DNA of 64,000 nucleotides, from IMG/VR virus record IMGVR_UViG_3300046519_000214, positions 16,554 through 80,553 of that record; one strand, given 5' to 3'. Position numbers and translations under genes: made by a program. Below, one piece after another: positions 1 to 64,000 of this stretch (its first letter is position 1; each line of letters opens with the position of its first letter). A model generated the notes under the pieces. The model made no database searches and was not told the origin of the DNA. It was given only the letters and a program-made list of their open reading frames with translations. The stretch is from a virus.

Positions 1-157
1 AATTCGTGGACGGCGTTCGTCACGATGGTCATCCTTTGATTGTGATTGGAGGGAGCAGTTTTCGATCTTGCTCAGGATCTTCTCGGGGGTGCCCGACTAT
101 TAGTCCCGGCGGGCTGCGGCGCAGCACTTTCGTGGCTGCTCTACGTATCAGGGAGGG
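1..157. other. left edge, no confident gene
   Basis: Left edge of the window, downstream of the leftward small-gene cluster. On the minus strand a short frame is open from about position 100 to the edge but has no ATG, GTG or TTG start. An ATG at 32-30 opens another frame that runs off the window without a well placed ribosome binding site. I see no gene I can defend here; the start of a further leftward gene is possible. Confidence 0.4.
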
Positions 158-385
158 CTATGGTCCCTGAATTTCGGCCAGCTCCGTGGGTACGAAGCAG
201 TATCGGTGTATTGGATCGTGGGCATTGCCCGTCAGCTGCTGCAGAAGCTTGACGCTTTCGACTGCCCACATCCCATCCTTCCCAGAGGAAGTGCGGTTGA
301 CCAGTTCGAGTCGGGTGCCCTTCGGTAGCGTGATGGCCGAGCCCCAAATGGTCAGGGTGTGGTCCTGGCTCAGGATCGCCTTCAT
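158..385 (-). CDS. small hypothetical phage protein (75 aa)
   Basis: A 75-residue protein of unknown function beginning MKAILSQDHTLTIWG. The start is chosen at 385 because its ATG overlaps the TGA of the upstream gene (ATGA at 385-382), the same coupling used by the next genes upstream; longer frames starting further up would overlap that gene heavily. No transmembrane segment or known motif is visible. It is the last recognisable member of a leftward cluster of small genes, probably early functions. The real existence of the gene is likely; its role is not known. Confidence 0.65.
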   Translation of the reverse strand: MKAILSQDHTLTIWGSAITLPKGTRLELVNRTSSGKDGMWAVESVKLLQQLTGNAHDPIHRYCFVPTELAEIQGP

Positions 386-798
386 GCGGATTTCACCCAT
401 GGTAGAAATTGGTCGGGGATTTTGACGTTGGGCATCCAGCACAGTGGTTCTGACTGGATGTCTGCCGCGTTCATCCACTTGCCTTTCATGAAGGCACCCT
501 GAATTGAGTAGACGAATGGACCGCTCTTGATCGCGAGGATGCAGTGCTTACCGTCCAGAGGGGCGGTTTCCATTGGTTGCCAGCCCACGGGGTTCACGCT
601 CTCAACCTGGACCGTGAACTCACGGCTGACGCCGTCATCCTTGCTGTGGATCCCGTCGATGTAGCCGACGATCATGATTGGGATGCGGAGCTCCTCGGGG
701 CACGGCCCCATTCGGGGTCGAGGTTCAAAGTGGTTGAACAGCTCATCACGACCCTTCTTCACGTCGAGGATGGCGAATTCGGATTGGATCTTGATCAT
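382..798 (-). CDS. hypothetical protein (138 aa)
   Basis: A 138-residue protein starting MIKIQSEFAILDVKKG. The ATG at 798 overlaps the TGA of the gene upstream (ATGA) and its own TGA overlaps the start of the next gene (ATGA). The C-terminal half contains the sequence WQPMETAPLDGKHCILAI, which resembles a short domain found in many small phage proteins (W-x-P-M-x-T-A-P-x-D-G). That family has no established biochemical role. It is part of the leftward translationally coupled cluster. Confidence 0.75.
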   Translation of the reverse strand: MIKIQSEFAILDVKKGRDELFNHFEPRPRMGPCPEELRIPIMIVGYIDGIHSKDDGVSREFTVQVESVNPVGWQPMETAPLDGKHCILAIKSGPFVYSIQGAFMKGKWMNAADIQSEPLCWMPNVKIPDQFLPWVKSA

Positions 799-1055
799 GC
801 TGATGCTTTCCTTGCATTCATCTGTTCGCGGGTTTCGAACATGGGATGACCGAGGCGAGGTTCGAAGTCTCGCTTCCAGTGAGCCAGGTTCATGTGGTCG
901 AACTGGATCTGGACGCGGCAATCTTCGCAGTACCAGGAGTACGAGCCGTGGTTGTACCAAAGTGCTGGTGCGCTCTGGCAGCGTGTGCGGTTGCAGCTGC
1001 CGCCTTCCTTACCCTTGTCGGGCTTGTTGGGTCCGTCGTAATCACCGTATGCCAT
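795..1055 (-). CDS. small putative zinc-binding protein (86 aa)
   Basis: An 86-residue protein starting MAYGDYDGPN. Four cysteines in a Cys-x4-Cys, then Cys-x2-Cys arrangement (SCNRTRC and YCEDC) suggest a small zinc ribbon; this is inference from spacing only. The ATG at 1055 shares a base with the TAA of the upstream gene (TAATG), which decides the start over a longer frame. Its TGA overlaps the next start (ATGA). Function unknown. Confidence 0.7.
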   Translation of the reverse strand: MAYGDYDGPNKPDKGKEGGSCNRTRCQSAPALWYNHGSYSWYCEDCRVQIQFDHMNLAHWKRDFEPRLGHPMFETREQMNARKASA

Positions 1056-1246
1056 TAGTCGAATGGTCCGATCTTGGTTTGGGGTTCGAGGATCTGACAC
1101 AGGATCGACTTCAGATCCTGGATCGTGGTCGCGGTCTGGGCTCGGAAGAGCAGATCCTCGGCTATGGCGATCTCTTTGGCGCGGTGCATCCCGAGTGTGG
1201 GTTGGAGTTCGCGGATCCGGTTCAGGATCTGGTTAGAAGCGGACAC
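1055..1246 (-). CDS. small hypothetical protein (63 aa), GTG start
   Basis: A 63-residue, mostly helical protein. The start is GTG at 1246, preceded on the minus strand by a good ribosome binding site (AAAGGTAGGT). The gene begins inside the 3' end of the 38-residue gene upstream, overlapping by 14 bases in another frame. It contains the segment NQILNRIRE, whose DNA belongs to a short repeat family of this region. Function unknown. Confidence 0.6.
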   Translation of the reverse strand: MSASNQILNRIRELQPTLGMHRAKEIAIAEDLLFRAQTATTIQDLKSILCQILEPQTKIGPFD

Positions 1247-1349
1247 AGTGACCTACCTTTCCGGCTCGATAGATCGGGGTCCATCGATCGCGGATCTGGA
1301 TACAGGTCCACCAATAACCGTCGCTCAGGGCGAAGGCTTTCCAAGTCAT
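1233..1349 (-). CDS. very small Trp-rich protein (38 aa)
   Basis: A 38-residue frame starting MTWKAFALSDGYWWT and ending in VGHCVRF. Support: a ribosome binding site (CGGAG) sits eight bases before the ATG at 1349, the ATG overlaps the TGA of the frame upstream (ATGA), and the 3' end overlaps the start of the next gene. Four tryptophans in 38 residues is unusual. Function unknown; such tiny early phage proteins often act on host proteins, but nothing here shows that. Confidence 0.5.
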   Translation of the reverse strand: MTWKAFALSDGYWWTCIQIRDRWTPIYRAGKVGHCVRF

Positions 1350-1534
1350 GGTTTTCTCCGAGGTTCTGGTTCGCGGATCTGGATCAGGTCCAGATGCGTG
1401 CTGGTTGACTCACAGCGAGTCACCAGCGCGTTTTGTGAGGGTGTCGAAGGGAATGCACCATGGAGGTGCCAGCGCTCGCCGCAGGGCGAATTTGACCACA
1501 GGGGTGGTTTGAACGGCCCCGTTTTTGAGGGCAA
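1346..1534 (-). CDS. possible small protein (62 aa or shorter), frame uncertain
   Basis: A frame from TTG at 1534 to a TGA that overlaps the next ATG (ATGA at 1349-1346), which supports at least its 3' end. A second frame in the same stretch, reading VALKNGAVQTTPVVKF and stopping with TGA near 1402, looks more protein-like but has no standard start codon. One reading is that this second frame is a gene with a non-standard start followed by a 25-residue gene starting GTG at about 1423. I cannot decide between these from sequence alone. Confidence 0.3.
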   Translation of the reverse strand: MPSKTGPFKPPLWSNSPCGERWHLHGAFPSTPSQNALVTRCESTSTHLDLIQIREPEPRRKP

Positions 1535-1556
1535 CCAGTTTCCCTAGTCTCTCTTT

Positions 1557-1569
1557 AGTTCTTAGAACT
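1557..1569 (-). promoter_or_regulatory. GTTC-N3-GAAC palindrome, site 1
   Basis: Palindrome AGTTCTTAGAACT in the 152-base gap upstream of the leftward small genes, about 29 bases before the TTG at 1534. It is one of seven sites of the same type in the window. The gap also holds an AT-rich stretch with TATATAAT at 1613-1620, which could be a -10 element for rightward transcription, though no good -35 is visible. Confidence 0.5.
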
Positions 1570-1650
1570 TATTCTTTTTTCCCTGGAGTAAAGTAGAAAG
1601 AAAAAGAAGAGATATATAATAGGGGACCAACTCTAACATCTGAGCTTACC

Positions 1651-1667
1651 TGAGTTCTTAGAACTCA
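1651..1667 (-). promoter_or_regulatory. GTTC-N3-GAAC palindrome, site 2
   Basis: A perfect 17-base palindrome, TGAGTTCTTAGAACTCA, located 95 bases from site 1 in the same intergenic gap, just after the stop of the gene ending at 1687. Two such sites spaced apart in one gap is typical of an operator region, for example one that allows looping or cooperative binding. The binding protein is unknown. Confidence 0.6.
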
Positions 1668-1686
1668 CACCTCCACCACCGACTGG

Positions 1687-1854
1687 TCAACTGCGGACCC
1701 GAACCAGAGCCTGGTCCAACACCAACAATCCGCGATCCCGATCCAGCCCCCGGATCTCCACCGCAACCTCGCGGCTCCGGTTCAGGTCCGATAGCTCGCG
1801 GCTGGTTCTAAGACCAGCCGGAAAGCCATCCCTCACAATTGCGTATAGTTTCAC
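1687..1854 (-). CDS. small hypothetical protein (55 aa), GTG start
   Basis: A 55-residue protein read from a GTG at 1854 that overlaps the TGA of the gene upstream (GTGA). It begins (M)KLYAIVRDGFPAGLR and ends with an Asp/Arg-rich tail (GLDRDRGLLVLDQ). The DNA carries one copy of the local short repeat. No motif recognised; it is the last gene of the second coupled group of the left cluster. Confidence 0.55.
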   Translation of the reverse strand: MKLYAIVRDGFPAGLRTSRELSDLNRSREVAVEIRGLDRDRGLLVLDQALVRVRS

Positions 1855-2051
1855 AGTGCCAGCTCCCCGTACCGACGAGTACGCTTTTCGATCCGACGCT
1901 CGCGGCCCTTGCGGACCCGAGGCTTGAATTTCGTTACCTTGTCGTAGGCAATGCCCTGCAGGCTGAGCCATGCATGGGCATCGCGAAACGAGAATGCCTG
2001 CAATGAGCCGAGCATCCGGCCCTCAGAGTCCAGATACCAGAACTCTGTCAT
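1851..2051 (-). CDS. small basic hypothetical protein (66 aa)
   Basis: A 66-residue protein starting MTEFWYLDSEGRMLG with a strongly basic C-terminal half (KPRVRKGRERRIEKRTRR), which suggests nucleic acid binding but matches no motif I know. The ATG overlaps the TGA of the upstream gene (ATGA at 2051-2048), and its own end overlaps the next GTG start. Confidence 0.65.
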   Translation of the reverse strand: MTEFWYLDSEGRMLGSLQAFSFRDAHAWLSLQGIAYDKVTKFKPRVRKGRERRIEKRTRRYGELAL

Positions 2052-2269
2052 ACAGCCACCGCCACGCCCTGGGCGATCCACGTGGTGAGCACGCCACCCA
2101 TGGTGATGGCCAGCGCACCGAGAGCGATGAGCTGCATCATGCGATCGGTCGCACGGTAGCGAGTACCAGCATCATAACCCTGCTGGTACCCGTCACTCGG
2201 TTCTAAATAGAATGGGCCATTGCCGCGAATGGCATCCTGGTACCCATGCTGGTATGTATTCAAAAACAT
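2048..2269 (-). CDS. small membrane-anchored protein (73 aa)
   Basis: A 73-residue protein starting MFLNTYQHGYQDAIRG with one C-terminal hydrophobic segment of about 22 residues (LIALGALAITMGGVLTTWIA), so a tail-anchored membrane protein is likely. The N-terminal part, with repeated HGYQDA/QQGYDAG motifs, resembles small soluble phage proteins of unknown role. Its ATG shares a base with the TGA of the upstream gene. Confidence 0.7.
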   Translation of the reverse strand: MFLNTYQHGYQDAIRGNGPFYLEPSDGYQQGYDAGTRYRATDRMMQLIALGALAITMGGVLTTWIAQGVAVAV

Positions 2270-2679
2270 CAGATGTCCCTCGCCCTTTGGTAGTATAATT
2301 CTGAAACCTGACCGCCGAGCTGGTCGGCGAGCAGCTTCATCTGGTCCACGATCCACGGCAGTGAGCCGCGAACCCGAGCAAAAATCTCGTGTGTGGTTCG
2401 ATCACGAATGAGCCAGAGCGGTGCATCGGGAGCCTGATCCACGATCCACATGCTCGACCCGAGCGGCCTGTCCCGCGGCTCAGGTTCGCGGCTCGGAGCC
2501 TCATGAGGCAGTCGATCGCGAAATGGTTCTTGAGGCTGGCCCTTGGACATGGACCGCGATCCGGCGCTCACGAAGTCGCCATCATAGATCTGAGCTGCTG
2601 GCCGGTCAGGCAGCATCCGGACCCGACCCGAATGTTGAGCGGGCTGGTGGTACTTTGGGTTCGTCGTTTCACGGATCAT
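2269..2679 (-). CDS. hypothetical protein (136 aa)
   Basis: A 136-residue protein. I chose the ATG at 2679 rather than a TTG two codons upstream, because GGAAGG lies nine bases before it. The first 75 residues are rich in Pro, Arg and Glu and look disordered; the C-terminal 60 residues contain two WIVDQ segments and look folded. It is the first gene of a leftward group that continues through overlapping stops and starts to 1687. Function unknown. Confidence 0.65.
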   Translation of the reverse strand: MIRETTNPKYHQPAQHSGRVRMLPDRPAAQIYDGDFVSAGSRSMSKGQPQEPFRDRLPHEAPSREPEPRDRPLGSSMWIVDQAPDAPLWLIRDRTTHEIFARVRGSLPWIVDQMKLLADQLGGQVSELYYQRARDI

Positions 2680-2791
2680 TTCCAAACGCCTTCCTGTGCG
2701 CTTTTAGGTTTTGGCTCTCGCGTCGATATGCGACGCATGGTTGTAGGTGTAGGCGCGGTTCGGGTGTGAGCCGCGCTTCCGTGGGGGTGGA

Positions 2792-2811
2792 GGCTCCCCC
2801 GTGGGGGAGCC
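2792..2811 (-). terminator. 9-bp perfect hairpin after the Ala-rich gene
   Basis: Perfect inverted repeat GGCTCCCCC/GGGGGAGCC with only GT between the arms, eight bases past the stop of the leftward gene at 2819. No run of T follows, so it may be a processing or stability element rather than an intrinsic terminator. The core TCCCCCGTGGGGGA recurs at 3614-3627 upstream of the same gene. Confidence 0.5.
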
Positions 2812-2818
2812 GGGAGGC

Positions 2819-3568
2819 TTAGGCCGCGTTGGCGGCTGGGCCGTTGATCGTGCGGGCCGCATTGGCGATCATGTTCTCCAATGCATCCCGCATCAGGATC
2901 ATGTTCTCGACCTCGATCTTGGAGACGATGAAGGCCGCGACCTGCATCAAGTCATCCTGCCCTGCCTCAGCAAGGGCGCCGATCGCTGCCTCAGCGGCAG
3001 TGCGTTCGGGCGTTGCCGTCGCTGTGGCTTGCGCCTCAGTCTCGGCCGTCTTGTCGGTCTCGGCCTTCTCGGCCTTCTCCGCTGCCGCAGCAGCATCGGC
3101 CGCTGCCTTATCCGCTGCCTTTTGCTCAAAGAAGCGGGCCGCTTCGGAGACCGACAGGTTGCAGACCGACGCATAGTCGTTCTTGCCCGAGACCCCCAGT
3201 TGCGACATGTGGGCGTTGATGGAAAGGATCACGTTCGACACTGCGTCGTCGATGGCCATGGACCGGATGTCATCCCAGTCGCGATTGCCAAGGACCGTGT
3301 TGCGGGCGTTCGCCGCAATCGACCACATGTTCTGGAAGTTCTTCGAAGGCTTGCCGCCCCTGCCGAAGACCGCTTCGATAAGCTTCTTCTTATCGACGTT
3401 CTTGGCCATGGCGAGCAAGGCGAGCGTCAGATAACGCTTCCATGCTGCCTTCTCAGCGTTGCCCGCTGCATCGAGATCCATATCCGCGATGCGAGCGGCA
3501 ACCGTAGCTGCCTGATAACCAGCGGCCTTTGCAGTTGCGACAGTCTCGATTGCCGTATCCGTTGCCAT
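2819..3568 (-). CDS. Ala-rich hypothetical protein (249 aa)
   Basis: A 249-residue protein starting MATDTAIETVATAKAAGYQ. The ATG at 3568 is preceded by a purine-rich ribosome binding region (GGAACGGAAGGG). Residues about 55-130 look like a folded helical domain (KRYLTLALLAMAKNVDKKK); residues about 160-215 are a low-complexity Ala/Glu/Lys/Thr stretch, probably a flexible or coiled linker; the last 35 residues are helical again. It stands as a single transcription unit with hairpins on both sides and a long upstream region, which suggests independent regulation. I do not recognise a family; a DNA-binding or structural early protein is possible. Confidence 0.75.
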   Translation of the reverse strand: MATDTAIETVATAKAAGYQAATVAARIADMDLDAAGNAEKAAWKRYLTLALLAMAKNVDKKKLIEAVFGRGGKPSKNFQNMWSIAANARNTVLGNRDWDDIRSMAIDDAVSNVILSINAHMSQLGVSGKNDYASVCNLSVSEAARFFEQKAADKAAADAAAAAEKAEKAETDKTAETEAQATATATPERTAAEAAIGALAEAGQDDLMQVAAFIVSKIEVENMILMRDALENMIANAARTINGPAANAA

Positions 3569-3613
3569 TTCCGTTTTCCCTTCCGTTCCCCCGCAGGGGA
3601 GAGTGTTGAACCT

Positions 3614-3627
3614 TCCCCCGTGGGGGA
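3614..3627 (-). repeat. second copy of the C5-GT-G5 hairpin
   Basis: TCCCCC, GT, GGGGGA: a six-base-pair stem located 46 bases upstream of the ATG at 3568. The same 14-base core is present at 2794-2809 just downstream of the gene, so the gene is bracketed by copies of one hairpin. A nearby CCCCCGCAGGGG (3590-3601) is a related structure. Confidence 0.5.
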
Positions 3628-3911
3628 GACTTGGAGTGGAGACACAGCTCCGCCCCAAGCCCGTGGCCCGAAGGCCACTTGCCTCGTCGATCTGTCGATC
3701 AACTGTCATCAATCTAATGGGTCACTACATGAAGTACCACATAAGGGTACCACGTAATTATCTGATTTTATTACACTATTCGGCCCTAATAGGGTCAGAG
3801 AAACTCTGGGAAGTTTTTCGTTTTTCTGACTGCTATCATATGGCTCCGGGTCGGTTTCGATGACCGGACTCCTACTTCCAGCCGCGGACCAGAATCCAGA
3901 CCAGAATCGCG

Positions 3912-3928
3912 TGAGTTCTGAGAACTCA
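3912..3928 (-). promoter_or_regulatory. GTTC-N3-GAAC palindrome, site 3
   Basis: Perfect 17-base palindrome TGAGTTCTGAGAACTCA, immediately past the terminator of the helicase operon and about 350 bases upstream of the Ala-rich gene. On the minus strand it is followed by ACGC, matching in part the CTCGC that follows sites 5, 6 and 7. Confidence 0.6.
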
Positions 3929-3939
3929 AACACGAAAAA

Positions 3940-3957
3940 GGGCGCCCGAAGGCGCCC
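3940..3957 (-). terminator. intrinsic terminator of the primase/helicase operon
   Basis: On the minus strand GGGCGCC-TTCG-GGCGCCC is followed by TTTTTCG: a seven-base-pair GC stem with a UUCG-type tetraloop and a T run. It lies about 100 bases past the stop of the 42-residue membrane protein gene, and so ends the leftward unit that starts at 7063. The plus strand also has TTTT after the stem and may stop rightward transcription. Confidence 0.8.
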
Positions 3958-4060
3958 ATTTTACCCGATTTTGAGCCAGAACCAGGCCCAAAACCCTATG
4001 TTTTTCCGTCGCTTGAGGGTCGGAACCGCCCTGGAGGACGTCGATTTTTGACCCTGACGA

Positions 4061-4189
4061 CTACGAGATCGTCATCGAAACGTGGGTCAGAAGCCAATAA
4101 ATCAGCCAAATTCCACCTCCGAGGCTCAAGATCGCACCAATAGCGGCCCAGATCAGAAGAAAATACAGAAGGTTTCCAAGTCCAGTCAT
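4061..4189 (-). CDS. 42-aa membrane protein
   Basis: A 42-residue protein starting MTGLGNLLYFLLIWA, nearly all hydrophobic, with room for one or two closely packed membrane segments. Its ATG shares a base with the TGA of the helicase gene (TGATG at 4191-4187), so it is translationally coupled to it. It is the last gene before the operon terminator. Function unknown; small phage membrane proteins in early operons may alter host membrane processes or exclude other phages, but nothing specific is visible. Confidence 0.7.
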   Translation of the reverse strand: MTGLGNLLYFLLIWAAIGAILSLGGGIWLIYWLLTHVSMTIS

Positions 4190-6597
4190 CAGATTCCAAC
4201 TCCTATGTAGTAAATTTCGTTCTTGCCGCGGATGTCGATGTCGAACGGGAACGTGCCCGACAGCTCCTTCATCAGCTTCGTGAATTTCGTGATGTTCACC
4301 CGAGTTGAGTTGCCAGTCGCGATGCAGAACTGCCAATACTGGGTGTGCATCTCGGCCAGCGAGAACTCGTGCTGAGCGCCCCACTTCAGACCCGTGCCCG
4401 TCGACGAAAGGAAGTGACGAACCGAGTTGTTGTCCGCCGCCATCTGATCAACGAGAGCCAGGTGCGAGGTCGGAAGAGTGAAGTTTCCAGCATCGACCAG
4501 GCGCTTGTAGCCCTGGATCGCCCAGGCAACGATCGCTTCGCGCTCGTGCTCGAGGATCTGAGCATCCAGATCGATGACCCGCTTGTCGGGGCTGATCCGG
4601 TTGTTGAACTCGAGGATCAACCAGCGACGATTGAAGCCCTCGGAGCTGTCCCTCGTCTTCGGCAGGTGGTTCGAGTTGAACCAGTGAGCGCATTCCGGGA
4701 TGAAAACGAAGGGGTTTTGGTTCTTGAACTGAACCTGCATCTCTTCGCCCGACACCACCTTCTTGAAGATGTCGCCAGGAATCGGCCGCGTTTCCGACAA
4801 CTCGCCTGCGAAGTTGACGACCTTGCCGAACATCTCGGCCGGCAGGAACCGGTCGGACCAGTCAGACGGCACAATGGCCGACGAGGAACCAAACGGCATC
4901 AAACCCCGCATGATGGCCTGGAGCACGGACTTGCCAGCACCCGCCTGACCGAACAGGAGGAACGCCATCTGAAAACGTGGCGCCATGCCCATGAGCGAAA
5001 CACCGAGCATCTCCTGCAGAGCCAGCAGCTTGTCACCGTAATCCGCGTCCGTCGCCCAGCTATCATTGAGGAACTGGTCGAACATCGGCATGTGACCGGC
5101 CTTCTCGGGTGTGTACCGGTAGGGCAGGGTGTAGGTCATGCCGTATTCCGGAGCGTGCGGAACGAGCTCGAGGTTCTCGGTCAGGTAGCCGTTGGCGAAG
5201 TTGACACCCTTGACGTACGAATTGCGAAGCGGCTCCGAAGCGATGGCCTTCATGACCTTGAGCACACCGTTGTGGTCGCTCTGGCGCTTGCCGGCCGGAT
5301 ATGAACCATAGTTTTCCGCGATGATCTTCAGCAGCTCCTGCTCCTGGCACTTCACCCAGGCAGCACCGCGCCACTGCCAGAAGTGGCTGGCGTCGTAGCG
5401 GACGTCACCGTACTTGCGGAGGAAGCCCAGGCAGGCATCCGCGAGCTCGGCGTGCGTCTCACCGAGGATTTCACCACGGCGAAGGGTCTGCAGCTGACGC
5501 TTCAGGTCTGGTACGGACAGACCGTTGTTCGCATGGTTGACGATGAACTTGAGGAGGATTGCCTCGTCGATCGGGCTCAACGGCGGGTTGGTCCGTACAA
5601 TTCGGTCCAGGGCGACCGAGATCGCATTGCTGCGGCCTTCGGAGCGGACGTCCATATGACGCTCGAACTCCAGAGAGACATAATCCATGATCTTCTGCGG
5701 CGACCAGCTCTTGTCGTCGTCCGTGAAGGTCAGGCCGAGCTTGACAAGATCCTCTTCCGTCAGACCCTCATCCCAACCAAGCGGCAGGGCCTTGCGAGCC
5801 TCGCCGGTCACATCGCGAACGAGGAACTCGACGACCTTCCCTTGGGCCTTGTCGATCGTGAGCGGATCCCCGACCACCTTCTCGACATAGTTCTCGACCC
5901 ACGCAGCCATCTCACCCATCACCTGGAGGAGCGAACGCTCGCCGCGGAGCACGGCTCGAGCCAGCAGACCGGCATGCCACACCATGGTGGCATCGCGAGC
6001 ACCGGCCGGTACGAAGTTGACGGTCTTGTTGCCACCACCGGTGGAGACCTTGATCCCAGCTTCCTGCAGGGCGCTCTTCAGCACCTTCTCGAAATTGAGG
6101 GGCAGGGGAGGAGCGTTCTTCGCGATCTCCCAGAGATTGCCGTCAGCCGTGTAGGGCTGCTTGGTATCCGGGTGGATCGACGGCGGGAGAACGAACTGCG
6201 TGCCCTTGGACAGGATTTCGCAGATCATCGAGCCGTCTTCGGCCTTGATACGAGCGGTACGCTCGCCCGACCAGCGATAGATCTGGACCCGACCCTTACG
6301 ACCAACGCGGTGCCACGGAGACGGCGGCAGGACGCGATCAAGAACCTGGAGGACTACCGGATCCTCGGAGTCGACGTCGATCGCGACGAGGCCAGCAGCT
6401 GGACCCATTGGCAGACCGATGTTGCCAGCTGCGAAGGCATGCAACCATGCAGCCTGATCTTCCTTCGTCGGGAAGGCGTCGGAGTACATCTGCCAGCGTG
6501 GGATGGCGGGGCGCTTGTTCTCGAAGACGAGGGGAATGGCTGGCAAGCCAGCGGCCCAGTAGAGTGGGGCGTGGGTTTCGAAAATCTTATCGGCCAT
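4189..6597 (-). CDS. bifunctional primase-polymerase / SF3 (D5-type) helicase
   Basis: An 802-residue replication protein. Residues about 10-170 form a prim-pol domain of the archaeo-eukaryotic primase type; the catalytic acidic pair is visible in LVAIDVDSED (Asp74, Asp76). A linker of about 250 residues and a D5_N-like region follow. The C-terminal half is a superfamily 3 helicase with Walker A GQAGAGKS near residue 550, an acidic Walker B-like segment (NFAGELSE), and a sensor/arginine-finger region (NSNHLPKTRDSSEGFNRRW). It should make primers and unwind DNA at the phage origin, working with the PolA gene in the right arm. Its start overlaps the upstream coiled-coil gene by 11 bases and it is coupled to the 42-residue gene downstream. 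Confidence 0.93.
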   Translation of the reverse strand: MADKIFETHAPLYWAAGLPAIPLVFENKRPAIPRWQMYSDAFPTKEDQAAWLHAFAAGNIGLPMGPAAGLVAIDVDSEDPVVLQVLDRVLPPSPWHRVGRKGRVQIYRWSGERTARIKAEDGSMICEILSKGTQFVLPPSIHPDTKQPYTADGNLWEIAKNAPPLPLNFEKVLKSALQEAGIKVSTGGGNKTVNFVPAGARDATMVWHAGLLARAVLRGERSLLQVMGEMAAWVENYVEKVVGDPLTIDKAQGKVVEFLVRDVTGEARKALPLGWDEGLTEEDLVKLGLTFTDDDKSWSPQKIMDYVSLEFERHMDVRSEGRSNAISVALDRIVRTNPPLSPIDEAILLKFIVNHANNGLSVPDLKRQLQTLRRGEILGETHAELADACLGFLRKYGDVRYDASHFWQWRGAAWVKCQEQELLKIIAENYGSYPAGKRQSDHNGVLKVMKAIASEPLRNSYVKGVNFANGYLTENLELVPHAPEYGMTYTLPYRYTPEKAGHMPMFDQFLNDSWATDADYGDKLLALQEMLGVSLMGMAPRFQMAFLLFGQAGAGKSVLQAIMRGLMPFGSSSAIVPSDWSDRFLPAEMFGKVVNFAGELSETRPIPGDIFKKVVSGEEMQVQFKNQNPFVFIPECAHWFNSNHLPKTRDSSEGFNRRWLILEFNNRISPDKRVIDLDAQILEHEREAIVAWAIQGYKRLVDAGNFTLPTSHLALVDQMAADNNSVRHFLSSTGTGLKWGAQHEFSLAEMHTQYWQFCIATGNSTRVNITKFTKLMKELSGTFPFDIDIRGKNEIYYIGVGI

Positions 6598-7063
6598 TGG
6601 TGAGCACTCCGTCGATACGCTTCATGAAATCGGTGATCTGATCTTTGGTGAGGATTTCATCCATGAACTGGATGACTGTGGACCTGAACTCATTGATCTG
6701 CTTGAGGTTTGCGGCCCGCTCCAGGTTGTTCAGGAGCTTCTCGAGGAGGGAGTTTTTCGTCTTGAAATACTGCAGCTTCTCAGAGTTATCGTCGGCGCCG
6801 AGCTTCTGCCCGTAGTCCTCGAGATCGTTGATCAGCTTCTGGATCTGCTTCTCGATCGCCACCACTTGGTCGCCTTCGAAGAGATCCTCAGCCACTCCAC
6901 CCTGGGAGGCTCGAGCCTGCTTCAGGAAGAAGTCCTTGACGAGCGGAGGGTAGGGGCACTGAGCGTCGGAGAGATATTCAGGGTTCTCGCTGATGCTCCG
7001 CAACACTCGATTTACGAGGAGGATTTGGTCCTCGCTGATGTTCGGAAAATATTTCGGGTTCAT
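6587..7063 (-). CDS. coiled-coil protein upstream of the primase/helicase (158 aa)
   Basis: A 158-residue protein starting MNPKYFPNISEDQILLVNRV, mainly helical with a coiled-coil segment around residues 70-130. It is the first gene of the helicase operon and overlaps it by 11 bases, so a helicase loader, primase partner or regulator is plausible. Its position beside the terminase also allows a small-terminase role, although it is on the opposite strand. Neither is shown by sequence. The ribosome binding site (TGGAG) lies in one arm of a six-base-pair hairpin at 7068-7086. Confidence 0.75.
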   Translation of the reverse strand: MNPKYFPNISEDQILLVNRVLRSISENPEYLSDAQCPYPPLVKDFFLKQARASQGGVAEDLFEGDQVVAIEKQIQKLINDLEDYGQKLGADDNSEKLQYFKTKNSLLEKLLNNLERAANLKQINEFRSTVIQFMDEILTKDQITDFMKRIDGVLTNGR

Positions 7064-7067
7064 TTGG

Positions 7068-7086
7068 GCTCCATGTCTGTTGGAGC
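7068..7086 (-). promoter_or_regulatory. hairpin covering the ribosome binding site of the 7063 gene
   Basis: GCTCCA (7068-7073) and TGGAGC (7081-7086) are complementary with a seven-base loop. On the minus-strand transcript the downstream arm is the TGGAGC that serves as ribosome binding site for the ATG at 7063. The stem is short, so the effect on translation may be modest. Confidence 0.35.
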
Positions 7087-7131
7087 TTAGGTAGAAAACC
7101 GGAGGAGGTTTGGCTACACGAGCCGTGCATC

Positions 7132-7144
7132 AGTTCCAAGAACT
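7132..7144 (-). promoter_or_regulatory. GTTC-N3-GAAC palindrome, site 4
   Basis: AGTTCCAAGAACT in the divergent region between the terminase and the primase operon, about 75 bases upstream of the ATG at 7063. On the minus strand it reads CTTGAGTTCTTGGAACT. It could control the leftward operon, the rightward structural operon, or both. Confidence 0.55.
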
Positions 7145-7199
7145 CAAGCAGATTACGCAATATCTCTCGACTTCCATTTCTGGGAATGTCTCGCACTAA

Positions 7200-7228
7200 T
7201 TGCAAATGAACTCTCGGCTACCCATATA
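7200..7228 (+). promoter_or_regulatory. possible promoter of the structural operon
   Basis: TTGCAA (7200-7205), a 17-base spacer, then CATATA (7223-7228). Transcription from it would begin only a few bases before the ATG at 7238, giving a leaderless or nearly leaderless message; no ribosome binding site is seen there. Matches to the consensus are moderate. Confidence 0.35.
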
Positions 7229-7237
7229 GCCAAACAC

Positions 7238-9007
7238 ATGTATCGCAATGACTATTTGTCCGACTTCCGAGCCCAGCTGCGCCAGCGATTTGCGGAAGAT
7301 TCGATCAATATGTCGATGTCCGAATGGATCATCAAGAACACCCATCTGAGAAAGAAGCAGTTCAGTTTCGCTGGCTATGAGTTCCAGCAGCAGATCGTCG
7401 ACGACATGCATCCGGACCTCTGGACGATCAAATGCTCTCAGATCGGCCTGACCGAAGTTCAGCTCCGCAAGTTCGCGGGTTTCCTGGCCCGAACCACTGC
7501 CGTCAACGCGATCTTCTCTCTGCCGACCGACGTGATGTTCAAGCGCGTGTCTCAGACACGTTTCGGCCCTCTGATCAACGACGAGCCAGTCTTCAACATG
7601 GCATCTGTCGACAAGCCCGTGCGCTCAGTCGGCCTCTATCAGATCAACCAGTCATTCGGATTCTTCACCGGGGGCAAGGAATCGGATGCCACTTCGATCA
7701 ACGCCGACGCGCTTTTCCAGGACGAAATCGATCTCGCAGATCAGGAAATGCTGGCTCTCTACCAGTCACGTCTCCAGGGCTCTGACTACAAGATCACACA
7801 AAGCTTCTCGACCCCCACGTTCGAAGGATATGGGGTCCACGCGGGGTTTCAGACATCCGACCAGCACGAGTACGTCCTCAAGTGCGAAGGGTGCAACCAC
7901 TACAACATCCCGCAGTTCAACCCGAAATTCATCCACATCCCGGGGCTCTCCAGTGACATCAACGATCTCTCAGAAATCGACTCGGAACTTGCTGACAAGC
8001 TGGACCTTAGAGCCGGCTACGTTCGATGTGAGGCTTGTGGACGCCGTCTTAATACCTCTGATCCTTCGCTGCGGTCTTGGGTGCCTCGCTTTCCTGGGCG
8101 CCGCTCTCGCGGTTACAGGGTTAGCCCCTTCTGCGTTCACCGCATAGCGAACCCGGAATACATCGTCGACCAGCTCCTCAAGTACAAGAAGCGTGACGCG
8201 CTGCGCCGCTGGTACAACACGGTGCTGGGCGAAGCCTACAACGACGCCAGCGCTCGCCTGAGCGAAGTCGACATCCGCGCCGTCATGAAGGGGGAGGGCA
8301 GCGCCGACGTCAGCAGCCTCGAGCCCGTAATGATTGGCATCGACGCCGGTCTCACCTGCCACATCACGCTTGCCACCATTGGCCAGGCCCAGCCAGTCGT
8401 CTTTAGTTTCCGCCAGGTATCCGCGGACAATCTCTACGACGAGGTCAAAACGATCCTCGGCCGATACAACGTCGTGGGTGGGTGCATGGACCGCAATCCA
8501 TACACGCCGCTCGCGAACGAAATCCGTGACCTGTCGGCGGGTCGCATCCTCCCTGTCCAGTACGCCGGCCAACCAGGCGCCGCGGCGGTCACCTTCGTCA
8601 AGGACGAGCTCGATCAACTGTCACACCTGGTTGGCAACCGCACGACCATGCTCGACGCTGTGGCCGGCGCCGTCCGCAAGCGGAGGGTCTCGTTCTACGG
8701 CTACGGTCGCCTCGAACGCATCATCCTCGATCACCTGCAGGACATGGTGCGTATCGAGAACGAGCTGAACGAGAAAACCAAGGACGAGATCCCCGCCCGC
8801 TGGGCCAAGCTCACGGGCAATGATCACTTCTTCCACTCACTCGGTTACCTGCTCTACGCCATCCGCGTGAACACCGCGATCGACTACCGCGAGGAGGATC
8901 CTCGCACCCAGGTCACCGTCTCGAACGTAGTCGTTCCGGTTCAAAACGCATCACGACTGGGGCTGCAGCGTGGGGTCCGAACCCCCACATCTCTCGGAAT
9001 ACGCTAG
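7238..9007 (+). CDS. terminase large subunit, GpA-like
   Basis: A 589-residue DNA packaging motor. The ATPase part holds a Walker A-like segment KCSQIGLTE (residues 65-73), of the form seen in GpA-type terminases, and Walker B LFQDEID (Asp162, Glu163). Two Cys-x2-Cys pairs (216/219 and 264/267) look like a zinc ribbon between the domains. The nuclease part begins near VMIGIDAG (Asp369), with further acidic residues in MDRNPYT and GNDHFFH. It cuts concatemeric DNA and pumps it into proheads docked on the portal encoded next. The start lacks a clear ribosome binding site. No small subunit is obvious upstream on the same strand. Confidence 0.93.
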   Translation: MYRNDYLSDFRAQLRQRFAEDSINMSMSEWIIKNTHLRKKQFSFAGYEFQQQIVDDMHPDLWTIKCSQIGLTEVQLRKFAGFLARTTAVNAIFSLPTDVMFKRVSQTRFGPLINDEPVFNMASVDKPVRSVGLYQINQSFGFFTGGKESDATSINADALFQDEIDLADQEMLALYQSRLQGSDYKITQSFSTPTFEGYGVHAGFQTSDQHEYVLKCEGCNHYNIPQFNPKFIHIPGLSSDINDLSEIDSELADKLDLRAGYVRCEACGRRLNTSDPSLRSWVPRFPGRRSRGYRVSPFCVHRIANPEYIVDQLLKYKKRDALRRWYNTVLGEAYNDASARLSEVDIRAVMKGEGSADVSSLEPVMIGIDAGLTCHITLATIGQAQPVVFSFRQVSADNLYDEVKTILGRYNVVGGCMDRNPYTPLANEIRDLSAGRILPVQYAGQPGAAAVTFVKDELDQLSHLVGNRTTMLDAVAGAVRKRRVSFYGYGRLERIILDHLQDMVRIENELNEKTKDEIPARWAKLTGNDHFFHSLGYLLYAIRVNTAIDYREEDPRTQVTVSNVVVPVQNASRLGLQRGVRTPTSLGIR

Positions 9008-9016
9008 GAAACCTCT

Positions 9017-10516
9017 ATGGCCTCTTTGGGCAAAGCCGTTCTGTCGATCATTGCTCCTAAGAAGGCGGTCAAGAAGGGTGGCTTCGCAGCCACGGGCACC
9101 TTTAGCCCGTCGACGAGCCAGAACGTCCTCACAGCTCCGACCTACCAGGACCACCTCAACGACATCTTCTCCACCAGGACGGCCGACGACGCCCGCACGC
9201 TGATCGTCAGCCTTATGGAGCAGGATCCGGATGTATCGGCTGCGCTGCACGCTTATCTCACCATGGCGAACACGCAGCCGGTCATCCTCGTCAAGGATAT
9301 GAACGATCAGATCGACGCCGCAGCAACGGCCGAGCTGATGCAGAAGATCAAGTTCATGACGCGGCCGACCGACTACACCAAGGGCTTCCAGATGAAGATG
9401 ACCCTGGAGCAGTGGTGCGAAGAGATCCGCTACATGGTCCTCATGCGGGGTGGCGCGGCGATCGAGCTCATCTACGACGAGAAGATGATCCCCTCGGATC
9501 TCCGGAACGTCGACCTGGCGTCCGTCGAGTGGTTCGAAAAGAAGCCTGGGGAATACAAGCCGCGCCAGAAGGTTTCTGGCGTGCAGGACGGCATCAATCT
9601 GGACATCGCGACGTTCTTCGTCGCCTACTACCGCCAGAACCCGACCAAGATCTATTCGAACTCACCGTTCGTCTCTACGATCAACACGATCGCCGCTCGC
9701 CAGCAGGTGATCAACGATCTCTACCGCATCATGCAGTACACCGGCTATCCGCGCCTCGAGGTGACGGTCGTCGAAGAAGTGCTGCGCAAGAACATGCCGG
9801 TCAACATCCAGGCGGACGAGACCAAGAAGACAGAATGGATCAACGCCCGACTGGCTGAGATCCGCAACTCTGTTCAGGATATCAGGGCTGACACCGCCTT
9901 CGTCCACATGGACTCGGTGACGCCAGGTATCATGAACGAAAAGTCCCCAGGCGCCGGGATCGACATCAGCAAGGTGATCGAGACTCTTAACGCACAGAAT
10001 CAAGCGGGTCTGAAGACCATGGCTACTGTGATCGGTCGCGGTGCCTCGGGGGTCAACACCGGCTCCGTGGAAGCGCGTATCGCTGCCATGAACGCCGACG
10101 AGCTCAATGCGCCTGTGTCAGCCATCCTGAGCAACGTGTTCTCCTTCATGTTGCATCAGGGTGGCTACCAGGGGTTTGCCGAAGTCTCCTTCGTTAAAGG
10201 TGAGCTTCGTCCGGAGCTCGAGCTCGAGCCTCAGCTCACGATGCGTCAGGCCCGTCTGCAGACCGATCTCTCACTCGGCCTGATCAGCGACCTCGAGTAC
10301 CATTTGCAGATGTACCACCGGCTCCCGCCGGAAGGTGCTCCGGAGCTGAGTGGCACTGGCTTCATGCAAGCCGTCGCGGGTGGCGCTGAGAGCCGCGCTG
10401 ATGAGGTCACCCCGAACTCGGACCCGCTCGGCCGCTCACTCGCGCCGGAAGGCTCCAAGATGGCGAAATCCAAGCAGGTGAAGAAGCCTGCCGCTAAGAA
10501 GAAGGAGGCCGCATGA
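9017..10516 (+). CDS. portal protein
   Basis: A 499-residue portal-type protein, placed nine bases after the terminase stop. It has the length and helical pattern of DUF935/SPP1-like portals, including a long region with LRNVDLASVEWFEKKPGEY and a segment IGRGASGVNTGSVEARIAA near residue 340. The C-terminal 60 residues are a basic Lys/Ala-rich tail. It should form the dodecameric DNA channel at one capsid vertex. Assignment rests on position, size and overall pattern rather than a single motif. The stop overlaps the next start (ATGA). Confidence 0.85.
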   Translation: MASLGKAVLSIIAPKKAVKKGGFAATGTFSPSTSQNVLTAPTYQDHLNDIFSTRTADDARTLIVSLMEQDPDVSAALHAYLTMANTQPVILVKDMNDQIDAAATAELMQKIKFMTRPTDYTKGFQMKMTLEQWCEEIRYMVLMRGGAAIELIYDEKMIPSDLRNVDLASVEWFEKKPGEYKPRQKVSGVQDGINLDIATFFVAYYRQNPTKIYSNSPFVSTINTIAARQQVINDLYRIMQYTGYPRLEVTVVEEVLRKNMPVNIQADETKKTEWINARLAEIRNSVQDIRADTAFVHMDSVTPGIMNEKSPGAGIDISKVIETLNAQNQAGLKTMATVIGRGASGVNTGSVEARIAAMNADELNAPVSAILSNVFSFMLHQGGYQGFAEVSFVKGELRPELELEPQLTMRQARLQTDLSLGLISDLEYHLQMYHRLPPEGAPELSGTGFMQAVAGGAESRADEVTPNSDPLGRSLAPEGSKMAKSKQVKKPAAKKKEAA

Positions 10517-10845
10517 AGCCCCCGTATCGCGACATCAACCTCTGGCGCGGCAACTCCGAAACGCTGACCTTCCGGCTACGTGATGCATCCGGCGTTGCCT
10601 ATGATCTGACGGGCGACGTCCTGAAGATGTTTATTGAGAGCGACGAGGTCGTCACGGAGATAGTTGCCACGGTGACCGACGCCCTCGTTGGCGAGTTCCA
10701 GGTCCACATCACCAGCGCCATCACCAAGACCATCACCGCCAAGACCCACCAGGCGAACTACGAGATCGTTCGTTTCTTCGAGGCCGAGGAGAAGACGGTC
10801 CTCCACGGCAACCTCCTGATGGCGGGAAGCATCAACCATGGCTGA
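10513..10845 (+). CDS. small virion protein, BppU-like N-terminal fold possible (110 aa)
   Basis: A 110-residue, beta-rich protein (MKPPYRDINLWRGNSETLTF) coupled to the portal gene by an ATGA overlap. The pattern with FRLRDASGVAYDLTGDVLK resembles the N-terminal module of fibre or baseplate proteins that attach to the tail tip. It precedes the collagen-like and fibre genes, so a fibre-base or connector role is reasonable. The assignment is inference. Confidence 0.6.
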   Translation: MKPPYRDINLWRGNSETLTFRLRDASGVAYDLTGDVLKMFIESDEVVTEIVATVTDALVGEFQVHITSAITKTITAKTHQANYEIVRFFEAEEKTVLHGNLLMAGSINHG

Positions 10846-11161
10846 AGTCATCCTGGTCGAGATCTCGAATGGGCCAAGCCTGATCGAGGTTGTCGAACCA
10901 GCGAAGCCTGAAGTCGTCGAGATCGTCCAGAAGGGTGACCGGGGTACCCAAGGTATCCAAGGCATTCAGGGGATCCAAGGCATCCAAGGCCTGAAGGGTG
11001 ACAAGGGTGACAAGGGTGACCAGGGCATCCAAGGCATCCAGGGTCTGAAGGGTGACAAAGGGGATCAAGGCATCCAGGGCATCCAGGGAATCCAAGGCAT
11101 CCAGGGTGAACTTGGGCAGCTCCCGGATCTCGTTGCATTGTTTGAGAATGGATTGATTTGA
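10838..11161 (+). CDS. collagen-like fibre protein (107 aa)
   Basis: A 107-residue protein with a 31-residue head, then 20 consecutive Gly-X-Y triplets (GDR, GTQ, GIQ, GLK, GDK and so on) and a 17-residue tail. Such repeats form a collagen triple helix, so the product is probably a trimeric, rod-like spacer in a tail fibre or capsid fibre. The DNA is a matching run of nine-base repeats (about 10940-11110). It overlaps the upstream gene by eight bases and shares a base with the start of the large fibre gene. Confidence 0.88.
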   Translation: MAEVILVEISNGPSLIEVVEPAKPEVVEIVQKGDRGTQGIQGIQGIQGIQGLKGDKGDKGDQGIQGIQGLKGDKGDQGIQGIQGIQGIQGELGQLPDLVALFENGLI

Positions 11162-13170
11162 TGTTTGCAGCCGATACGATCGTCGCCCTCACAAGCCGCC
11201 TCTCTGCTGAGTTCAAGAGTGTCCGCACCGCGATCGAGAATGCGGCTTCCTACGTCCGGAAAGCGAACAACGGTTCTGACTTCGCAGATCCTGCCGCAGT
11301 GCGTACCAATATCGGAGCTCAGGCTGCTCTAACCCTTGTTACTCCCGCGCTAGCTCAGGCTGGAACAGACACGACACTGACTGGTTGGAGCTCTCTCCGC
11401 GTTAGGCAGAACGTCTCGGCCTATGCGGCTCCAACGGTCCACGTCCACACGACAGCGGATATCACTGGCCTGGATGCTTACCTTGCGGCCCTCGCCCCTC
11501 TTGTCGATGCACACTTGCAAGGGACACCGACCGCGCCGACTGCAGCATTGGGCACGAACACCACTCAGATCGCCACGATGGCTGCTGTCAAAGCCGCGGT
11601 CGACAACCTTAAGGTTGGTGCTCCCGCTCTCTACGACACCCTGGCAGAGATCGGCACGTGGCTCGATTCTAACGATACAGAGCTCGCCAACGCGATCTCG
11701 TTCAAGCTGGACGCATCGGCATATACCGCGGCCGACGTTCGCGCCAAGCTACTGACAGTCGATGGTGATAGCAGTGGGCTAGATGCCGATCTCCTGGATG
11801 GCCAACACGGAGCCTACTTCCTCAACCTGGTGAACGCGACAGGTAAGCTGCCCGCCGCCAACTTCGACGACACCGGTCACGGAGCGCGAGGCGGTGGCAC
11901 CCTTCACGCCACCGCCACCCCAACGGTTCAAGGCTTCATGCTGGATGCCCCGAACGATGGGCTTGGCTATATGCGTAAGAACGGCGTGTGGTCGCCTAGC
12001 ACTGGTGGGGCGCACACTGACGACGCTCCACCGGCCGCGCCGCTCCAGGATGGACAGCTGTGGTGGAAGTCGAGCACGGGCGTCCTGTATGTCTGGTATG
12101 ACGATGGCAACACCCAGCAGTGGGTTGCGACGTCTGGCAACGCGCAGATCGTCGACCAGAACTACGTCCGCAAGACGGCCGAACGGCGCAATCGCGTTGT
12201 CAACCCGGCGATGCAGATCAGCCAGGAGAACGGTAATACACAGGTCCTGACGGCGAACAGCTATCCGGTCGACCAGTTCTTTCTGGCGTGGTCAGGTGCA
12301 ATGGTACTCGGTGGCCAGCGGGTGCAGACCAAGACGCCAAACGGAAGCCGCGACCGACTGCAAATCTCGGTTGGCACCATCGACGCTTCGATGACGACAA
12401 CCGACTATACGGCGCTGTTTACCCGTATTGAAGGCATTGACGTGGCCGACTTCCTTTGGGGCACCACCAATGCCAAACAGACGATATTGCGTTTCGGCTT
12501 CAAAGGACCGGCAGGCACCTATTCCGTGAGCGTTCAAAATGGGGCCGGGGATCGCTCTTATCTGGCACAATTCACTATTTCGGCGGCACAAGCGGGCACT
12601 GACACGGAACAGATTTTGATTGTCCCTGGCGACATCACCGGCACCTGGTCGGTCGATAATACTAAAGGGGTGCAAATTGTTTGGTGTCTTGCTTGCGGCC
12701 CGACTTACACCGGCGCACTTGGCTGGCAGGCCGGAAACTTTATTGCTGGACCGGGGCAGTTCAATGGTGTGGCGGCAGGCAACACCTTTGATGTCTTTGA
12801 TGTCGGGCTCTACCTCGACCCTGATAAGACTGGTATCCCGCCGAAGTGGGAACTACCAGATGAGGCCGCACAACTGGCAAAGTGCCTACGCTACTACTTC
12901 ATGCTGGCCGCCGAGGGCGTGGTAAACTCCATACAAGTCCGTGGTTACGCAGCGGCTGGCACTGGCGTCAGCAACACCATCCCATTACCGCAGCCGATGC
13001 GCGTAGCACCAACCATGTCACAGAGTGGCAACACCCTCGTAAATGCAGCGTCCGTATCAATGAATTGCTCAACGCGTCAATTCATTATCGCGCTCCCGTC
13101 AACGGCAACCGGTGACACCTATCTAACTGCCACAACCACCGGCAAAGTCATAGCAAACGCGAGGATGTAA
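11161..13170 (+). CDS. tail fibre / receptor-binding protein
   Basis: A 669-residue fibre protein; the ATG at 11161 overlaps the stop of the collagen-like gene (TGATG). The N-terminal 230 residues have repeats with LDADLLDGQHGAYF, a motif common in phage side fibres. Residues about 285-330 carry a WYDDGN-Trp module shared with the next gene. The C-terminal ~330 residues, from RRNRVVNP to the end NARM, form a receptor-binding type domain found again in the gene at 13943-15025. The stop overlaps the next start (TAATG). It should recognise the host surface. Confidence 0.85.
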   Translation: MFAADTIVALTSRLSAEFKSVRTAIENAASYVRKANNGSDFADPAAVRTNIGAQAALTLVTPALAQAGTDTTLTGWSSLRVRQNVSAYAAPTVHVHTTADITGLDAYLAALAPLVDAHLQGTPTAPTAALGTNTTQIATMAAVKAAVDNLKVGAPALYDTLAEIGTWLDSNDTELANAISFKLDASAYTAADVRAKLLTVDGDSSGLDADLLDGQHGAYFLNLVNATGKLPAANFDDTGHGARGGGTLHATATPTVQGFMLDAPNDGLGYMRKNGVWSPSTGGAHTDDAPPAAPLQDGQLWWKSSTGVLYVWYDDGNTQQWVATSGNAQIVDQNYVRKTAERRNRVVNPAMQISQENGNTQVLTANSYPVDQFFLAWSGAMVLGGQRVQTKTPNGSRDRLQISVGTIDASMTTTDYTALFTRIEGIDVADFLWGTTNAKQTILRFGFKGPAGTYSVSVQNGAGDRSYLAQFTISAAQAGTDTEQILIVPGDITGTWSVDNTKGVQIVWCLACGPTYTGALGWQAGNFIAGPGQFNGVAAGNTFDVFDVGLYLDPDKTGIPPKWELPDEAAQLAKCLRYYFMLAAEGVVNSIQVRGYAAAGTGVSNTIPLPQPMRVAPTMSQSGNTLVNAASVSMNCSTRQFIIALPSTATGDTYLTATTTGKVIANARM

Positions 13171-13946
13171 TGGCAATCGACTTTCCTTCCTCACCCATCG
13201 TAGGCCAGCAGTTCACCGGGGGCTCAACCAACTACCAGTGGGATGGCACCGCGTGGAACATCGTGCCGCAGATAGGGCCGATGTACATCGGAGACACACC
13301 ACCCTCCAATCCAGCCATCGGGCAGCAATGGTGGCGGTCGAGCAACGGGCAGCAGTACCTCTGGTATGATGACGGCAACACCAAACAGTGGGTACAGTCG
13401 GCCGGTGCAGCAGCGGCGGCGGCATTGGGATCGTGGGAAACGCTGTTCACCAAAACCTACACTGGCGGGTTGATCGGTGACATCGTCAGGGACTTGGCGC
13501 CTTATCGGGAAATCAAATTTACAATCGATGGCCGTGCGGTCGGCGTTGACACGGTGGTCTTGGCCAATCCAAGCACCGACAACGGCAGCACCTTCATAAC
13601 GACGGCCGGGGCATTTCCGCTCGACCAGCTTTACAGCATCAGCGGTGGCGCACCATCCTACAACACCAGCGCCCAAAGCGGGCTGGTTGTGGCCAATCCA
13701 GTCCCGGCTAACACTGGGGTAAACAGCGGCTTTGGCGGTGATATGACGCTTTATGGCTTCAACACGACACTACCTCTTAAAATGGGGCAGGGCCGGTCAG
13801 CTTACATCGACAACTCGTCCAATAGGGTGAACAACTCTTGGGCGACCTTTGTCAGCAATAGCAACGCTTGGAACGCCCTGAAATTGAGCCAAAGCGGGGG
13901 AACTGGTTTCATAGGCTTCATCGCAGTACAGGGGATGCGCGGATGA
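13170..13946 (+). CDS. tail fibre-like protein (258 aa)
   Basis: A 258-residue protein starting MAIDFPSSPIVGQQFTGG. It carries an N-terminal Y-x-WDG-x-AW module (residues about 20-30), shared with the next gene, and a LWYDDGNTKQW module (about 65-75), shared with the previous gene, then a beta-rich, Gly/Asn/Ser-rich body. It looks like an alternative or accessory fibre subunit made by recombination of the neighbours. Coupled to both neighbours by overlapping stop/start codons. Confidence 0.78.
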   Translation: MAIDFPSSPIVGQQFTGGSTNYQWDGTAWNIVPQIGPMYIGDTPPSNPAIGQQWWRSSNGQQYLWYDDGNTKQWVQSAGAAAAAALGSWETLFTKTYTGGLIGDIVRDLAPYREIKFTIDGRAVGVDTVVLANPSTDNGSTFITTAGAFPLDQLYSISGGAPSYNTSAQSGLVVANPVPANTGVNSGFGGDMTLYGFNTTLPLKMGQGRSAYIDNSSNRVNNSWATFVSNSNAWNALKLSQSGGTGFIGFIAVQGMRG

Positions 13947-15025
13947 TCGACTTTCCAACTAACCCCACGGTCGGGCAGGTTTTCAACTCTGGCGTCGGGC
14001 CGATCTACACATGGGATGGTATCGCGTGGAGCCTACCACCGGTCAATGTAAAGACGGCCGACCGGCGTAATCGCGTCGTCAACCCTGTTATGCAGGTGAG
14101 CCAAGAGAACGGCTCCAGCGTCGTCTCAACGGTTGGTGCCTATCCGGTCGACCAGTGGATGATTACTTCTAGCGGCTTAACGATGCAGGCGGCACAGGCA
14201 GCGATAGTATCACCCGCCCGTGCCAAGAACACACTGGTGCAATCTTACGGGGTCGCCAAGGCATCACTGGCGGCTACCGATTATGGGCAGATTTACCAAC
14301 CCCTTGAAGGCCAGCGAGTGCAGGATTTTGCGTGGGGAACGCCGGCAAAGGCCATACCCGCGGTGCTGCGCTTTTCAGCCTATGCCGATATCGCTGGCAC
14401 CTATACAGCTTCCGTGACTGATCCAGCAGGCAATGTTTCGTTCCTGTACCCTTTCACTCTTGATGCCGTGGGTGTTTGGAAGACCTTCAATATTCCGATC
14501 CCCGCGCCGATATCAGGCGGCACATGGGCAACCGATGGCTCGGCTGGCATGCTGTTGCATTTCTGCACTGCCTGCGGCACCACTTATCAAGGCGTGCAGG
14601 GGTGGCAGACCGGCAACAAGGTGGGCCTGGCCAGCCAAGCGAACCTTGCGTCGGTGATTAATAAGAACCTCGCCATTGCCGATGTCGGGCTCTATGCCGA
14701 CCCCGACAATACAGGCATCGCGCCACCCTTCGAGGTGACGGAATACGGCAACGATCTGCGCGATTGCAAACGGTATTTCTTCAACATCAATTCTTGTTTG
14801 ATCTTCACGTCCTACGCGAGTGCAGGCGGACTGGTAATCACCACACACCAATTTGAGCCGATGCGAACGACACCAACTGCTGGCTACACTAGCGTCTCAT
14901 ATGCAAACGCCACCGCCCTAGCAACCAATGCCGTCACAGACCGCTTGATCCGGCCGCAGGTCACCGCGACGGCGGCTGGCCAAGCCTATGGCGGCTGCAA
15001 TATTCTTTTGAACGCGAGGATGTAA
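13943..15025 (+). CDS. tail fibre protein, paralogue of the C-terminal half of 11161-13170
   Basis: A 360-residue protein beginning MIDFPTNPTVGQVFNSG. After the short Y-x-WDG module it enters a domain starting RRNRVVNPVMQVSQENG and ending NARM, which clearly matches the C-terminal domain of the 669-residue fibre protein, including YPVDQ and VGLYADPDNTGI versus VGLYLDPDKTGI. The pair is a duplication of a receptor-binding domain. The start is fixed by an ATGA overlap at 13943-13946. Confidence 0.8.
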   Translation: MIDFPTNPTVGQVFNSGVGPIYTWDGIAWSLPPVNVKTADRRNRVVNPVMQVSQENGSSVVSTVGAYPVDQWMITSSGLTMQAAQAAIVSPARAKNTLVQSYGVAKASLAATDYGQIYQPLEGQRVQDFAWGTPAKAIPAVLRFSAYADIAGTYTASVTDPAGNVSFLYPFTLDAVGVWKTFNIPIPAPISGGTWATDGSAGMLLHFCTACGTTYQGVQGWQTGNKVGLASQANLASVINKNLAIADVGLYADPDNTGIAPPFEVTEYGNDLRDCKRYFFNINSCLIFTSYASAGGLVITTHQFEPMRTTPTAGYTSVSYANATALATNAVTDRLIRPQVTATAAGQAYGGCNILLNARM

Positions 15026-15027
15026 CC

Positions 15028-15438
15028 ATGTCACTCACCAAATTCGTTTCCGCTAAATGGCAGATGCCAATACCTGGCCAAGAGCCCACTATCAAAGCCG
15101 TTGGTGACGACGGGCTCGAATACTTCCTCCCCTCGGTGAATAGCGACGTGCCACCGTGGCCGCAGTTTATCGCTGAAGGTGGAGTGATCGACCCGCTGGT
15201 CGAACCAGAACCGATCACCACCTATGTGCTGTCGAAGTTGCTGGTTTGGACGCGCCTGTCTGACGAGGAGGCCGAAACAGCCAGCGCGGCCATGTCGACG
15301 CAATCAGCCAAACTACAGGGCATCTGGAACTCGGCCACTGAAGTCCAAAGTGACAGCGAGTTTTTTGGAAACCTGCAAACTTTCCTGACCGCTGTGCTTG
15401 GCGAGGAAAGAGCAACGCAAGTCCTGGCACCGGCCTAA
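15028..15438 (+). CDS. tail fibre assembly chaperone-like protein (136 aa)
   Basis: A 136-residue protein directly after three fibre genes. Its layout is that of Tfa-like chaperones: a short beta-rich N-terminal half with PPWPQFIAEGG, then an acidic helical C-terminal half. Such proteins assist fibre trimerisation. The assignment rests on position and general pattern. Confidence 0.6.
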   Translation: MSLTKFVSAKWQMPIPGQEPTIKAVGDDGLEYFLPSVNSDVPPWPQFIAEGGVIDPLVEPEPITTYVLSKLLVWTRLSDEEAETASAAMSTQSAKLQGIWNSATEVQSDSEFFGNLQTFLTAVLGEERATQVLAPA

Positions 15439-15507
15439 CGCAGCGTAATGAATCACAATTAATCATTGTGCTTCAATGCTTTAATTGAACTTCCTAAACT
15501 AAATTTC

Positions 15508-15544
15508 CATCTGTCAGTGAACCCCACGGGACCACTGACAGATG
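15508..15544 (+). promoter_or_regulatory. 12-bp perfect inverted repeat containing the protease start codon
   Basis: CATCTGTCAGTG (15508-15519) and CACTGACAGATG (15533-15544) are exactly complementary with a 13-base loop. The last three bases are the ATG of the protease/scaffold gene, and the only possible ribosome binding sequence (CGGGACC) lies in the loop. Just upstream CACAAT-TAATC-ATTGTG forms a second small hairpin. On a transcript reading through from the fibre genes, this would hide the start codon. Confidence 0.65.
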
Positions 15545-16651
15545 AAGCAAATCGCAAAAACACAGGCCATCAAGGATCTACTCACCGCTTCGGCGGGTGA
15601 CGTCGATGTTGATGGTCTGCGCGTCTACGAAGCGATTGCTTTCAACACCCTGCCGATCCGTAAGGAACACCCGCTCTACAAGGGTGCTCGCGCCGATCGC
15701 GCCTTCCTCCTCGAGATGGCCGGTGAGCTAAAGCGTGAATCTCGCCCCGTGCAGATCATGCACAACACCTCGCCGCTCCCAATTGGCCGCGTCTTCCATG
15801 GTGAAGTCGTAGACACGGGCGTCGAGTCCGAACTCCGCGTGCTCTTCTTCCTCGATCCGACCGCCAATGACCAGGCGACCAAGATCGAGGCTGGCAGCGT
15901 TGACCAGGTGTCTGTCTCTGTTCTCGCAAAGCAGATGCTTAATTCCAAGTCGGGTTTTGATTACTTCGGCCCCGACTCCTCGTCCGACAACATCTGGTCC
16001 GGAACGGACAACGACGGAAACCAGGTCGGCAAAAACGGCGTCTACGCCCGCATGGTCGGTCTCGACAAGTTTTTCGAGCTGTCCCTCGTCGGCCAGGGCG
16101 GCGCCCAAAATGCACGGATCGTTTCACGCGACCGGTCGCACTTCGGCCAGTCCCTCGAGCAGCTCGCTGCCTCTGGGATGGATCCGAACTCCCTCGTCCT
16201 GCTCGCAACCGCCTCCAAGGAAGATTCTATGGACCTCGCAACTCTCGTCGCCAACCTGACGACCACGACTGCTGACCTCACGAACGCCAAGCGCGACCTT
16301 ACGGACGCAACCGGCAAGGTCACCACGCTCGAAGCCACCATCACCGAACGTGACGCAACGATCGCTGATCTGAACACCCAGCTGACCGCTGCCAATGCTG
16401 TCGACGTCAACGCTGTCACCGCTGACCGCGATGCTGCCGTTGCTGCCCTCTCGGAAGTCGCCAAGAGCGTCCTGACGAAGGTTGGCAAGCTCAACGTCGA
16501 ACTGCCGAAGACGGTCACCGAGCTGTCCGCCCTGATCAACGAGCACTCCGCTGTTCTCGTGATCCAGGCAGGTGGCAAGGCCAGCGACAAGCCGACCGAC
16601 CTGGCGAACCAGCCGTCCCGCAACGCCGCTGCTTTCCGCTCGGCCCGCTAA
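15542..16651 (+). CDS. prohead protease with C-terminal scaffold domain
   Basis: A 369-residue protein. Residues 1-200 fit the prohead protease pattern: a His followed by a Pro-Ile-Gly strand turn (MHNTSPLPIGRVFHG, His74), then VDQVSVSVLAK with Ser124/126 as the likely nucleophile region. Residues about 235-300 are a coiled coil of Thr/Asp/Ala heptads (LTTTTADLTNAKRDLTDA), typical of scaffolds. It should template capsid assembly and then cleave scaffold and capsid subunits. It stands directly upstream of the decoration and capsid genes. The active site is inferred from pattern. Confidence 0.8.
   Translation: MKQIAKTQAIKDLLTASAGDVDVDGLRVYEAIAFNTLPIRKEHPLYKGARADRAFLLEMAGELKRESRPVQIMHNTSPLPIGRVFHGEVVDTGVESELRVLFFLDPTANDQATKIEAGSVDQVSVSVLAKQMLNSKSGFDYFGPDSSSDNIWSGTDNDGNQVGKNGVYARMVGLDKFFELSLVGQGGAQNARIVSRDRSHFGQSLEQLAASGMDPNSLVLLATASKEDSMDLATLVANLTTTTADLTNAKRDLTDATGKVTTLEATITERDATIADLNTQLTAANAVDVNAVTADRDAAVAALSEVAKSVLTKVGKLNVELPKTVTELSALINEHSAVLVIQAGGKASDKPTDLANQPSRNAAAFRSAR
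16229..16651 (+). CDS. nested scaffold protein (140 aa) from an internal start
   Basis: An in-frame ATG at 16229 is preceded by AAGGAAGA, a strong ribosome binding site with four bases of spacing, inside the protease gene. Initiation there would give MDLATLVANLTTTTADL and the whole coiled-coil domain without the protease. This mirrors lambda C/Nu3, where the scaffold is made separately from the same frame. It is a prediction from the start signal. Confidence 0.55.
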   Translation: MDLATLVANLTTTTADLTNAKRDLTDATGKVTTLEATITERDATIADLNTQLTAANAVDVNAVTADRDAAVAALSEVAKSVLTKVGKLNVELPKTVTELSALINEHSAVLVIQAGGKASDKPTDLANQPSRNAAAFRSAR

Positions 16652-16676
16652 TCACCCACCACGGAGATAAACTACC

Positions 16677-17075
16677 ATGGCATCCTTCCACACCAAAGTC
16701 AGTCTTCGTGGTTTCCACTTCGAAGACTTCATCCTGACCTTCACGCTCGCAGCAGGCATCGTCGCTGCTGACGTAGGCAAGGCAGTGTCGCTCGACACGT
16801 CCGCGCCGAACAAGGTCAAGCTCGCCGCTGATGGCGACGTGATCGTTGGCCGTCTGTCGACTGTCGAAGATCGCAAGGTCGAAGGTCAGCTCGTCGGCGC
16901 CGTCGCTCTGAAGTTCGCAAACCTGCTTCCGATCAAGAACGGCGATGCAGCCGCAGTTGGCGACACGGTCATCGGCGGCGGTAGCGGCACAGTCAAGAAG
17001 GCCGCTGCGAACGACGCCACCAAGAACTTCGTCGCGGAAATCATCGGGACCGACGCCGTCGTCGTCCTGGTCTAA
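16677..17075 (+). CDS. capsid decoration protein-like (132 aa)
   Basis: A 132-residue, beta-rich protein starting MASFHTKVSLRGFHFEDF, with GGAG eight bases upstream region. Many Val/Gly/Ala strands and GDTVIGGGSG-type turns fit head-stabilising (DUF2190-like) proteins that coat the capsid after expansion. Position between protease/scaffold and major capsid protein supports this. Confidence 0.7.
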   Translation: MASFHTKVSLRGFHFEDFILTFTLAAGIVAADVGKAVSLDTSAPNKVKLAADGDVIVGRLSTVEDRKVEGQLVGAVALKFANLLPIKNGDAAAVGDTVIGGGSGTVKKAAANDATKNFVAEIIGTDAVVVLV

Positions 17076-17114
17076 CGCGCCGCGCCGCCCCAAACTCAAC
17101 GGAGAATTTTTGAA

Positions 17115-18302
17115 ATGACCGAATCCCTTACTCGAGTTCAGCGTCGTGGCGTAGAAACCCTTCGCGTACTCCTGGTGGAAGACGAGGCGGCATCGAAGAG
17201 CGAAGCTGCGAAGCTCATTCGCGAAGCTAAGAACTTCGGCCTCAATCTGCGTGACTTCCTGACACTGGCGATCGACGCCTCGCAGTCCGAGCACTCCGAA
17301 CGTTACCAGGACGCCAACGGCTTCCTGAATGGCTACGAAGCCTCCCTGGCCTTCCTGAACCTCCCGGTTCGTGATGACTTCGCCCAGGGCGTTGTCCTCG
17401 ACGCCGCGTCCGACACCTTCCAGACCTACGCCGGTACCCGTGCGCTGTTCCCGGAAGTTGTCGACGACATGGTCCGCTGGAAGTACCGCCAGAGCCAGCT
17501 CGAGAGCGTTCAGCCGTTGATCTCCCAGTCGCGTTCCATTTCGGGCAACGAAATGATTTCGACGGTGATCGATGACAAGCAGGACGACTACCAGACGACT
17601 CGTGCGGTTGCAGAACTTGGTCGCGTACCGGTTCGCACGATCCGGTCCAGCCAGACCTCGGTCCAGATCTTCAAGCACGGTGGTGGTCTGCGTTATTCGT
17701 ACGAGTTTGGCCGTCGAGCCCGCCTCGATCTGATGACGCCATACTTCGTCCGCATGCTGCGCGAAGCTGAGATGTCCAAGGTTTCGGCCGCGGTATCTCT
17801 GCTCGTGAACGGTGACGGCGTGAATGCCGCTGCTCCAGTCGTCACGCAGTCCAGCCTCGACGCTGGTGCAACCGCTGGCAAGATCAGCCGCCGTGCCCTC
17901 GTCAAGTGGATGATCAACCGCGCCAAGGCTGGCACCCCGATCGACACGGTTGTCGGTAACTGGGACGCCTACCTGGAATGGCTCGAGCTGTTCGTCATGC
18001 CGAACGCTGCCCTCCAGGGCAAGACTGAGGTTGAGATCGCTCAGGCTCAGGGCTTCCAGCTCGGCGGCATCCCGCTTCTGCAGGGCGTTGCCAACTTCGC
18101 GATCGCCAGCGATGCCCCGGTCGGCAAGCTCATTGGTCTCTCCAAGGGTGACACCATGGAAGAGCTGATCGAAGCCGGCTCGGATATCGAGGAGTCCGAA
18201 CGCTCCATCACCAACCAGTCGGTCACGGTCACCAAGACCACAAACGCTGGTTACAAGATGAACTTCGGAGACACCCGCTCGATCTTCGACTTCTCGGCTT
18301 AA
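17115..18302 (+). CDS. major capsid protein
   Basis: A 395-residue protein following the protease/scaffold and decoration genes, with a long charged helical N-terminal arm (about 100 residues) and a well folded body. Size and context fit an HK97-fold major head protein, which forms the icosahedral shell. Codon use is strongly biased to common GC-ending codons, as expected for the most abundant protein. It is followed at once by a transcription terminator, also typical. Confidence 0.88.
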   Translation: MTESLTRVQRRGVETLRVLLVEDEAASKSEAAKLIREAKNFGLNLRDFLTLAIDASQSEHSERYQDANGFLNGYEASLAFLNLPVRDDFAQGVVLDAASDTFQTYAGTRALFPEVVDDMVRWKYRQSQLESVQPLISQSRSISGNEMISTVIDDKQDDYQTTRAVAELGRVPVRTIRSSQTSVQIFKHGGGLRYSYEFGRRARLDLMTPYFVRMLREAEMSKVSAAVSLLVNGDGVNAAAPVVTQSSLDAGATAGKISRRALVKWMINRAKAGTPIDTVVGNWDAYLEWLELFVMPNAALQGKTEVEIAQAQGFQLGGIPLLQGVANFAIASDAPVGKLIGLSKGDTMEELIEAGSDIEESERSITNQSVTVTKTTNAGYKMNFGDTRSIFDFSA

Positions 18303-18323
18303 TCACCGAGAAGCACCCAACCG

Positions 18324-18360
18324 GCCCGTCGTTCAAACCCTGGACGACGGGCTTTCTATT
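18324..18360 (+). terminator. terminator after the capsid gene
   Basis: GCCCGTCGT (18324-18332) pairs with ACGACGGGC (18344-18352), followed by TTTCTATT. It probably reduces read-through from the highly expressed capsid gene into the neck genes, or stabilises the 3' end of the capsid message. Confidence 0.8.
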
Positions 18361-18372
18361 AGGAGAACCCCC

Positions 18373-18660
18373 GTGAAAATTCTTGCTGAGACCACTGGTG
18401 ACTTCATGCTGGCGGATATGTCCACTGGGCATGACATCCAGGCTCACCGTCCCTCTGTTGTAGCCCGCTCTGGCTTCATCGACTCCCGTATCGCTCTCGG
18501 CCAGGTGACTAAGGTTGCTGATGTTCCGGACGAAGCCACCGACGAAGAGTTCCTGGCCTTCTGGATCGACTCTGGAGACCGCGATCTCGCGATCGCATCC
18601 TTCCTCTCGAAGTTCGACGAGAACGCACCTGCGGCTCCGAAGGTACGGAAGGTTAAGTAA
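18373..18660 (+). CDS. small hypothetical protein (95 aa), GTG start
   Basis: A 95-residue protein beginning (M)KILAETTGDFMLADMS, from GTG at 18373 with AGGAG eight bases upstream. A Val-rich N-terminal half and acidic/helical C-terminal half ending in a basic KVRKVK tail. Location between capsid and head-completion genes suggests a neck or connector-associated role; this is context only. Its TAA shares a base with the next ATG. Confidence 0.65.
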   Translation: MKILAETTGDFMLADMSTGHDIQAHRPSVVARSGFIDSRIALGQVTKVADVPDEATDEEFLAFWIDSGDRDLAIASFLSKFDENAPAAPKVRKVK

Positions 18661-19379
18661 TGGACATCATCGGGGGCACACCGTCTGCATTGACCATCCC
18701 ATTCATGGTTGGCGACCGGCCGGTTGCCCCTGATCTCGGGTCCGTAACATACACCGTCCGCAACCAGGCGGGCGCCGCTATGCCAGGGCTGGAGGACATT
18801 CCTTATGTCACCACCTCCGCGACCTATCAGATGACGGTCCTCGTTCCGTCGTCGGCCCACCAGATCGACCCGACGCGCAGCTTTGAGCGCCGCACAGTCG
18901 TCGTCAAATTCACCGTCCAGGGTCAGGAAGTCCAGCTCAATCGCGCTTACCGCGTTGTGCCGGAACCCGTCCACACCACAACTGGTCAACAAGTCCGCGC
19001 CTTCATCGGTATCGAGGAGCACGAGCTCCCGGACTCTGACATCGATATCTTCTCCGCGTTCCTCACGGTCGAGCGTGAAATCGGCGCCGACGAGCTCGCA
19101 GCAGCACTCGTTTCGGGCACCACGGCCGAGCTCGCCGCTAACACCCTGATCTGCATGCGAGCTGTTCTCGATGTGCTGCCATCCGCCAAGCAGCGGATGG
19201 CTCAGTCCGAGAAGAACGGCGTCAAGGAATTCAGCCGCGTGGATCTGAAGGAGCTCGACAAGCTGAAGATCGAAGCCGAGAAGCGCTACCAGGAAGCCAT
19301 CGACCAGGTCGTGACCAAGAACGAAGTCACGCCGTCGTTCTTCCTGGTCACCTCGAACACTGACGCAATCACGGGGTGA
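18660..19379 (+). CDS. probable head-tail connector (239 aa)
   Basis: A 239-residue protein starting MDIIGGTPSALTIPFMVGD. The N-terminal 110 residues are beta-rich with an Ig-like look; the C-terminal half is helical (LKELDKLKIEAEKRYQEA). In this position phages of this type carry head-completion or adaptor proteins that attach to the portal. I do not recognise a specific family. Confidence 0.6.
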   Translation: MDIIGGTPSALTIPFMVGDRPVAPDLGSVTYTVRNQAGAAMPGLEDIPYVTTSATYQMTVLVPSSAHQIDPTRSFERRTVVVKFTVQGQEVQLNRAYRVVPEPVHTTTGQQVRAFIGIEEHELPDSDIDIFSAFLTVEREIGADELAAALVSGTTAELAANTLICMRAVLDVLPSAKQRMAQSEKNGVKEFSRVDLKELDKLKIEAEKRYQEAIDQVVTKNEVTPSFFLVTSNTDAITG

Positions 19380-19382
19380 TGA

Positions 19383-19928
19383 ATGGTTAGCCTGAAAACC
19401 GCCGGCCTTCGTTTCGACAGCCTGATGTATCGTGACGACGGACTGCCATTCAAAGGCACCGTCGAGCAGGATCTCGAGGGCAAGCTGATCGGCTACGATT
19501 TCAGCTTCCCCCGTCGTCTCCTCCGCGTTTCTCCGGACTGCCTGGTCCAGACCCTCGACGTGATCATCGACGGCCTCGAGCGCCGTTACCTGGTGGCCGA
19601 CCACGATGGCTCCTTCGCCTACAACGTCGCTGAGTACCGATCGCACATGCTGATCCCACTCACCGAGCAGGTGGCCTGGGAGCGCGAGACGCAAGTCATC
19701 GACCCGCTGACAAAGCGGCCGAAGTCCGCCGGCCGACAGCCGCTTGGTGATATCTGGATCCTGCCTGAACGTGTGAACCGTGAGCAGGCCGATGGCACCA
19801 TGCGTGTGAAGGAGCAATCCTTCACCGTCTTCACCGCGGCAAAGCTCGAGCTCAACGACATCGTCAGGGGCATGACGGTCAAGCGTATCGATGTCGTCCG
19901 TGGTGTCTATCTCGCGGAGATCCAGTAG
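19383..19928 (+). CDS. probable neck / head-completion protein (181 aa)
   Basis: A 181-residue, beta-rich protein starting MVSLKTAGLRFDSLMYRD in the neck gene block. No diagnostic motif. By order (capsid, connector, this, gp10-like, terminator) it may be the stopper protein that seals the portal and joins the tail. The stop TAG overlaps the next GTG start. Confidence 0.55.
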   Translation: MVSLKTAGLRFDSLMYRDDGLPFKGTVEQDLEGKLIGYDFSFPRRLLRVSPDCLVQTLDVIIDGLERRYLVADHDGSFAYNVAEYRSHMLIPLTEQVAWERETQVIDPLTKRPKSAGRQPLGDIWILPERVNREQADGTMRVKEQSFTVFTAAKLELNDIVRGMTVKRIDVVRGVYLAEIQ

Positions 19929-20788
19929 TGCCCGTCAAGGTCACCTTCAAGGTCGGGAACCGCAAGGTCAGCAACGCTGAGATGTCTGAAGGCATCGACC
20001 AGTTCATCCAGGCGGTAGGCGTGAAGACCGTGGACCAAGCCGCAACTGTCGACCGCGTCCAGGTCCAGGCGTTGCGGGCAAAGCTGACCGGCCGTGTGGA
20101 GCGCTCGCTCGAGGCCGCAGTTAATTTCGCAGCTAACACCATGGTTGGTACGAAATCGAATGTGGCCATGAAGGGTAGGGGTGCAGAGACGGCAATCCAT
20201 TTCGATTGGTCGGAGCCATACAATCCGATTGTCAATGCCAGTAAGGCCCAGATCGAAAGCCTCAAGACTGGCGACGTCATCTATTGGGAAGCGCTGAGCC
20301 GCAAGACCATTATGAAGAAGTCGAACACCCAGGCAAACGGAGCTGTCGCCGGCCGAGGTGACTCTCCTCGCGAGCGAGCGCGGCAATACTTCGTCCACAC
20401 CGGTGCTCTGCAGGCTGAGCTGCGCCAGCTCGCCAAGACCATCACGACCAAGACCGGCACGGTCACAGTGGGTTACATGAAGGGCAACGCGAAGAACTTC
20501 CGCTCGTCGAAGGATCTTCCGAAGCGCATCAAGGTCGGCAAGATCCAGATTGCCTTCTTGCCGAAGGCCAACCTCAAGAACCTACCTGGTGCCCATACCG
20601 CTGAAGTCTCGAACTGGGATCCGAATGTTCTGTTCGAACGGAGCCTCGGGATCTCCAAGCCGTCACTTCGAAAGCTACGTGGTGTAGACGGACATCATCG
20701 TCCGCTCCTCCAGCCGATCTTCACCTTCTGGGCGCTGAACCGCATACCGCGGATTGTTGCGACCACGATCCAGAACAGCCTCAAGTAA
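19928..20788 (+). CDS. neck / tail-completion protein, HK97 gp10-like position (286 aa)
   Basis: A 286-residue basic protein from GTG at 19928 (TAGTG overlap). It contains VQVQALRAKLTGRVERSLE near the N-terminus and a region ARQYFVHTGALQAELRQL that resembles tail-completion proteins of the HK97 gp10 / lambda Z type. It is somewhat longer than that family. Likely needed to join heads to tails. Confidence 0.6.
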   Translation: MPVKVTFKVGNRKVSNAEMSEGIDQFIQAVGVKTVDQAATVDRVQVQALRAKLTGRVERSLEAAVNFAANTMVGTKSNVAMKGRGAETAIHFDWSEPYNPIVNASKAQIESLKTGDVIYWEALSRKTIMKKSNTQANGAVAGRGDSPRERARQYFVHTGALQAELRQLAKTITTKTGTVTVGYMKGNAKNFRSSKDLPKRIKVGKIQIAFLPKANLKNLPGAHTAEVSNWDPNVLFERSLGISKPSLRKLRGVDGHHRPLLQPIFTFWALNRIPRIVATTIQNSLK

Positions 20789-20800
20789 GGGTTTGCTAAT

Positions 20801-21253
20801 ATGTATGAGAACATTTGGGGATCCATCGTCGCCTTCTCGAACGATATCATCGACGATCGTCGAGCCAAATACCCAGGCGTCGACATTGAATACGTGGACT
20901 GGGAAGCCCATGCCAACATCCAGGAGCTGCCAGAAGGCGACCTCATTGGCACAACGGCGATCACCTTCACGGAGGATCAGCCTGAGTTGTTCAACGGCTC
21001 GTTCACGATCGGTGTGTCGACCTATGCCGACGACAGCAATCTCTTCAGGCTTCGCAATTATGTGGGAGAGGTTTTCAACCGGCTGCGGCCGGGGATGAAA
21101 GTGCCCTTCTACGATCATGAGACGCTCGAGCAGAAGGGATGGTTTCACATTGTCGATGGGACGATTGTGCTACCAATGACGAGGGCGGATGCCCGCCCTC
21201 TCCAATTCGTTCAATGTCAGTTTGTCTTCGACCCAGTCACTGCGACTGGCTGA
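20801..21253 (+). CDS. tail terminator-like protein (150 aa)
   Basis: A 150-residue protein starting MYENIWGSIVAFSNDIIDD, placed just before the tail tube gene where lambda U-type tail terminators are found. It would cap the growing tail tube at the length set by the tape measure. The identification is from order and size. Its 3' end overlaps by 17 bases the end of the antisense-oriented regulator gene at 21237-21440. Confidence 0.6.
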   Translation: MYENIWGSIVAFSNDIIDDRRAKYPGVDIEYVDWEAHANIQELPEGDLIGTTAITFTEDQPELFNGSFTIGVSTYADDSNLFRLRNYVGEVFNRLRPGMKVPFYDHETLEQKGWFHIVDGTIVLPMTRADARPLQFVQCQFVFDPVTATG

Positions 21254-21440
21254 GAGACGAGAGCCCGCCCTGGGCAATCATGACAGTCCGGAGGATCTCC
21301 AGATTATCGCCGTGCTCTGCAGCGAGCGCGGCTTCAAGAAGGAAGATGACTTCCTTGTTCATCGATCGACGATTGATCTCTGCTCTGCCTTCAAGCAGTG
21401 CAAATAACTCGTCTGGAAGGCTAGTTGAAAGACGACGCAT
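21237..21440 (-). CDS. Arc-like ribbon-helix-helix DNA-binding protein (67 aa)
   Basis: A 67-residue protein encoded against the direction of the tail operon. Residues 1-40 match the Arc/MetJ ribbon-helix-helix pattern: a short strand (RRLSTSLPDELFALLE), a basic turn (EINRRSMNKEV) and a second helix. Such proteins dimerise and bind DNA with the strand. A good ribosome binding site (GGTGGGAA) precedes the ATG, and its own promoter is visible at 21474-21501. It looks like a moron, an added gene with its own signals, possibly a repressor expressed in infected or lysogenic cells. Confidence 0.82.
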   Translation of the reverse strand: MRRLSTSLPDELFALLEGRAEINRRSMNKEVIFLLEAALAAEHGDNLEILRTVMIAQGGLSSLSQSQ

Positions 21441-21473
21441 TTCCCACCATTTTGAATAATCTTGTGCCTAGCA

Positions 21474-21501
21474 AATATAAGTATCTCTCCTCATTTATCA
21501 A
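21474..21501 (-). promoter_or_regulatory. sigma70-type promoter of the Arc-like gene
   Basis: On the minus strand TTGATA (21501-21496), a 16-base spacer, then TATATT (21479-21474), about 35 bases upstream of the ATG at 21440. The match is among the best in the window and its AT-rich surroundings differ from the flanking tail genes. Confidence 0.6.
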
Positions 21502-21540
21502 GCAGCAACACCTGTTCTGAACAATGAGGAACTCTCACCC

Positions 21541-22341
21541 ATGGCTGGCAACGCTAAGACCAAAAACTTCCTTCTTTCTACGGCGACCGTCATGATTGGC
21601 GCTCCTGACAAGCTGCACCAACTCAACCCTGCCGAACACTCGATCGGTCTCGTCAAGAACTTCCAGATGACCGCTGATCCGACGTTCGTCGAGCTCACGC
21701 AGGGCGTCAAGAACTCGGTCGTCATGTCCGTCAAGAACGGCGAAGGCCTGAAGTGCTCGATGGAAGTCTACGAGTACACGCTCCGCAACATGGCTTACGC
21801 AGCTGGTCTCGACGCCTCGGGCGTTGAGTTCGATTCGATCACCGACATCTGGATCGCATCCGGCGCCTACGCAACGGCTGGCAAGACGATCGAAGTTGGC
21901 ACCGACATCAGTGCGAAGCTGAGTGCCGGCGACTACATCTTCCTGCAGAACGGCCTGGACGATAAGGTCCACATTGCCAAGGTCGCCTCGTCTGCCTTCG
22001 CTGCGGCCAAGACCACGATCACCCTCGCCGCTGGCTACGAGCCATCTGCGACGGTCACGTTCCCGATCGGTACCCGTATCGGTAAGGTCAAGCGTATCGA
22101 CGTTGGTGGCACGGATGTGCAGCCGGAATTCGCGGTCAAGATCGTCGGCCTCCTACCGGTCGACAACGCGCCGTTCACGATCTACCTGCCGAAGGTCAAG
22201 ATCACGAAGGGTCTCGGTGTCGCGTTCCAGACGGACAACTTCGGCAACCTGCCGTTTGAGTTCACTCCGTACTCTGGTGTCGAGAGCGATCCTCTTTACG
22301 CTGAATACGGACCTGCAGCGGCCATCCTCTTCAACCGCTAA
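21541..22341 (+). CDS. major tail tube protein
   Basis: A 266-residue protein starting MAGNAKTKNFLLSTATVMIG. It has strong codon bias, beta-rich composition with a Gly/Val/Thr pattern, and stands between the tail terminator and the G/GT chaperone genes, exactly where the tail tube subunit is in siphoviruses. It should polymerise around the tape measure into the tail tube. A strong hairpin follows, again typical of an abundant structural protein. Confidence 0.85.
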   Translation: MAGNAKTKNFLLSTATVMIGAPDKLHQLNPAEHSIGLVKNFQMTADPTFVELTQGVKNSVVMSVKNGEGLKCSMEVYEYTLRNMAYAAGLDASGVEFDSITDIWIASGAYATAGKTIEVGTDISAKLSAGDYIFLQNGLDDKVHIAKVASSAFAAAKTTITLAAGYEPSATVTFPIGTRIGKVKRIDVGGTDVQPEFAVKIVGLLPVDNAPFTIYLPKVKITKGLGVAFQTDNFGNLPFEFTPYSGVESDPLYAEYGPAAAILFNR

Positions 22342-22365
22342 GCCCTCAAACTCTCTTGCAAATAT

Positions 22366-22394
22366 GCGCCCCAGTCACCACATGACTGGGGCGC
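22366..22394 (+). terminator. 12-bp hairpin after the tail tube gene
   Basis: GCGCCCCAGTCA (22366-22377) pairs perfectly with TGACTGGGGCGC (22383-22394) around the loop CCACA, followed by AATTGTTTG. Likely a partial terminator or mRNA stabiliser that sets the high ratio of tail tube to downstream chaperone. Confidence 0.75.
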
Positions 22395-22419
22395 AATTGT
22401 TTGTAACTCTGGATCACAA

Positions 22420-22827
22420 ATGACCGAAATTCCCAATCCAAAATTGACCATTACTCAGGACGGCAAAGAGCGCGAACTCTTCATGTCCTATGGACTTCTG
22501 AACGTGCTTTCGATCGCAGTCGGCTCGCCCGAACTGGTGCCGGCAATGTCCCTCGACGATGAACTTCGAACCGAAGTTCTGAAGGCCGTCCTGGCTGAAC
22601 GCAAGGTCACCGGCAAGGTCGTCCAGGCGATCGCGGATCTCGAAGAGATCGAGATCTCCATCGACGACGTTGAAGCGGTTCTCGACTGGGCTGGAGAGCA
22701 CCTCATGGGTTTTTTCATGCGGCGCTTGGCAAAGTCAGCCAAGCACGTGGAAAACCACAAAAGCCTACTCGAGGGCCTCAAGTCTTCCATGGATGGCTTG
22801 CGGAGCTTAGCTTCCGCGACAGCATAA
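22420..22827 (+). CDS. tail assembly chaperone, G-like
   Basis: A 135-residue protein starting MTEIPNPKLTITQDGKEREL, helical and acidic in its middle part. It is the upstream frame of a lambda-type G/GT pair: it is followed by an overlapping open frame in the -1 register and then the tape measure. G coats the tape measure together with GT during tail assembly and is absent from the finished tail. The slippery sequence lies near codon 97. Confidence 0.85.
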   Translation: MTEIPNPKLTITQDGKERELFMSYGLLNVLSIAVGSPELVPAMSLDDELRTEVLKAVLAERKVTGKVVQAIADLEEIEISIDDVEAVLDWAGEHLMGFFMRRLAKSAKHVENHKSLLEGLKSSMDGLRSLASATA

Positions 22828-23084
22828 TTTGGGCGCTGGGCGTCAGGCCCAGCCTTCTCGAGGAAGTGTACTGGTCGCACTCCCTCGAGGATCTGACCAC
22901 TCTGGTGAGTTTGAAATCACAGGAGCGTATGGCCGGATACTACCAGGAATACGAAACGTTCCGCCTGGTAGTCGATGAAGCACTCGGAGGGGGAGGAAAC
23001 TCCAAACCTGATGAGAGCGAGGCGATCCAAACCTTCGATCAACTCGCCAGGGCATTTGCCGACGTAGGAGGCACACTTGGCTGA
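22420..23084 (+). CDS. tail assembly chaperone GT-like fusion by -1 frameshift
   Basis: Ribosomes that slip back one base at GGGTTTT (22707-22713) leave the G frame and continue in a frame with no stop until the TGA at 23082-23084, adding about 125 residues. I translated the stretch from 22707 to 22866 in the -1 frame and found it fully open. The T part includes YWSHSLEDLTTLVSLKSQER. Its end overlaps the tape-measure start. In lambda the fusion product recruits tail tube subunits to the tape measure. Confidence 0.85.
22707..22713 (+). promoter_or_regulatory. slippery heptamer for programmed -1 frameshift
   Basis: G GGT TTT in the zero frame (codons of Met-Gly-Phe-Phe) is a canonical X XXY YYZ heptamer, followed by three further T's. 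After slipping, the codons read GGG TTT TTT CAT. It is the only such site in the overlap. Confidence 0.85.
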
Positions 23085-26000
23085 GAATACCTTTGAAGTT
23101 GATTATGAACTGAACGCTGCCCAGGCTCGAGATGAGCTGGAGAAGGTTCGTAAACAACTCGACGGTGTCACAGCCAAGTTCAACAGTAATCTCGGGACTG
23201 CTAAGAAGGGCATTCTCGAGCTGACCAAGCTCCTCAGCGACATGGTCGCCGCAACCGAGAAAGGCACTGCTGCTCGCGCCCGTGCCGAGCGCAGTGCCAC
23301 CTCGATCCTCGGAGCTCGCTACCAGCAACTTGGCCAGGGCTCGGGCGTCCAGAAGTCTCAGGAAAACCAGCTCAACCGAGTCGCCGCCCAGGCACTCGTC
23401 AACGATATTCAGAACACCGCAAAGGCTGCAGAAGCCCGCGTCACTGAGGCGATCGTCAAGCAGACCGTCAGCCTTCTGAAGACGACCGAGGCCGCGGTCG
23501 CAGCTCGCATCAAAAACGCCACGTTCGCCAACAACCAGTCGATCGCGAACTCCGACGATCGTTATCTCAGCGCCCGCAACACGCTGGCCAACCAGCGCCG
23601 TGCCGACGCCATCTATGCCGCAGAGAATGGTCGCGCCGCCCTGTCGAGCCGCAACCGTCTCGAGCAGCTGAACTATAACGGCGGCGCCGATCTCATGGGA
23701 ATCCAAGGTCGCGTCATGCTGAACTACGCCGCAGTCGGTGGCCTGTTCAACACGATCAAGGGCGCCGGAACCGGCCTCGTCGAGCTGGACAAGGAACTGC
23801 ATCAGTACCAGGCGATCTCTGCTGCCACGAACAAGGAGATGGTGCAGTTCAAGCAGAACCTGGTGCAGATCTCCCAGTCTGTTCCGTACACCACGCTCCA
23901 GATCACCCAGGCCGCAACCGCCCTTGCCCAGGCGGGTCTGTCCACTGGCCAGGTCAGCGAGTCCCTTGGCTCGATCGCGCAGTTTGCTACGGCCACGGGC
24001 TCGAGCCTGTCGCAGGCTGTTGACGTCGTGACCTCGACCCTCACGGCCTTCAACCTCGAAACGAGCCGCACGGGTGACGTCGCCAACATCTTCACCGCGG
24101 CGCTCAACCTCTCGAAGCTGTCCGTCGACAAGCTGCAGACCTCGCTGAACTACATCGGCCCGACCGCCGAAGCTCTTGGCCTGACGCTCGAGGAGACGAC
24201 CTCGATCCTCGGTGCTCTTTCCCAGTCTGGCGTGAAGGCCTCGACGATGGGCACAGGCTTCCGTGCTCTGCTCACCGACCTCCAGTCTCCATCCAAGAAA
24301 CTGGTCGACGTGTTGAGGGCTGCTGGCCTGTCCGTCGACGACATCAACGTCAAGACGAAGGGCTTTCTGCCTGTTATCGAGACGCTGAAGAAGGCGGGCT
24401 TTGGCGCAGCCGAGGCCTACGAAACTCTCGAGACCCGTTCCGCAGCAGCCTTCCTGGCACTGGCGAACAACACAGAACTGGCTCGTGATATGCAGCGTAG
24501 CTTCACGCTATCGGCTGCAGCTGTCGAGGCGAACGCCATTCAGATGAAGTCGCTGAGCAACACCGCCCAGGTCTTCAAGAACACTCTCGGCGCTTCTGTC
24601 TTCACCGCGTTCGAGCCCATCGTGGCGACACTGCAGCAGATAATCGCCGGTGCCACCACTGTCTTCTCCTGGCTCAATAAATTTCCTGGAGTGCTTCAGG
24701 CGATCGGCGCTGTCGCCGGCACCTTCGCAACCGTGCTCGGCGTCTCGCTGTTTGGCAGCTTGATCAAGAGCCTGGGTCTGATGATCCCGCTGCTCGCCAA
24801 CTTCGCCACTGGGTTCAAGGGCGTGGGACTAGCCGCTACTGAGGGTGCTGTCGCCGTTGGCTTCTTCGGCCGCGTCCTCGCCGGCCTATCCGCTCTCACT
24901 CTCACCAACTGGATCGGTCTTGTCATCGCGGGTGTCGCCCTGGCGGCGGGAGCCTTCTTTGCCTGGAAGGGTAAGACCGACGAACTCACCAAGAGCATCG
25001 ACGACCTCGAGTCCAAGGTCAATGAGCTGAAGGGCGCGGCCGACGCGACCGAAAGCAAGATCGGCTCGCTCGACACCGCGATCCAAGGTCTGATCGACCG
25101 CCGCAAAGAACTTGACGGCGACCGGATCATGCGTGGCGCCAAGATCGATGAGCTCCGTGCCCAGTTCAACGAGCTCGGTCTGTCCATCAAGGACGACACC
25201 ATGTCGGTCACGGACCTCATCCGTGAGCTGAACGACCTTCGTGCGACATCCTCCCGAGTTCGTGCCGCTGAGCTGGCTGAGGCCGCTGAAGCTCGCCGTG
25301 GCGAGATCGACAAACTGAAGGAACAGCGCGGGAAGCTCACCGACCACAATGGTCCTCAAGCCAACTACATCCGTGGTCTGGCCGATCAGGCGGTTGGTGG
25401 TGCCGGTGGTGGGATCGAGACCTCTGCGAACAACTACCTCATCGAGCAGATCAGCAAGCGTTTCGGCACCAACATCGGTGAGGCGCTTCGAATCTCGCTT
25501 GGCGATCTCAGCCAGGTCCACGATGCACGTCAGGCCCTTTCCCTCGGCAAGTACGTGAATGAACAGATCGGTGTTGCTCAGCGCCAGGGCGACCCCAACG
25601 GTAGCCTCGGCTTCCTCACGGAGCTGAAGGCCACGCTCGACCCGATCGTTGCCAACCTGACCAAGACTGCCGCAGCCGACGCCGATCTCGTCACCATCCT
25701 GCGCCGCGAAGCCGACGCTGGAATTCAGGGCTCGAAGTCCTTTGGTCGTTTGAGCGAGAAGTCGCAGTTCATCCAGAAGACGTTCGACGACAAGATGAGC
25801 GCGATCTCGACCGGGAATCTGAACGACGAGGAGAAGATCGAAGCATACAGCGCCGTCCGCCGGTGGTTGGAAACCGTTCGCGACAAGTCGATCCAGGCGT
25901 TCAAGGATGATTTCGCGAAGGAATCTTCGACCGACCCCAACCTCGCCGGTCTCGACGACAAGTCCGTTTCGTCGCAGATCGACCAGGCGCTGGCCAGTCT

Positions 26001-28452
26001 GCAGCTGAAGCTGAACGAGGCGAGCCAGAAAGCTGTCACCAACCAGACGAAGTACACCTCGAAGGAAGTCAAGAAGGCCGAGCAGAACCAGAACCGCGAG
26101 CTGGCCCGCTGGCAGCGGCAGATCTCTGGTGCCAAGAACAACGAAGCGTTCGAGGCTGCGAAGAAGGGCTACGACGAGCTCCGCAAGACGACGACGGCAC
26201 AGATCATCAACTTCTATGATGAGCTCATCCGCCTCGCGAACCTGAACAAGGATACCGACGCAGTCGAGAAGCTGCAGGAGGAGCGGAAGGAGTTTACGGA
26301 ACGCGCTGCGGCCGAGTTGGCTGAGCAGAACCGTGCCAACGACGAGAAGGAACTCGACCTCCAGAAGGAGTCGCTGCAGCGCCAGCGTGAAGCTGTCCAG
26401 GACGCAGCGAAGACCCTCCGCACCAAGATCGAGGAAGCAACGGCCGAGCTGAAGAAGACGCCGCCGAGTGCAGCCATGAACGCGCTCGTCGACAAGATCA
26501 AGGAGCTGACCGGCCAGCTCAGCGGCGAGCTCAACAAGATCGGCAACATTGACGTCCAGCTCGAGGGCATCGATCTGAACGAGCCGATCAGCCAAGCAAT
26601 GGCTGGTAGCGCCCAGTCTGCGATCAAGCACTATATGGACCGCGGTCTTTCCAAGGCTGGCGCCGCTGCGATCGCGTCGAACCTGTCCGTCGAGTCCGAG
26701 TTCAATCCGAATGCTCTAGGCGACCATGGCACCGCCCATGGTGTTGCCCAGTGGCGAGGCACACGCTGGAACGAGCTCCGGTCCTTTGCAATCCAAAAGG
26801 GCACAGCCGCGAACGATGTCAACACTCAGTATGATTTCGTACTGAAGGAGCTTATGCGTGACTACCCGGATCTCTTCGCACGGCTGAAGGCAGGTACCGA
26901 AGATCCGCAGGCTTTGTCGAAGGCGTTCATGAACATCTTCGAACGGCCAAACAAAGATCCGTCGATCAACCACGTCGGCAAGCGCATGTCTCGCGCCCAG
27001 GCGTTTCTTTCTGGCACGGACACCGCCGGTTCGGCTGAAACGTCCAAGATCCTCGAAGAGACCGAACGTCAGGCCACGGAGAACATCAACAAGGGTATCG
27101 AGGCCCAGGCAGAAGCTGCGATCACCAGCCTCAAGTCCCGTATCGGCAACCTGAAGACCCAGGTCCGCTTCACGGACGACGCAAAGTCGCTCAAGGATCT
27201 GCAGTCACAGATCCAGAGCGCCCACGACCAGCTCCTGGATCAGGAGATCAAGAAGTTCGATGCTGAGAATGCCGAGCTCAAGAACACCAACCCGACCGAC
27301 TACACGAACAAGCTCAAGGAGCTGAAGGACGGCCTGCACGAAAACCTCAACTCCGACCTTCAGAAGGTGATTGAGGAATATTTCAAAGCCGCGGAAGAAG
27401 AGCTGCAGCGGCCGGTCGATCGCGCCAAGGCTGCACTGGATGTTGCCCAGCAGCCCGACATGGCCAGCAAGTACACCACTCTGGACATTCAGAAGCTTCA
27501 GCAGAACGTGGTCGATCGCGAGCGTGAGGCAGCTGCCAACCGTGTCCTGCTCATCGAGCAGCAGATCGCTGAAGTTCGCCGCATGGCGGCTGACGCAGAA
27601 GCGAACAACACGGACGGCTCGCGTGACACCGAGGTGCTGCAGTGGCGCACCCTCGAGAACGACCTCATCGAGAAGAACAACCAGCTGAAGGAGCAGAACA
27701 ACCTCCTCGACGCTGCCAAGGCGAACCAGGGGCCAACAACGGTCAATGCGATCCAGTCCGCAACCGCAGCCTGGGCTCAGCAGAACGGCATCATCGACGC
27801 TACCGGTAAGATGATCCCGCTGGCAACCCAGGTGGGCAACGCCTGGGGTCAGGTGCTTGATGGTTTGTCTTCCGGCTTCTCGCAGTTCTTCATGAACATT
27901 TCCTCTGGCACCATGTTGGCCGGCGAGGCGTTCAAGCAGCTCGGCCAGACCATCCTCCAGATGTTCATGCAGATCATCGCCAAGGCCCTCGCCAACCAGA
28001 TCATCATGTCGCTGTTCAGCGGTGGATCCGGCGGCTCTAGCATCCTCTCTCAGCTGGGGGAGGGTCTCTTCGGCATCGTCGGCGGCAAGGCTGTTGGTGG
28101 CCTGATCCGAGCCGCCAATGGTGCGGTCGCTCCGTTCCGCGACGGTGGCGCCTACCAGCTGATGCCTGGTGAGATGGTTCTGCGTCAGTCGGCCGTCCAG
28201 GCGATCGGTGAGGATAAGTTGACCCACATCAACAACCTGGGCAACCGCCAGATCTCGGAAGGCGCTCTCCAGGGTCTCGCTGCGAACAGCAACAAGAAGC
28301 AGGATCCTGGCATGGTCAACGTATGGGTTGTCTCGCCGGATCAAGTCCCACAGTCTGGCCCGAACGACATCATCGCTACCGTCAGCGCCAACATCCAGAA
28401 CCGCGGCTCGATCAAGCAATTGATCCAGCAGGTAGCGATGGGTCAGATCTAG
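23077..28452 (+). CDS. tail tape measure protein with lysozyme-like domain
   Basis: A 1791-residue protein. The start is TTG at 23077, fixed by an AGGAGG six bases upstream; it overlaps the stop of the GT frame. Residues 1-160 and long later stretches are coiled coil. A conserved tape-measure core lies near 190-480. Residues about 531-628 hold hydrophobic segments (VLGVSLFGSLIKSLG, WIGLVIAGVALAAGAFFAW). Residues about 1171-1311 look like a phage tail lysozyme domain (AAAIASNLSVESEFNPNAL, then HGVAQW), with Glu in SVESEF as candidate catalytic residue. The C-terminus again has hydrophobic helices. At about 1.5 A per residue the tail would be roughly 270 nm, an estimate from the family rule. 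Confidence 0.93.
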   Translation: MAENTFEVDYELNAAQARDELEKVRKQLDGVTAKFNSNLGTAKKGILELTKLLSDMVAATEKGTAARARAERSATSILGARYQQLGQGSGVQKSQENQLNRVAAQALVNDIQNTAKAAEARVTEAIVKQTVSLLKTTEAAVAARIKNATFANNQSIANSDDRYLSARNTLANQRRADAIYAAENGRAALSSRNRLEQLNYNGGADLMGIQGRVMLNYAAVGGLFNTIKGAGTGLVELDKELHQYQAISAATNKEMVQFKQNLVQISQSVPYTTLQITQAATALAQAGLSTGQVSESLGSIAQFATATGSSLSQAVDVVTSTLTAFNLETSRTGDVANIFTAALNLSKLSVDKLQTSLNYIGPTAEALGLTLEETTSILGALSQSGVKASTMGTGFRALLTDLQSPSKKLVDVLRAAGLSVDDINVKTKGFLPVIETLKKAGFGAAEAYETLETRSAAAFLALANNTELARDMQRSFTLSAAAVEANAIQMKSLSNTAQVFKNTLGASVFTAFEPIVATLQQIIAGATTVFSWLNKFPGVLQAIGAVAGTFATVLGVSLFGSLIKSLGLMIPLLANFATGFKGVGLAATEGAVAVGFFGRVLAGLSALTLTNWIGLVIAGVALAAGAFFAWKGKTDELTKSIDDLESKVNELKGAADATESKIGSLDTAIQGLIDRRKELDGDRIMRGAKIDELRAQFNELGLSIKDDTMSVTDLIRELNDLRATSSRVRAAELAEAAEARRGEIDKLKEQRGKLTDHNGPQANYIRGLADQAVGGAGGGIETSANNYLIEQISKRFGTNIGEALRISLGDLSQVHDARQALSLGKYVNEQIGVAQRQGDPNGSLGFLTELKATLDPIVANLTKTAAADADLVTILRREADAGIQGSKSFGRLSEKSQFIQKTFDDKMSAISTGNLNDEEKIEAYSAVRRWLETVRDKSIQAFKDDFAKESSTDPNLAGLDDKSVSSQIDQALASLQLKLNEASQKAVTNQTKYTSKEVKKAEQNQNRELARWQRQISGAKNNEAFEAAKKGYDELRKTTTAQIINFYDELIRLANLNKDTDAVEKLQEERKEFTERAAAELAEQNRANDEKELDLQKESLQRQREAVQDAAKTLRTKIEEATAELKKTPPSAAMNALVDKIKELTGQLSGELNKIGNIDVQLEGIDLNEPISQAMAGSAQSAIKHYMDRGLSKAGAAAIASNLSVESEFNPNALGDHGTAHGVAQWRGTRWNELRSFAIQKGTAANDVNTQYDFVLKELMRDYPDLFARLKAGTEDPQALSKAFMNIFERPNKDPSINHVGKRMSRAQAFLSGTDTAGSAETSKILEETERQATENINKGIEAQAEAAITSLKSRIGNLKTQVRFTDDAKSLKDLQSQIQSAHDQLLDQEIKKFDAENAELKNTNPTDYTNKLKELKDGLHENLNSDLQKVIEEYFKAAEEELQRPVDRAKAALDVAQQPDMASKYTTLDIQKLQQNVVDREREAAANRVLLIEQQIAEVRRMAADAEANNTDGSRDTEVLQWRTLENDLIEKNNQLKEQNNLLDAAKANQGPTTVNAIQSATAAWAQQNGIIDATGKMIPLATQVGNAWGQVLDGLSSGFSQFFMNISSGTMLAGEAFKQLGQTILQMFMQIIAKALANQIIMSLFSGGSGGSSILSQLGEGLFGIVGGKAVGGLIRAANGAVAPFRDGGAYQLMPGEMVLRQSAVQAIGEDKLTHINNLGNRQISEGALQGLAANSNKKQDPGMVNVWVVSPDQVPQSGPNDIIATVSANIQNRGSIKQLIQQVAMGQI

Positions 28453-28814
28453 AATTTGACGGAATGAAGGGGACCGCACTCAGGATGAGGTGCGATCCCC
28501 GGCCCGCCGAGTGCATCGATCACCTGGTTGTTCTTGAAGAACACCAGGTAGAACCCTTGGCTGTACGCCCCGAAACTATTCTTCGCATAGAAGGTCGTGC
28601 AGACTGCCCATGCTCGAGGATAGCGGAAATTGTCGACCGCCTGGTGGGGCTTGCCAGCCTTCAGATCCCGAACCGACCATGGATCCTTTGCTGACTTGCG
28701 AATGATGTCCGCGACCTTCTTGTCAGTCCCGGTAGGTGCCGGCTCACTGGCAGCGTAAGCGGTGGTGGCGATCAACGTGATCGCTGCTGCGGACAAAATT
28801 CTGAAAAACTGCAT
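28449..28814 (-). CDS. secreted hypothetical protein, probable moron (121 aa)
   Basis: A 121-residue protein on the strand opposite to the tail operon. It begins with a signal peptide, MQFFRILSAAAITLIATTAYA, with probable cleavage before ASEPAP; the mature part has two cysteines (CTTFYAKNS and HPEC) and would fold in the periplasm or outside. ATG at 28814 is preferred over GTG at 28829, because AAGG stands five bases before it. It is an added gene between the tape measure and the M-like gene, and may alter the host envelope or the lysogen surface. Its last codons overlap the tape-measure stop and contain a hairpin. Confidence 0.78.
   Translation of the reverse strand: MQFFRILSAAAITLIATTAYAASEPAPTGTDKKVADIIRKSAKDPWSVRDLKAGKPHQAVDNFRYPRAWAVCTTFYAKNSFGAYSQGFYLVFFKNNQVIDALGGPGIAPHPECGPLHSVKF
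28469..28500 (-). terminator. hairpin at the shared 3' ends of tape measure and moron
   Basis: GGGGACCGCAC (28469-28479) pairs with GTGCGATCCCC (28490-28500), one mismatch, loop of ten bases. It lies just past the tape-measure stop and inside the last codons of the leftward moron, so it may stop transcription in either direction. No strong T run on either side. Confidence 0.45.
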
Positions 28815-28972
28815 AACCCTTAACAGCACCTTAACGATCTATCGACAATTCTAATCTGTGGACCCCTGCGCGTTTTCTGCTCAGGGGTTGGCACGACTCA
28901 ACCACTAGGCCACAATATCACTGATTTGCAACGGGGGACGTGAGTCTTGACGTAATTTACCCACAAACGAAA

Positions 28973-28998
28973 AAGCACCGGGTTGCCGCCCAGTGCTT
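28973..28998 (-). terminator. leftward intrinsic terminator between the morons
   Basis: On the minus strand AAGCACTGGG and CCCGGTGCTT pair around GCGGCAA with one mismatch, followed by TTTCG (TTTTTCG counting the stem end). No leftward gene is visible immediately upstream, so it may shield the secreted-protein gene from antisense transcription or end a small RNA. Confidence 0.5.
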
Positions 28999-29078
28999 GT
29001 TCAAACCTTCAGAGAGCTCTTGAAGCCCCTTCACAAGGTCAAAGCTCTCATAAAACGAATCAGGTGTCAACGGGAAAT

Positions 29079-29107
29079 TTGCCGATTTCTCGAACGATAT
29101 CTTATAC
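29079..29107 (+). promoter_or_regulatory. promoter of the DNA-binding moron
   Basis: TTGCCG (29079-29084), a 17-base spacer and TTATAC (29102-29107), 17 bases upstream of the TTG start at 29125. Good spacing and position; it would allow expression independent of the late tail operon. Confidence 0.55.
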
Positions 29108-29124
29108 CTAAGTGAGGTACAGCT

Positions 29125-29913
29125 TTGACGGGAAACCTATTGGTTGCTCTGCAACTCAAACGTGCTATTTCCAAAGCCACAAAACTTCAGGTCTGCACCA
29201 ATCTCTCGAGGATCCTTTGGGATCAGCACCACAAAGGCGAGCTCAGCGACCGGCGAGCTCACCAGCTCGACGCGGCCCTGAAACTACGCCAGACTCTGAT
29301 CCACCAACGGATCATCACGGTGTTCACCGAGATCGAGCGGAAGAAGCCACAGCCCCGGAAGAGGGAGGCGTCGATTGCCCGCCGTCGTGGACTGGTTGCA
29401 GCGGGATTTCTTCCTCCGGAGATCGCTACCCAGTTCACCATGTCTGAGCAGGCGGTCCTCACAACATTGGCGAAGCTGGCTGGTGAGTGCTCTGTCATTC
29501 GTTGCGCCGTCGACGCCATCGCTGCCCGTGCGGCTGTCTCGAGATCCATGGTTCAGAAGACGATCCGGAAAGCCCACGATATGCGGCTGATCGAGCGAAA
29601 GATTCAGAAGCGGAAGGGCGAGAAGAACGACTTCAACCTGATCAGGCTTCTGTGCCCGAAGTGGCTCGGCTGGTTGTCGCGGAGGATAGGGTGGAAAAAA
29701 GAAAGCACCACGAATACTCAAGGTTTATCTACTAAGAGCGCAGCGACCGCAAACCCTTGTATTGCAAGGGAATCAAACCCATATCAACCCGCATGGAAAC
29801 GTATGATTTCCCGTACTTCACCTGGACAACGGAATACCCAGAGTCCTCTCCAAAGGTGCAGCTCGGGCGAGGCTATGAATTTGCAGCCAGACCTCGCGGA
29901 CCTGATCAGGTAA
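29125..29913 (+). CDS. helix-turn-helix DNA-binding protein, probable moron (262 aa)
   Basis: A 262-residue basic protein from TTG at 29125 with GAGG nine bases upstream. It starts (M)TGNLLVALQLKRAISKA; residues about 30-60 read LWDQHHKGELSDRRAHQL, and residues about 125-160 contain a winged-helix pattern (DAIAARAAVSRSMVQKTIRKA). From memory this combination resembles regulators or replication-type proteins frequent on rhizobial plasmids and chromosomes. The last 40 residues overlap the start of the M-like gene in another frame by 121 bases, suggesting an insertion that runs into the tail gene. Not a known tail function. Confidence 0.75.
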   Translation: MTGNLLVALQLKRAISKATKLQVCTNLSRILWDQHHKGELSDRRAHQLDAALKLRQTLIHQRIITVFTEIERKKPQPRKREASIARRRGLVAAGFLPPEIATQFTMSEQAVLTTLAKLAGECSVIRCAVDAIAARAAVSRSMVQKTIRKAHDMRLIERKIQKRKGEKNDFNLIRLLCPKWLGWLSRRIGWKKESTTNTQGLSTKSAATANPCIARESNPYQPAWKRMISRTSPGQRNTQSPLQRCSSGEAMNLQPDLADLIR

Positions 29914-30173
29914 AGTACACGCTCCACTACAAGACGATGAAGTTTTACACGGACGAGACTGGCCGTGTCCTCACGGGTATCATGCCCAAGATCAACATCG
30001 CTCGTCTGGAAGAGTTCTACCTGAAGCACAAGCTGTTCGAGAAGTTCATTCTGCCTTTGCCGGGGAAGGGGCTTTTGACCGTTCGCTTCAGCAAGCCGCT
30101 GAAATACCGTGTCGCTGAGGACGGTCAAGGTACTGTCGAATCCTTCGAGATGGAGGTCACGACCCAGCCATGA
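29793..30173 (+). CDS. minor tail protein, lambda M-like
   Basis: A 126-residue protein starting METYDFPYFTWTTEYPESS. The segment VQLGRGYEFAARP followed by strands and a C-terminal LLTVRFSKPLKYRVAEDGQ matches the lambda M pattern of beta-rich proteins that form the distal tail ring. ATG at 29793 is chosen because the family begins there; no clear ribosome binding site is seen, perhaps because the upstream moron replaced it. Coupled to the L-like gene by ATGA. Confidence 0.78.
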   Translation: METYDFPYFTWTTEYPESSPKVQLGRGYEFAARPRGPDQVKYTLHYKTMKFYTDETGRVLTGIMPKINIARLEEFYLKHKLFEKFILPLPGKGLLTVRFSKPLKYRVAEDGQGTVESFEMEVTTQP

Positions 30174-30661
30174 CGTCGACTGCGCCTCTTGAGCACAAAC
30201 AAGAAGCACAGAAACTCACAGCCGACGCGCTGGTCGATCTCTACACGATCATCCTGAAGAACCAACCGGTCATCTTCCGCTTCAAGACCGACAACACCAC
30301 CACGTGGCAGGGACAGCTTTACGAAGGCATGGCCACACGCATGACCGGCGACACTCGATCGGCGGACGGCGAGGAAAGCCGGCCAATTCTCCAGGTCATG
30401 AACCCGTTCGGGATCTTTAACTCGGCCGCGATCAAGGGCCAGCTCGACCAGGCCACCGTGATCCGTCGTCGCGTCCTCCGCGATCATGTCGAGAAGGATG
30501 TGAACAAATTCGAGCAACGCATGTGGTACGTCGGCCGCATCCGCGAGCTCATCTCCGGACAGAGCATCTCGCTCGAGCTCCGCAACATGACCGAAGGCGC
30601 GAACTTCCAGATTCCGTGCCGCATGTTCATCCCGCCTGAGTTCCCGATGGTGTCGCTCTAA
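30170..30661 (+). CDS. minor tail protein, lambda L-like (163 aa)
   Basis: A 163-residue protein between the M-like and K-like genes. Beta-rich, with VIFRFKTDNTTTWQGQLYEG and a C-terminal basic helix. In lambda, L is a tail-tip hub protein with an iron-sulfur cluster; here a single Cys (IPCRMF) remains, so a cluster is unlikely. Named by order. Start and stop overlap the neighbours (ATGA and TAATG). Confidence 0.68.
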   Translation: MTSTAPLEHKQEAQKLTADALVDLYTIILKNQPVIFRFKTDNTTTWQGQLYEGMATRMTGDTRSADGEESRPILQVMNPFGIFNSAAIKGQLDQATVIRRRVLRDHVEKDVNKFEQRMWYVGRIRELISGQSISLELRNMTEGANFQIPCRMFIPPEFPMVSL

Positions 30662-31149
30662 TGTTGAAATATGAGCACCTGCTGCACCGACCGTTCAGCT
30701 ACAAGAACCAGAACTGCTACCACCTGATCCGCGGCTTCTACGCTGACAACTTCGGCATTCAGCTACCCAACTACGCTGGCCCGAAGGATTTCTGGAACAA
30801 CGATCTCGACCTCTACATGAACCGCTATCGCAAGTGCGGCTTCTATTTGCTCGACTGCCACCCATCCGAATACCAACCAGGTGACGTGATCCTCTGTGGC
30901 ATCGACTCTCCCGTAGCCAACCACGTGGGTGTGTTCGTCGAGAACGGCCAGGTGCTTCATCATCTCTGGGGCCGGCTGTCGACCGTGGAGTCGTATCGGG
31001 CTCTGCTTCGCAACACCACTCTCGCCGTCCTCCGTCACAAGGACGTCAAACTCGAGCAGACCGAGAGCTCTGTGAACCTCCTCGATATTGTTAGCCCGAG
31101 CGTCAAAAGGAAACTCGATGACTTCCTCCGAACTTCTCCACTTGTATGA
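30661..31149 (+). CDS. tail tip NlpC/P60 peptidase, C-terminal part of lambda K
   Basis: A 162-residue NlpC/P60-type hydrolase: catalytic Cys in NQNCYHLIRGFY (about residue 19) and His in NHVGVFVENGQVLHHLW (about residue 91). It should cut peptide cross-links in the cell wall during DNA entry or process tail proteins. In lambda K it is fused to a JAB domain; here the JAB part is a separate gene just downstream, in reversed order. The two genes overlap by 32 bases. Confidence 0.85.
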   Translation: MLKYEHLLHRPFSYKNQNCYHLIRGFYADNFGIQLPNYAGPKDFWNNDLDLYMNRYRKCGFYLLDCHPSEYQPGDVILCGIDSPVANHVGVFVENGQVLHHLWGRLSTVESYRALLRNTTLAVLRHKDVKLEQTESSVNLLDIVSPSVKRKLDDFLRTSPLV

Positions 31150-31438
31150 GGGCGACAAGGAACGCTGTGGTTTCATCCTGAAGACAGGCGAGATCGTCGA
31201 GTGCGAGAACATCTGCGAGCAGCCAACTGAGGGCTTCGATTTCCGGGGTGAGGATCTCGTCCTTTACACGCCGGTCGCAGCCGCCAGCTGGCACACCCAC
31301 CCTGGCGAGGACTCGAACCTATCTGCCGGCGACTTCCATTCGTTCATCAACTGGCCCGAGCTCGAGCACTACATCATCGGCAATGATGGTGTGACGAAGT
31401 ACGTGGTCGCGGACGGAGATGTTCTCGTTGCGGATTAA
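31118..31438 (+). CDS. JAB/MPN metallopeptidase-type tail protein, other part of lambda K
   Basis: A 106-residue protein starting MTSSELLHLYEGDKERCGF. The JAMM metal-binding motif is complete: a conserved Glu early, then SWHTHPGEDSNLSAGD (His-x-His-x10-Asp). It corresponds to the N-terminal domain of lambda K, here as a separate gene that overlaps the NlpC/P60 gene by 32 bases. AAAAGGAAA before the ATG at 31118 supports the start. Confidence 0.85.
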   Translation: MTSSELLHLYEGDKERCGFILKTGEIVECENICEQPTEGFDFRGEDLVLYTPVAAASWHTHPGEDSNLSAGDFHSFINWPELEHYIIGNDGVTKYVVADGDVLVAD

Positions 31439-31988
31439 GGTCATTCTCCACGGCTATTTCGCTGCCTTTCATGATGGCCCGATTGAGATGGTGGGTCACA
31501 CCGTCGCGGACATCATCGAAGGTGTCACACGCCAGGTCAAAGGCTTCCAGCCTGACCCCGTTCGTGGTCGCCATCGCATCAAGATTGTCGGCTTTGATAC
31601 GGAGGAGTCCCTCCACACGCCGATCGAGCCCGACGTCGAATTCATCCATATCGTCCCGCAGCTGAGCGGTGGCAAGAAGGGTGGTCTGCTTCAGATCCTC
31701 CTCGGCGTTGTACTTGTCGGCGTCGGCCTTATGCTGGGCGCTGGCTCGCTCGTCGGCTCGCTTCTGATCAAGGTTGGTGCCTTGGCCCTACTCGGAGGCC
31801 TGACAGCACTCCTGGCCCCGAAGCCTGAGACCGACACGCAAGGGGATAGCACGCGAAAGAGCGGCTATCTCGGCACGCCGAAGAACACGGTGGCGATCGG
31901 TACCCGCATCCCAATCCTCTACGGCAGGCGCCGCGTCTACGGACACTTCCTGTCGTTCGATATCAACGCGATCGAGTACAAACCATAG
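31419..31988 (+). CDS. tail assembly protein, lambda I-like
   Basis: A 189-residue protein. The N-terminal 80 residues have the ubiquitin-like pattern of lambda I (VTRQVKGFQPDPVRGRHRI), then a hydrophobic, Gly/Leu-rich region with two membrane-like helices (LLQILLGVVLVGVGLMLGAG), and the C-terminal KNTVAIGTRIPILYGRRRV, typical of this family. I is needed for tail-tip assembly and is not in the virion. Start at 31419 overlaps the JAB gene; a TTG at 31428 has better ribosome binding spacing and is an alternative. Confidence 0.83.
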   Translation: MFSLRIKVILHGYFAAFHDGPIEMVGHTVADIIEGVTRQVKGFQPDPVRGRHRIKIVGFDTEESLHTPIEPDVEFIHIVPQLSGGKKGGLLQILLGVVLVGVGLMLGAGSLVGSLLIKVGALALLGGLTALLAPKPETDTQGDSTRKSGYLGTPKNTVAIGTRIPILYGRRRVYGHFLSFDINAIEYKP

Positions 31989-31996
31989 GATCTCTA

Positions 31997-33034
31997 ATGC
32001 GTCCATCTGAAGACCTCATCAAGCAGGCAGTTGGCATGACGGGGGGCTTCAGACCCGCCGCTCGCTATCTGCGGGAGCAGGGCTACGACATCTCCGAGTC
32101 TGGCATCCGTGGGATGAAGAAACGCTGGGACGACAGCGACTTCGAGCTTGTCGACGAGCCAAAACCCTCGATCGACATCGAAGCCCTGGTCGAGCGCCGC
32201 ATCAACCAGTTCGCTCAGAAGCGGGAGAAATTCGAGCGGGAGAAAATCATCCCGGTTCGCGTCAAGCGCGACGGCCCAATCGGCATTGGCTTCTTCGGTG
32301 ACATGCACCTGGACGACGATGGCACAGACCTGGCCCAGGTGCTCGAGCACGTCAATCTCTTCGACGGCCGGAATGAAGGTCTATATGCGGCCAACGTCGG
32401 TGACGTCTTCAACAACTGGGCTGGCCGTCTGGCTCGTCTCTACTCGGAACAGAGCACCTCGGCGGACGAAGCCCTGGCACTGGTCGAGTACGTTCTCCAG
32501 AAGATCGACTGGCTCTATTACACGGACGGCAACCACGATCTGTGGGGGCAGGGTGGCGACATCCTGAAGCACATCCTCGCGAACAACGCTCTGGTCCACA
32601 AGTCGAACAAGGTTCGTCTGCAGCTGCAGCTGCCCAACGGACGTGACGTGAAGATCTATTCGGTCCACGGGTTCCGCGGTAAGTCCATGTGGTCGGAGTC
32701 CTATGGTGCTGCGAAGGCAGCTCAGCTCGACGGCGATCACCACGACATCTACGTCGCCGGCCACATCCACACCTCGGGTTATGCCCATGGCATGCGTCCA
32801 TCATCCTCGCAGATCTGGCACGCTCTCCAGGTCGCCTCGTACAAGAAGATTGACCGCTACGCCGAGGAGCTGAACCTCGACGCCAAGGATCTCTACAATT
32901 GCCCTGTGGCACTCATCGATCCCTACGCGACGAGCGAGATGAACTTCATCCGTTTCGAGTTTGATCCTGGTGAAGCAGCCGAGCGTCTGAAGTGGATGCA
33001 GAACCGCTGGCGCTCTGGAAAAACAGCTCATTAA
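31997..33034 (+). CDS. calcineurin-like metallophosphoesterase with N-terminal HTH-like domain
   Basis: A 345-residue enzyme. Residues 1-45 look like a helix-turn-helix (LIKQAVGMTGGFRPAARYL). From about residue 93 the metallophosphoesterase motifs appear in order: GDMHLDDD, NVGDVFNN, DGNHDLWG, VHGFRG and AGHIHTSG, covering the usual two-metal ligand set (Asp, His, Asp, Asn-His, His, His-x-His). It lies between the I-like and J-like genes with AGGA seven bases before the ATG. The substrate (nucleic acid, nucleotide or cell-wall phosphodiester) cannot be told. An enzyme of this type inside the tail-tip operon is unusual; it may be a late-expressed homing-type or virion-processing factor. Confidence 0.85.
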   Translation: MRPSEDLIKQAVGMTGGFRPAARYLREQGYDISESGIRGMKKRWDDSDFELVDEPKPSIDIEALVERRINQFAQKREKFEREKIIPVRVKRDGPIGIGFFGDMHLDDDGTDLAQVLEHVNLFDGRNEGLYAANVGDVFNNWAGRLARLYSEQSTSADEALALVEYVLQKIDWLYYTDGNHDLWGQGGDILKHILANNALVHKSNKVRLQLQLPNGRDVKIYSVHGFRGKSMWSESYGAAKAAQLDGDHHDIYVAGHIHTSGYAHGMRPSSSQIWHALQVASYKKIDRYAEELNLDAKDLYNCPVALIDPYATSEMNFIRFEFDPGEAAERLKWMQNRWRSGKTAH

Positions 33035-33075
33035 TCCCCACTTAAACCGGTACATAAGAAACGCCGGATAAGTCT

Positions 33076-36000
33076 ATGACAATTCAAGATATCTCCCTTC
33101 GGAAACTTAGCGGTTCGAAGGGAGGATCTAGTTCCAGTCCTAAACAGACAGCCGACTCCCTTTTCGCGACCGATGTGGTCGAAGCACTTTTGGGCATCAG
33201 CGAAGGCCCAATCAAAGGTCTGGAGAACGGCGCCAAATCCTACCTGGTCGGTGAGACCCAACTCCAGGACGACAGCGGCTCCAACAACTTCGAAAACTTC
33301 GAGCTCGTCGACTACAAAGGAAGCGAGCAGGGGGAGGAGATCTACTCCCGTCTTGGTGGCTTCGGCGCGTCCACCACGGTCAACACCGAGATGGCACCCA
33401 ACGTCGCTATCATCCGGCAGGGCACCCATACGGACATCGACTACATTGATTTGCGCTTCGTCATCAACCAGCTGGTGACGCAGAACGACAAGGGCACCTT
33501 TAATCACACCGGCCGCTGGCGCATCGAACACAAACTCGTCAGTGGCCAGTATTGGGAACCCGTCCGGACGCCGAGCGTCAATCCACTCCCGCCGCAAATC
33601 TCTGGCGACAGCTTCGACATCTATTATGGGACTGGTGGAACACCGGCAAAGATCAACGCCTCTCCAGGTGATCGGCCGACTTACTGGGCACCATCGCAGC
33701 CGATCACGACGGCCAACGCTGGCATCTGGTTCGACACCTCGAACAACTATAAGCCAAAGATCTGGGACGGATATAACTGGTATTTCCCAGCCGGTCTCTA
33801 CTTCGCGAGCAATCGCTGGACCTGGTCCGAGGCTTCCTCATGGGGAGGCGATCGGGCCACCAGAGCATTCGTCGGCCCGCAACTCGGCTTCGCTCCTGAG
33901 CAAGGCGACTACTGGCTGCACACGGGCGCCCAGCGTCCATACTTCTTCAACGGCTCGAGCTGGATCCAGGCGGGATCCTCGCTCCGTCCTGGTACCTTCG
34001 GTGAGAACGGGACCGGCGGTGACGTCGTCCTGACGAATGGTGAAATCGCGATCACCGCGAAGACCACTCAACCGTTCCCGAAAGAGCTCCGCATCCCGGT
34101 CGCTCGGGCCAACGAGCCCTACATGTTCCGCGTCACCAAGACCTCTCCGATCGATACGACGGAGAACTTCTTCAGCATCACCTGGGAGTCGTTCCAGGAG
34201 GTGACCGCGAAGAACTACAAGTTCCCGGGTCTCGCCTGCACCCAGGTGATCGCTCGAGCGAGCGAGCAGTTCTCGTCGATCCCGGATTTCTCAGGCATTT
34301 ACCTCGGCCGCATCGTTCGTGTTCCGTCCAACTACAACTCGACGACCCGTGTCTACACCGGGGTCTGGGACGGCACCTGGAAGCTCGCCTACACGAACAA
34401 CCCAGCCTTCGTCGCCAACGATGTTGTGCTGAACGACCGGTATGGCATGAATGCCTACTACCCGATCGTGATCGACAAGTGGGATGTCTATGACGCTGGC
34501 GTCTGGTGCGACACGCGAACGGCGTCTGGGAAACCCCGCTTCACCTTCAACGGTTTGATCTCGGACCCGAAGGGTGGCCGCGACACCATCAATTACATTT
34601 GCGGCATCTTCGCCGGCCGTTTCTTTGACGACGGCAATGGTCAGGGCGTCATCAAGATTGACCGCGATCTCAATCCCGCCGTGGCCTTCACGCCTGAGAA
34701 CGTTGTCGACGGACTTTTCACGTACTCGTTCACCGAGATCTCGACCCGCCACAACGATCTGACGGTCACGTTCACGAATGAGAACCTGGGCTGGCAGGAC
34801 GACCGCCGTCGTGTCTACGACCAGGACCATATTAATAAGTACGGTCGCATCCCGTTCAACTTCGAAGCGATCGCCTGCACCGACGAAGAAGAAGCGATCC
34901 GCCGCGCTCGGTATCATCTGATCACCGGCACGACCGAGACCATGATGGTCAACTTCAAGACCAACCGCATGGGTCTCTATCTCACGCCGTATGATGTTAT
35001 CACCGTCGCGGATGAGGACATGGAAGCTGGCCTCAGCGGACGTGTGAAGAGTGTGACCGGCAAGCGGACGATCAATCTCCGCGACCCACTCTTCCTCGAA
35101 CCTGGCTACTCCTACCAGGTGGGCTTCCAGCGGATCAGCGAGGCGACTGGCGACTTCGTGATGGACAGCCGCGAGCTGACCAATGTCACGGGCGCTGTGA
35201 CCGCTCTGACGACCACTGTGGACTTGCCGGATCTTCCGGACGACGCCGTCTTCACCATCTCCCAGATGAATGGTGATGTGGCACCGCTCGCGTTCCGCGT
35301 CATGTCGATCACGGAAGTGGACGGCGATCCGGACAACGTCGAAATCCAGGCCATGCAGATGAACCGAGCCAAGTGGCTCTACGTCGACGGCTACATTGGT
35401 TCGATCGATGACCTGGATAAGTACGTCCTAGATCAGAAGAAGAAGCCCGAACCTATCACGGATCTGAAGGTGAGGGCGACCAGCCGCTCCGTTGGCGCCC
35501 GCAAGGTCACGACACTCACCCTGGCCTGGAACCCGAGCCCGACGAAGACCGTCACCAAATACAAGATCTCTGGCTCGCGAGACAACGGCCCAATCGCGCT
35601 GCTTGGCGAAGTCCCGGTCCCCCAGTTTGAGTGGGACGACATTCCGGCCGGCGAATATTATTTCGAGGTGACGGCTGTCGACGTGAACGGCTACGCTTCT
35701 GCAGCGGCCATTATCGAGCACCGCCTGATTGGCGACACCCGCGTGGTAGACGGGATCGCCGGTCTCCGGATGATCGACGAGCCGACCGAGACGGACTTCG
35801 AAAGCCGTTCGCCGCTCTTCCAATGGGGTGCATCGAAGGACGACTATTTCAAGCAGTACATCATGCAGATCCGCGATCTGAGCGATCTCGTGATCCGCGA
35901 GGAAATCCTCGACCGCACGTGGTACACCTACGAGTACACGGTCAATATGAACGACGGCGGTGGAACGCCTCGTCGTGCCTTCAAGATCGCCATCGCGACC

Positions 36001-36882
36001 GAGGACCAGTTCGGGTTCAGGTCCGACTTCGTCACACTGGCCGTCAAGAACGATGCACCGGCAGCTCCTGCCACCCAGAGCGTCGAGGTTCTCTACGAAG
36101 CTGCCGTCGTCCATTATGACGTGCCGCCGATCCGCGACTTCCGCGGCGTCGTGGTCCATGCCTCATTGACGGACAGCTTCACGCCAGATGACAGCAACCT
36201 CGTCTACAAGGGACCGAACAACAACGTCGCGATCCCGCTCGAGGCCGACAACACCTGGTACTTCAAGCTGGCGTTCTACGACTTGTTCGAGGACGATTCC
36301 GATCTCAACTTCGGCAACCAGATGATGCTCGAGATCCCGCTTCCGAGCGGTGGCGTGGGTGACGAGATTCCGCCGGAACCTCCGACAAGCCTGTCGGTCG
36401 CACCTGGCTTCAAGATCCTGGTCGCCAACTGGGTGAATCCGTCCGACTCCGATATCTCGTACATTGAGCTGTTCACCAATACGGTCAACGACGTGACGAC
36501 GTCCACGTTCGGCGGCAATGCTTCAGGCACCCGTGGCGTGATCATTGGCCTGAGCGCCAGTGTGAAATATTGGGTCTGGGCACGAGCCGTCGACAAGTCT
36601 GGGAACCGTTCGGTATTCACGTCAACCGAAGTCTTCGGAACACCGCTGGCGCTCGGCGCGACCGAGATCTCGGACGATGCCATCAAAACGAATCATCTTG
36701 ATGCAGGAAGCGTCACTGCGGAGCAGCTCGCGGCTGGATCTGTCACCGCTGCGAAACTAAGTGTGTCTTCACTATCGACCGTCACCGCAAACATGGGTGA
36801 TTTGACCGCGGGCGTGGCTCGATCGGCAAACAACAAGATGCGGATCGAGCTCGACAACACCAGGATTCTAATCGCGGACTAA
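33076..36882 (+). CDS. central tail tip host-specificity protein, lambda J-like
   Basis: A 1268-residue protein. The N-terminus (ALLGISEGPIKGLENGAKS) is diagnostic for lambda J and related tail-tip proteins. Residues about 155-320 are a Trp-rich insertion with KPKIWDGYNWYF and RPYFFNGSSWIQ, similar to modules in the fibre genes. The J core resumes with DRYGMNAYYP and GRFFDDGNGQGVIKID. Residues about 790-880 and 1100-1200 are fibronectin type III-like (TLTLAWNPSPTKTVTKYKI, YYFEVTAVDVNGYASA). The C-terminus (DDAIKTNHLDAGSVTAEQL) matches J family ends. It should contact the host receptor and gate DNA release. Confidence 0.92.
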   Translation: MTIQDISLRKLSGSKGGSSSSPKQTADSLFATDVVEALLGISEGPIKGLENGAKSYLVGETQLQDDSGSNNFENFELVDYKGSEQGEEIYSRLGGFGASTTVNTEMAPNVAIIRQGTHTDIDYIDLRFVINQLVTQNDKGTFNHTGRWRIEHKLVSGQYWEPVRTPSVNPLPPQISGDSFDIYYGTGGTPAKINASPGDRPTYWAPSQPITTANAGIWFDTSNNYKPKIWDGYNWYFPAGLYFASNRWTWSEASSWGGDRATRAFVGPQLGFAPEQGDYWLHTGAQRPYFFNGSSWIQAGSSLRPGTFGENGTGGDVVLTNGEIAITAKTTQPFPKELRIPVARANEPYMFRVTKTSPIDTTENFFSITWESFQEVTAKNYKFPGLACTQVIARASEQFSSIPDFSGIYLGRIVRVPSNYNSTTRVYTGVWDGTWKLAYTNNPAFVANDVVLNDRYGMNAYYPIVIDKWDVYDAGVWCDTRTASGKPRFTFNGLISDPKGGRDTINYICGIFAGRFFDDGNGQGVIKIDRDLNPAVAFTPENVVDGLFTYSFTEISTRHNDLTVTFTNENLGWQDDRRRVYDQDHINKYGRIPFNFEAIACTDEEEAIRRARYHLITGTTETMMVNFKTNRMGLYLTPYDVITVADEDMEAGLSGRVKSVTGKRTINLRDPLFLEPGYSYQVGFQRISEATGDFVMDSRELTNVTGAVTALTTTVDLPDLPDDAVFTISQMNGDVAPLAFRVMSITEVDGDPDNVEIQAMQMNRAKWLYVDGYIGSIDDLDKYVLDQKKKPEPITDLKVRATSRSVGARKVTTLTLAWNPSPTKTVTKYKISGSRDNGPIALLGEVPVPQFEWDDIPAGEYYFEVTAVDVNGYASAAAIIEHRLIGDTRVVDGIAGLRMIDEPTETDFESRSPLFQWGASKDDYFKQYIMQIRDLSDLVIREEILDRTWYTYEYTVNMNDGGGTPRRAFKIAIATEDQFGFRSDFVTLAVKNDAPAAPATQSVEVLYEAAVVHYDVPPIRDFRGVVVHASLTDSFTPDDSNLVYKGPNNNVAIPLEADNTWYFKLAFYDLFEDDSDLNFGNQMMLEIPLPSGGVGDEIPPEPPTSLSVAPGFKILVANWVNPSDSDISYIELFTNTVNDVTTSTFGGNASGTRGVIIGLSASVKYWVWARAVDKSGNRSVFTSTEVFGTPLALGATEISDDAIKTNHLDAGSVTAEQLAAGSVTAAKLSVSSLSTVTANMGDLTAGVARSANNKMRIELDNTRILIAD

Positions 36883-37331
36883 TGACCAACAGAATTATCC
36901 TCGGCGCCTTCGAAGGCACATATGTCCTAAGAGCCTCCAAGCCAGGTTACAATGTTCTCGATCCTGCCCTGACCAAGGAGCAGCTGGCCTTCGATAGCCG
37001 TTACTTCACCGCCATGCGTGTCCTTTCCCAGGGAACTGTCCAAGGTCTCCTGGAATGGGCCGACATGGTCGGATGGTCCTGGTTCGGGGCCTCACCAATC
37101 TATCTAGGCGGCAGCTGGGATGCGAACGAGCTCCCCACCATGGTTGTCGCGCCACGTTGCAACTTCAGCAACGATATAATCGGTCAGGCCCAGATCGGTG
37201 GCCTCTTCTCTTCTGGAGGCTATGACGCCACAGGCAAGACCTTGGGATTTGGTGCCACAGCCGCCTGGTATCCTCCTGATCGAGTCACCCGCACGTACGG
37301 ATGGTTCGACTACTGGATTGTGAAACCGTAA
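36882..37331 (+). CDS. tail tip accessory protein, paralogue 1 of 3 (149 aa)
   Basis: A 149-residue protein starting MTNRIILGAFEGTYVLRASK, directly after J with a TAATG overlap. Its first 30 residues (R-I/V-x-LG...G-x-x-V/L-x-x-SKPG) recur in the two genes that follow, so the three derive from duplications. The C-terminal part is aromatic-rich and probably beta. Likely attached to the J tip and involved in host contact; a J-adjacent position favours this. Confidence 0.68.
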   Translation: MTNRIILGAFEGTYVLRASKPGYNVLDPALTKEQLAFDSRYFTAMRVLSQGTVQGLLEWADMVGWSWFGASPIYLGGSWDANELPTMVVAPRCNFSNDIIGQAQIGGLFSSGGYDATGKTLGFGATAAWYPPDRVTRTYGWFDYWIVKP

Positions 37332-37732
37332 TGGTAGGTCGCGTCCTCCTCGGTAAGCGGGGCACTGAATATGGATTGTGGATCACCAAACCTGGCAAGG
37401 AAGTTCAGACCGCCACACTGGACAGCGACTTTCTGCTTCGGGTCGACACCAAGATGGTGCAGGTGGTCCAGAGTGGGGTCATTCCTCAAACCGCCGGTGG
37501 CTTCACACCAACCGTCGTGAACATTCCGAACCTTGGCTTCAAGCCCGTCGTCGAGTTCGAGAGCGTCGGTTGGTACGAGGTTGTTTGCCAGTATCTGAGT
37601 TGGACTCAAATCTATTTCATCCAATCACCTAACGGTGGTGATGGAAGCCTGGGCAATCGCTTCACCCCCGCAGGCAGTGCGGCCCAGAGATATATCCGCT
37701 ATCGAGTTTGGAGCTTGCCCGCCGTTGCCTAA
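37331..37732 (+). CDS. tail tip accessory protein, paralogue 2 of 3 (133 aa)
   Basis: A 133-residue protein starting MVGRVLLGKRGTEYGLWITK; the start at 37331 overlaps the TAA of the previous gene (TAATG). The N-terminal R-V-L-LG and TKPG motif aligns with the genes on both sides, while the remaining 100 residues differ. Central phrase NIPNLGFKPVVEFESVGWYE resembles the FSRIPQVTVPY region of paralogue 3, both looking like beta-strand contacts found in phage carbohydrate-contact domains. Confidence 0.68.
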   Translation: MVGRVLLGKRGTEYGLWITKPGKEVQTATLDSDFLLRVDTKMVQVVQSGVIPQTAGGFTPTVVNIPNLGFKPVVEFESVGWYEVVCQYLSWTQIYFIQSPNGGDGSLGNRFTPAGSAAQRYIRYRVWSLPAVA

Positions 37733-38102
37733 TCGTGTGCTGCTCAGCAATGAGGGTTTGAAGGTATCACGTCCAGGCATGGACGTGCTGAGTGCTGCAA
37801 ATGTAAACCTGAACTTCTCGTCTGATTGGTCAGCAATGACGCTGCTCATCTCGGGCAAGGTCTACGTCACCGGGACGACCGTCATCCCTTTTGGCAAGAC
37901 CTTCTCTCGAATCCCCCAGGTAACCGTCCCGTACAACTTCAACTCGGCCGAGTTGGGTTATCAATGGATGTATTTGCAGTTCAACGATTTGACCCTGGGA
38001 TTGAACGGGGTTGCACAAGTTTTCAACGATCGGCTGGAACTCTACGCGGGCACCTGGGGACCGATCTACATGGGCTACTTCATTTGGGATTACGCTGTAT
38101 GA
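37725..38102 (+). CDS. tail tip accessory protein, paralogue 3 of 3 (125 aa), TTG start
   Basis: A 125-residue protein. I chose TTG at 37725, giving (M)PNRVLLSNEGLKVSRPGMDV, because this aligns with the N-termini of the two genes upstream and GGAG lies 11 bases before it; it overlaps the previous stop by eight bases. A GTG at 37737 is an alternative. C-terminus aromatic-rich (WGPIYMGYFIWDYAV). Confidence 0.62.
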   Translation: MPNRVLLSNEGLKVSRPGMDVLSAANVNLNFSSDWSAMTLLISGKVYVTGTTVIPFGKTFSRIPQVTVPYNFNSAELGYQWMYLQFNDLTLGLNGVAQVFNDRLELYAGTWGPIYMGYFIWDYAV

Positions 38103-38662
38103 TTATCGAACACTTACCTGACGGCCGGATCACTCACGCCATCTGGGATCCAGTCTCCCCCGACATTCATGCCGCTTTCGAGGAGCAGGGGCGACCCTAC
38201 TTGGATTTCCCTCCAGTGGCCCTGCCTGACATCGGCGCCGTCGACCCCACAACGGGCCAGCCCATCATGGAGACGGTCCAGATTCCAAGGATCGACGCTG
38301 AAGGTCAGCCCGTCGTCGATGAGCTGGGCGAGCAGGTAGTCGACACCTTCGAGCAGCAGATAGTCATCACCGGTCGTCTGGAATCCGTGAAGTGTGCCAT
38401 TGAGAGCGACTACATTCTGGATGGACAGATCACGGCACGGCCGAAGTTCGATGTACCTGCCGAAATCAATCTCAAGGTCGGTGAGACTGTCAAGCTGACT
38501 GGCTTGCCGGATCCTTGCAACGTTTGGGTGGACCGCGATCCCACTATCCTGACCGGTGGCGAGCTCGAGCTCGAGGCCGAGATGCCGGCGACCTACAACA
38601 TCGTGCTCGAGAAGTGGCCGTACATGGAACGCTACGTGAAGGTGACGATCGATGAAGCTTAA
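38099..38662 (+). CDS. hypothetical virion-associated protein (187 aa)
   Basis: A 187-residue acidic protein starting MIIEHLPDGRITHAIWDP with an ATGA overlap to the gene before. Residues about 55-100 are rich in Pro/Glu/Val (QPVVDELGEQVVDTFEQ), and the C-terminal 70 residues look like a beta-sandwich (LKVGETVKLTGLPDPCNVWV, EMPATYNIVLEKWPY). It may be a small fibre or tip protein. No family recognised. Confidence 0.6.
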   Translation: MIIEHLPDGRITHAIWDPVSPDIHAAFEEQGRPYLDFPPVALPDIGAVDPTTGQPIMETVQIPRIDAEGQPVVDELGEQVVDTFEQQIVITGRLESVKCAIESDYILDGQITARPKFDVPAEINLKVGETVKLTGLPDPCNVWVDRDPTILTGGELELEAEMPATYNIVLEKWPYMERYVKVTIDEA

Positions 38663-39032
38663 TCTGAAGAAGGATCTGACTCCGATCCGCGCCGCGGCGA
38701 TCGCCAAGATCGATGCTGCAGCCGAGCTCGCACGTGGAAGGTACATCACGCTCGGCGCCGGTCAGGCCATGACCTACCTGGAGAAGGAACGCCAAGCAGA
38801 GACGGTTTGCGCGGACCCGAACATAAACCCGAACCTGGTCCGCCTAGTGGCGATCGACGCTGAGCGATACAACGTCACGCTCCTGGACGCCGCGGCTGTC
38901 ATTCTCACTATGGCCGAGAGCTGGCGTGTCGTCGGACCTATGATCGAAGACAAACGCATGGTGGCCAAGGATCTTGTGGCCGCAGCGACAACACCAGCCG
39001 CAATCGAAGCAGCAACGGAGATAGCCTGGTGA
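38652..39032 (+). CDS. helical hypothetical protein (126 aa)
   Basis: A 126-residue, Ala-rich and almost fully helical protein (MKLNLKKDLTPIRAAAIAKI). It overlaps the gene before by 11 bases and the RHH-like gene after by four (GTGA). Similar short helical proteins follow fibre genes in other phages, where they sometimes act as assembly factors; here this is a guess. Confidence 0.55.
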   Translation: MKLNLKKDLTPIRAAAIAKIDAAAELARGRYITLGAGQAMTYLEKERQAETVCADPNINPNLVRLVAIDAERYNVTLLDAAAVILTMAESWRVVGPMIEDKRMVAKDLVAAATTPAAIEAATEIAW

Positions 39033-39190
39033 GCAAGACCCGAAACAAAGGCATCATCGCGTATGGCACGGACGAGGATCGCGAGAAGCTCGCGGTCCTG
39101 GCCGACACCTATGGACTGTCCGGAAGCGAGTTTCTGATTAAGATGATCAGGGAAAAATTTGAACAACTATTCGGTGCATCGGTTCCATAA
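39029..39190 (+). CDS. small ribbon-helix-helix-like protein (53 aa), GTG start
   Basis: A 53-residue protein starting (M)SKTRNKGIIAYGTDEDRE from a GTG that overlaps the preceding TGA (GTGA). The pattern strand-helix-turn-helix, with TDEDREKLAVLADTYGLSGS and EFLIKMIREKF, fits CopG-type ribbon-helix-helix proteins. It ends just before a set of direct repeats that lies in front of the lysis genes, so autoregulation or control of lysis timing is plausible. DNA binding is inferred from the pattern only. Confidence 0.6.
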   Translation: MSKTRNKGIIAYGTDEDREKLAVLADTYGLSGSEFLIKMIREKFEQLFGASVP

Positions 39191-39201
39191 CAGAACCTAT
39201 G

Positions 39202-39272
39202 CGATTATCCGTCATAAGGTTTAAGCCTTTCCGATTATCCGTTATAAGGTTTCGCCCAGCCCTTATAACCTT
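39202..39272. repeat. two 21-base direct repeats plus an inverted half copy
   Basis: CGATTATCCGTCATAAGGTT at 39202-39221 and CGATTATCCGTTATAAGGTT at 39232-39251 differ by one base and are 30 bases apart, about three helical turns. CCTTATAACCTT at 39261-39272 is an inverted partial copy (AAGGTTATAAGG). They fill the gap between the RHH-like gene and the lysis cassette and look like operator sites for a dimeric repressor. Confidence 0.65.
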
Positions 39273-39332
39273 CAAACTGAACCGTTCTGAGTCAACCGGA
39301 ACGGGAATCCTCCAGCCACTGTAACCATATTT

Positions 39333-39356
39333 ACGGGAACCAATTGGAGTTCCCGT
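39333..39356 (+). promoter_or_regulatory. 8-bp hairpin directly before the first lysis gene
   Basis: ACGGGAAC (39333-39340) and GTTCCCGT (39349-39356) pair perfectly; the ATG of the lysis gene follows at 39357. The likely ribosome binding site TTGGAG lies in the loop and overlaps the right arm by one base, so folding would hinder initiation until needed. Confidence 0.55.
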
Positions 39357-39686
39357 ATGCCCCTCACCGACGCTTTCACCCACCGGCTTGACGGCCTTGA
39401 ATCGGCAGTCCGGCAGATGTCTGATCGCCTCGTTGCAATGGCGGAGTTTATGGAGCGCCTGGTCGTGCTCGAGGAGCGTAACAGCTTCGTCTCGACCCAG
39501 GTGAAGGAAGTGAAGGATGGCTTCAAGGAGGCCATTGGGGAACTCAAAGCCCAACACACGGACCTCGAGAAAAAGTACACGGCCTTGAATGAGAAGGTCG
39601 TCCGCCTGGTGACGCTTTGCTCCGTTGCCAGTGCTGTGATCTCCGCTGTTGGCCCGCTGCTCCTCAAGAAGTTCGTGGGGCTCTGA
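39357..39686 (+). CDS. XhlA-like lysis protein / holin component (109 aa)
   Basis: A 109-residue protein: a coiled-coil cytoplasmic part (residues about 10-80, LDGLESAVRQMSDRLVAM and LKAQHTDLEKKYTALNEKV) and one C-terminal membrane helix (VTLCSVASAVISAVGPLLL). This is the layout of XhlA-type haemolysin/holin partners. It opens the lysis cassette and shares a base with the next gene (TGATG). Confidence 0.7.
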   Translation: MPLTDAFTHRLDGLESAVRQMSDRLVAMAEFMERLVVLEERNSFVSTQVKEVKDGFKEAIGELKAQHTDLEKKYTALNEKVVRLVTLCSVASAVISAVGPLLLKKFVGL

Positions 39687-39934
39687 TGCCGAAGCTGCAC
39701 CCCGACTGGTGGACGATTCTGCGTCACTCCTGGTCGCTGATGTGCGTCTACTTCTTCCTGTTCCTCGTCGTGCTTGAGCCGATCTGCGACACGCTGCTGT
39801 CCATGATGGCTGGCTCGTCGCTTCCGCCGGCCGTCCGACTTGGCTTCTCCATCCTGGACGGCCTGGTCGGCCTCGGCGCGGTCTACGGACGCCTCATCCC
39901 CCAGAAGAAAATCTCAGGAGCCAAGAATGGCTAA
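39686..39934 (+). CDS. holin (82 aa)
   Basis: An 82-residue protein starting MPKLHPDWWTILRHSWSL with two hydrophobic segments (LMCVYFFLFLVVLEPICD; LGFSILDGLVGLGAVYG) and a basic, polar C-terminus. Size, topology and position just upstream of the endolysin make it the probable holin or pinholin that depolarises the membrane at lysis time. It overlaps the endolysin start by eight bases. Confidence 0.72.
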   Translation: MPKLHPDWWTILRHSWSLMCVYFFLFLVVLEPICDTLLSMMAGSSLPPAVRLGFSILDGLVGLGAVYGRLIPQKKISGAKNG

Positions 39935-40418
39935 GAAGACGATCATCGGCACGATCGCCAGTGCTGCTGTTGCGATCGGCGTCTCCATTGCTGAACCGGC
40001 GGAAGGTTATGTCGGCTACGTCTACCGCGATGCGGTCGGCGTGCTGACCTACTGCATGGGAGAAACTGAAAATGCGAAGTCCATGCAGGGCCGGAAGTTT
40101 TCCAGGCAAGAGTGTCATGACCTGCTGGTTAAGCGCATGGCCCACTACGATCAAGGTAACGCGGCATGCGTCAAGAACTGGGACGCCCTCCCCGTCGAGA
40201 CTCGAGGAGCCTTCGACAGCTTCAGCTACAACATCGGAGTCGGGGGCTTCTGTGGCTCGAGCTCGGCCCGCTATCTTCGCACCGGAAACATCAAAGCCGC
40301 CTGCGAAGGAATGCTGGCCTGGAACAAGGGGACAGTGAACGGCAAGAAGGTCGTGCTCCCGGGCTTGGCGAAGCGCAGAGCGACGGAGCGGAACATGTGC
40401 ATGCGGGGAGTGGAATGA
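39927..40418 (+). CDS. SAR endolysin, T4-lysozyme type (GH24)
   Basis: A 163-residue muramidase. Residues 4-22 are a weakly hydrophobic, Ala/Gly-rich signal-anchor-release segment (TIIGTIASAAVAIGVSIA). The catalytic triad pattern Glu-x8-Asp-x5-Thr is exact (Glu26, Asp35, Thr41 in EGYVGYVYRDAVGVLTYC). SAR endolysins are exported by the host Sec system, stay tethered and inactive, and become active when the membrane is depolarised. It degrades peptidoglycan. The stop is coupled to the i-spanin start (ATGA). Confidence 0.92.
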   Translation: MAKKTIIGTIASAAVAIGVSIAEPAEGYVGYVYRDAVGVLTYCMGETENAKSMQGRKFSRQECHDLLVKRMAHYDQGNAACVKNWDALPVETRGAFDSFSYNIGVGGFCGSSSARYLRTGNIKAACEGMLAWNKGTVNGKKVVLPGLAKRRATERNMCMRGVE

Positions 40419-40771
40419 TTCCTCTCACGCTCCTCGAGCCGTTAGCAAAACCGGTCCTGATCTGTGCCGTGGCAGCAGGCCTGGTCTTTGGCGGATACTT
40501 CTACGGACAGCACGTCGCGAACGAGAGGCACGAAGCGGCCGAGCTCGCCAAGTGGGTGAAGGACATCAACCTCGGAATAGCGATCGACTCTGCTGACCGC
40601 GTGAAGCGGGAACAGGATCAGAGTCGGATTACAGAATTGCAGAAGGAGCTGGCGAATGCTCGCGCCAAGATTAAGAAGCCTGACGATACCTGCTTTGACA
40701 GCGATGATGTTGAGCAGCTGTGGAACATCTGGCCTCACGGACAGAGCAAACCTGCCTCTCCTGCCCGCTGA
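40415..40771 (+). CDS. i-spanin, Rz-like (118 aa)
   Basis: A 118-residue protein with one N-terminal membrane anchor (PVLICAVAAGLVFGGYFYG) and a periplasmic coiled coil (RVKREQDQSRITELQKELANARAKI). It is the inner-membrane half of the spanin complex that disrupts the outer membrane at the end of lysis. The o-spanin gene overlaps it in another frame. Confidence 0.85.
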   Translation: MIPLTLLEPLAKPVLICAVAAGLVFGGYFYGQHVANERHEAAELAKWVKDINLGIAIDSADRVKREQDQSRITELQKELANARAKIKKPDDTCFDSDDVEQLWNIWPHGQSKPASPAR

Positions 40772-40955
40772 CATCCGGACCTGTTTCGACGAGACAGTGC
40801 CTCCTCCCGAGCGTGGCAAGCGGATGTCGAAGGTGCAGGTGTACGACAAGTTCGGGGAGTTCATCACCCTGGACGAAAAGAAGTCGTCCTGTGGTCGACG
40901 ACTGATCGAGAGAGATGACGCTCTACGGACAGGACAAATAAAAAAGGCCCCGTGA
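40656..40955 (+). CDS. o-spanin lipoprotein, Rz1-like (99 aa)
   Basis: A 99-residue protein whose first 116 bases lie inside the i-spanin gene in another frame. A lipoprotein signal (IPALTAMMLSSC) puts the lipidated Cys at residue 22, giving an outer-membrane-anchored mature protein with a PPP segment, typical of o-spanins. It ends just before the bidirectional terminator. Together with the i-spanin it fuses inner and outer membranes. Confidence 0.82.
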   Translation: MLAPRLRSLTIPALTAMMLSSCGTSGLTDRANLPLLPADIRTCFDETVPPPERGKRMSKVQVYDKFGEFITLDEKKSSCGRRLIERDDALRTGQIKKAP

Positions 40956-40966
40956 GGGGCCTTTTT
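40941..40966. terminator. bidirectional terminator between lysis and nucleotide genes
   Basis: AAAAAGGCCCC-GTGA-GGGGCCTTTTT: an 11-base-pair symmetrical stem with a T run on both strands. It closes the rightward lysis operon and the leftward operon that ends with the reductase alpha subunit (stop at 40968-40970). Confidence 0.93.
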
Positions 40967-40967
40967 C

Positions 40968-42608
40968 TTATGCTTCACATGCCACACAGGACTCGTTCGA
41001 TCGAGCCAGAGCCTGGGCCGGATTCGTCGACTCCTGATAATAGAGCGACTTCAGACCGAGCTTGTGGGCCTTGAGGGTCAGACGCATCTGCTCCTTCGGC
41101 GTCACGTTCGGCGGCATCTTCAGGTTCAGGCTCTGACCCTGATCGATGTAGCGACCACGAGCTGCGGCCTGTTCGATCACCTTGTCCATAGAGACCTCGC
41201 TGGCTGTCCGGAAGACGGCCTTCTCATGGTCCGTGAGGATGTCCAGGTGCTGAACCGAGCCCTCGCGAAGCAGGATCGAACGCCAGGTCTCAGCATTGTC
41301 CATGTTCTTCTGGCCGAGAACCTTCTCCAGGTACGGGTTGCGGAAGGTGAACTTGCCCTTCTGCAGATCCGGAACGAAGTAGTTGTTCTCGAACAGGCCG
41401 ATGCCTTCAGAAGCTTGGCCGAGGATGAAGGCCGAGGACTTCGTCGGCGCGATCGCCATGGTGGTGCTGTTGCGGCGCTTGTAGTTGATCAGCATCTCCG
41501 GAACACCGTATTCTCGGCCGAGGAGCTCCGACGCCTCATAGGACTGAGCCTGCATCTGCTGGAAGATCTTGATGTTCAAGATCGAAGCTTCAGCGCTCTC
41601 GAACGCGATCATCTTGGACTGCAACAGCGAGTGCCAGCCGAGGATGCCGAGACCGAGGGCACGGTGATGCAGAGCGAAGCGATAGGAGCTGTCCATGAAC
41701 GGCAGATCCTTCGTCTTCTCGATGTACTCGGACATGACGGCGTCGAGCAGATAGATGGCCACCTTCACCAGGTCGGTGTCCTTCCAGTCGTCATAGTGCA
41801 GCACGTTCAGGGAGAGCAGGTTGCAGACGAACGACTCTCTCGCCGTCGAGGGCAACATGATCTCGGTGCAGAGGTTGGACGACCAGATGGTCCGCTTCTG
41901 ATCACGATAAACGTCCGCAGCGAAGCGATTGGCGTTGTCGTGGAAGAAGATGAACGGACGACCGTTGGCGCGACGGCGCTCGAGGATCTTGGCGAACACA
42001 GCCTGGTTGCGTTCACTGCCGGCGAAGGCGTCTTCCAGGAACTTGTCTGTGATGGATACGGCTGGCTGGACGTTCTGCAGCGGGCTGGCCTTCGTGCGGA
42101 TCGTCAGATGTTCGTCGATGTCAGGGTGATCGGCCGGCAGGTAGACGGCGATCGAGCCACGGCGGACATTCGACTGGCTCACCACGGACGTTGTCGTTTC
42201 CGCCATCTGCATGAAATGGACAGCACCATAGCTCGAGCCGCCACCAGAGATGCCAGCGCCACGTCCACGGAGAGCACCATAGTAGGCAGAGGTGCCGGCG
42301 CCGTACTTGGTCTGGGCACCGATCTCGGCCGTCTTCAGCAGGATGCTGTCCATGGTATCGTCCATGAAGACGTTGTTGCAGCTGATCGGCAGGCCACGGG
42401 CGAGACCGAAGTTCGACCAGATTGGCGACGACAGGCTCATCCAGCCATTCATCAGGTACTCGGAGATCTTCTTTCCGATGTCAGGGCGATCGAGGATCTC
42501 CCCTGCCCGCTTGCCGACCTCAGCAATGCGGTCCTCTACGGACACTGCCTCCCGCAGATATCCGCGGGAGAGAAACTTACGGGTGTCATCGGTAATCCAG
42601 GTGGTCAT
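40968..42608 (-). CDS. nrdA: ribonucleoside-diphosphate reductase alpha subunit, short class I form
   Basis: A 546-residue reductase that converts ribonucleotides to deoxyribonucleotides. Key residues are present: Cys77 (ISCNN) and Cys262 (FVCNLLSLN) as the redox pair, NLCTE with Asn245, Cys247 and Glu249 at the active site, the Tyr-Tyr pair of the radical path (KSLYYQ), and the C-terminal CVACEA that relays electrons from thioredoxin or glutaredoxin. It lacks the N-terminal ATP-cone of bacterial NrdA and is about 200 residues shorter, so it is probably free from dATP feedback. It is coupled to nrdB by ATGA. Confidence 0.94.
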   Translation of the reverse strand: MTTWITDDTRKFLSRGYLREAVSVEDRIAEVGKRAGEILDRPDIGKKISEYLMNGWMSLSSPIWSNFGLARGLPISCNNVFMDDTMDSILLKTAEIGAQTKYGAGTSAYYGALRGRGAGISGGGSSYGAVHFMQMAETTTSVVSQSNVRRGSIAVYLPADHPDIDEHLTIRTKASPLQNVQPAVSITDKFLEDAFAGSERNQAVFAKILERRRANGRPFIFFHDNANRFAADVYRDQKRTIWSSNLCTEIMLPSTARESFVCNLLSLNVLHYDDWKDTDLVKVAIYLLDAVMSEYIEKTKDLPFMDSSYRFALHHRALGLGILGWHSLLQSKMIAFESAEASILNIKIFQQMQAQSYEASELLGREYGVPEMLINYKRRNSTTMAIAPTKSSAFILGQASEGIGLFENNYFVPDLQKGKFTFRNPYLEKVLGQKNMDNAETWRSILLREGSVQHLDILTDHEKAVFRTASEVSMDKVIEQAAARGRYIDQGQSLNLKMPPNVTPKEQMRLTLKAHKLGLKSLYYQESTNPAQALARSNESCVACEA

Positions 42609-43573
42609 GCGAATAGTTCCTTCGGGTCGTATGCGACGTCGTTTTCGGTGTAGTCGACGGGGTTCTTGTGGAAGAAATCGGTCTTGTTGGTCCCGAAGAC
42701 TTCTTCATCCATCCAGAGCGTCTCGATCAGCGGCCAGTTGTTCAGGGGCGACGCAATACCGATGGCCTTGAGGCTGTCCTGCAGGCGGGTGGAGACGTAG
42801 TTCTTCAGGATATCGGCGCTGATGTTGTCGTCGGCGTAATCACCGATCATCCAGTCGATCAGCTTGCTCTCGGCCGAGTACGCTTCGATGCACTCATCAC
42901 GGATGCGCTCGGTCAGTTCGAAGTCGAACAGATCGGGATATTCCTGGCGCAGCGTGTTGATGATCTTGATGCCGACCTGGGCGTGGAGCGTCTCTTCGTT
43001 CTTCGTGTACTGAACCTGCTGAGCAGTGTCCTTCAGCACGTTCTTGAAGCGGTTGAACCACATGATCGTGTAGAACTGGCTGAAGAGACTGACGTTCTCG
43101 ACGAAAAGCGTGAACAGGATGATTGAGTAGACGTACTGCTTGCGATCGTCCTCGTAGACACGTTGTGCATGCTTGCGGAGATAGTTCACGCGGGCGCGAA
43201 CGACATCGATCTTCAGGTTCTCTTCGAAGACCGCCTCCAGACCCAGCACCTCGAGCAGCCGCTCGTAGGCCTGGTTGTGGATCACTTCGGTGTACGCCAT
43301 GACGTAGCCGAGATCCTTGATCGCAGGGTGACGCAGGTTCCGGCCCAGGTTCGCCCAGAAGTCCTTCACGGCGATCTCGATCTGGCCGATCGCGGAGAGC
43401 GTGCGGACGACGATCTGACGCTCCTGGTCGGTGAGAGCCGTCTTGAACTGGTCGAAGTCAGACTGGAATGAGAACTCGTTGACTGTCCATGGTGAGGAGG
43501 TGATGGCGTGGATGAAGTCGTCAGTCCACGGATACAGGTTAGGCTTACGCGCAATTTGCTCGTTGAAAAGCAT
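42605..43573 (-). CDS. nrdB: ribonucleoside-diphosphate reductase beta subunit
   Basis: A 322-residue radical-generating subunit. Metal ligands fit the di-iron pattern: Glu66 (GQIEIAV), Glu96 and His99 (YTEVIHNQAY), a Glu in FVENVSLF, and Glu/His in NEETLHAQVG. The radical tyrosine is Tyr103, four residues after the His, as in the E. coli enzyme. AAGGAA lies seven bases before the ATG. It pairs with the alpha subunit downstream. The C-terminal peptide (DYTENDVAYDPKELFA) would dock on alpha. Confidence 0.94.
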   Translation of the reverse strand: MLFNEQIARKPNLYPWTDDFIHAITSSPWTVNEFSFQSDFDQFKTALTDQERQIVVRTLSAIGQIEIAVKDFWANLGRNLRHPAIKDLGYVMAYTEVIHNQAYERLLEVLGLEAVFEENLKIDVVRARVNYLRKHAQRVYEDDRKQYVYSIILFTLFVENVSLFSQFYTIMWFNRFKNVLKDTAQQVQYTKNEETLHAQVGIKIINTLRQEYPDLFDFELTERIRDECIEAYSAESKLIDWMIGDYADDNISADILKNYVSTRLQDSLKAIGIASPLNNWPLIETLWMDEEVFGTNKTDFFHKNPVDYTENDVAYDPKELFA

Positions 43574-43605
43574 CAGTTTTTCCTTGTTGGATGTCTTAGG
43601 TGGTG

Positions 43606-43635
43606 AGCCCCGCCGGCGGTCGCCATGGCGGGGCT
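43606..43635 (-). terminator. hairpin upstream of nrdB
   Basis: AGCCCCGCC (43606-43614) pairs with GGCGGGGCT (43627-43635); the loop itself can pair (GGCG/CGCC). No T run follows, so it is more likely an RNA processing site or attenuator between the 80-residue gene and nrdB than a full terminator. Confidence 0.45.
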
Positions 43636-43658
43636 GATGCGGTCTGGTTCAGTTAGGA

Positions 43659-43901
43659 TCAGCGGACGAAGGTGATCTTCGGACGGACGCTATTGCGCTC
43701 GCATTTGAAGAACATCTTCTCGAAATCCTGGAACCGACCCTCCTCTTTCAGCTTGGCAATCTTGGCCGGATTGGTCCGGACCTCTGCGACACTGGCCATC
43801 ATGATCTTGGCGTTGTCCTCGCACTTATCCATGTCGTAGGGCAGCGGCCCCCAGGTTCCGCCGATCGAGGTGCCGACGTACAGAACGAGCCAGAGCTTCA
43901 A
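43659..43901 (-). CDS. small hypothetical protein with N-terminal hydrophobic segment (80 aa)
   Basis: An 80-residue protein starting MKLWLVLYVGTSIGGTWGPL. The first 18 residues could be a signal or anchor; two cysteines (DKCEDN and FKCERN) would then form a periplasmic disulfide. Coupled to the MazG-like gene by ATGA. Function unknown. Confidence 0.6.
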   Translation of the reverse strand: MKLWLVLYVGTSIGGTWGPLPYDMDKCEDNAKIMMASVAEVRTNPAKIAKLKEEGRFQDFEKMFFKCERNSVRPKITFVR

Positions 43902-44464
43902 TGGAACGTCACCTTTCCATTCGTGAGGTCGATCTCCACGGCGCCGGTTGGGCTCCGGAACACTTCGGCTTCCGCCTCGAGGTCACGGTTGACTGCGAGC
44001 TCCGTGGTGAACTTGTCCGGATAGCGCTTAGCCAGCTTGGCGATGTTGCGCTCGAACACTTCCTCGAACGTGATGTCGAACTTCTTGAATAGCAGCGACA
44101 GGTACCAGAGGAAATCGCCGCTCTCGTCGACGACACGGGCGCGGATGACATCGCGGGGATCGTCCGACAGGACGGCCTCGGAGATCTCACCGACCTCCCC
44201 CTCCATGCCGAGGATGGCATGGAGCTCGTCCTCGTCCATGAAGAACGGGAGGCCGAGCGGGTTCTTGGCGATCTCGGCGTAGTCAGTCTTCTTGAGGCGC
44301 TCGGTGTTGCCGTAGATCAGCGCCCGCTTCACTGCGTCGATGATGTCGGCCGACTTCTTGCGAGCGTCCATCAACTGGCCGACGAAGGCCGGATTGACGT
44401 TATTCAGGAAGAAGACGGGAGCGAGAGTGCGGCCAAACTGCTGCTGGTATTCAGATGCTTGCAT
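43898..44464 (-). CDS. MazG-like nucleotide pyrophosphohydrolase
   Basis: A 188-residue protein with the MazG core: LGMEGEVGEISEAV (Glu-x2-Glu... acid cluster) and DESGDFLWYLSLLF (Glu-x2-Asp), which bind magnesium and hydrolyse nucleoside triphosphates to monophosphates. The 60-residue N-terminal extension is not part of the fold. Phage MazG proteins may clean up the nucleotide pool or lower ppGpp; the substrate here is not evident. It lies in the nucleotide-metabolism block. Confidence 0.85.
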   Translation of the reverse strand: MQASEYQQQFGRTLAPVFFLNNVNPAFVGQLMDARKKSADIIDAVKRALIYGNTERLKKTDYAEIAKNPLGLPFFMDEDELHAILGMEGEVGEISEAVLSDDPRDVIRARVVDESGDFLWYLSLLFKKFDITFEEVFERNIAKLAKRYPDKFTTELAVNRDLEAEAEVFRSPTGAVEIDLTNGKVTFH

Positions 44465-44476
44465 GTACTTGGATCC

Positions 44477-45100
44477 TTAGTGGAAGACTACTTGTTCGCC
44501 GTTGAAAACGGGGAAACCGAAAGGGAGAGCGGAGGTGGGGATGCGGGGAGTGTCGGGGAACTTCACGACATTGTCCGGTGTGGGCTGTGGCTCGCCCTGG
44601 AACTCGACCCAACGGGCCAGTTCCCAGGCCGCGGTGACCAGGTGAGAGAGAGGACCACCGTCGCGGAATGCGAGAAGCTCGTTCAGCACCCAGATCAGGC
44701 TCGGTTCCGGATCGAACTCGATGCCTTCCGGAGCGGCCGAGGTGACGAAGCGATCGTCATTGCCAACACCCTGGCTGGCGAACTCGAGCAGGAAGGCGAT
44801 GTTGCAGCCGAGGTGGCCGGCCTCGGACAGGTTGCTCTCAGGGTCCGTGGTGTGACCATCGAGCATGCGGATCAGGTGACGGAGAGCGCTGTTCATGACG
44901 CTGTCCCAGCTGCCGCCCTTGCGCCAGTTGTGGCTGCTGTACTTCTTGGCGCCGAAATCGAGCACCTCACCGACGAGCCAGATCAGCTTCGTCGGGAAGG
45001 CCGAGTGGCATTCATAGGCCGAGTTGAAGATGGCTTCGAAGAAGCTCGAAGGGATGAGTGCGAGCGGGTTCTTACCCGTGTTGTAGCGAAGCATGGTCAT
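44477..45100 (-). CDS. dATP/dGTP diphosphohydrolase-type protein (207 aa)
   Basis: A 207-residue protein starting MTMLRYNTGKNPLALIPSS. The segment DFGAKKYSSHNWRKGGSWDS followed by ALRHLIRMLDG and a Glu/His-rich helix (LSEAGHLGCNIAFLLEF) is typical of the dGTP diphosphohydrolase N-terminal family, an all-alpha NTP pyrophosphatase group. Members from phages with 2-aminoadenine DNA (MazZ) make dGMP for that pathway; many others occur in ordinary phages. The C-terminal 90 residues are less conserved. The ATG shares a base with the TGA of the HD gene. Confidence 0.8.
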   Translation of the reverse strand: MTMLRYNTGKNPLALIPSSFFEAIFNSAYECHSAFPTKLIWLVGEVLDFGAKKYSSHNWRKGGSWDSVMNSALRHLIRMLDGHTTDPESNLSEAGHLGCNIAFLLEFASQGVGNDDRFVTSAAPEGIEFDPEPSLIWVLNELLAFRDGGPLSHLVTAAWELARWVEFQGEPQPTPDNVVKFPDTPRIPTSALPFGFPVFNGEQVVFH

Positions 45101-45609
45101 CAGAGGAGTCCCAGGAAACGGAAGGTTTTGCGGAGGTTTTGTTCGGCTTCGCGCCATTCCCAGCCTTCGACACGCACGTTGAGTGGTGCCAGACCCGGGA
45201 TGATGTACGGGGGCTCGAAAAGCTGCTCCATCTCGTCGGCGCAGATGCGGCGATCGTAGTGAGTGAGGAGCTCCATGTTCTCCCATGGTTCATTGAACTG
45301 CCGGAAGATGTGCATCTGCACGCTCTTCTCGAACTCGACGTAGTCAGGCAACGCCGCCTTGAAGGGATGAGGCAGATCGTTGGTGAGACCCTCGTTGAGA
45401 TCGTGGAGAGCAGCCGCACGCTTCAGACCCACAGGCACCTTGTTGACGAGGTGAACCGTGTGCTCCGCGACGGAGTAGAAGCGGTTGGTGTGGCCCGTGT
45501 AGCGGTTGAGCTTAGCGAGCGGCGGGATGAGTTCGTCGAGCGAAAGGACTACGCCCTCGAGCGCGAACGGGTCGACGCGGCGACCGGAAGAAAGAAGGAT
45601 CGCGGTCAT
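45100..45609 (-). CDS. HD-domain phosphohydrolase (169 aa)
   Basis: A 169-residue protein of the YfbR-like HD superfamily common in phages. Metal ligands are seen in FYSVAEHTVHL (His), ALHDLNEGLTNDLP (His-Asp) and a later Asp (RICADEMEQLF). Such enzymes dephosphorylate deoxynucleotides. It stands next to a dGTP diphosphohydrolase-type gene, so the two may act on the same pool. No PurZ gene was found in the window. Confidence 0.85.
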   Translation of the reverse strand: MTAILLSSGRRVDPFALEGVVLSLDELIPPLAKLNRYTGHTNRFYSVAEHTVHLVNKVPVGLKRAAALHDLNEGLTNDLPHPFKAALPDYVEFEKSVQMHIFRQFNEPWENMELLTHYDRRICADEMEQLFEPPYIIPGLAPLNVRVEGWEWREAEQNLRKTFRFLGLL

Positions 45610-45610
45610 C

Positions 45611-46030
45611 TTACATGACCACCATGGTGGAGAAAAAATTCCGACGTTCAGTCGGCTTCAGACGCGGGATCAGGTACAAGATGACCCAACCATTGAGTTC
45701 CGTGGTCTGGCACATTTCGTGGGTGCCGGCGTCGTACTTCTGACGGGCGTCCGCAATGACTGCGGTGAAATGCTTCGGCCATTCTTGGCCTTGACGCTTT
45801 ACAGCGATGACATTGTGCTCGTGGCCTGGGCGGCCGAGCGTCCGGATGTCTGCCGGTTCCGGTTCAGTGACCGTCGCGATACCCACGCGGCGGGTGGCAA
45901 GTTCACGCTTACGCTGGTCGAGCAGGGCGTGATAATCGAGACCGAGAGCACGGGCGACCTTCGAGAGATTGCCGCCCGTGCGCTTCAGTTCTTCCTTAAT
46001 TAGATTGGAAGTCTGCGAGTTGGTATTCAC
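45611..46030 (-). CDS. Fis-type helix-turn-helix protein (139 aa), GTG start
   Basis: A 139-residue protein from GTG at 46030 with TAGGAG seven bases upstream. The N-terminal 40 residues (LIKEELKRTGGNLSKVARAL) fit a Fis-like helix-turn-helix, the rest (about 100 residues) is a mixed domain with no motif I recognise. It overlaps the Rad50-like gene by 35 bases and is preceded by palindrome site 5, so it may be transcribed from within that gene. Confidence 0.65.
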   Translation of the reverse strand: MNTNSQTSNLIKEELKRTGGNLSKVARALGLDYHALLDQRKRELATRRVGIATVTEPEPADIRTLGRPGHEHNVIAVKRQGQEWPKHFTAVIADARQKYDAGTHEMCQTTELNGWVILYLIPRLKPTERRNFFSTMVVM

Positions 46031-48083
46031 TATTTTCTCCTACAGCGATGAAGTAATCCGCTGAAGGAGATTTATGCGACACCAGTAAGAGTTGGGAGAT
46101 CCTACCGGCGAGAGTTCTAAGAACATGGGCCGTTTTCTCGGCTCTATTTTTGTCCATAGACTCGTCAATCTCATCGCCCATGAAGAGCGAAAAGACGTTG
46201 TTTGTCAGTACTTGACCAAGGCCAATTCGTAACGAGAGATTCGCCACAGCCTTGCCAGAACCAGAGAGAGTGTCGATCGACTGATTGTCAACGAGGATGT
46301 TGAAGTCTTCGTCGACGATAATGCTCTGACGCTCACCCCCGGTCATGTGAGACAGGAGGCTGCTGGCGACCTTGTTCAGGCTCGGAACCAGATACTGCTT
46401 GATCTTCGAACGCAGGATCGTGAGAGCGTCCTTGACCCTGGACCAGTCGTCGGCTTCGAGGCGGTAGTTGGTTATCTTCCCGTGGGTTTCCGAGTAGATC
46501 TGGAACTCCCGGAACCAGACGGCGTAAGCCTGCTCGAAAGCGCGAGCCTGGTTCAGAGCCTCGATCAGATCCGGGTAGTCCTGCAGGTCGACCTCCAGCA
46601 TGGTCAGCTGGATCGTCTTCTGTGCCCTCTCGGCTTCCCAGGCTTCGAACTCGGCTACCTGGTCGGACCAAACGGCGAGCTGAGCCTCATACTGCTGTGC
46701 CTCGCGGAGCATCTTGGCGTAATCAGGCTCGTCCTTGGTCTTCGTAGCTTCGAGCTGAGCCACGAGCTCTGCACGGCGGTCCTGCTGCTGGATCCCATGC
46801 TCGAGGCTGGCGAGCTGCTCGAGCGTCCAGCGGACCACTGGCTGCGTTTCCGGGGCGTGCTGGTGGATGGTCTCCCATTCCTCCTCGACGCGCTTCCAGG
46901 CGTCCAGCATCCGCTGATAACCGTCGATCTTCTCTTCGGTTAGGGCACGGGTGTTGTACATGCGAGGCAGGGCGCTGACTTCCTTGAGCTCGGCTTTCAC
47001 CTTGTCCAAAGCCTCGCCCGCGATCGGCCAGTGGTGGGTGCAGCTCGGGCAGACATGTTCGCCCTGCTCCTGGAGATCCTTCAGTTGATCGCACAGGTGG
47101 TCGAACCGCTTCTGGTTCTTCATCGCTTCCCAATCGACACGAAGCTGATCGAGGAAGGCCTGGTTCCACTCCGGTTTGTGGTGAAGAGACTGGAACTGCC
47201 GGCGAGCTCGGTACGCTTGGGCGAGTTTGTGGTTCTCGCGGTCGGCGTTGATCTCGTCCATGGTGATGCCAGTCGCTACCGGAATACGAGCGAGCTCACC
47301 TTCCAGAACCTGGCGCTGGATCTTGCGGGCGTTCTGCTGGTCGAGCATTTCCTGCACGATCGCGGATCCGAGTCCGTGTGGATTCGTCGGCTTGACCGGC
47401 CGCTTCTTCTCGTTCGCCAGCCAGCCCCGCAGCTGGTCGGCCTGCGAGCGGAGTTCATCTTTGGCCTTCTTCTCTTCCTCGAGCTCCGAACTCTCGCGGT
47501 AGTTCTCGGGGATCTGCGGTTCGACAGGGAGGCGATTGTTCGCCTCGAGGTCGTCGGCCGCACGCTTGCAGGACAGAGCCTCGGCGCCGGCAGACTTCGA
47601 CATGTCATCCAGGATGGACACGCCGATCACGCTGTCGACTGCACGGCGGCGCTCCGCGGGTCGCATCTCGCCCAGTTCGAGCAGCGCCTGCTGGTTCGCA
47701 ACGCAAGCCATATCGAAGACAGTCAGGCCGAAACCAAACAGCTGCGGGATCTTGGTGTTGACCGGCGACGTGCCAGTGCAGATCACCTCGCCTTCCTCGG
47801 TGAGGATGGCTTTGTTGTGCGTCCGCTGGATCGTGTAGTCCTTGCCCTTGAGGCGGAAGTCCAGGCGGGCCTTGAGGTTCTTGTAGTCGTCGGCAGTGCC
47901 ACGAAGTGCGGCCGATCCGAAGAGGCAGTAACGGATCATCTCGACGATCATGGACTTGCCACTTTCGTTCGGTCCCACAATAGCGCCAAAGCCGCCCTGG
48001 AACAGGACGGCTTCGGAGAGGGTGCGGCCGGTGGACGGGAACGTCACCGAGTATTCAAGCTGCTTCAGCATACGGATATTCAC
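45996..48083 (-). CDS. Rad50/SbcC-like ATPase
   Basis: A 695-residue SMC-type ATPase. Walker A GPNESGKS is at residues 37-44, a long coiled coil spans about 190-560, and a zinc hook Cys-x2-Cys (HVCPSCTHHW) sits near residue 345 at its apex. The ABC signature appears as LSGSGKAVANLSLRIG and Walker B as LFMGDEIDES. With the Mre11-like nuclease encoded just upstream it should form a complex for DNA-end processing, comparable to T4 gp46/gp47. GTG at 48083 is used; ATG at 48071 is an alternative. Confidence 0.92.
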   Translation of the reverse strand: MNIRMLKQLEYSVTFPSTGRTLSEAVLFQGGFGAIVGPNESGKSMIVEMIRYCLFGSAALRGTADDYKNLKARLDFRLKGKDYTIQRTHNKAILTEEGEVICTGTSPVNTKIPQLFGFGLTVFDMACVANQQALLELGEMRPAERRRAVDSVIGVSILDDMSKSAGAEALSCKRAADDLEANNRLPVEPQIPENYRESSELEEEKKAKDELRSQADQLRGWLANEKKRPVKPTNPHGLGSAIVQEMLDQQNARKIQRQVLEGELARIPVATGITMDEINADRENHKLAQAYRARRQFQSLHHKPEWNQAFLDQLRVDWEAMKNQKRFDHLCDQLKDLQEQGEHVCPSCTHHWPIAGEALDKVKAELKEVSALPRMYNTRALTEEKIDGYQRMLDAWKRVEEEWETIHQHAPETQPVVRWTLEQLASLEHGIQQQDRRAELVAQLEATKTKDEPDYAKMLREAQQYEAQLAVWSDQVAEFEAWEAERAQKTIQLTMLEVDLQDYPDLIEALNQARAFEQAYAVWFREFQIYSETHGKITNYRLEADDWSRVKDALTILRSKIKQYLVPSLNKVASSLLSHMTGGERQSIIVDEDFNILVDNQSIDTLSGSGKAVANLSLRIGLGQVLTNNVFSLFMGDEIDESMDKNRAEKTAHVLRTLAGRISQLLLVSHKSPSADYFIAVGENSEYQLADFQSN
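46114..46124 (-). promoter_or_regulatory. GTTC-N3-GAAC palindrome, site 5 (inside the Rad50-like gene)
   Basis: On the minus strand GTTCTTAGAACTCTCGCC. It lies within the last 40 codons of the Rad50-like gene, 84-94 bases upstream of the GTG at 46030. The exact CTCGC that follows the palindrome is shared with sites 6 and 7, which argues against chance. Confidence 0.55.
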
Positions 48084-48324
48084 TCCATTTGATCAGAACT
48101 CCCGCGGCGATCGCCTTGGCGGCGGCGCTCTTGAGAACGGGAAGGAAGGCGGGCTGCAGGGCGATCCGGCGGATCTGGTCGAAGTCCTCGAACCCCTTCT
48201 TGAGGCTCGATTGAAACGTCCGGATCATGGTCGATTCCTGCAGGGTGAGGTCCGGAACGGTGAGCCAGGTTTCCATGACCCACTCGTATTCCGACATTGA
48301 ACGGTCGAGATCGCTAAGCTCCAT
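48055..48324 (-). CDS. hypothetical protein between the Mre11- and Rad50-like genes (89 aa)
   Basis: An 89-residue helical protein starting MELSDLDRSMSEYEWVMETW. It overlaps the Mre11-like gene by 11 bases and the Rad50-like gene by 29, so it is tightly embedded in that operon and may be a third subunit or regulator of the complex. No family recognised. Confidence 0.62.
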   Translation of the reverse strand: MELSDLDRSMSEYEWVMETWLTVPDLTLQESTMIRTFQSSLKKGFEDFDQIRRIALQPAFLPVLKSAAAKAIAAGVLIKWSEYPYAEAA

Positions 48325-49252
48325 CAGTGGTCCGCTTTGTGTGATACTGTTCCAGAACCTGAGCAGTGCGTGCCGCAGTGACGCCAGCCTCTGCGAAAGC
48401 TTCCGCAAAGAGCTTGTCCATATCGAAGTCACCGAGGGTGACTGTGCCGATTGGGCCATCGTCGTCATTGGTCTTTTCCTGCTTGAAGGTAAGCTGCAGG
48501 CAGTCGATCTCGCCGTCGAACTTGCCGATGATCCGGACGCATTTGTCCTTGAAGATCGAGGTATCGGTGATGTCCTCGGCTCGGACGGTCACGTACAGAC
48601 TGTCGTCTGGCTCCTCGCCGTGAGCGTATGGCTGCATCGAGCCTACAACGACGACCTCGGTTTCATCCCGCTTGAGCGTTCGGGCCTTGTGGTCATGGCC
48701 GGTGTAGATCTTCTCGAAGTGCAGCTTGGTGGGCACCATGTTGTGCTCACCAAACTCAACGTCGAAGTGGCCGAAGAGGATGTTCCCCTCGACGTCCTTC
48801 AGCTTCTCGCTGGCATCCCAAAGGGGATGCCAGGGGTAGAGAACGAGACCGTCCACGGTGACGACGTCATTGACGATCGTGATGTTCGGAACGTCGGCCA
48901 CCAGGGCGGCGAAGACGTCAAACGCCGATCGGCGCTGGAGATCTCGAGTCCAGTCATGGTTGCCCTTCAGCACATAAAAATGGGCGTCTGGGTGCTGAGT
49001 GGCTGCAGCTCGGTACTGATCAGCCACATCCAGGATGAGATCAAAGGAAACGATCCACTTGTCGAAGAGATCTCCAAGGCAAATGTGCAGATCAAAATCG
49101 CGACCTGGAACATGCAGAGCTTCCAGAAGATCCTGCCATACGATCTGTTCTCGCACCCCACGGCGGTGGAGAGGCACCCCGTTATGAAAAGTGCGCCCCA
49201 GATGAGGGTCTCCAAGCAGGACAATACGCTTCCCATTTTCAGTTATTTCCAT
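48314..49252 (-). CDS. Mre11/SbcD-like nuclease
   Basis: A 312-residue metallophosphoesterase with all motifs: GDPHLG, GDLFDKW, KGNHDW, FGHFD and TGHDH. It should act as exo- and endonuclease on DNA ends together with the Rad50-like ATPase. The C-terminal 90 residues are the capping or partner-binding region. It overlaps the DEDD exonuclease gene by 14 bases. The role may be recombination-dependent replication, or processing of host DNA. Confidence 0.92.
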   Translation of the reverse strand: MEITENGKRIVLLGDPHLGRTFHNGVPLHRRGVREQIVWQDLLEALHVPGRDFDLHICLGDLFDKWIVSFDLILDVADQYRAAATQHPDAHFYVLKGNHDWTRDLQRRSAFDVFAALVADVPNITIVNDVVTVDGLVLYPWHPLWDASEKLKDVEGNILFGHFDVEFGEHNMVPTKLHFEKIYTGHDHKARTLKRDETEVVVVGSMQPYAHGEEPDDSLYVTVRAEDITDTSIFKDKCVRIIGKFDGEIDCLQLTFKQEKTNDDDGPIGTVTLGDFDMDKLFAEAFAEAGVTAARTAQVLEQYHTKRTTDGA

Positions 49253-49802
49253 ACTTGTTCACCGCTTCGAAGACTTGGTTGATCTGGTTGAGCACGTCGT
49301 AGAGCGCGTTGTGAGCATCGCCGCCCACGGACGCCACGTAGTGGCTCTCGACGGTCGGATCCTTCGCGAGACCGCGAATGAAGGAGTTCATGTCGACCGC
49401 CCAGCGATAGTGGAATGGGTTCTGGATCTCGTACTGGCGCAGATACGAGGCGACGTAGCCCCAATCGAACGTCGTCGGCTTGGCCCAGAAACGAACTGGC
49501 TTCGGGTTATCGAACCCAACCCACTTCACGAAGTCGCGAATGACCGTCTGCGGATCCTCGGCACGTGCCATGATCTGCTGGTAGACCTTCGGACGCTTGC
49601 CCCACCAGTTGCGGGTGCCCTCTTCGAAGTAGCGGTTCGACGGCAGCTTCAGGCAGCGATCGAACATTTCCGGGTAGGGCTGGACCGACTGTGTGGCCAG
49701 GTCGAACTTGACCGCCGACAGCTGGATCATGCCGTTCACTTCTGGGTTGGTGCCGGTGGTTTCGACATCCACCATGATGTCTAGGAAGGCTGGTGCGTCC
49801 AT
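49239..49802 (-). CDS. DEDDh 3'-5' exonuclease
   Basis: A 187-residue exonuclease of the DnaQ/RNase T fold. Motif Exo I is MVDVETTGTNP (Asp, Glu), Exo II includes WAKPTTFDWGY (Asp), and Exo III is GGDAHNALYDV (His-x4-Asp). It digests DNA or RNA from 3' ends. It overlaps both neighbours, which suggests joint action with the Mre11/Rad50-like proteins. Confidence 0.87.
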   Translation of the reverse strand: MDAPAFLDIMVDVETTGTNPEVNGMIQLSAVKFDLATQSVQPYPEMFDRCLKLPSNRYFEEGTRNWWGKRPKVYQQIMARAEDPQTVIRDFVKWVGFDNPKPVRFWAKPTTFDWGYVASYLRQYEIQNPFHYRWAVDMNSFIRGLAKDPTVESHYVASVGGDAHNALYDVLNQINQVFEAVNKYGNN

Positions 49803-50209
49803 TTGAGATTCTCCAATTCGGTCCAGGGGATTGATGAGCGGCCGAGATCCTTCACCGCCTGGATGACTTGCCAGGGGATGCGGTACCAGGTGCCGGTTGT
49901 GAGGTTGTGTACGAAGACGAAGTAGCCCCCGCCGGCAGACACGATCTGCGGTGCGGCGCTCTTCTGCCCCTTCTTGAGAAGGGAGAACGGAAAGGAGGTT
50001 TTCTCCTGGGTCGATTTGACCTCGGCGTAGAATGTCTCGCCGTCCGTGCTGACGATGTAGTCAGACGGTGTGGCTCGCGTGAGCCCTATTCTGCCAGTGC
50101 GGCCTCGAACTTCGGCCGCATCAGCTACTCGGTAGCAGTAGGCTCGTTTACCGAGCCTCTGCCAGTGGCCTTCGAAGAGGCCTTCTGATGGTTTTCCAGT
50201 GTTTTTCAT
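49781..50209 (-). CDS. RecU-like Holliday junction resolvase / PD-(D/E)xK nuclease (142 aa)
   Basis: A 142-residue protein. The catalytic pattern is Asp in TPSDYIVSTDG, then Glu-Val-Lys in FYAEVKSTQE, followed by FSLLKKGQKSAA, close to RecU (penicillin-binding protein-related factor A) and typical of small phage resolvases. It would cut branched DNA. The start at 50209 (MKNTGKPSEG) gives the family length; no strong ribosome binding site is seen, and a GTG at 50230 is an alternative. Palindrome site 6 lies about 60 bases upstream. Confidence 0.8.
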   Translation of the reverse strand: MKNTGKPSEGLFEGHWQRLGKRAYCYRVADAAEVRGRTGRIGLTRATPSDYIVSTDGETFYAEVKSTQEKTSFPFSLLKKGQKSAAPQIVSAGGGYFVFVHNLTTGTWYRIPWQVIQAVKDLGRSSIPWTELENLKWTHQPS

Positions 50210-50260
50210 AACGAGAGTACATGAACACACCGAAGGAGAGTTTGAATATGAAAAGGGCGA

Positions 50261-50275
50261 GAGTTCCGAGAACTC
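50261..50275 (-). promoter_or_regulatory. GTTC-N3-GAAC palindrome, site 6
   Basis: GAGTTCCGAGAACTC in the gap between the ThyX stop and the RecU-like gene. On the minus strand it is followed by TCGCCC, the same as at site 5, and by AT-rich CATATTCAAA, where a -10 element would lie. Confidence 0.6.
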
Positions 50276-50289
50276 CCGCCCGAGAAATG

Positions 50290-51147
50290 TTAGTAGCCTT
50301 CAAGCCACTGTCGATATTGCTTCCATCCTTGGAAGTTACGGTCCTTTGTGCCGACCGCTGGAGTGGCCTGATGTTCAGCCGGTGAGGCGTGAAGCGGCTC
50401 AGCAACGACGAGCTTGTCGTGGAGTGCAACGTCCTCCTCAACTGTGGTCTTGCGACCATCGTGAGTCACGTAGCTGACACGGGCACAACGAGCGACGGAG
50501 ACCTTGCGGGCAACCTCGATCAGGCCCAAGTCATGTCGATCTGCGTAAAGCTGCAGCTCTTCGTTGAAGTCGACATAGGGAACATGCCATTGGCCTTCGC
50601 GGAGCCTATCCGGTGTTGAGCCGGCCATCGCATCCTTCATGGCTCGAGCCAGAACCTGGATCTCGGGCTGAGCGTCTGGATGGTCGCGGAGCTCAAAGAA
50701 GTTATCCCAGTCGGTCGCGGAGACGACGACGTTGATGTGGGTGAAGGGCTCGAGCAGCCGGTTCACGATCTGTTTGTGGTAGCCGGCTGCGTCGAACATC
50801 TCAGCCTGTCGGATCGCGTTGTCTCGAGCTACGTTCCAGGCTTCTTCGCGGGAGCCGAACACATAGTCGTCGCTTCCGAAGCCGACGACAACCTGATCAT
50901 TGTGCTCTTCGCGAGCCTGCATCCCTGGCTGGTTCTTGCCCCAGTGCAGCGGCATGGCGGTGTCTTCAATCACGTCCTGGATCAGGCGCTTGACCGGGAT
51001 TGCTCGCGAGCTCGAGGCGTTCCGGCTGAACACGCGGTGCGTCATAAATTCGGCGTGGATGAAGCGGGGGTACCGGAGCTGCAGGGTAGTGAGACGGGTT
51101 CCAGCCGTGTTGATTGAGTCTTTGATGATGACAGCGGTGATTGTCAC
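50290..51147 (-). CDS. thyX: FAD-dependent thymidylate synthase, ThyX-like
   Basis: A 285-residue protein from GTG at 51147, coupled to the gene upstream by GTGA. The ThyX signature is visible as THRVFSRNASSSRAIPV, corresponding to RHRxxSxNxxSxRY with small changes. It should make dTMP from dUMP using FAD and methylene-tetrahydrofolate. It belongs to the longer, divergent phage/bacterial branch. It serves the same pool as the reductase genes. Confidence 0.85.
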   Translation of the reverse strand: MTITAVIIKDSINTAGTRLTTLQLRYPRFIHAEFMTHRVFSRNASSSRAIPVKRLIQDVIEDTAMPLHWGKNQPGMQAREEHNDQVVVGFGSDDYVFGSREEAWNVARDNAIRQAEMFDAAGYHKQIVNRLLEPFTHINVVVSATDWDNFFELRDHPDAQPEIQVLARAMKDAMAGSTPDRLREGQWHVPYVDFNEELQLYADRHDLGLIEVARKVSVARCARVSYVTHDGRKTTVEEDVALHDKLVVAEPLHASPAEHQATPAVGTKDRNFQGWKQYRQWLEGY

Positions 51148-51398
51148 TTGGCGTGTTTCCTTATGCATTCGATCATGGCGGGGAAGTAGTCTGGGGGAGG
51201 ATCCCCCAGCTTGTATTTGCGGTAGCGGTCCCAGAAGATTTCGTTGAGTTCGTCGGCGCACGCCTTGGACCGGCGCTGCGAGGCGAACTCGAACGTGGTT
51301 CTGGATCCATCCGTGAAGGACCAGCCGTCCACTGTGCGGCCTTTGCGGAGGCAGAGAACCCAACGGCCATCTGCCTCCTGGCGTGCGCCGAACGCCAT
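51144..51398 (-). CDS. small hypothetical protein (84 aa)
   Basis: An 84-residue protein starting MAFGARQEADGRWVLCLRKG, coupled to both neighbours (TGATG with the ligase, GTGA with thyX). Mixed alpha/beta, no motif recognised. By context it belongs to the DNA metabolism operon. Confidence 0.6.
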   Translation of the reverse strand: MAFGARQEADGRWVLCLRKGRTVDGWSFTDGSRTTFEFASQRRSKACADELNEIFWDRYRKYKLGDPPPDYFPAMIECIRKHAK

Positions 51399-52519
51399 CA
51401 GGCGTCTGGACGGTCGAAGTCGATCGCGATCGGGAACCGTGGGATCCCGGCCGGGGTCAACTCGAAGGACTGAACAGTCACGGTCTTCACGTCGCGGCTA
51501 AGTAGTTCCTTGCAGAACGCTTGGTTGCCCTTGATCCCAGCCTTCGGTCGCTCTCCCTGCTCTGTGCGACGATCGTCGGGAAGAATGAACTCAACAGCTT
51601 TGGCGTAGCCGGCCCAGTTGCCAATGCCTTCGATTATCCGCGAGACTTTATATTCGGCCGTGATGAATTCCTTGTACTTCATCAGGGCGTCTGTCCGCGT
51701 ATTCTGGTAGATGGCATCGCCGCGGCGGACCATGACGCCCTCGTAGCCGAGGCCGACGTACTTCACGAACAGCGCACGAACCTCTTCATGGCTGTCGACC
51801 AAAGTTGTCGGTACGATCTGAATCGAAGGTCCGGTGTCAATCAGCCTGGTAGTGTATGCAGCGAGACGGTCAAGGGCGATGGCTCGTGGATTGCGAGGGT
51901 CAACCAGATCGTAAACATGAAACTCAATATCACGAGCAGCCCTGGCAAACTGCTTTGCGTCAGGAGTTTTCTTCCGAATGATCGAAGCGAGCTCATTGAA
52001 GTTTTCCTTGAATTCGTGGTTGTAAAGTTCCCCGTCGAGGATAGCGTCGGAGTTGATGGCGAAGAACGGCTGCAGCTGTTCCAGGATGTGTGGGCAGCTT
52101 GTGATTGGCTCGCCCTTGCGGGTCCGCAGGCCATCCTTGGTGGCGATGCATCGGATGCCATCGAGCTTCGGCTGAACCATGTAGCCCTCGGTGACCAGCT
52201 CGCGATCGTACTTCTCGGCCAACATTGGGGCGAAATACTTCGCCGTCGACGTGCCCTGGACCGTCTCGTGGTAGTCGCGCTTCAGCTTCTTGGTCTTCTC
52301 AGCCTCAGCCTCGAACTGGGCCTGGAGCTCGGCCGTAGGTTGGCTTTTCGGAGTGCATACCGTCCACTTGCTGACGGTCTTCTTGCCGTTTTGTCGGCCG
52401 GCGATCGTGCGCCAGCTGTCGCCGTTCACTTCGTACTGCCAGGTCCAGATCTCGTGCATTTGGGTCTGACGGTAGATTTCGGGGGAGAGGAAATTCGTAG
52501 GGGTGCTGATGGCGTTCAA
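51398..52519 (-). CDS. ATP-dependent DNA ligase
   Basis: A 373-residue ligase. Residues about 22-60 form a small N-terminal WGR-like domain (WTWQYEVNGDSWRTIAGRQ). The nucleotidyltransferase domain has motif I QPKLDGIRC with the adenylated Lys, motif III LDGELY, motif IIIa FHVYDL, motif IV GYEGVMVR and motif V LMKYKEF; an OB-like C-terminal domain follows. It seals nicks during phage replication. The start is TTG at 52519, supported by GGAG eight bases upstream and by overlap with the previous stop. Confidence 0.92.
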   Translation of the reverse strand: MNAISTPTNFLSPEIYRQTQMHEIWTWQYEVNGDSWRTIAGRQNGKKTVSKWTVCTPKSQPTAELQAQFEAEAEKTKKLKRDYHETVQGTSTAKYFAPMLAEKYDRELVTEGYMVQPKLDGIRCIATKDGLRTRKGEPITSCPHILEQLQPFFAINSDAILDGELYNHEFKENFNELASIIRKKTPDAKQFARAARDIEFHVYDLVDPRNPRAIALDRLAAYTTRLIDTGPSIQIVPTTLVDSHEEVRALFVKYVGLGYEGVMVRRGDAIYQNTRTDALMKYKEFITAEYKVSRIIEGIGNWAGYAKAVEFILPDDRRTEQGERPKAGIKGNQAFCKELLSRDVKTVTVQSFELTPAGIPRFPIAIDFDRPDA

Positions 52520-53058
52520 AGCTTTGGCTCCAGTTTGATTTTGATGTGTTTGATGTCGTCGCGGTAGTAGGGGTTGCGGTCGACGAGCCGCTCGAGCTCG
52601 TCGAGATCGGTGATGTCCTCTGACGATTCATGGACGTAACCGCCGTGGGTTTTCGTGCGGATCCGAGCACGCCAGCGAGGGGTCACCGCCTCCGGTTCAG
52701 GCTCAGGTTCGGGGACGTGAACGTGGACCGTCGTGCTCTGCTTTGGCCGGCACGCGGCCACTTCCGGTTCCGGTTTCGGCTTAACCTGGATCTGGCTCTG
52801 CAGCTGGATCAGGTACTGCCGCAGGTGGCTCTCCAGATTGTACTCGGCCAGATACATGATGACGCTCTCGAGAGCGCCGTAGTCCAAGGCGCAGGCCTTG
52901 TCGGCTAGGACGAACACGACGTGGAACTCGTCGAGTTGCTGCCACTGGTGGCAGGAGCTGGTCCCGTAGAGCAACGTCTGGATCTCGCTGCGTTCGCGAG
53001 CGCCAGTGTGGAAGGAAAGGCCAATTAGGCCTTTCCCAGTGAGGAGTGCATAGGTCAT
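52516..53058 (-). CDS. hypothetical protein with PEPEPE linker (180 aa)
   Basis: A 180-residue protein starting MTYALLTGKGLIGLSFHTGA. A folded N-terminal domain of about 75 residues is followed by a Pro/Glu linker (KPKPEPEVAACRPK, VPEPEPEPEAV) and an acidic/basic C-terminal part (LERLVDRNPYYRDDIKHIK). Coupled to polA upstream (ATGA) and ligase downstream. It may be a small accessory factor of the replication complex; no family recognised. Confidence 0.62.
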   Translation of the reverse strand: MTYALLTGKGLIGLSFHTGARERSEIQTLLYGTSSCHQWQQLDEFHVVFVLADKACALDYGALESVIMYLAEYNLESHLRQYLIQLQSQIQVKPKPEPEVAACRPKQSTTVHVHVPEPEPEPEAVTPRWRARIRTKTHGGYVHESSEDITDLDELERLVDRNPYYRDDIKHIKIKLEPKL

Positions 53059-55799
53059 GCTGCGAGTTTCCGTTGTTCGAAGAGGTAGTCGACAACACCG
53101 CGGGTCTCTTCGTCCGTGGCGCGTCCGTTGACGTTTCCGACTCCCACAGCCGCCGGCAGTTCGAAGAGTTCGACCTGGCCGAGGAGGACGCCCTTTTTGG
53201 CGTTGTAGGGTTCGAAGGTGAGGCCGACCGATGGAGATGCGTCGAGCTTGCACAGCTTGAACATGTCCGGATGGTCGATCATGGTGTCGCGGATGAGCTT
53301 GATCGCTTCGACGACGATGCTCCGATGGACCGAGAACAGAAGTTCGTCGTGGATCGGCATCATGAAGCGGAACTCACGACTGGTCCAACCACGCTCCCGA
53401 GCGAGACGATTGATCTTGATGATCGACCGCTTCGCCAAAGTGGCGCAGGAGCCTTGGATGAAGGCGTTGACCAGCTGGTTGTTCGCACGGCCCTGGATCT
53501 TGCGGATGATGTAATCCCAGACCGCGTTGAAGCGGGTCACGAGCTCATCCGACCCATCGTGGGGCAGCTTGAACTTGGAGCCGAAATATTCGGCCCACAT
53601 CGGCGTGGCTTCGAAGCGAACACGACGGTGATGATCGGGCAGCTCGATGTAGCCAAGGCGTTTGCCCTGTTCGATGATGCCCACACGCCAGTCCTCGGCT
53701 ACCGAGAAGCGCTCGCGATACCGCTTCGTGGCATCACCAGTCTTATCGACATCCCAGCCCATGCGATCACCAATGGTGCCCAGAAAGCCTGAGTACCAAT
53801 AGTTGAAGTTCGCGCCCTTCCCGACCTCGGTACGCCAATACTTGTAGGTGTCACCGATCTTGAGTTCCTGGCCCTTCAAGTTCGTGAAGAGACGATTGTA
53901 GTTCGTCATCTCCTGACCATAGAAGTCCATGAAATCAGTGGCCTTCTCGAAATCCCTCAAAGCCTTGAACGACTTCTCGGTGAGACCAGGTACGTCGACG
54001 GACAGAATGTCGGCCGCTGCGCCACCGTGCAGATCCTCGTGAGGAATCTGACCGAAGGCCTTGATGAACTCCGGATCTCCAGAGAACTCTCCGATCTCGA
54101 CGAGCTCGACGCCCGACCAGTCGCAAGAGACGATGACGTGATCCTCGTGGTCAGCTTCGAAGAAGCCGCGGACGTAGGTGCTTTCGCCACGCTTGCCCAA
54201 CTGCATCGGGTTCGGAACCGAGGCACCCATTCGACGGGTCGCCAGCATGGACGACACGAGTGGATAGAGACATCCGGTCTCCGGATCCATCAGCTGGGTG
54301 TATGGCGTCAGGTAGAGCTTCATGCGCTGCTCGACGCCAGAGATCTGGTTCAGCCCATTGAGGATGGCCTTGGAGTCATCGTCCGTGAGGCGATCGAGAA
54401 GTTTACCGCGAGCCTCGCCGTCGCTCTGGACCTTGCCGAGCGAGCGGATGACATCCTCACCGAGCAGATCGTACATGATCACGCGGATCGGCATGTAGTG
54501 GCTCAGGTTCGGACCAGTTGGTTCAGGCTTGTCAGTCTCGATTGCCCAGGCATTCGAAACAGGACCGCGGACCTGGCCACACTGTGCGAACACAGCGGCG
54601 TCGTTCTGCGGCGGATAGTCGCCTTCGTCGTCCATCTCAACCTTCTCGACCCAGTCGGCGCTGTTGGCCCACTGCGTGATCTGGTCGCGATATTTCTGGT
54701 AGCCGGTCTGGTACCACTTCTCTCCCTTCATCAAGCCGGCGTGTGGTTCGTCCTTGAATGGTAACTTTGCCTTGACCTTGGCCTTCAACGTGCGAAGGAT
54801 CTGAGCCATGTGGACCCGCTCGTGGTCCCGACGATCATAGATCGCGTCCGTGTTGACCTTCATCCCCTCGTCCCAGATGTTCGAGAACACGTGGATCATG
54901 GGATTTTCTTGATCGAAGAACGTGCCGATGACTGCAGGGTTGGTCTTGGCCATGTACTCCATCAAGTGACGGAAAAGGCGAACCGCCCAGTAGGCGTCCT
55001 CGGCGCCGTAAGCCGCCGTCTCTGCACCAGTCAGCTGGCCCATGTGAGCCTTGCCGTTCAGCACCTGTTCGAACGTCGTCATCTGGTAGTCGAAGAAGTT
55101 CTTGATCAACCCCTTCAGGCCGTAGCCGTAGGCGACATTCTTGACGAAGCCGTTGTACGAGTGCTCGGCCTTGCTCTCCTTCGCGATGATCTTGCCGACG
55201 ACTTCCTCAAGCGCTGGTGGCATGCCCTTCTTCGAGACATCCCACTTCATGCATTCCTGCAGCAGTGAGTTCTTCAAGGCAGCGATACCGCCCTGCCCTG
55301 CCGCCATGAACTTGTTGAGATCGTACTCGTCAGGGCCGAAAGCCGAGACCGCCATCTGCATGGTGCAGATGATCTCCGACAGCTTCAGATCGTAGCAGTT
55401 CTTGTACGAGGTCAATTCGTACGGAGCGTTGTGAGCGATCCAGTGTGAGCCAGCCGGCTTCACGTCGATCAGCTTGCGAGCCTGCTCCCAAGGCAGCCGG
55501 TTCTCCACGTCGGCATGGTTGAGGTTGATGTAGTAGGCAAACTCGTGACCCTCCGGGTACAGCGAGAAGCCAGTCATGACGGTACGCTTCATGTCGAAGA
55601 CCGTTTTTGCAGTCTTGGACTTCGTGCCGTCTTCCTTGTAGCCGCAGAGGGCGTGCAGGCCGGCGTGCCGGTTGCTGTCCTGCGTTTCCACGTCGATCCC
55701 AATGAAGGACGTGTTCTTGATCGCCTGCATCACCGTGAAGGCGTGCTGCTCGAAATTCGTGCGGTCGATCAGAACTGTTTTAATCGGCAGTTCACTCAC
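53055..55799 (-). CDS. family A DNA polymerase with 3'-5' exonuclease domain
   Basis: A 914-residue replicative polymerase. Exo I is IGIDVETQD (Asp36, Glu38), Exo II WIAHNAPYELT and Exo III YGAEDAYWAVRL, so proofreading should be active. Polymerase motif A is VSCDWSGVELVEIG near residue 558, motif B the region EVGKGANFNYWYSG, and motif C MPIHDELLF near residue 815. An insertion of about 150 residues separates exonuclease and palm. No 5'-3' exonuclease domain is fused; that is the next gene upstream. The start is GTG at 55799 (GTGA overlap). Confidence 0.95.
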   Translation of the reverse strand: MSELPIKTVLIDRTNFEQHAFTVMQAIKNTSFIGIDVETQDSNRHAGLHALCGYKEDGTKSKTAKTVFDMKRTVMTGFSLYPEGHEFAYYINLNHADVENRLPWEQARKLIDVKPAGSHWIAHNAPYELTSYKNCYDLKLSEIICTMQMAVSAFGPDEYDLNKFMAAGQGGIAALKNSLLQECMKWDVSKKGMPPALEEVVGKIIAKESKAEHSYNGFVKNVAYGYGLKGLIKNFFDYQMTTFEQVLNGKAHMGQLTGAETAAYGAEDAYWAVRLFRHLMEYMAKTNPAVIGTFFDQENPMIHVFSNIWDEGMKVNTDAIYDRRDHERVHMAQILRTLKAKVKAKLPFKDEPHAGLMKGEKWYQTGYQKYRDQITQWANSADWVEKVEMDDEGDYPPQNDAAVFAQCGQVRGPVSNAWAIETDKPEPTGPNLSHYMPIRVIMYDLLGEDVIRSLGKVQSDGEARGKLLDRLTDDDSKAILNGLNQISGVEQRMKLYLTPYTQLMDPETGCLYPLVSSMLATRRMGASVPNPMQLGKRGESTYVRGFFEADHEDHVIVSCDWSGVELVEIGEFSGDPEFIKAFGQIPHEDLHGGAAADILSVDVPGLTEKSFKALRDFEKATDFMDFYGQEMTNYNRLFTNLKGQELKIGDTYKYWRTEVGKGANFNYWYSGFLGTIGDRMGWDVDKTGDATKRYRERFSVAEDWRVGIIEQGKRLGYIELPDHHRRVRFEATPMWAEYFGSKFKLPHDGSDELVTRFNAVWDYIIRKIQGRANNQLVNAFIQGSCATLAKRSIIKINRLARERGWTSREFRFMMPIHDELLFSVHRSIVVEAIKLIRDTMIDHPDMFKLCKLDASPSVGLTFEPYNAKKGVLLGQVELFELPAAVGVGNVNGRATDEETRGVVDYLFEQRKLAA

Positions 55800-56533
55800 A
55801 GGAAGAACTCCTTCAGGTACGTGTCGGCCGCTTGGTAGTTGGGCGAGCCGAGCACGATGTTCTTCATCACCTCGTCGAGTGGGACGGGGTAGAAGGACAC
55901 GATTTCGTTGAGGATGCGGATGAGCTCGACGGTCGGTTTCACGGCCTTCGGAAGGCCAATGTCGATCAGGTCGCCCCGCTCGAGCGCGACCGTCGTCAGA
56001 AATTGGAGATCGTCGAGGTTGGTATTTTCCCAGGCTTTGATCCCGAAGTTCGGAATGCCTGAGATCTTGTCCGACTGGTCACCGACCCAGATCTTGTAGA
56101 GCTTCGTGAGTTCCGCCGTGGTCTTCCCCTTTGCGGTGGTAGAGACCAGGGTGGGGTACTCAGCGACGATCTGCAGGAAGTCTGCGTCCGTGCTTTCAAT
56201 GTGGAGACGCCGGCCCTTGGCGGCGTAATCTCTGGCCAGCATGGCCACCACGTCGTCGCCTTCATATTCCTGGTGGAACACCTGTACGACGTTGCAGTGC
56301 GACAGCACCCGAACCAGGGTGTTGAAGTGCAGGCTGAGATCTTTCTCGATGGGAGCGCGATTGGTCTTGTACTGTGGGTAAACAGCTCGGCGGCGCCGGG
56401 ATCCTCGTTCACCATCCCAGACGACGATCGTCTCCTGGAGGGGCTGGAAATAATTGTTGAGGACTGAGCGGGCGTCACTGCCAGTTTCGACCAAGCGGCG
56501 GAAGAAGTTGTTGCCATCAATGATGGTGAGCAT
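55796..56533 (-). CDS. 5'-3' exonuclease (FEN/T5-type)
   Basis: A 245-residue flap nuclease: MLTIIDGNNFFRRL with the first metal-binding Asp, ETIVVWDGERGSRRRR, YEGDDVVAMLARDY and STDADFLQIV giving the acidic cluster, then VGDQSDKISGIPNFG with the H3TH motif. It removes RNA primers and flaps and supplies the activity missing from the polymerase gene downstream, to which it is coupled. GGAGG seven bases before the ATG at 56533 fixes the start. Confidence 0.92.
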   Translation of the reverse strand: MLTIIDGNNFFRRLVETGSDARSVLNNYFQPLQETIVVWDGERGSRRRRAVYPQYKTNRAPIEKDLSLHFNTLVRVLSHCNVVQVFHQEYEGDDVVAMLARDYAAKGRRLHIESTDADFLQIVAEYPTLVSTTAKGKTTAELTKLYKIWVGDQSDKISGIPNFGIKAWENTNLDDLQFLTTVALERGDLIDIGLPKAVKPTVELIRILNEIVSFYPVPLDEVMKNIVLGSPNYQAADTYLKEFFL

Positions 56534-56553
56534 TCTGTGCCTCCAAAGAAAAA

Positions 56554-56571
56554 GGGCGGCTCGCGCCGCCC
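56554..56571 (-). terminator. terminator/attenuator before the 5'-3' exonuclease gene
   Basis: GGGCGGC (56554-56560), TCGC, GCCGCCC (56565-56571); on the minus strand the stem is followed by TTTTTCTTTGG. It sits 17 bases past the stop of the abundant-looking upstream protein and 20 bases before the exonuclease start, so it would lower expression of the downstream enzymes. Confidence 0.82.
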
Positions 56572-56588
56572 TCTTCTTGACCTGGGTC

Positions 56589-57293
56589 TTAGTGGACCGT
56601 GTCGAACAGCGGCATCGCGTCGATTTCCTCAACGTTGAGGAAGGTCGGGATACCCCAGTCGTTCACGCCAGCCTTCTGCTTGGTCTGGTAACCAAGGGTC
56701 AGCTTGAGGACGCCAGTCTTTGTGTCGATCTTGGCGCGGACCAGGTTGCGGACGAACTCCTCGAAGTTCTTCCAGCCAGTCGTGGAGAGCGTCAGGCCAA
56801 GGCGCTCGCCGGCCTTCGCCGCCAATTCACCCTTGGTCTTGCTTTCGACCCCGGCTGCGAGAACGAACGGAATTTCCGCCGAACGATACTCGTAGGACTT
56901 CGGATCGATGGTCTTCGCCTGCTGGATCGTGGCGATCCAGGGGCCACCCTGTGCGTCGGTCGCACGGTCGTAGGTCTTGTGATAGACCGACTGGCCGTTG
57001 AGAGTGTACTTGACCTGGTAGATGTAGGCGATCTCGGCCATGTTGAGGAAGACTTCGAGAGTGTCGAGAGGCTTCGTCTTGTCACCGATCTTGATGCCAT
57101 CCGCCGTCAGCTTCAGCCAATGGTCAACGGAAACACCGTTGCCAAGCATGTCGTCGAGACCGAGCGGGGCGCCCGGGGATGCGACGGCGCCTACAGCGGT
57201 CGAGCCGACTACGGCCGGCATCTGCTGCGGGACGGAGTTGGCTGCTGCTGCCTGAGCTGCTGCGATTGCGTCTGCGATAGATTGATTGCTCAT
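56589..57293 (-). CDS. hypothetical replication-associated protein, possible ssDNA-binding protein (234 aa)
   Basis: A 234-residue protein. The first 55 residues are an Ala/Gln/Gly-rich flexible arm; residues about 60-225 are a beta-rich globular domain (VDHWLKLTADGIKIGDKTK, YQVKYTLNGQSVYHKTY). It ends in an acidic/aromatic tail (EEIDAMPLFDTVH), as many ssDNA-binding proteins do. Position between helicase and the 5'-3' exonuclease/polymerase, with its own terminator, suggests an abundant DNA-binding role. No sequence motif proves it. Confidence 0.6.
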   Translation of the reverse strand: MSNQSIADAIAAAQAAAANSVPQQMPAVVGSTAVGAVASPGAPLGLDDMLGNGVSVDHWLKLTADGIKIGDKTKPLDTLEVFLNMAEIAYIYQVKYTLNGQSVYHKTYDRATDAQGGPWIATIQQAKTIDPKSYEYRSAEIPFVLAAGVESKTKGELAAKAGERLGLTLSTTGWKNFEEFVRNLVRAKIDTKTGVLKLTLGYQTKQKAGVNDWGIPTFLNVEEIDAMPLFDTVH

Positions 57294-57399
57294 GTTTCAG
57301 TTCCTGTCTTCGTGTTCGTCGAGAGTTTCAGTGTTTGCCACCGGAGTGGTGAGAGATATTTGGCACGAGAGATGAAGAAATTTTAGATCGAGAATGCGA

Positions 57400-57414
57400 G
57401 AGTTCTAGGAACTC
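57400..57414 (-). promoter_or_regulatory. GTTC-N3-GAAC palindrome, site 7
   Basis: GAGTTCTAGGAACTC, directly at the 3' end of the helicase gene and about 110 bases upstream of the ATG at 57293. On the minus strand it reads CTTGAGTTCCTAGAACTC followed by TCGC and then AT-rich CTAAAATTTC. Confidence 0.6.
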
Positions 57415-58843
57415 AAGCAGCGAGTTTTTCGAATTTCTTCTCAAAGCCGGAAAGCTGCAGGATCGGTCGAGATGGGTCGACCTTGTTCGCGTCAATGCTC
57501 TTGCGATGGATGATGCTGCAGATGTGCTGATCGAGACTCTCGTAATATTCGAGAGTCGTGAGCCGCAGAGGTGACGAGCGTTTTCCACGGATCGCCCGCT
57601 GGCGAGCCTGGACGAAAGTGGCGTCACCGAAGTCCAAGGCAGTGAAGATCATGTGATCCACCTCCCTCTTCCCGCTGAATTGCCAGTTGTAGCCGAACGC
57701 CGCGGTCTGAGGTGTGGCTAGCACGACCTGGACGTGGCCCTGCTCGAACGCATCGCTGTTATCCTCTCGCTTTTTCTGAGAGATCGAACCGTTGATGACG
57801 ACAAAGCTGAGCTTGTGTTGCTCCAGGAGCTTGGCGACACGCATCTGCTGCGGGATCAGAGGCGTGAAGATGATCAGCGGTTTCTCGCTGAGATAATGTT
57901 CCTCGAAGTGAACCTTCAGCCGCTCTTCTTTACCGGTTGGTTCGCCATTAAGGATGTCGATGAACTGGCCGGGGTTGGCCAGATCCGGGAACTCGCTTGG
58001 GTGCTCCATGAGCTGACGAGCCCGAGTGAAAGCGACACCTGGCAGGGTGCCGTCCAGGAAGAAAGTCTCAAGCTCGAGAACGGCCTCGTCGTGAAACTTG
58101 TCGTAGTAGGTTCGCTGTCTGTCCTCCATATCCACCATCTCAGGGATATGAACGACTTCCTGCTCACCATGGACGCTCGCGAACGTCCGTAGGATGGCGT
58201 GCCGACCGAAGATTTTCGACAACTTCTCATGGTTCTTCCAGCCTGCGATCTTGCCATCTATGTCTTTGATGCCATGATAGAGGAGGAAGTTTTCGTGCGA
58301 GAGGTAGTAGCGTGGCTCGACCACGCGGATCGCCGGATAGGCCGACGAAAGTTTCCCGTCGATGAGCGTTCCGGTCATGGGGATAAACCATTCCATCCGG
58401 CCCGAGTCGAACATCTTGAAAAGAGCAAGGCTGTTCTGACTGTCCGCCGTCTTGTAGCCCATATGGAACTCGTCGATATGGACCGCCTTGACGAATGCGG
58501 GGAGCTGACGCCAGCAGAGAGTCAGTCTTCGGAAGCCCATCAGGAAGACCTTGGCTCCAGATTCGAGCTGCTTCTTGACCTGTGCGGGCGTGCCGTCGAC
58601 GATTACGACGTCCTCGTCAGTGAAATCCGTGAAGCGGAGCAGTTCCCGCTTGTTTTTCTTGAGGAGAGATTTAGGCTGCGCCCATACAGTGCCGACTCCC
58701 TTCTGCGACCACAGAAACCATTGCATCACACAGACGGACGGAGTCTTTCCCGTCCCGGCGTGCGACAAGTTGAGGCACTTGGGGTTTTGCATATAGAAGG
58801 CAAGATCTGCGACCTGGTCAGGTCGGAGTGTTGCGTCAGTCAT
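57413..58843 (-). CDS. SNF2/DEAD-like superfamily 2 helicase
   Basis: A 476-residue helicase. Motif I is HAGTGKT (residues 28-34), motif II HIDEFHMG near residue 124, motif III MTGTLID, and the C-terminal helicase half has IIFTPLIPQQMRVAKLL and motif VI FVQARQRAIRGKR. It resembles compact SNF2-like phage helicases thought to act in replication initiation or branch migration. It has no clear ribosome binding site and its start is only 14 bases from the divergent gene at 58858. Confidence 0.9.
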   Translation of the reverse strand: MTDATLRPDQVADLAFYMQNPKCLNLSHAGTGKTPSVCVMQWFLWSQKGVGTVWAQPKSLLKKNKRELLRFTDFTDEDVVIVDGTPAQVKKQLESGAKVFLMGFRRLTLCWRQLPAFVKAVHIDEFHMGYKTADSQNSLALFKMFDSGRMEWFIPMTGTLIDGKLSSAYPAIRVVEPRYYLSHENFLLYHGIKDIDGKIAGWKNHEKLSKIFGRHAILRTFASVHGEQEVVHIPEMVDMEDRQRTYYDKFHDEAVLELETFFLDGTLPGVAFTRARQLMEHPSEFPDLANPGQFIDILNGEPTGKEERLKVHFEEHYLSEKPLIIFTPLIPQQMRVAKLLEQHKLSFVVINGSISQKKREDNSDAFEQGHVQVVLATPQTAAFGYNWQFSGKREVDHMIFTALDFGDATFVQARQRAIRGKRSSPLRLTTLEYYESLDQHICSIIHRKSIDANKVDPSRPILQLSGFEKKFEKLAA

Positions 58844-58857
58844 AGGAGAGACCGTCC

Positions 58858-59301
58858 ATGGAGTTGAGAAAGATTGGCTCGATCGAGGAGATCGATGCGA
58901 AGATGCGGGAGCTGGCCGAGCGTCGTCGTGAGTTGGAGGTGGTAGAGCTCGAGAGACGGCGCACCGACGAGTTCGAAGAGGCCGTGAAGATTTTTGGCCT
59001 CCTCGTCGACCAGCTCCGTCGTTTGGAGGAGATCGGGTATCTGCCAGTCAGGCTGGCCGACGTGCTGACTGACAGCACGGGCAAGATAAATCCGGGTCTG
59101 TATCTGAAGCGGCCGAGGGCGCCGCTTCCGCTAGAGAGACTGGTCAAGCAGCAGCTGAGAAGCTCCGAACATGACGCAGATATTCCCGCGTCTCTCGAGC
59201 TTCCTCCTGAGCACGATGGTCAAAGTCAGGCTGCAGCTTCACCCAAAGCGGTGCGGCTTCGTCGTAAGACCCCCGGTACGCGTCGTAAATCTCAGCAGTG
59301 A
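58858..59301 (+). CDS. coiled-coil hypothetical protein (147 aa), rightward
   Basis: The only rightward gene in the right arm. GGAGAG lies eight bases before the ATG at 58858. Residues 1-55 are a charged coiled coil (IDAKMRELAERRRELEVVEL), residues 56-100 a small domain (IGYLPVRLADVLTDSTGK), and the last 45 residues a disordered basic tail that overlaps the end of the leftward gene at 59144 on the other strand by 158 bases. It may regulate the helicase or early genes; function unknown. Confidence 0.65.
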   Translation: MELRKIGSIEEIDAKMRELAERRRELEVVELERRRTDEFEEAVKIFGLLVDQLRRLEEIGYLPVRLADVLTDSTGKINPGLYLKRPRAPLPLERLVKQQLRSSEHDADIPASLELPPEHDGQSQAAASPKAVRLRRKTPGTRRKSQQ

Positions 59302-59461
59302 TGTCGTTTACCTGGAGGGTCGCGGGGCAGAACGTCAGGATACGAACCGTATCCTGGTGTTCGCTTGCGTCGATTACCTTGGCGACTTCTGCGCCAACGG
59401 GGATGCACGGATCATAAATCTCAAAGCGATCACGCTCGAGAACCTCAAAGAGTATCCTCAT
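59144..59461 (-). CDS. hypothetical protein (105 aa)
   Basis: A 105-residue protein starting MRILFEVLERDRFEIYDPCI with CAGGA eight bases upstream. N-terminal half beta-rich, C-terminal half helical and charged (HRAQEEARETREYLRHVRS). Its 3' end overlaps the convergent gene 58858-59301. No family recognised, but composition and start signal look real. Confidence 0.65.
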   Translation of the reverse strand: MRILFEVLERDRFEIYDPCIPVGAEVAKVIDASEHQDTVRILTFCPATLQVNDITAEIYDAYRGSYDEAAPLWVKLQPDFDHRAQEEARETREYLRHVRSFSAAA

Positions 59462-59593
59462 GGATATGTTCCTGATTGTTGGAGAAAGAGCTCGTTTAGC
59501 GTCCGAGCTCGACGGCCAAAGCCTGGTGAAAGGTGGCACCATCTCTGGCTGCGGGTGTTATAGGCGACCGCCCGCTGCGCCCCGAAAAAAGAA

Positions 59594-59622
59594 AAGGCCC
59601 GATAGAACTTCTATCGGGCCTT
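59594..59622 (-). terminator. terminator overlapping the end of the 69-aa gene
   Basis: AAGGCCCGATAG (59594-59605) pairs with CTATCGGGCCTT (59611-59622), loop AACTT. On the minus strand it is followed by TTTTCTTTTTTCG. The last codons and the TAG of the 69-residue gene form one arm, so translation and termination are linked. Confidence 0.88.
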
Positions 59623-59820
59623 CTTTGGTTTTACCTCGGGCTCGAGGTCTAACTCAGGTTCTGTGGGATCCGGCGCATCCGCCGCTATCTCTATTCGTTT
59701 TCCGAGATCCTGGATCTCTTGATACTTGGTTGGGTTCCAGACACCGGCTGCATTAACTTCCTTGAGAAGTTGATCGCGTCGGGCCGAGAGTTTTTCCTTT
59801 TCGCTCATCATTCCTGACAT
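59611..59820 (-). CDS. small acidic/basic hypothetical protein (69 aa)
   Basis: A 69-residue protein starting MSGMMSEKEKLSARRDQLLK: a charged helix, then an acidic Pro/Glu/Asp-rich segment (DPTEPELDLEPEVKPKKAR). An ATG at 59811 is an alternative start. It ends inside a terminator. Function unknown. Confidence 0.6.
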   Translation of the reverse strand: MSGMMSEKEKLSARRDQLLKEVNAAGVWNPTKYQEIQDLGKRIEIAADAPDPTEPELDLEPEVKPKKAR

Positions 59821-59828
59821 ATGGGAAC

Positions 59829-60044
59829 TCAGTTCCAGCTCTTCAACTCCCCGACATTAATGCCGAGAGTTGCCGCCTGTTTGTCCCAAAACCGTCTGAG
59901 TTTGAGCCGGATGGACACCGGCTCCATCTCATTGCACTTGGTAAGCAAGGAGCCCTTCATCAGGAGCTCCTTTTGCCACCCCGGAGCCAGGTTGAAATCG
60001 CGAACGATACGAAAGTATTCCTCGTGGCTCTTAATTACGGACAT
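59829..60044 (-). CDS. small hypothetical protein (71 aa)
   Basis: A 71-residue protein starting MSVIKSHEEYFRIVRDFNLA with GGAGG closely upstream of the ATG. Helical and basic, no motif recognised. It overlaps the end of the helix-turn-helix gene by 14 bases, so the two are co-translated. Confidence 0.62.
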   Translation of the reverse strand: MSVIKSHEEYFRIVRDFNLAPGWQKELLMKGSLLTKCNEMEPVSIRLKLRRFWDKQAATLGINVGELKSWN

Positions 60045-60468
60045 TCACCCTCCCTTGATAGAGGTTCTTTTCGAAGGACTGCATCAGCTCCAACAGTGAC
60101 TTTCCGGTCACGTCGGCAATCTTCTGCAGCTGGCTAAGTTGGAAGTCGTGTTGCCCTACTTCCATGCGGGTCAGCACGTGAGTGCTGACACCCAACTTCT
60201 TGGAGTACGATCGCACACCCTCGCCCCCGCGAGCCATGTTTAGTCGCACACCGATCGAATGGTGTTCGCGAGAGATCGGCTGGCCGTTCTCCTTACGCTT
60301 CGGCCCGCGCCCTACGGGAGGAGCCTCACGGATAACGCCGTGTGCTGCTGCGATCTTGTCCAGCGTTCGCCGGTGGACGCCATATTTCTTCGCGATCGCA
60401 TCCACCGAAAGCGAAAGGTACCTGAGATCGTGCAATGCTGCGGCATGCCAGTCTGTGTTAGTCGTCAT
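60031..60468 (-). CDS. DNA-binding protein with two helix-turn-helix regions (145 aa)
   Basis: A 145-residue regulator. Residues about 12-45 resemble a resolvase-type helix-turn-helix (LSLSVDAIAKKYGVHRRTLD). Residues about 70-130 form a Cro/CI (XRE) domain (LGVSTHVLTRMEVGQHDFQL, then LQKIADVTGKSLLELM). AAGGA six bases upstream supports the ATG at 60468. It is a candidate repressor or Cro-like protein of the early region. Confidence 0.78.
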   Translation of the reverse strand: MTTNTDWHAAALHDLRYLSLSVDAIAKKYGVHRRTLDKIAAAHGVIREAPPVGRGPKRKENGQPISREHHSIGVRLNMARGGEGVRSYSKKLGVSTHVLTRMEVGQHDFQLSQLQKIADVTGKSLLELMQSFEKNLYQGRVNVRN

Positions 60469-60584
60469 GGACGTTCCTTGTTGAACCACCTGATTTTCCT
60501 GGTCATCCAGATGGCAATTGAAATTTCTATTTTCACCCCTCGTGCTGAGGTGGGCCTCAGAACTGAAAATTCTCCGCATTTACG

Positions 60585-60974
60585 TCATCCGCTGACCCCC
60601 CCATTCGTGACTGGATTCGGTTTCACATCCGGGACCATGAAGTCCACGGGAGTAACAGCGCTGCCTGGATCGAGGATCCGCGTCAGCGAGCATGCGAGGA
60701 GTCGACCCTTCGGTGTCAGGTACGAAAGTTTGTACCGACGATCGCTGGCGTCTTCTCTAATTTCAATGAGGTCGAGGCTCGGGCGGGTGCCTTGCCAGGT
60801 CCAGGTCGAGAGCAGGAGCAAATGCCTGCTCATCGCAGGCTGGGGGATCCCCATTCTGCGTTTCAATTCAGCGGTGGGAACACCCTGATTGGTTGCAACT
60901 GTGAGAAAGACCTGGAACGACAACGCAGGCGCGTCGGCATAGTGACCTCGAAACTCTTCGAGGGCCAGGTTCAT
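60585..60974 (-). CDS. MarR-like winged-helix regulator (129 aa)
   Basis: A 129-residue protein starting MNLALEEFRGHYADAPALSF. The core VFLTVATNQGVPTAELKRRM and IPQPAMSRHLLLLS is the recognition helix of a MarR/ArsR-like winged helix, and RREDASDRRYKLSYLT-type sequence forms the wing (residues about 80-100). A TTG eight codons upstream is an alternative start. A long upstream region with an inverted repeat suggests autoregulation. Confidence 0.78.
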   Translation of the reverse strand: MNLALEEFRGHYADAPALSFQVFLTVATNQGVPTAELKRRMGIPQPAMSRHLLLLSTWTWQGTRPSLDLIEIREDASDRRYKLSYLTPKGRLLACSLTRILDPGSAVTPVDFMVPDVKPNPVTNGGVSG

Positions 60975-61384
60975 TCTCTGCAGGCATGTAAATGGCAACG
61001 GCTTAGCTCCCCTTCTTTTTTAGCATCGAAGAACGTATCGCAACTGCATACATTCCACAACGCTATCGAGGGGGCATCCACCGCTATGGCAGCGGTTTGC
61101 CGCTTAGGTCACGGTTAAGAGCAACCGATCGCGTCGGGAAACCTTACAACGTTGATATTGTTGATTTTTACTGGACATTGCAGCCACTTGATAATCGGGA
61201 GGAACTTGCCTGTGCATCCCAAAAGTTAACAATCCGTAACTTTTGGCGGGACGGCCGGTCAATATCAGGTGCCCCCGATGCATGCAATAGTGAGTATATT
61301 ATAGGACGCACTTTTTTAGCCCTTGTATCGGAACGCTGTAATTCCATCTACAAGGCCTCGGCGCTCAATGCAAGGAATAAATTC
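60975..61384. promoter_or_regulatory. 410-base control region upstream of the MarR-like gene
   Basis: AT-richer than its surroundings, no acceptable gene. It holds a 10-base inverted repeat CCAAAAGTTA (61220-61229) and TAACTTTTGG (61238-61247), a leftward -10 element TATAAT at 61303-61298 without a clear -35, and CCGCTATGGCAGCGG with GCGGTTTGCCGC near 61080-61101, which can form alternative hairpins. This looks like an operator/promoter region for the regulators to its left. Confidence 0.5.
61220..61247. promoter_or_regulatory. 10-bp inverted repeat, candidate operator
   Basis: CCAAAAGTTA and TAACTTTTGG are exactly complementary with an eight-base spacer (ACAATCCG). Centre-to-centre spacing of about 18 bases fits a dimeric winged-helix protein such as the MarR-like product of the next gene downstream. 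It lies 50 bases downstream of the TATAAT on the minus strand. Confidence 0.5.
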
Positions 61385-61615
61385 CTAGTTCACCGTTTTT
61401 CGATACCGCTCCAGAATGTGGCGATATGTATCCGGAGGTTGATAGCCTGCGGACTCTAACATCTTCACCATCCGTTCCATCTTCATGAAGGCCGGCGCCG
61501 CTGCTGGAAGTTGATCGTCCAGATAATAGGCATCGATCTCAGTCGACATCTCGTCCAAAAGGTCGACTATAGCTTCCGCCACTTCGGGCTGTATGAAAAC
61601 ACTCATGTGCATCAT
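61385..61615 (-). CDS. small helical hypothetical protein (76 aa)
   Basis: A 76-residue protein starting MMHMSVFIQPEVAEAIVDLL with a very strong ribosome binding site (TTAGGAGGT) nine bases before the first ATG. All-helical, acidic N-terminal half, basic end (HILERYRKTVN). Function unknown. Confidence 0.68.
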   Translation of the reverse strand: MMHMSVFIQPEVAEAIVDLLDEMSTEIDAYYLDDQLPAAAPAFMKMERMVKMLESAGYQPPDTYRHILERYRKTVN

Positions 61616-61634
61616 TCCTCAATACCTCCTAATT

Positions 61635-62354
61635 CTACCCCGACATTTGTGCCATCGCGGATACTTGCTTCCTTTTAGTTCCGTGAGCCGGAAAGCCGAT
61701 CACGGCTGGTCGTTTCTCCGCACTGGCACACACGCCGCATTGGAGGCAGGTTGTCTCTGTGTACGTCGCAGGGCAGACCGCGATCCTCTGTCCGCCTGGA
61801 GTGTGTTTAGGTAGCTCGTTCAAACGAGCTCGATACTCGGTCTTCGTCTCGCCCGAGAGTTTCTCGTATTCGATCGGGAGGACCACAACCACGTTCATCT
61901 TATGAGCCGCTAACTCGTCGGCGTGATCGACATTGTTAGCTGACAAGTTCACTGCAAATCCGAGTTCGCGAGCTTGTCTCAAAGTCTCTAAGTTTTCCTC
62001 AGTAGCAGGTTTGTGAGTAAACGCTATGACGGGCCTACCACGGTTAGCTTTCGCTAATCTTAACATTTGCTCTCTGTCGATCGTGTCTCCCTCCCCGGGG
62101 AGATCACCAGCTTGTCCATATCTCCAAGTTTGGCGCCTGGGTAACTGTTCCACATCTTTGAGGAAACTGTCAAAGTCTCCTCCCAACTCTCCACGATCAA
62201 CTTTTCCCCAGACAAGTGCTAGAGGACCGTATTCAGCATAGCATCCCTTCCCTCTAAGAGGGCAAGATGTAGGGCAAGTTGATCGTCCGATAGTTGCAGC
62301 TGGCATAGGGCCAAGCTTTTGATTTCTACTGACTTTTGTCAAGTTGTAATACAT
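61635..62354 (-). CDS. Cys-rich phage protein, gene 88 / DUF7227-like (239 aa)
   Basis: A 239-residue protein starting MYYNLTKVSRNQKLGPMP. The N-terminal Cys cluster CPTSCPLRGKGCYAEYGP, a TIM-barrel-like middle (GRPVIAFTHKP, LGFAVNLSANNVDHADEL, MNVVVVLPIEY) and a second cluster CPATYTETTCLQCGVC resemble the mycobacteriophage gene 88 type protein family, widely spread in phages. The Cys pattern suggests an iron-sulfur or zinc centre and some have been compared with radical SAM enzymes, but no function is established that I know. Confidence 0.75.
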   Translation of the reverse strand: MYYNLTKVSRNQKLGPMPAATIGRSTCPTSCPLRGKGCYAEYGPLALVWGKVDRGELGGDFDSFLKDVEQLPRRQTWRYGQAGDLPGEGDTIDREQMLRLAKANRGRPVIAFTHKPATEENLETLRQARELGFAVNLSANNVDHADELAAHKMNVVVVLPIEYEKLSGETKTEYRARLNELPKHTPGGQRIAVCPATYTETTCLQCGVCASAEKRPAVIGFPAHGTKRKQVSAMAQMSG

Positions 62355-62375
62355 CGAATCCTACCGACATAAAAA

Positions 62376-62397
62376 AACCCGCCTCCAAGGGCGGGTT
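62376..62397 (-). terminator. terminator between the 59-aa gene and the Cys-rich gene
   Basis: AACCCGCC (62376-62383) pairs with GGCGGGTT (62390-62397) around a six-base loop; on the minus strand seven T's follow. It ends the leftward group that begins at 63839. Confidence 0.9.
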
Positions 62398-62421
62398 GTG
62401 TTTTGAGAGATTTGTGAGGAG

Positions 62422-62601
62422 CTATTTGAGCTCTTTGAGAAAGGCTTTGAGTCGCCGGTAGGAGCGGAATTTTTTCGTCACTCCAGTTGAGTTATCTTTG
62501 AAAACCCAACCATCCCAACCGGTTCTAAGGGGAAGTCTCATGAGCAAGACGGTACGCTTGGAGACCAACTCTCTCGTCCCGGGTGCAATCACGTAAATCA
62601 T
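62422..62601 (-). CDS. small basic hypothetical protein (59 aa)
   Basis: A 59-residue basic protein starting MIYVIAPGTRELVSKRTVLL and ending in FRSYRRLKAFLKELK. Its ATG overlaps the TGA of the gene upstream (ATGA at 62601-62598) and it ends 25 bases before the terminator. It resembles small phage proteins of the form 'GWDGWVFKDNSTG', of unknown role. Confidence 0.65.
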   Translation of the reverse strand: MIYVIAPGTRELVSKRTVLLMRLPLRTGWDGWVFKDNSTGVTKKFRSYRRLKAFLKELK

Positions 62602-62897
62602 GAGACCAGTGATGCAACTTCGGGATTATCAGAATGATCTGAAATAACGTCTTCCTCATTTCCGTGGATGAGAAGGACATCACCAACTCGGGTCTGATCT
62701 AGAGCTCGTCGAAATCGAAGTTCCGTCGAGCAAGTTTGACCAACTTCGGAAGTGATCTTTTCAAAGTCTGAGGAGTGTTTGAGAGCCCACTCCTCTCCGT
62801 CGTAAACGGAAACCGTGAGGCCTCCGTCGAGAGCCTTCTGAACCAGGTTGCCGATGATCTTTTGTTCGACCTCTGGAAGCCACTCAGGAAACGCCAT
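62598..62897 (-). CDS. hypothetical protein (99 aa)
   Basis: A 99-residue acidic protein starting MAFPEWLPEVEQKIIGNLVQ, alpha/beta with VGDVLLIHGNEEDVISDHSD near the C-terminus. Coupled to the 59-residue gene (ATGA) and overlapping the gene before by 14 bases. Function unknown; it looks like many small early phage genes. Confidence 0.65.
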   Translation of the reverse strand: MAFPEWLPEVEQKIIGNLVQKALDGGLTVSVYDGEEWALKHSSDFEKITSEVGQTCSTELRFRRALDQTRVGDVLLIHGNEEDVISDHSDNPEVASLVS

Positions 62898-63090
62898 GGA
62901 GGAACCTCTTAGCGATGGCCGCGGTCCACTCGTTCTCGATGTCCTGGCCGGTTTCTAGGAAAATTATCGTCTGGTCGATCTCGCGCCGGCCGGCATGATC
63001 GCCGTGCATAGACCGAGCTGCGGCTGCTTGATGGAGCTCAGCAAGAAATGCTGTGCTGTTCTGTCGCATCGCTCTTTGCGTGAGGGTCAT
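62884..63090 (-). CDS. small hypothetical protein (68 aa)
   Basis: A 68-residue helical protein starting MTLTQRAMRQNSTAFLAELH, with two His/Arg clusters (MHGDHAGRREIDQ). Start overlaps the stop of the gene upstream (ATGA at 63090-63087). No motif recognised. Confidence 0.6.
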   Translation of the reverse strand: MTLTQRAMRQNSTAFLAELHQAAAARSMHGDHAGRREIDQTIIFLETGQDIENEWTAAIAKRFLHGVS

Positions 63091-63296
63091 CCTGCGACCT
63101 CCAGGAGCCAGTTGGCGAGCTCGCGGGCCTTGTCCTTGGTGAGGATAATGCGGACGGCGTTCGAATGGCCTTGGCTACAGATCGGTTCGAACACGATCGC
63201 GTCCTCAAGGGTGCGGGCATTCATGCCATGTGTCCGCATGGCTCCGTTCCGGCCGTGGTGGTGATAATGGTGGGTGTAGTCGAGCTTCAGCTGCAT
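63087..63296 (-). CDS. small His-rich hypothetical protein (69 aa)
   Basis: A 69-residue protein starting MQLKLDYTHHYHHHGRNGAM. The His cluster near the N-terminus might bind metal. The remaining part (IILTKDKARELANWLLEVAG) resembles the C-terminal strand-helix of small phage proteins. Its first 92 bases overlap the previous gene in another frame, so the start is somewhat uncertain. Confidence 0.55.
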   Translation of the reverse strand: MQLKLDYTHHYHHHGRNGAMRTHGMNARTLEDAIVFEPICSQGHSNAVRIILTKDKARELANWLLEVAG

Positions 63297-63585
63297 CGAT
63301 CTCGTATCCTGGCGATGTGAGGTGGATGGTGGTCCAGACGTCTGATCGACCCACACGATGGCCACTCACCGATTGCGGCGAGGATGGCTCCCAGGTCTTG
63401 AAGGTGACGTCGGTGATGACGATCCCGTTCGGGATCCGAGTTGATCGGGCGATCCGCCCGACCAGGTTGCTTTCTTTGACACGCTCCTGGTGGAGGCGTG
63501 TCCTGGTCTTCTCGAGCCGTGCCTCAAGCCGCTTGATCTTGTCCTTGAGCTTGAGGGCTCGCTCCTCGAGCTCCTCGATCGACAT
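63205..63585 (-). CDS. coiled-coil hypothetical protein (126 aa)
   Basis: A 126-residue protein starting MSIEELEERALKLKDKIKRL. Residues 1-45 are a strong coiled coil, then a small beta domain (IPNGIVITDVTFKTWEP). The C-terminal 30 residues (LHPPLSPPRPERSHADTWHE) overlap the next gene in another frame and look disordered. Start shares a base with the previous TAA (TAATG). Confidence 0.6.
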   Translation of the reverse strand: MSIEELEERALKLKDKIKRLEARLEKTRTRLHQERVKESNLVGRIARSTRIPNGIVITDVTFKTWEPSSPQSVSGHRVGRSDVWTTIHLTSPGYEIDAAEARLHPPLSPPRPERSHADTWHECPHP

Positions 63586-63839
63586 TAGAGGGTGAAGCCA
63601 CCGGCCGAGGATCCAACACCGAAGTGCGGGGTGATGTCGCCGTCGCCGCGGTAGCCGACGACAGGTACGTCGCAGCGGGCGTCGAACTTGCCGATCGGCT
63701 TGGTTCGTGTGCAGTCGTCGGCCGACTTCCACGGGTGGCCAGCGAGCTGATGCTCGTTCCCCTTCAGGTGGGAGTACGGGACCGTGGTGCAGGACGCGAG
63801 CATCCCAACGACCGAGAGGGTCGCAATCGAAATTCTCAT
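63585..63839 (-). CDS. small lipoprotein (84 aa)
   Basis: An 84-residue protein starting MRISIATLSVVGMLASCTT. The signal ends in a lipobox (GMLASC), placing the lipidated Cys at residue 17. The mature part has two more cysteines (DDCTRT and ARCDVP). It would sit in the inner or outer membrane facing the periplasm. Phage lipoproteins of this size often alter receptor function or block superinfection; here that is inference. Confidence 0.72.
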   Translation of the reverse strand: MRISIATLSVVGMLASCTTVPYSHLKGNEHQLAGHPWKSADDCTRTKPIGKFDARCDVPVVGYRGDGDITPHFGVGSSAGGFTL

Positions 63840-63863
63840 GGGTGTTCCTTTCTTGAAAAAGAA

Positions 63864-63884
63864 AACCCGCCTCGTGGGCGGGTT
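63864..63884 (-). terminator. terminator overlapping the stop of the right-edge gene
   Basis: AACCCGCC (63864-63871) pairs with GGCGGGTT (63877-63884), loop TCGTG; on the minus strand TTTTCTTTTTC follows. The stop codon of the right-edge gene lies in one arm. The stem is nearly identical to that at 62376-62397, so the gene group 63839-62422 is bracketed by copies of one terminator. Confidence 0.88.
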
Positions 63885-64000
63885 ATTGTTTGAAGGTCAG
63901 CCACTCGGGCCAGTCTTGGGCACACCCCTTCCAATCACCCTCATTCCACCATCGGAGGAACTCGAGTCCTTCAGTAGCTTGGAGAGCGAATTGGATGGCG
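63883..64000 (-). CDS. partial hypothetical protein, C-terminal 38 aa
   Basis: A leftward frame enters from the right edge and ends with TAA at 63885-63883. Its last residues read WWNEGDWKGCAQDWPEW and then LTFKQ, a pattern known from the C-termini of short phage proteins with unknown role (FLR-x-W-x-EGDW...W-P). The start lies outside the window. Confidence 0.6.
   Translation of the reverse strand, partial: AIQFALQATEGLEFLRWWNEGDWKGCAQDWPEWLTFKQ

Follow-up and report, generated by a model that had tools for sequence, protein, structure and literature searches.

Start-codon hairpins and a promoter-like motif on their 5' arms at the first lysis gene and a head-region gene of a Seuss-related siphophage

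The lysis cassette and the region upstream of it

The stretch of DNA analyzed here, referred to as the window, is 64 kb in length and is part of an 80,553-base IMG/VR virus record. The DNA polymerase of the window phage has 50% identity to that of Caulobacter phage Seuss and about 40% identity to that of Achromobacter phage JWF. On the basis of these identities, the window phage is placed in a group of roughly 80-kb siphophages. Relatives of one of its genes, the 369-aa head-region gene described below, are also found in one Mesorhizobium genome and in one alphaproteobacterial MAG. The late genes are located on the + strand and extend from the terminase (position 7238) to a bidirectional terminator (40941–40966), identified by a terminator scan, at the end of the late operon.

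The lysis cassette (39357–40955, + strand) is composed of two small holin-like genes, a phage lysozyme, and spanins. The first lysis gene (39357–39686) is an ORF for a 109-aa coiled-coil protein with a C-terminal hydrophobic segment and is a putative holin/antiholin. Its position agrees with that of the annotated holin/antiholin genes of Caulobacter phage Seuss; no sequence similarity was found between its product and the first of the Seuss pair. Its Shine-Dalgarno (SD) sequence, TTGGAG (39344–39349), lies 7 nucleotides ahead of the ATG. The second holin-like gene (39686–39934) is 82 aa in length and matches the PHROG 1356 holin with an E-value of 0.004. It is followed by the endolysin (39927–40418, 163 aa; Pfam Phage_lysozyme, 1.8e-24) and the i-spanin (40415–40771; Rz-like PHROGs 1152 and 1327). 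An embedded o-spanin-like gene (40656–40955) is assigned by its position and a lipobox-like start.

A 53-aa gene (39029–39190, + strand) precedes the cassette, with a GTG start that overlaps the upstream stop codon. The first-pass annotation described its product as ribbon-helix-helix (RHH)-like; the ORF itself is confirmed here. An AF2 model, constructed from 7 sequences, has two helices after an N-terminal extended stretch (mean pLDDT 79). The best Foldseek matches of the model are mostly RHH proteins (Arc, TacA, AtaR, PutA, omega, and AmrZ), all with E > 0.4; for this very short chain, no match was found at E ≤ 0.001. A NikA-like Pfam match falls under the cutoff. Judging from the model, the protein is probably a ribbon-helix-helix protein. 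In every relative examined the gene precedes the lysis genes, in several directly next to them, and its identity is as low as 41% in Seuss. It is a conserved neighbor of the lysis cassette.

Between the RHH gene and the cassette are two direct repeats (39196–39222 and 39226–39252). Each is 27 nucleotides in length; they are 89% alike and are spaced 30 nucleotides from start to start. They share a 21-nucleotide core, CGATTATCCGTYATAAGGTTT, with 20 of 21 nucleotides identical between the copies and 0 chance matches expected in the window. The second repeat and an inverted half site form a 9-bp inverted repeat (39241–39269, arms 39241–39249 and 39261–39269), which folds with −8.6 kcal/mol (z = −1.8) and is species-specific. 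Both the repeats and the half site had been reported in the first-pass annotation, and both are present and, in the case of the repeats, non-random. The adjacent 30-mers are identical at 24 of 30 positions. They are the two units of a tandem duplication (39196–39252), likewise species-specific, and the 30-base spacing simply reflects the length of one unit.

Neither repeat is present in L007 or L020, two relatives with 88% and 72% lysis-gene identity, respectively, though both relatives retain the RHH gene, the hairpin described below, and the lysis genes. In these relatives the RHH and lysis genes are separated by a shorter interval or by one with an antisense ORF inserted. The insert, in L020 (4570–4960), carries an ORF of about 104 aa in antisense orientation whose start resembles a signal peptide. 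Apart from one match in an unrelated coding region (L110), the repeat core is limited, among 2.9 million viral contigs, to near-identical ones. That match is within a gene of a lower-GC phage and was taken as chance. Because the repeats are missing from L007 and L020 and confined to near-identical contigs, they are read as a recent local duplication and not as a conserved operator, and they are probably not part of a conserved device. Two other roles for the repeats were considered and rejected. Against promoters of a phage RNA polymerase, they are unique in the 80.5-kb record, without copies elsewhere; as a conserved RHH operator they would be expected in relatives that keep the RHH gene, and these lack them.

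Start-codon hairpins and the motif on their 5' arms

The first lysis gene begins in a hairpin (39332–39357, + strand) identified by folding. It is composed of two 9-nucleotide arms (39332–39340 and 39349–39357) that form 9 perfect pairs, and an 8-nucleotide loop (39341–39348), CAATTGGA. The last pair includes the A of the ATG at 39357. The energy is −13.8 kcal/mol (z = −3.6). The hairpin had been described as having eight base pairs with the ribosome binding site in the loop; its end at the ATG stands, the stem has nine pairs, and GGAG lies mostly, not wholly, within the loop. An alternative fold of the SD with 39301–39315 (ACGGGAATCCTCCAG) was rejected, as the complement is missing in L007 and L020.

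The hairpin is identical in L007 and has one G-U pair in L020. In a relative with 47% identity (L022/L025), its place is taken by a larger hairpin (z = −5.5), unrelated in sequence, that also terminates at the ATG. The lysis-gene hairpin of a 40% relative (L024) is weak, with a z of 0.1 from a folded slice that lacks part of the 5' arm. Ahead of the lysis genes of the group-2 phages, a sister clade, a start hairpin is not clearly present.

A second start-codon hairpin (15508–15544, + strand) was found by a perfect-stem search. It has 12 bp and holds the ATG (15542) of the 369-aa head-region gene (15542–16651, + strand). This gene lies between the portal and capsid genes, belongs to PHROG 37797 (unknown function), and is prohead protease/scaffold-like by position only. 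The head-gene hairpin (z = −6.5) is stronger than the lysis-gene hairpin and is found in both clades of relatives. Over 14 distinct sequences, the ten outer pairs give 122 of 140 cells with standard pairs, compared with 18–61 when the arms are slid, and 8 of the 10 outer pairs show two or more standard pair types. The pairs were counted in a hand-set register, since a MAFFT alignment of both clades misaligned the arms. The start codon takes part in the change: AUG/CAU in one clade is GUG/CAC in the second. The covariation is strongest between the two clades and represents few independent events. In G008, the outer stem of the head gene is rebuilt from bases further upstream, and the CCATCT box is unpaired. 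The head genes of Seuss, Lumi, JWF, KB12-38, and fJoAci04 showed no comparable hairpin. Rfam covariance models had no match to the lysis or head-gene hairpin at E ≤ 1.

Perfect stems of at least 9 bp that end at −1 to +2 of a start codon occur at 2 of 37 late-strand starts, compared with 0.05 expected. The 37 starts were listed by hand, and the expectation was taken from the density of such stems. This strict definition was used in place of a loose RNAfold survey of start hairpins, which gave too many false positives.

The motif CCAT[AC]T-N6-GAACC has 2 matches in the window, compared with 0.05 expected, and both are in or overlap the 5' arms of the two hairpins. G002 and G008 carry it at these two genes as well. 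At the lysis gene, CCATAT (39325–39330, + strand) is the predicted −10 of a local promoter, and CCATAT-N6-GAA precedes the same gene in five relatives. The predicted transcription start would be the G of GAACC at 39337, the seventh base past the −10, within the 5' arm. At the head gene, a promoter-like site (15485–15512, + strand) reads TTGAA-N17-CCATCT with equal spacing in five relatives. Counted from its −10, the predicted start is the G of GAACC at 15519, also in the 5' arm. The terminase has TTGCA-N17-CCATAT in four of five relatives. The general form TTG[AC]A-N17-YYATMT has 2–4 matches per group-1 genome, most of them directly ahead of TerL, the head gene, or the J-like tail gene.

The Sinorhizobium meliloti sigma70, or alphaproteobacterial, consensus is CTTGAC-N17-CTATAT (PMC2573895). 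In sequence, the motif resembles the −10/+1 region of a promoter of this kind. A clear −35 was not found for the lysis promoter in G000, G002, or G008, and a generic promoter scan found no lysis promoter. A further conserved hairpin or palindrome (39282–39304, + strand), with 8 bp and a 7-nucleotide loop, is centered at about −44 from the predicted +1. It is kept in three species, G000, G002, and G008, with C-G/U-A and U-G/U-A changes and an unchanged distance to the −10, and could mark an activator site that replaces the −35. This palindrome, the hairpin at 15508–15544, and the motif on both 5' arms are features beyond those of the first-pass annotation.

A conserved promoter-like site, TTG[AC]A-N17-CCATAT, is also found on the − strand (59819–59846) just ahead of a short early-strand ORF. 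Its spacer contains a palindrome, GGAAC-TGA-GTTCC in the window and GGAGC-TGA-GCTCC in G008.

Start hairpins are present at other genes as well. The Holliday-junction resolvase of the group-2 phages (PHROG 843, RecU-like) has a start hairpin of 12–13 bp with CCATAT as its loop, and its arms change in compensation between phages. These hairpins are located on the − strand at G005:C1:69257, G007:C1:68024, and G004:C1:67392, the records behind L011, L014, and L010. Local transcripts of the resolvase would be nearly leaderless. The J-like tail gene has a short hairpin (33030–33080) with its 5' arm just ahead of the predicted start of a promoter-like CCACTT (−10) site; in G003, that place is occupied by CCATAT and the arm is different. 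Upstream of the 266-aa major-tail-like gene (21541), in the region 21455–21540, a conserved TCCTCATTTATCAAG pairs with the SD ATGAGGA across a loop of about 28 nucleotides. A local transcript would probably keep this anti-SD hairpin, and therefore not every ribosome-site hairpin here obeys a local-only rule. In three group-2 records, a terminator-like hairpin and T run end at the ATG of a primase-like gene of about 803 aa (− strand; G004:C1:60288, G007:C1:61520, and G005:C1:62740).

Predicted effect of a local start and alternative explanations

The cost of opening the start site was calculated for read-through and locally started transcripts. A local start at GAACC would remove most of the 5' arm, and the calculated opening cost falls. 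It is 13.1 kcal/mol on read-through and 3.1 with a local start at the lysis gene, and 22.9 and 3.9 kcal/mol, respectively, at the head gene. Over five relatives each, the gain ranges from 5.8 to 19.4 for the lysis gene and from 6.8 to 19.2 for the head gene. The background gain in G000 has a median of 0.3 and reaches 5.8 at its 95th percentile; the corresponding percentile in G008, 7.2, exceeds that phage's lysis-gene gain of 5.8. The gains of the J-like tail gene (3.3–5.8) are within the upper background. When the assumed start is slid along the sequence, in most cases the cost drops on reaching the predicted +1 or a position shortly upstream of it. For the lysis gene, the drop is earlier in G009 and more gradual in G008. 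In G009, the −10 region is within a long hairpin and the +1 is in its 3' arm.

The explanation we favor, and consider reasonably probable, is that the lysis hairpin is a lock on the start site that carries its own promoter. A sigma70-type promoter would have its −10 (39325–39330) just before the 5' arm and its start at about 39337, inside the arm. Transcripts that read through from the tail genes and the RHH gene would keep both arms and fold into the hairpin, hiding the ribosome site and AUG. The terminator scan found no terminator-like site on the + strand between the RHH and lysis genes. Locally started transcripts would be without most of the 5' arm, and the first lysis gene would be translated from them. 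Synthesis of the lysis proteins would then depend solely on firing of the local promoter, regardless of read-through. A point against this account is that the preceding genes on this strand are late as well, unlike the early transcripts that carry T4 e. The same design would apply to the 369-aa head-region gene, the resolvase of the sister group, and, more weakly, the J-like tail gene.

One alternative retains the hairpin and gives it a different use: every transcript would carry it as a translational operator switched in trans, as with MS2 coat protein and T4 RegA, or it would be a constitutive damper that holds lysis-protein synthesis at a low rate. The conservation of a hairpin over the SD and AUG is consistent with it. 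So is the anti-SD hairpin at 21541, which local transcripts probably keep, and some hairpins here may act in this manner. Unlike a protein-bound operator, however, the arms and loops are wholly different between relatives and between genes. The fixed place of a −10-like motif on the 5' arm is also left unexplained, and for the lysis gene we regard this alternative as unlikely.

The inverted repeats could instead be DNA operators for a dimeric regulator acting on the promoters, with the RNA hairpin incidental. They do overlap the predicted promoters, and the palindrome at 39282–39304 has an activator-like position at −44. Half-site sequence and spacing vary, however, and the stems contain bulges and G-U pairs. 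The arms are unrelated between genes of one phage. Their 3' arms repeatedly stop at the start codon, a placement needless for a DNA site. This makes the DNA-level explanation quite unlikely.

The first-pass annotation had combined two layers into a lysis timer, with the RHH protein on the 30-bp repeats controlling transcription and the hairpin controlling translation. In relatives that keep the lysis genes, the comparison which that annotation had itself proposed, the hairpin survives and the repeats fail. Structure-controlled translation is supported, the hairpin being kept in the 88% and 72% relatives and replaced in the 47% relative. The protein-controlled layer is not. The RHH-like fold, the constancy of the gene as a neighbor of the cassette, and the non-random repeats speak for it. 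Against it, the relatives without repeats have RHH proteins 87% and 74% identical to that of the window, with a nearly invariant predicted DNA-reading strand, and the repeats are a 30-bp tandem duplication found in near-identical contigs only. The timer as a whole is therefore very unlikely.

Chance co-occurrence of strong stems near starts with a −10-like sequence is barely credible: phage genomes are rich in hairpins and the loose survey gave many, but two were found against 0.05 expected for start stems and motif alike, and the conservation includes compensatory change.

Beyond the lysis gene, the favored start-site lock suggests a broader proposal, which is tentative and to which we give somewhat less than even weight. 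A clade of alphaproteobacterial siphophages of about 80 kb may have independently evolved a genome-wide rule by which only local transcripts are translated. The promoters that drive lysis, head assembly, one tail gene, and the resolvase would be placed within start-codon hairpins, where the AUG can find its antisense in the CAT of the −10. Translation would be uncoupled from the operon. The promoters would be of the host sigma70 type, and the rule would be convergent with that of T4 e, soc, and 49. If true, hairpin gating with an embedded promoter is a general solution of unrelated phages for lysis, head, and Holliday-junction resolvase genes and not a peculiarity of T4. It would also provide a rule that can be searched in any phage, namely a start-codon hairpin whose 5' arm bears a −10 box, and it would account for a late operon that extends into the lysis cassette without causing premature lysis. 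Such hairpins were not found described for Seuss-like phages in the literature, with limited coverage of subscription journals.

Comparison with known systems

Gene 49 of phage T4 (endonuclease VII) encodes a Holliday-junction resolvase. In T4 e, soc, 49, and I-TevI, a hairpin silences upstream transcripts while local ones are translated (PMC3014915, PMC2988022). The hairpin of gene e hides the SD and AUG on long upstream transcripts, a local promoter lies in its 5' strand, which local transcripts therefore lack, and the arrangement has been predicted in related phages (PMC3014915). The earlier statement that no standard lysis module resembles the one described here was partly wrong, as gene e is a precedent for hairpin-gated lysis (PMC3014915).

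The likeness to gene e consists of a lysis gene with a hairpin over the SD and AUG. A promoter within the hairpin is a prediction here, made from the conserved −10-like motif, a predicted +1 in the arm, and the matching drop in opening cost, with a weak −35 at the lysis gene. Computed folding gives a stable hairpin over the SD and AUG on read-through transcripts, and the arrangement is conserved in related phages for both hairpins. The differences are several. Gene e has TATAAATA late promoters read by gp55, whereas the sites found here are the sigma70-like CCATAT and TTGAA-N17-CCATMT and not promoters of the T4 type. Gene e is silenced on early transcripts, while the genes upstream here are late structural genes. 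The gene gated in T4 is an endolysin, the putatively gated gene here is holin-like, and the phages are unrelated. In function, soc falls in one class with the 369-aa gene (head), and 49 in one class with the group-2 resolvase (Holliday-junction resolution) (PMC3014915, PMC2988022). Compared with soc, 49, and I-TevI, the start codon itself is in the stem here, often paired with the CAT of the −10 box. The likeness is one of logic and not of shown homology between genes or hairpins.

The MS2 replicase operator hairpin is also a structure over the SD and AUG and acts in trans through a bound protein. T4 RegA sites likewise place a protein site over the SD and AUG, in trans (PMC3014915). Those systems bind protein, whereas no conserved bound sequence was seen here.

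At the start of the lambda S holin gene, RNA structure affects the timing of lysis and partitions two start codons. The lysis gene described here has one start and an apparent embedded promoter, and the likeness is limited to RNA structure at the start of a holin or holin-like gene. By analogy, the arrangement in the window phage would function like that of T4, and it belongs to the T4 arrangement neither by descent nor by promoter type.
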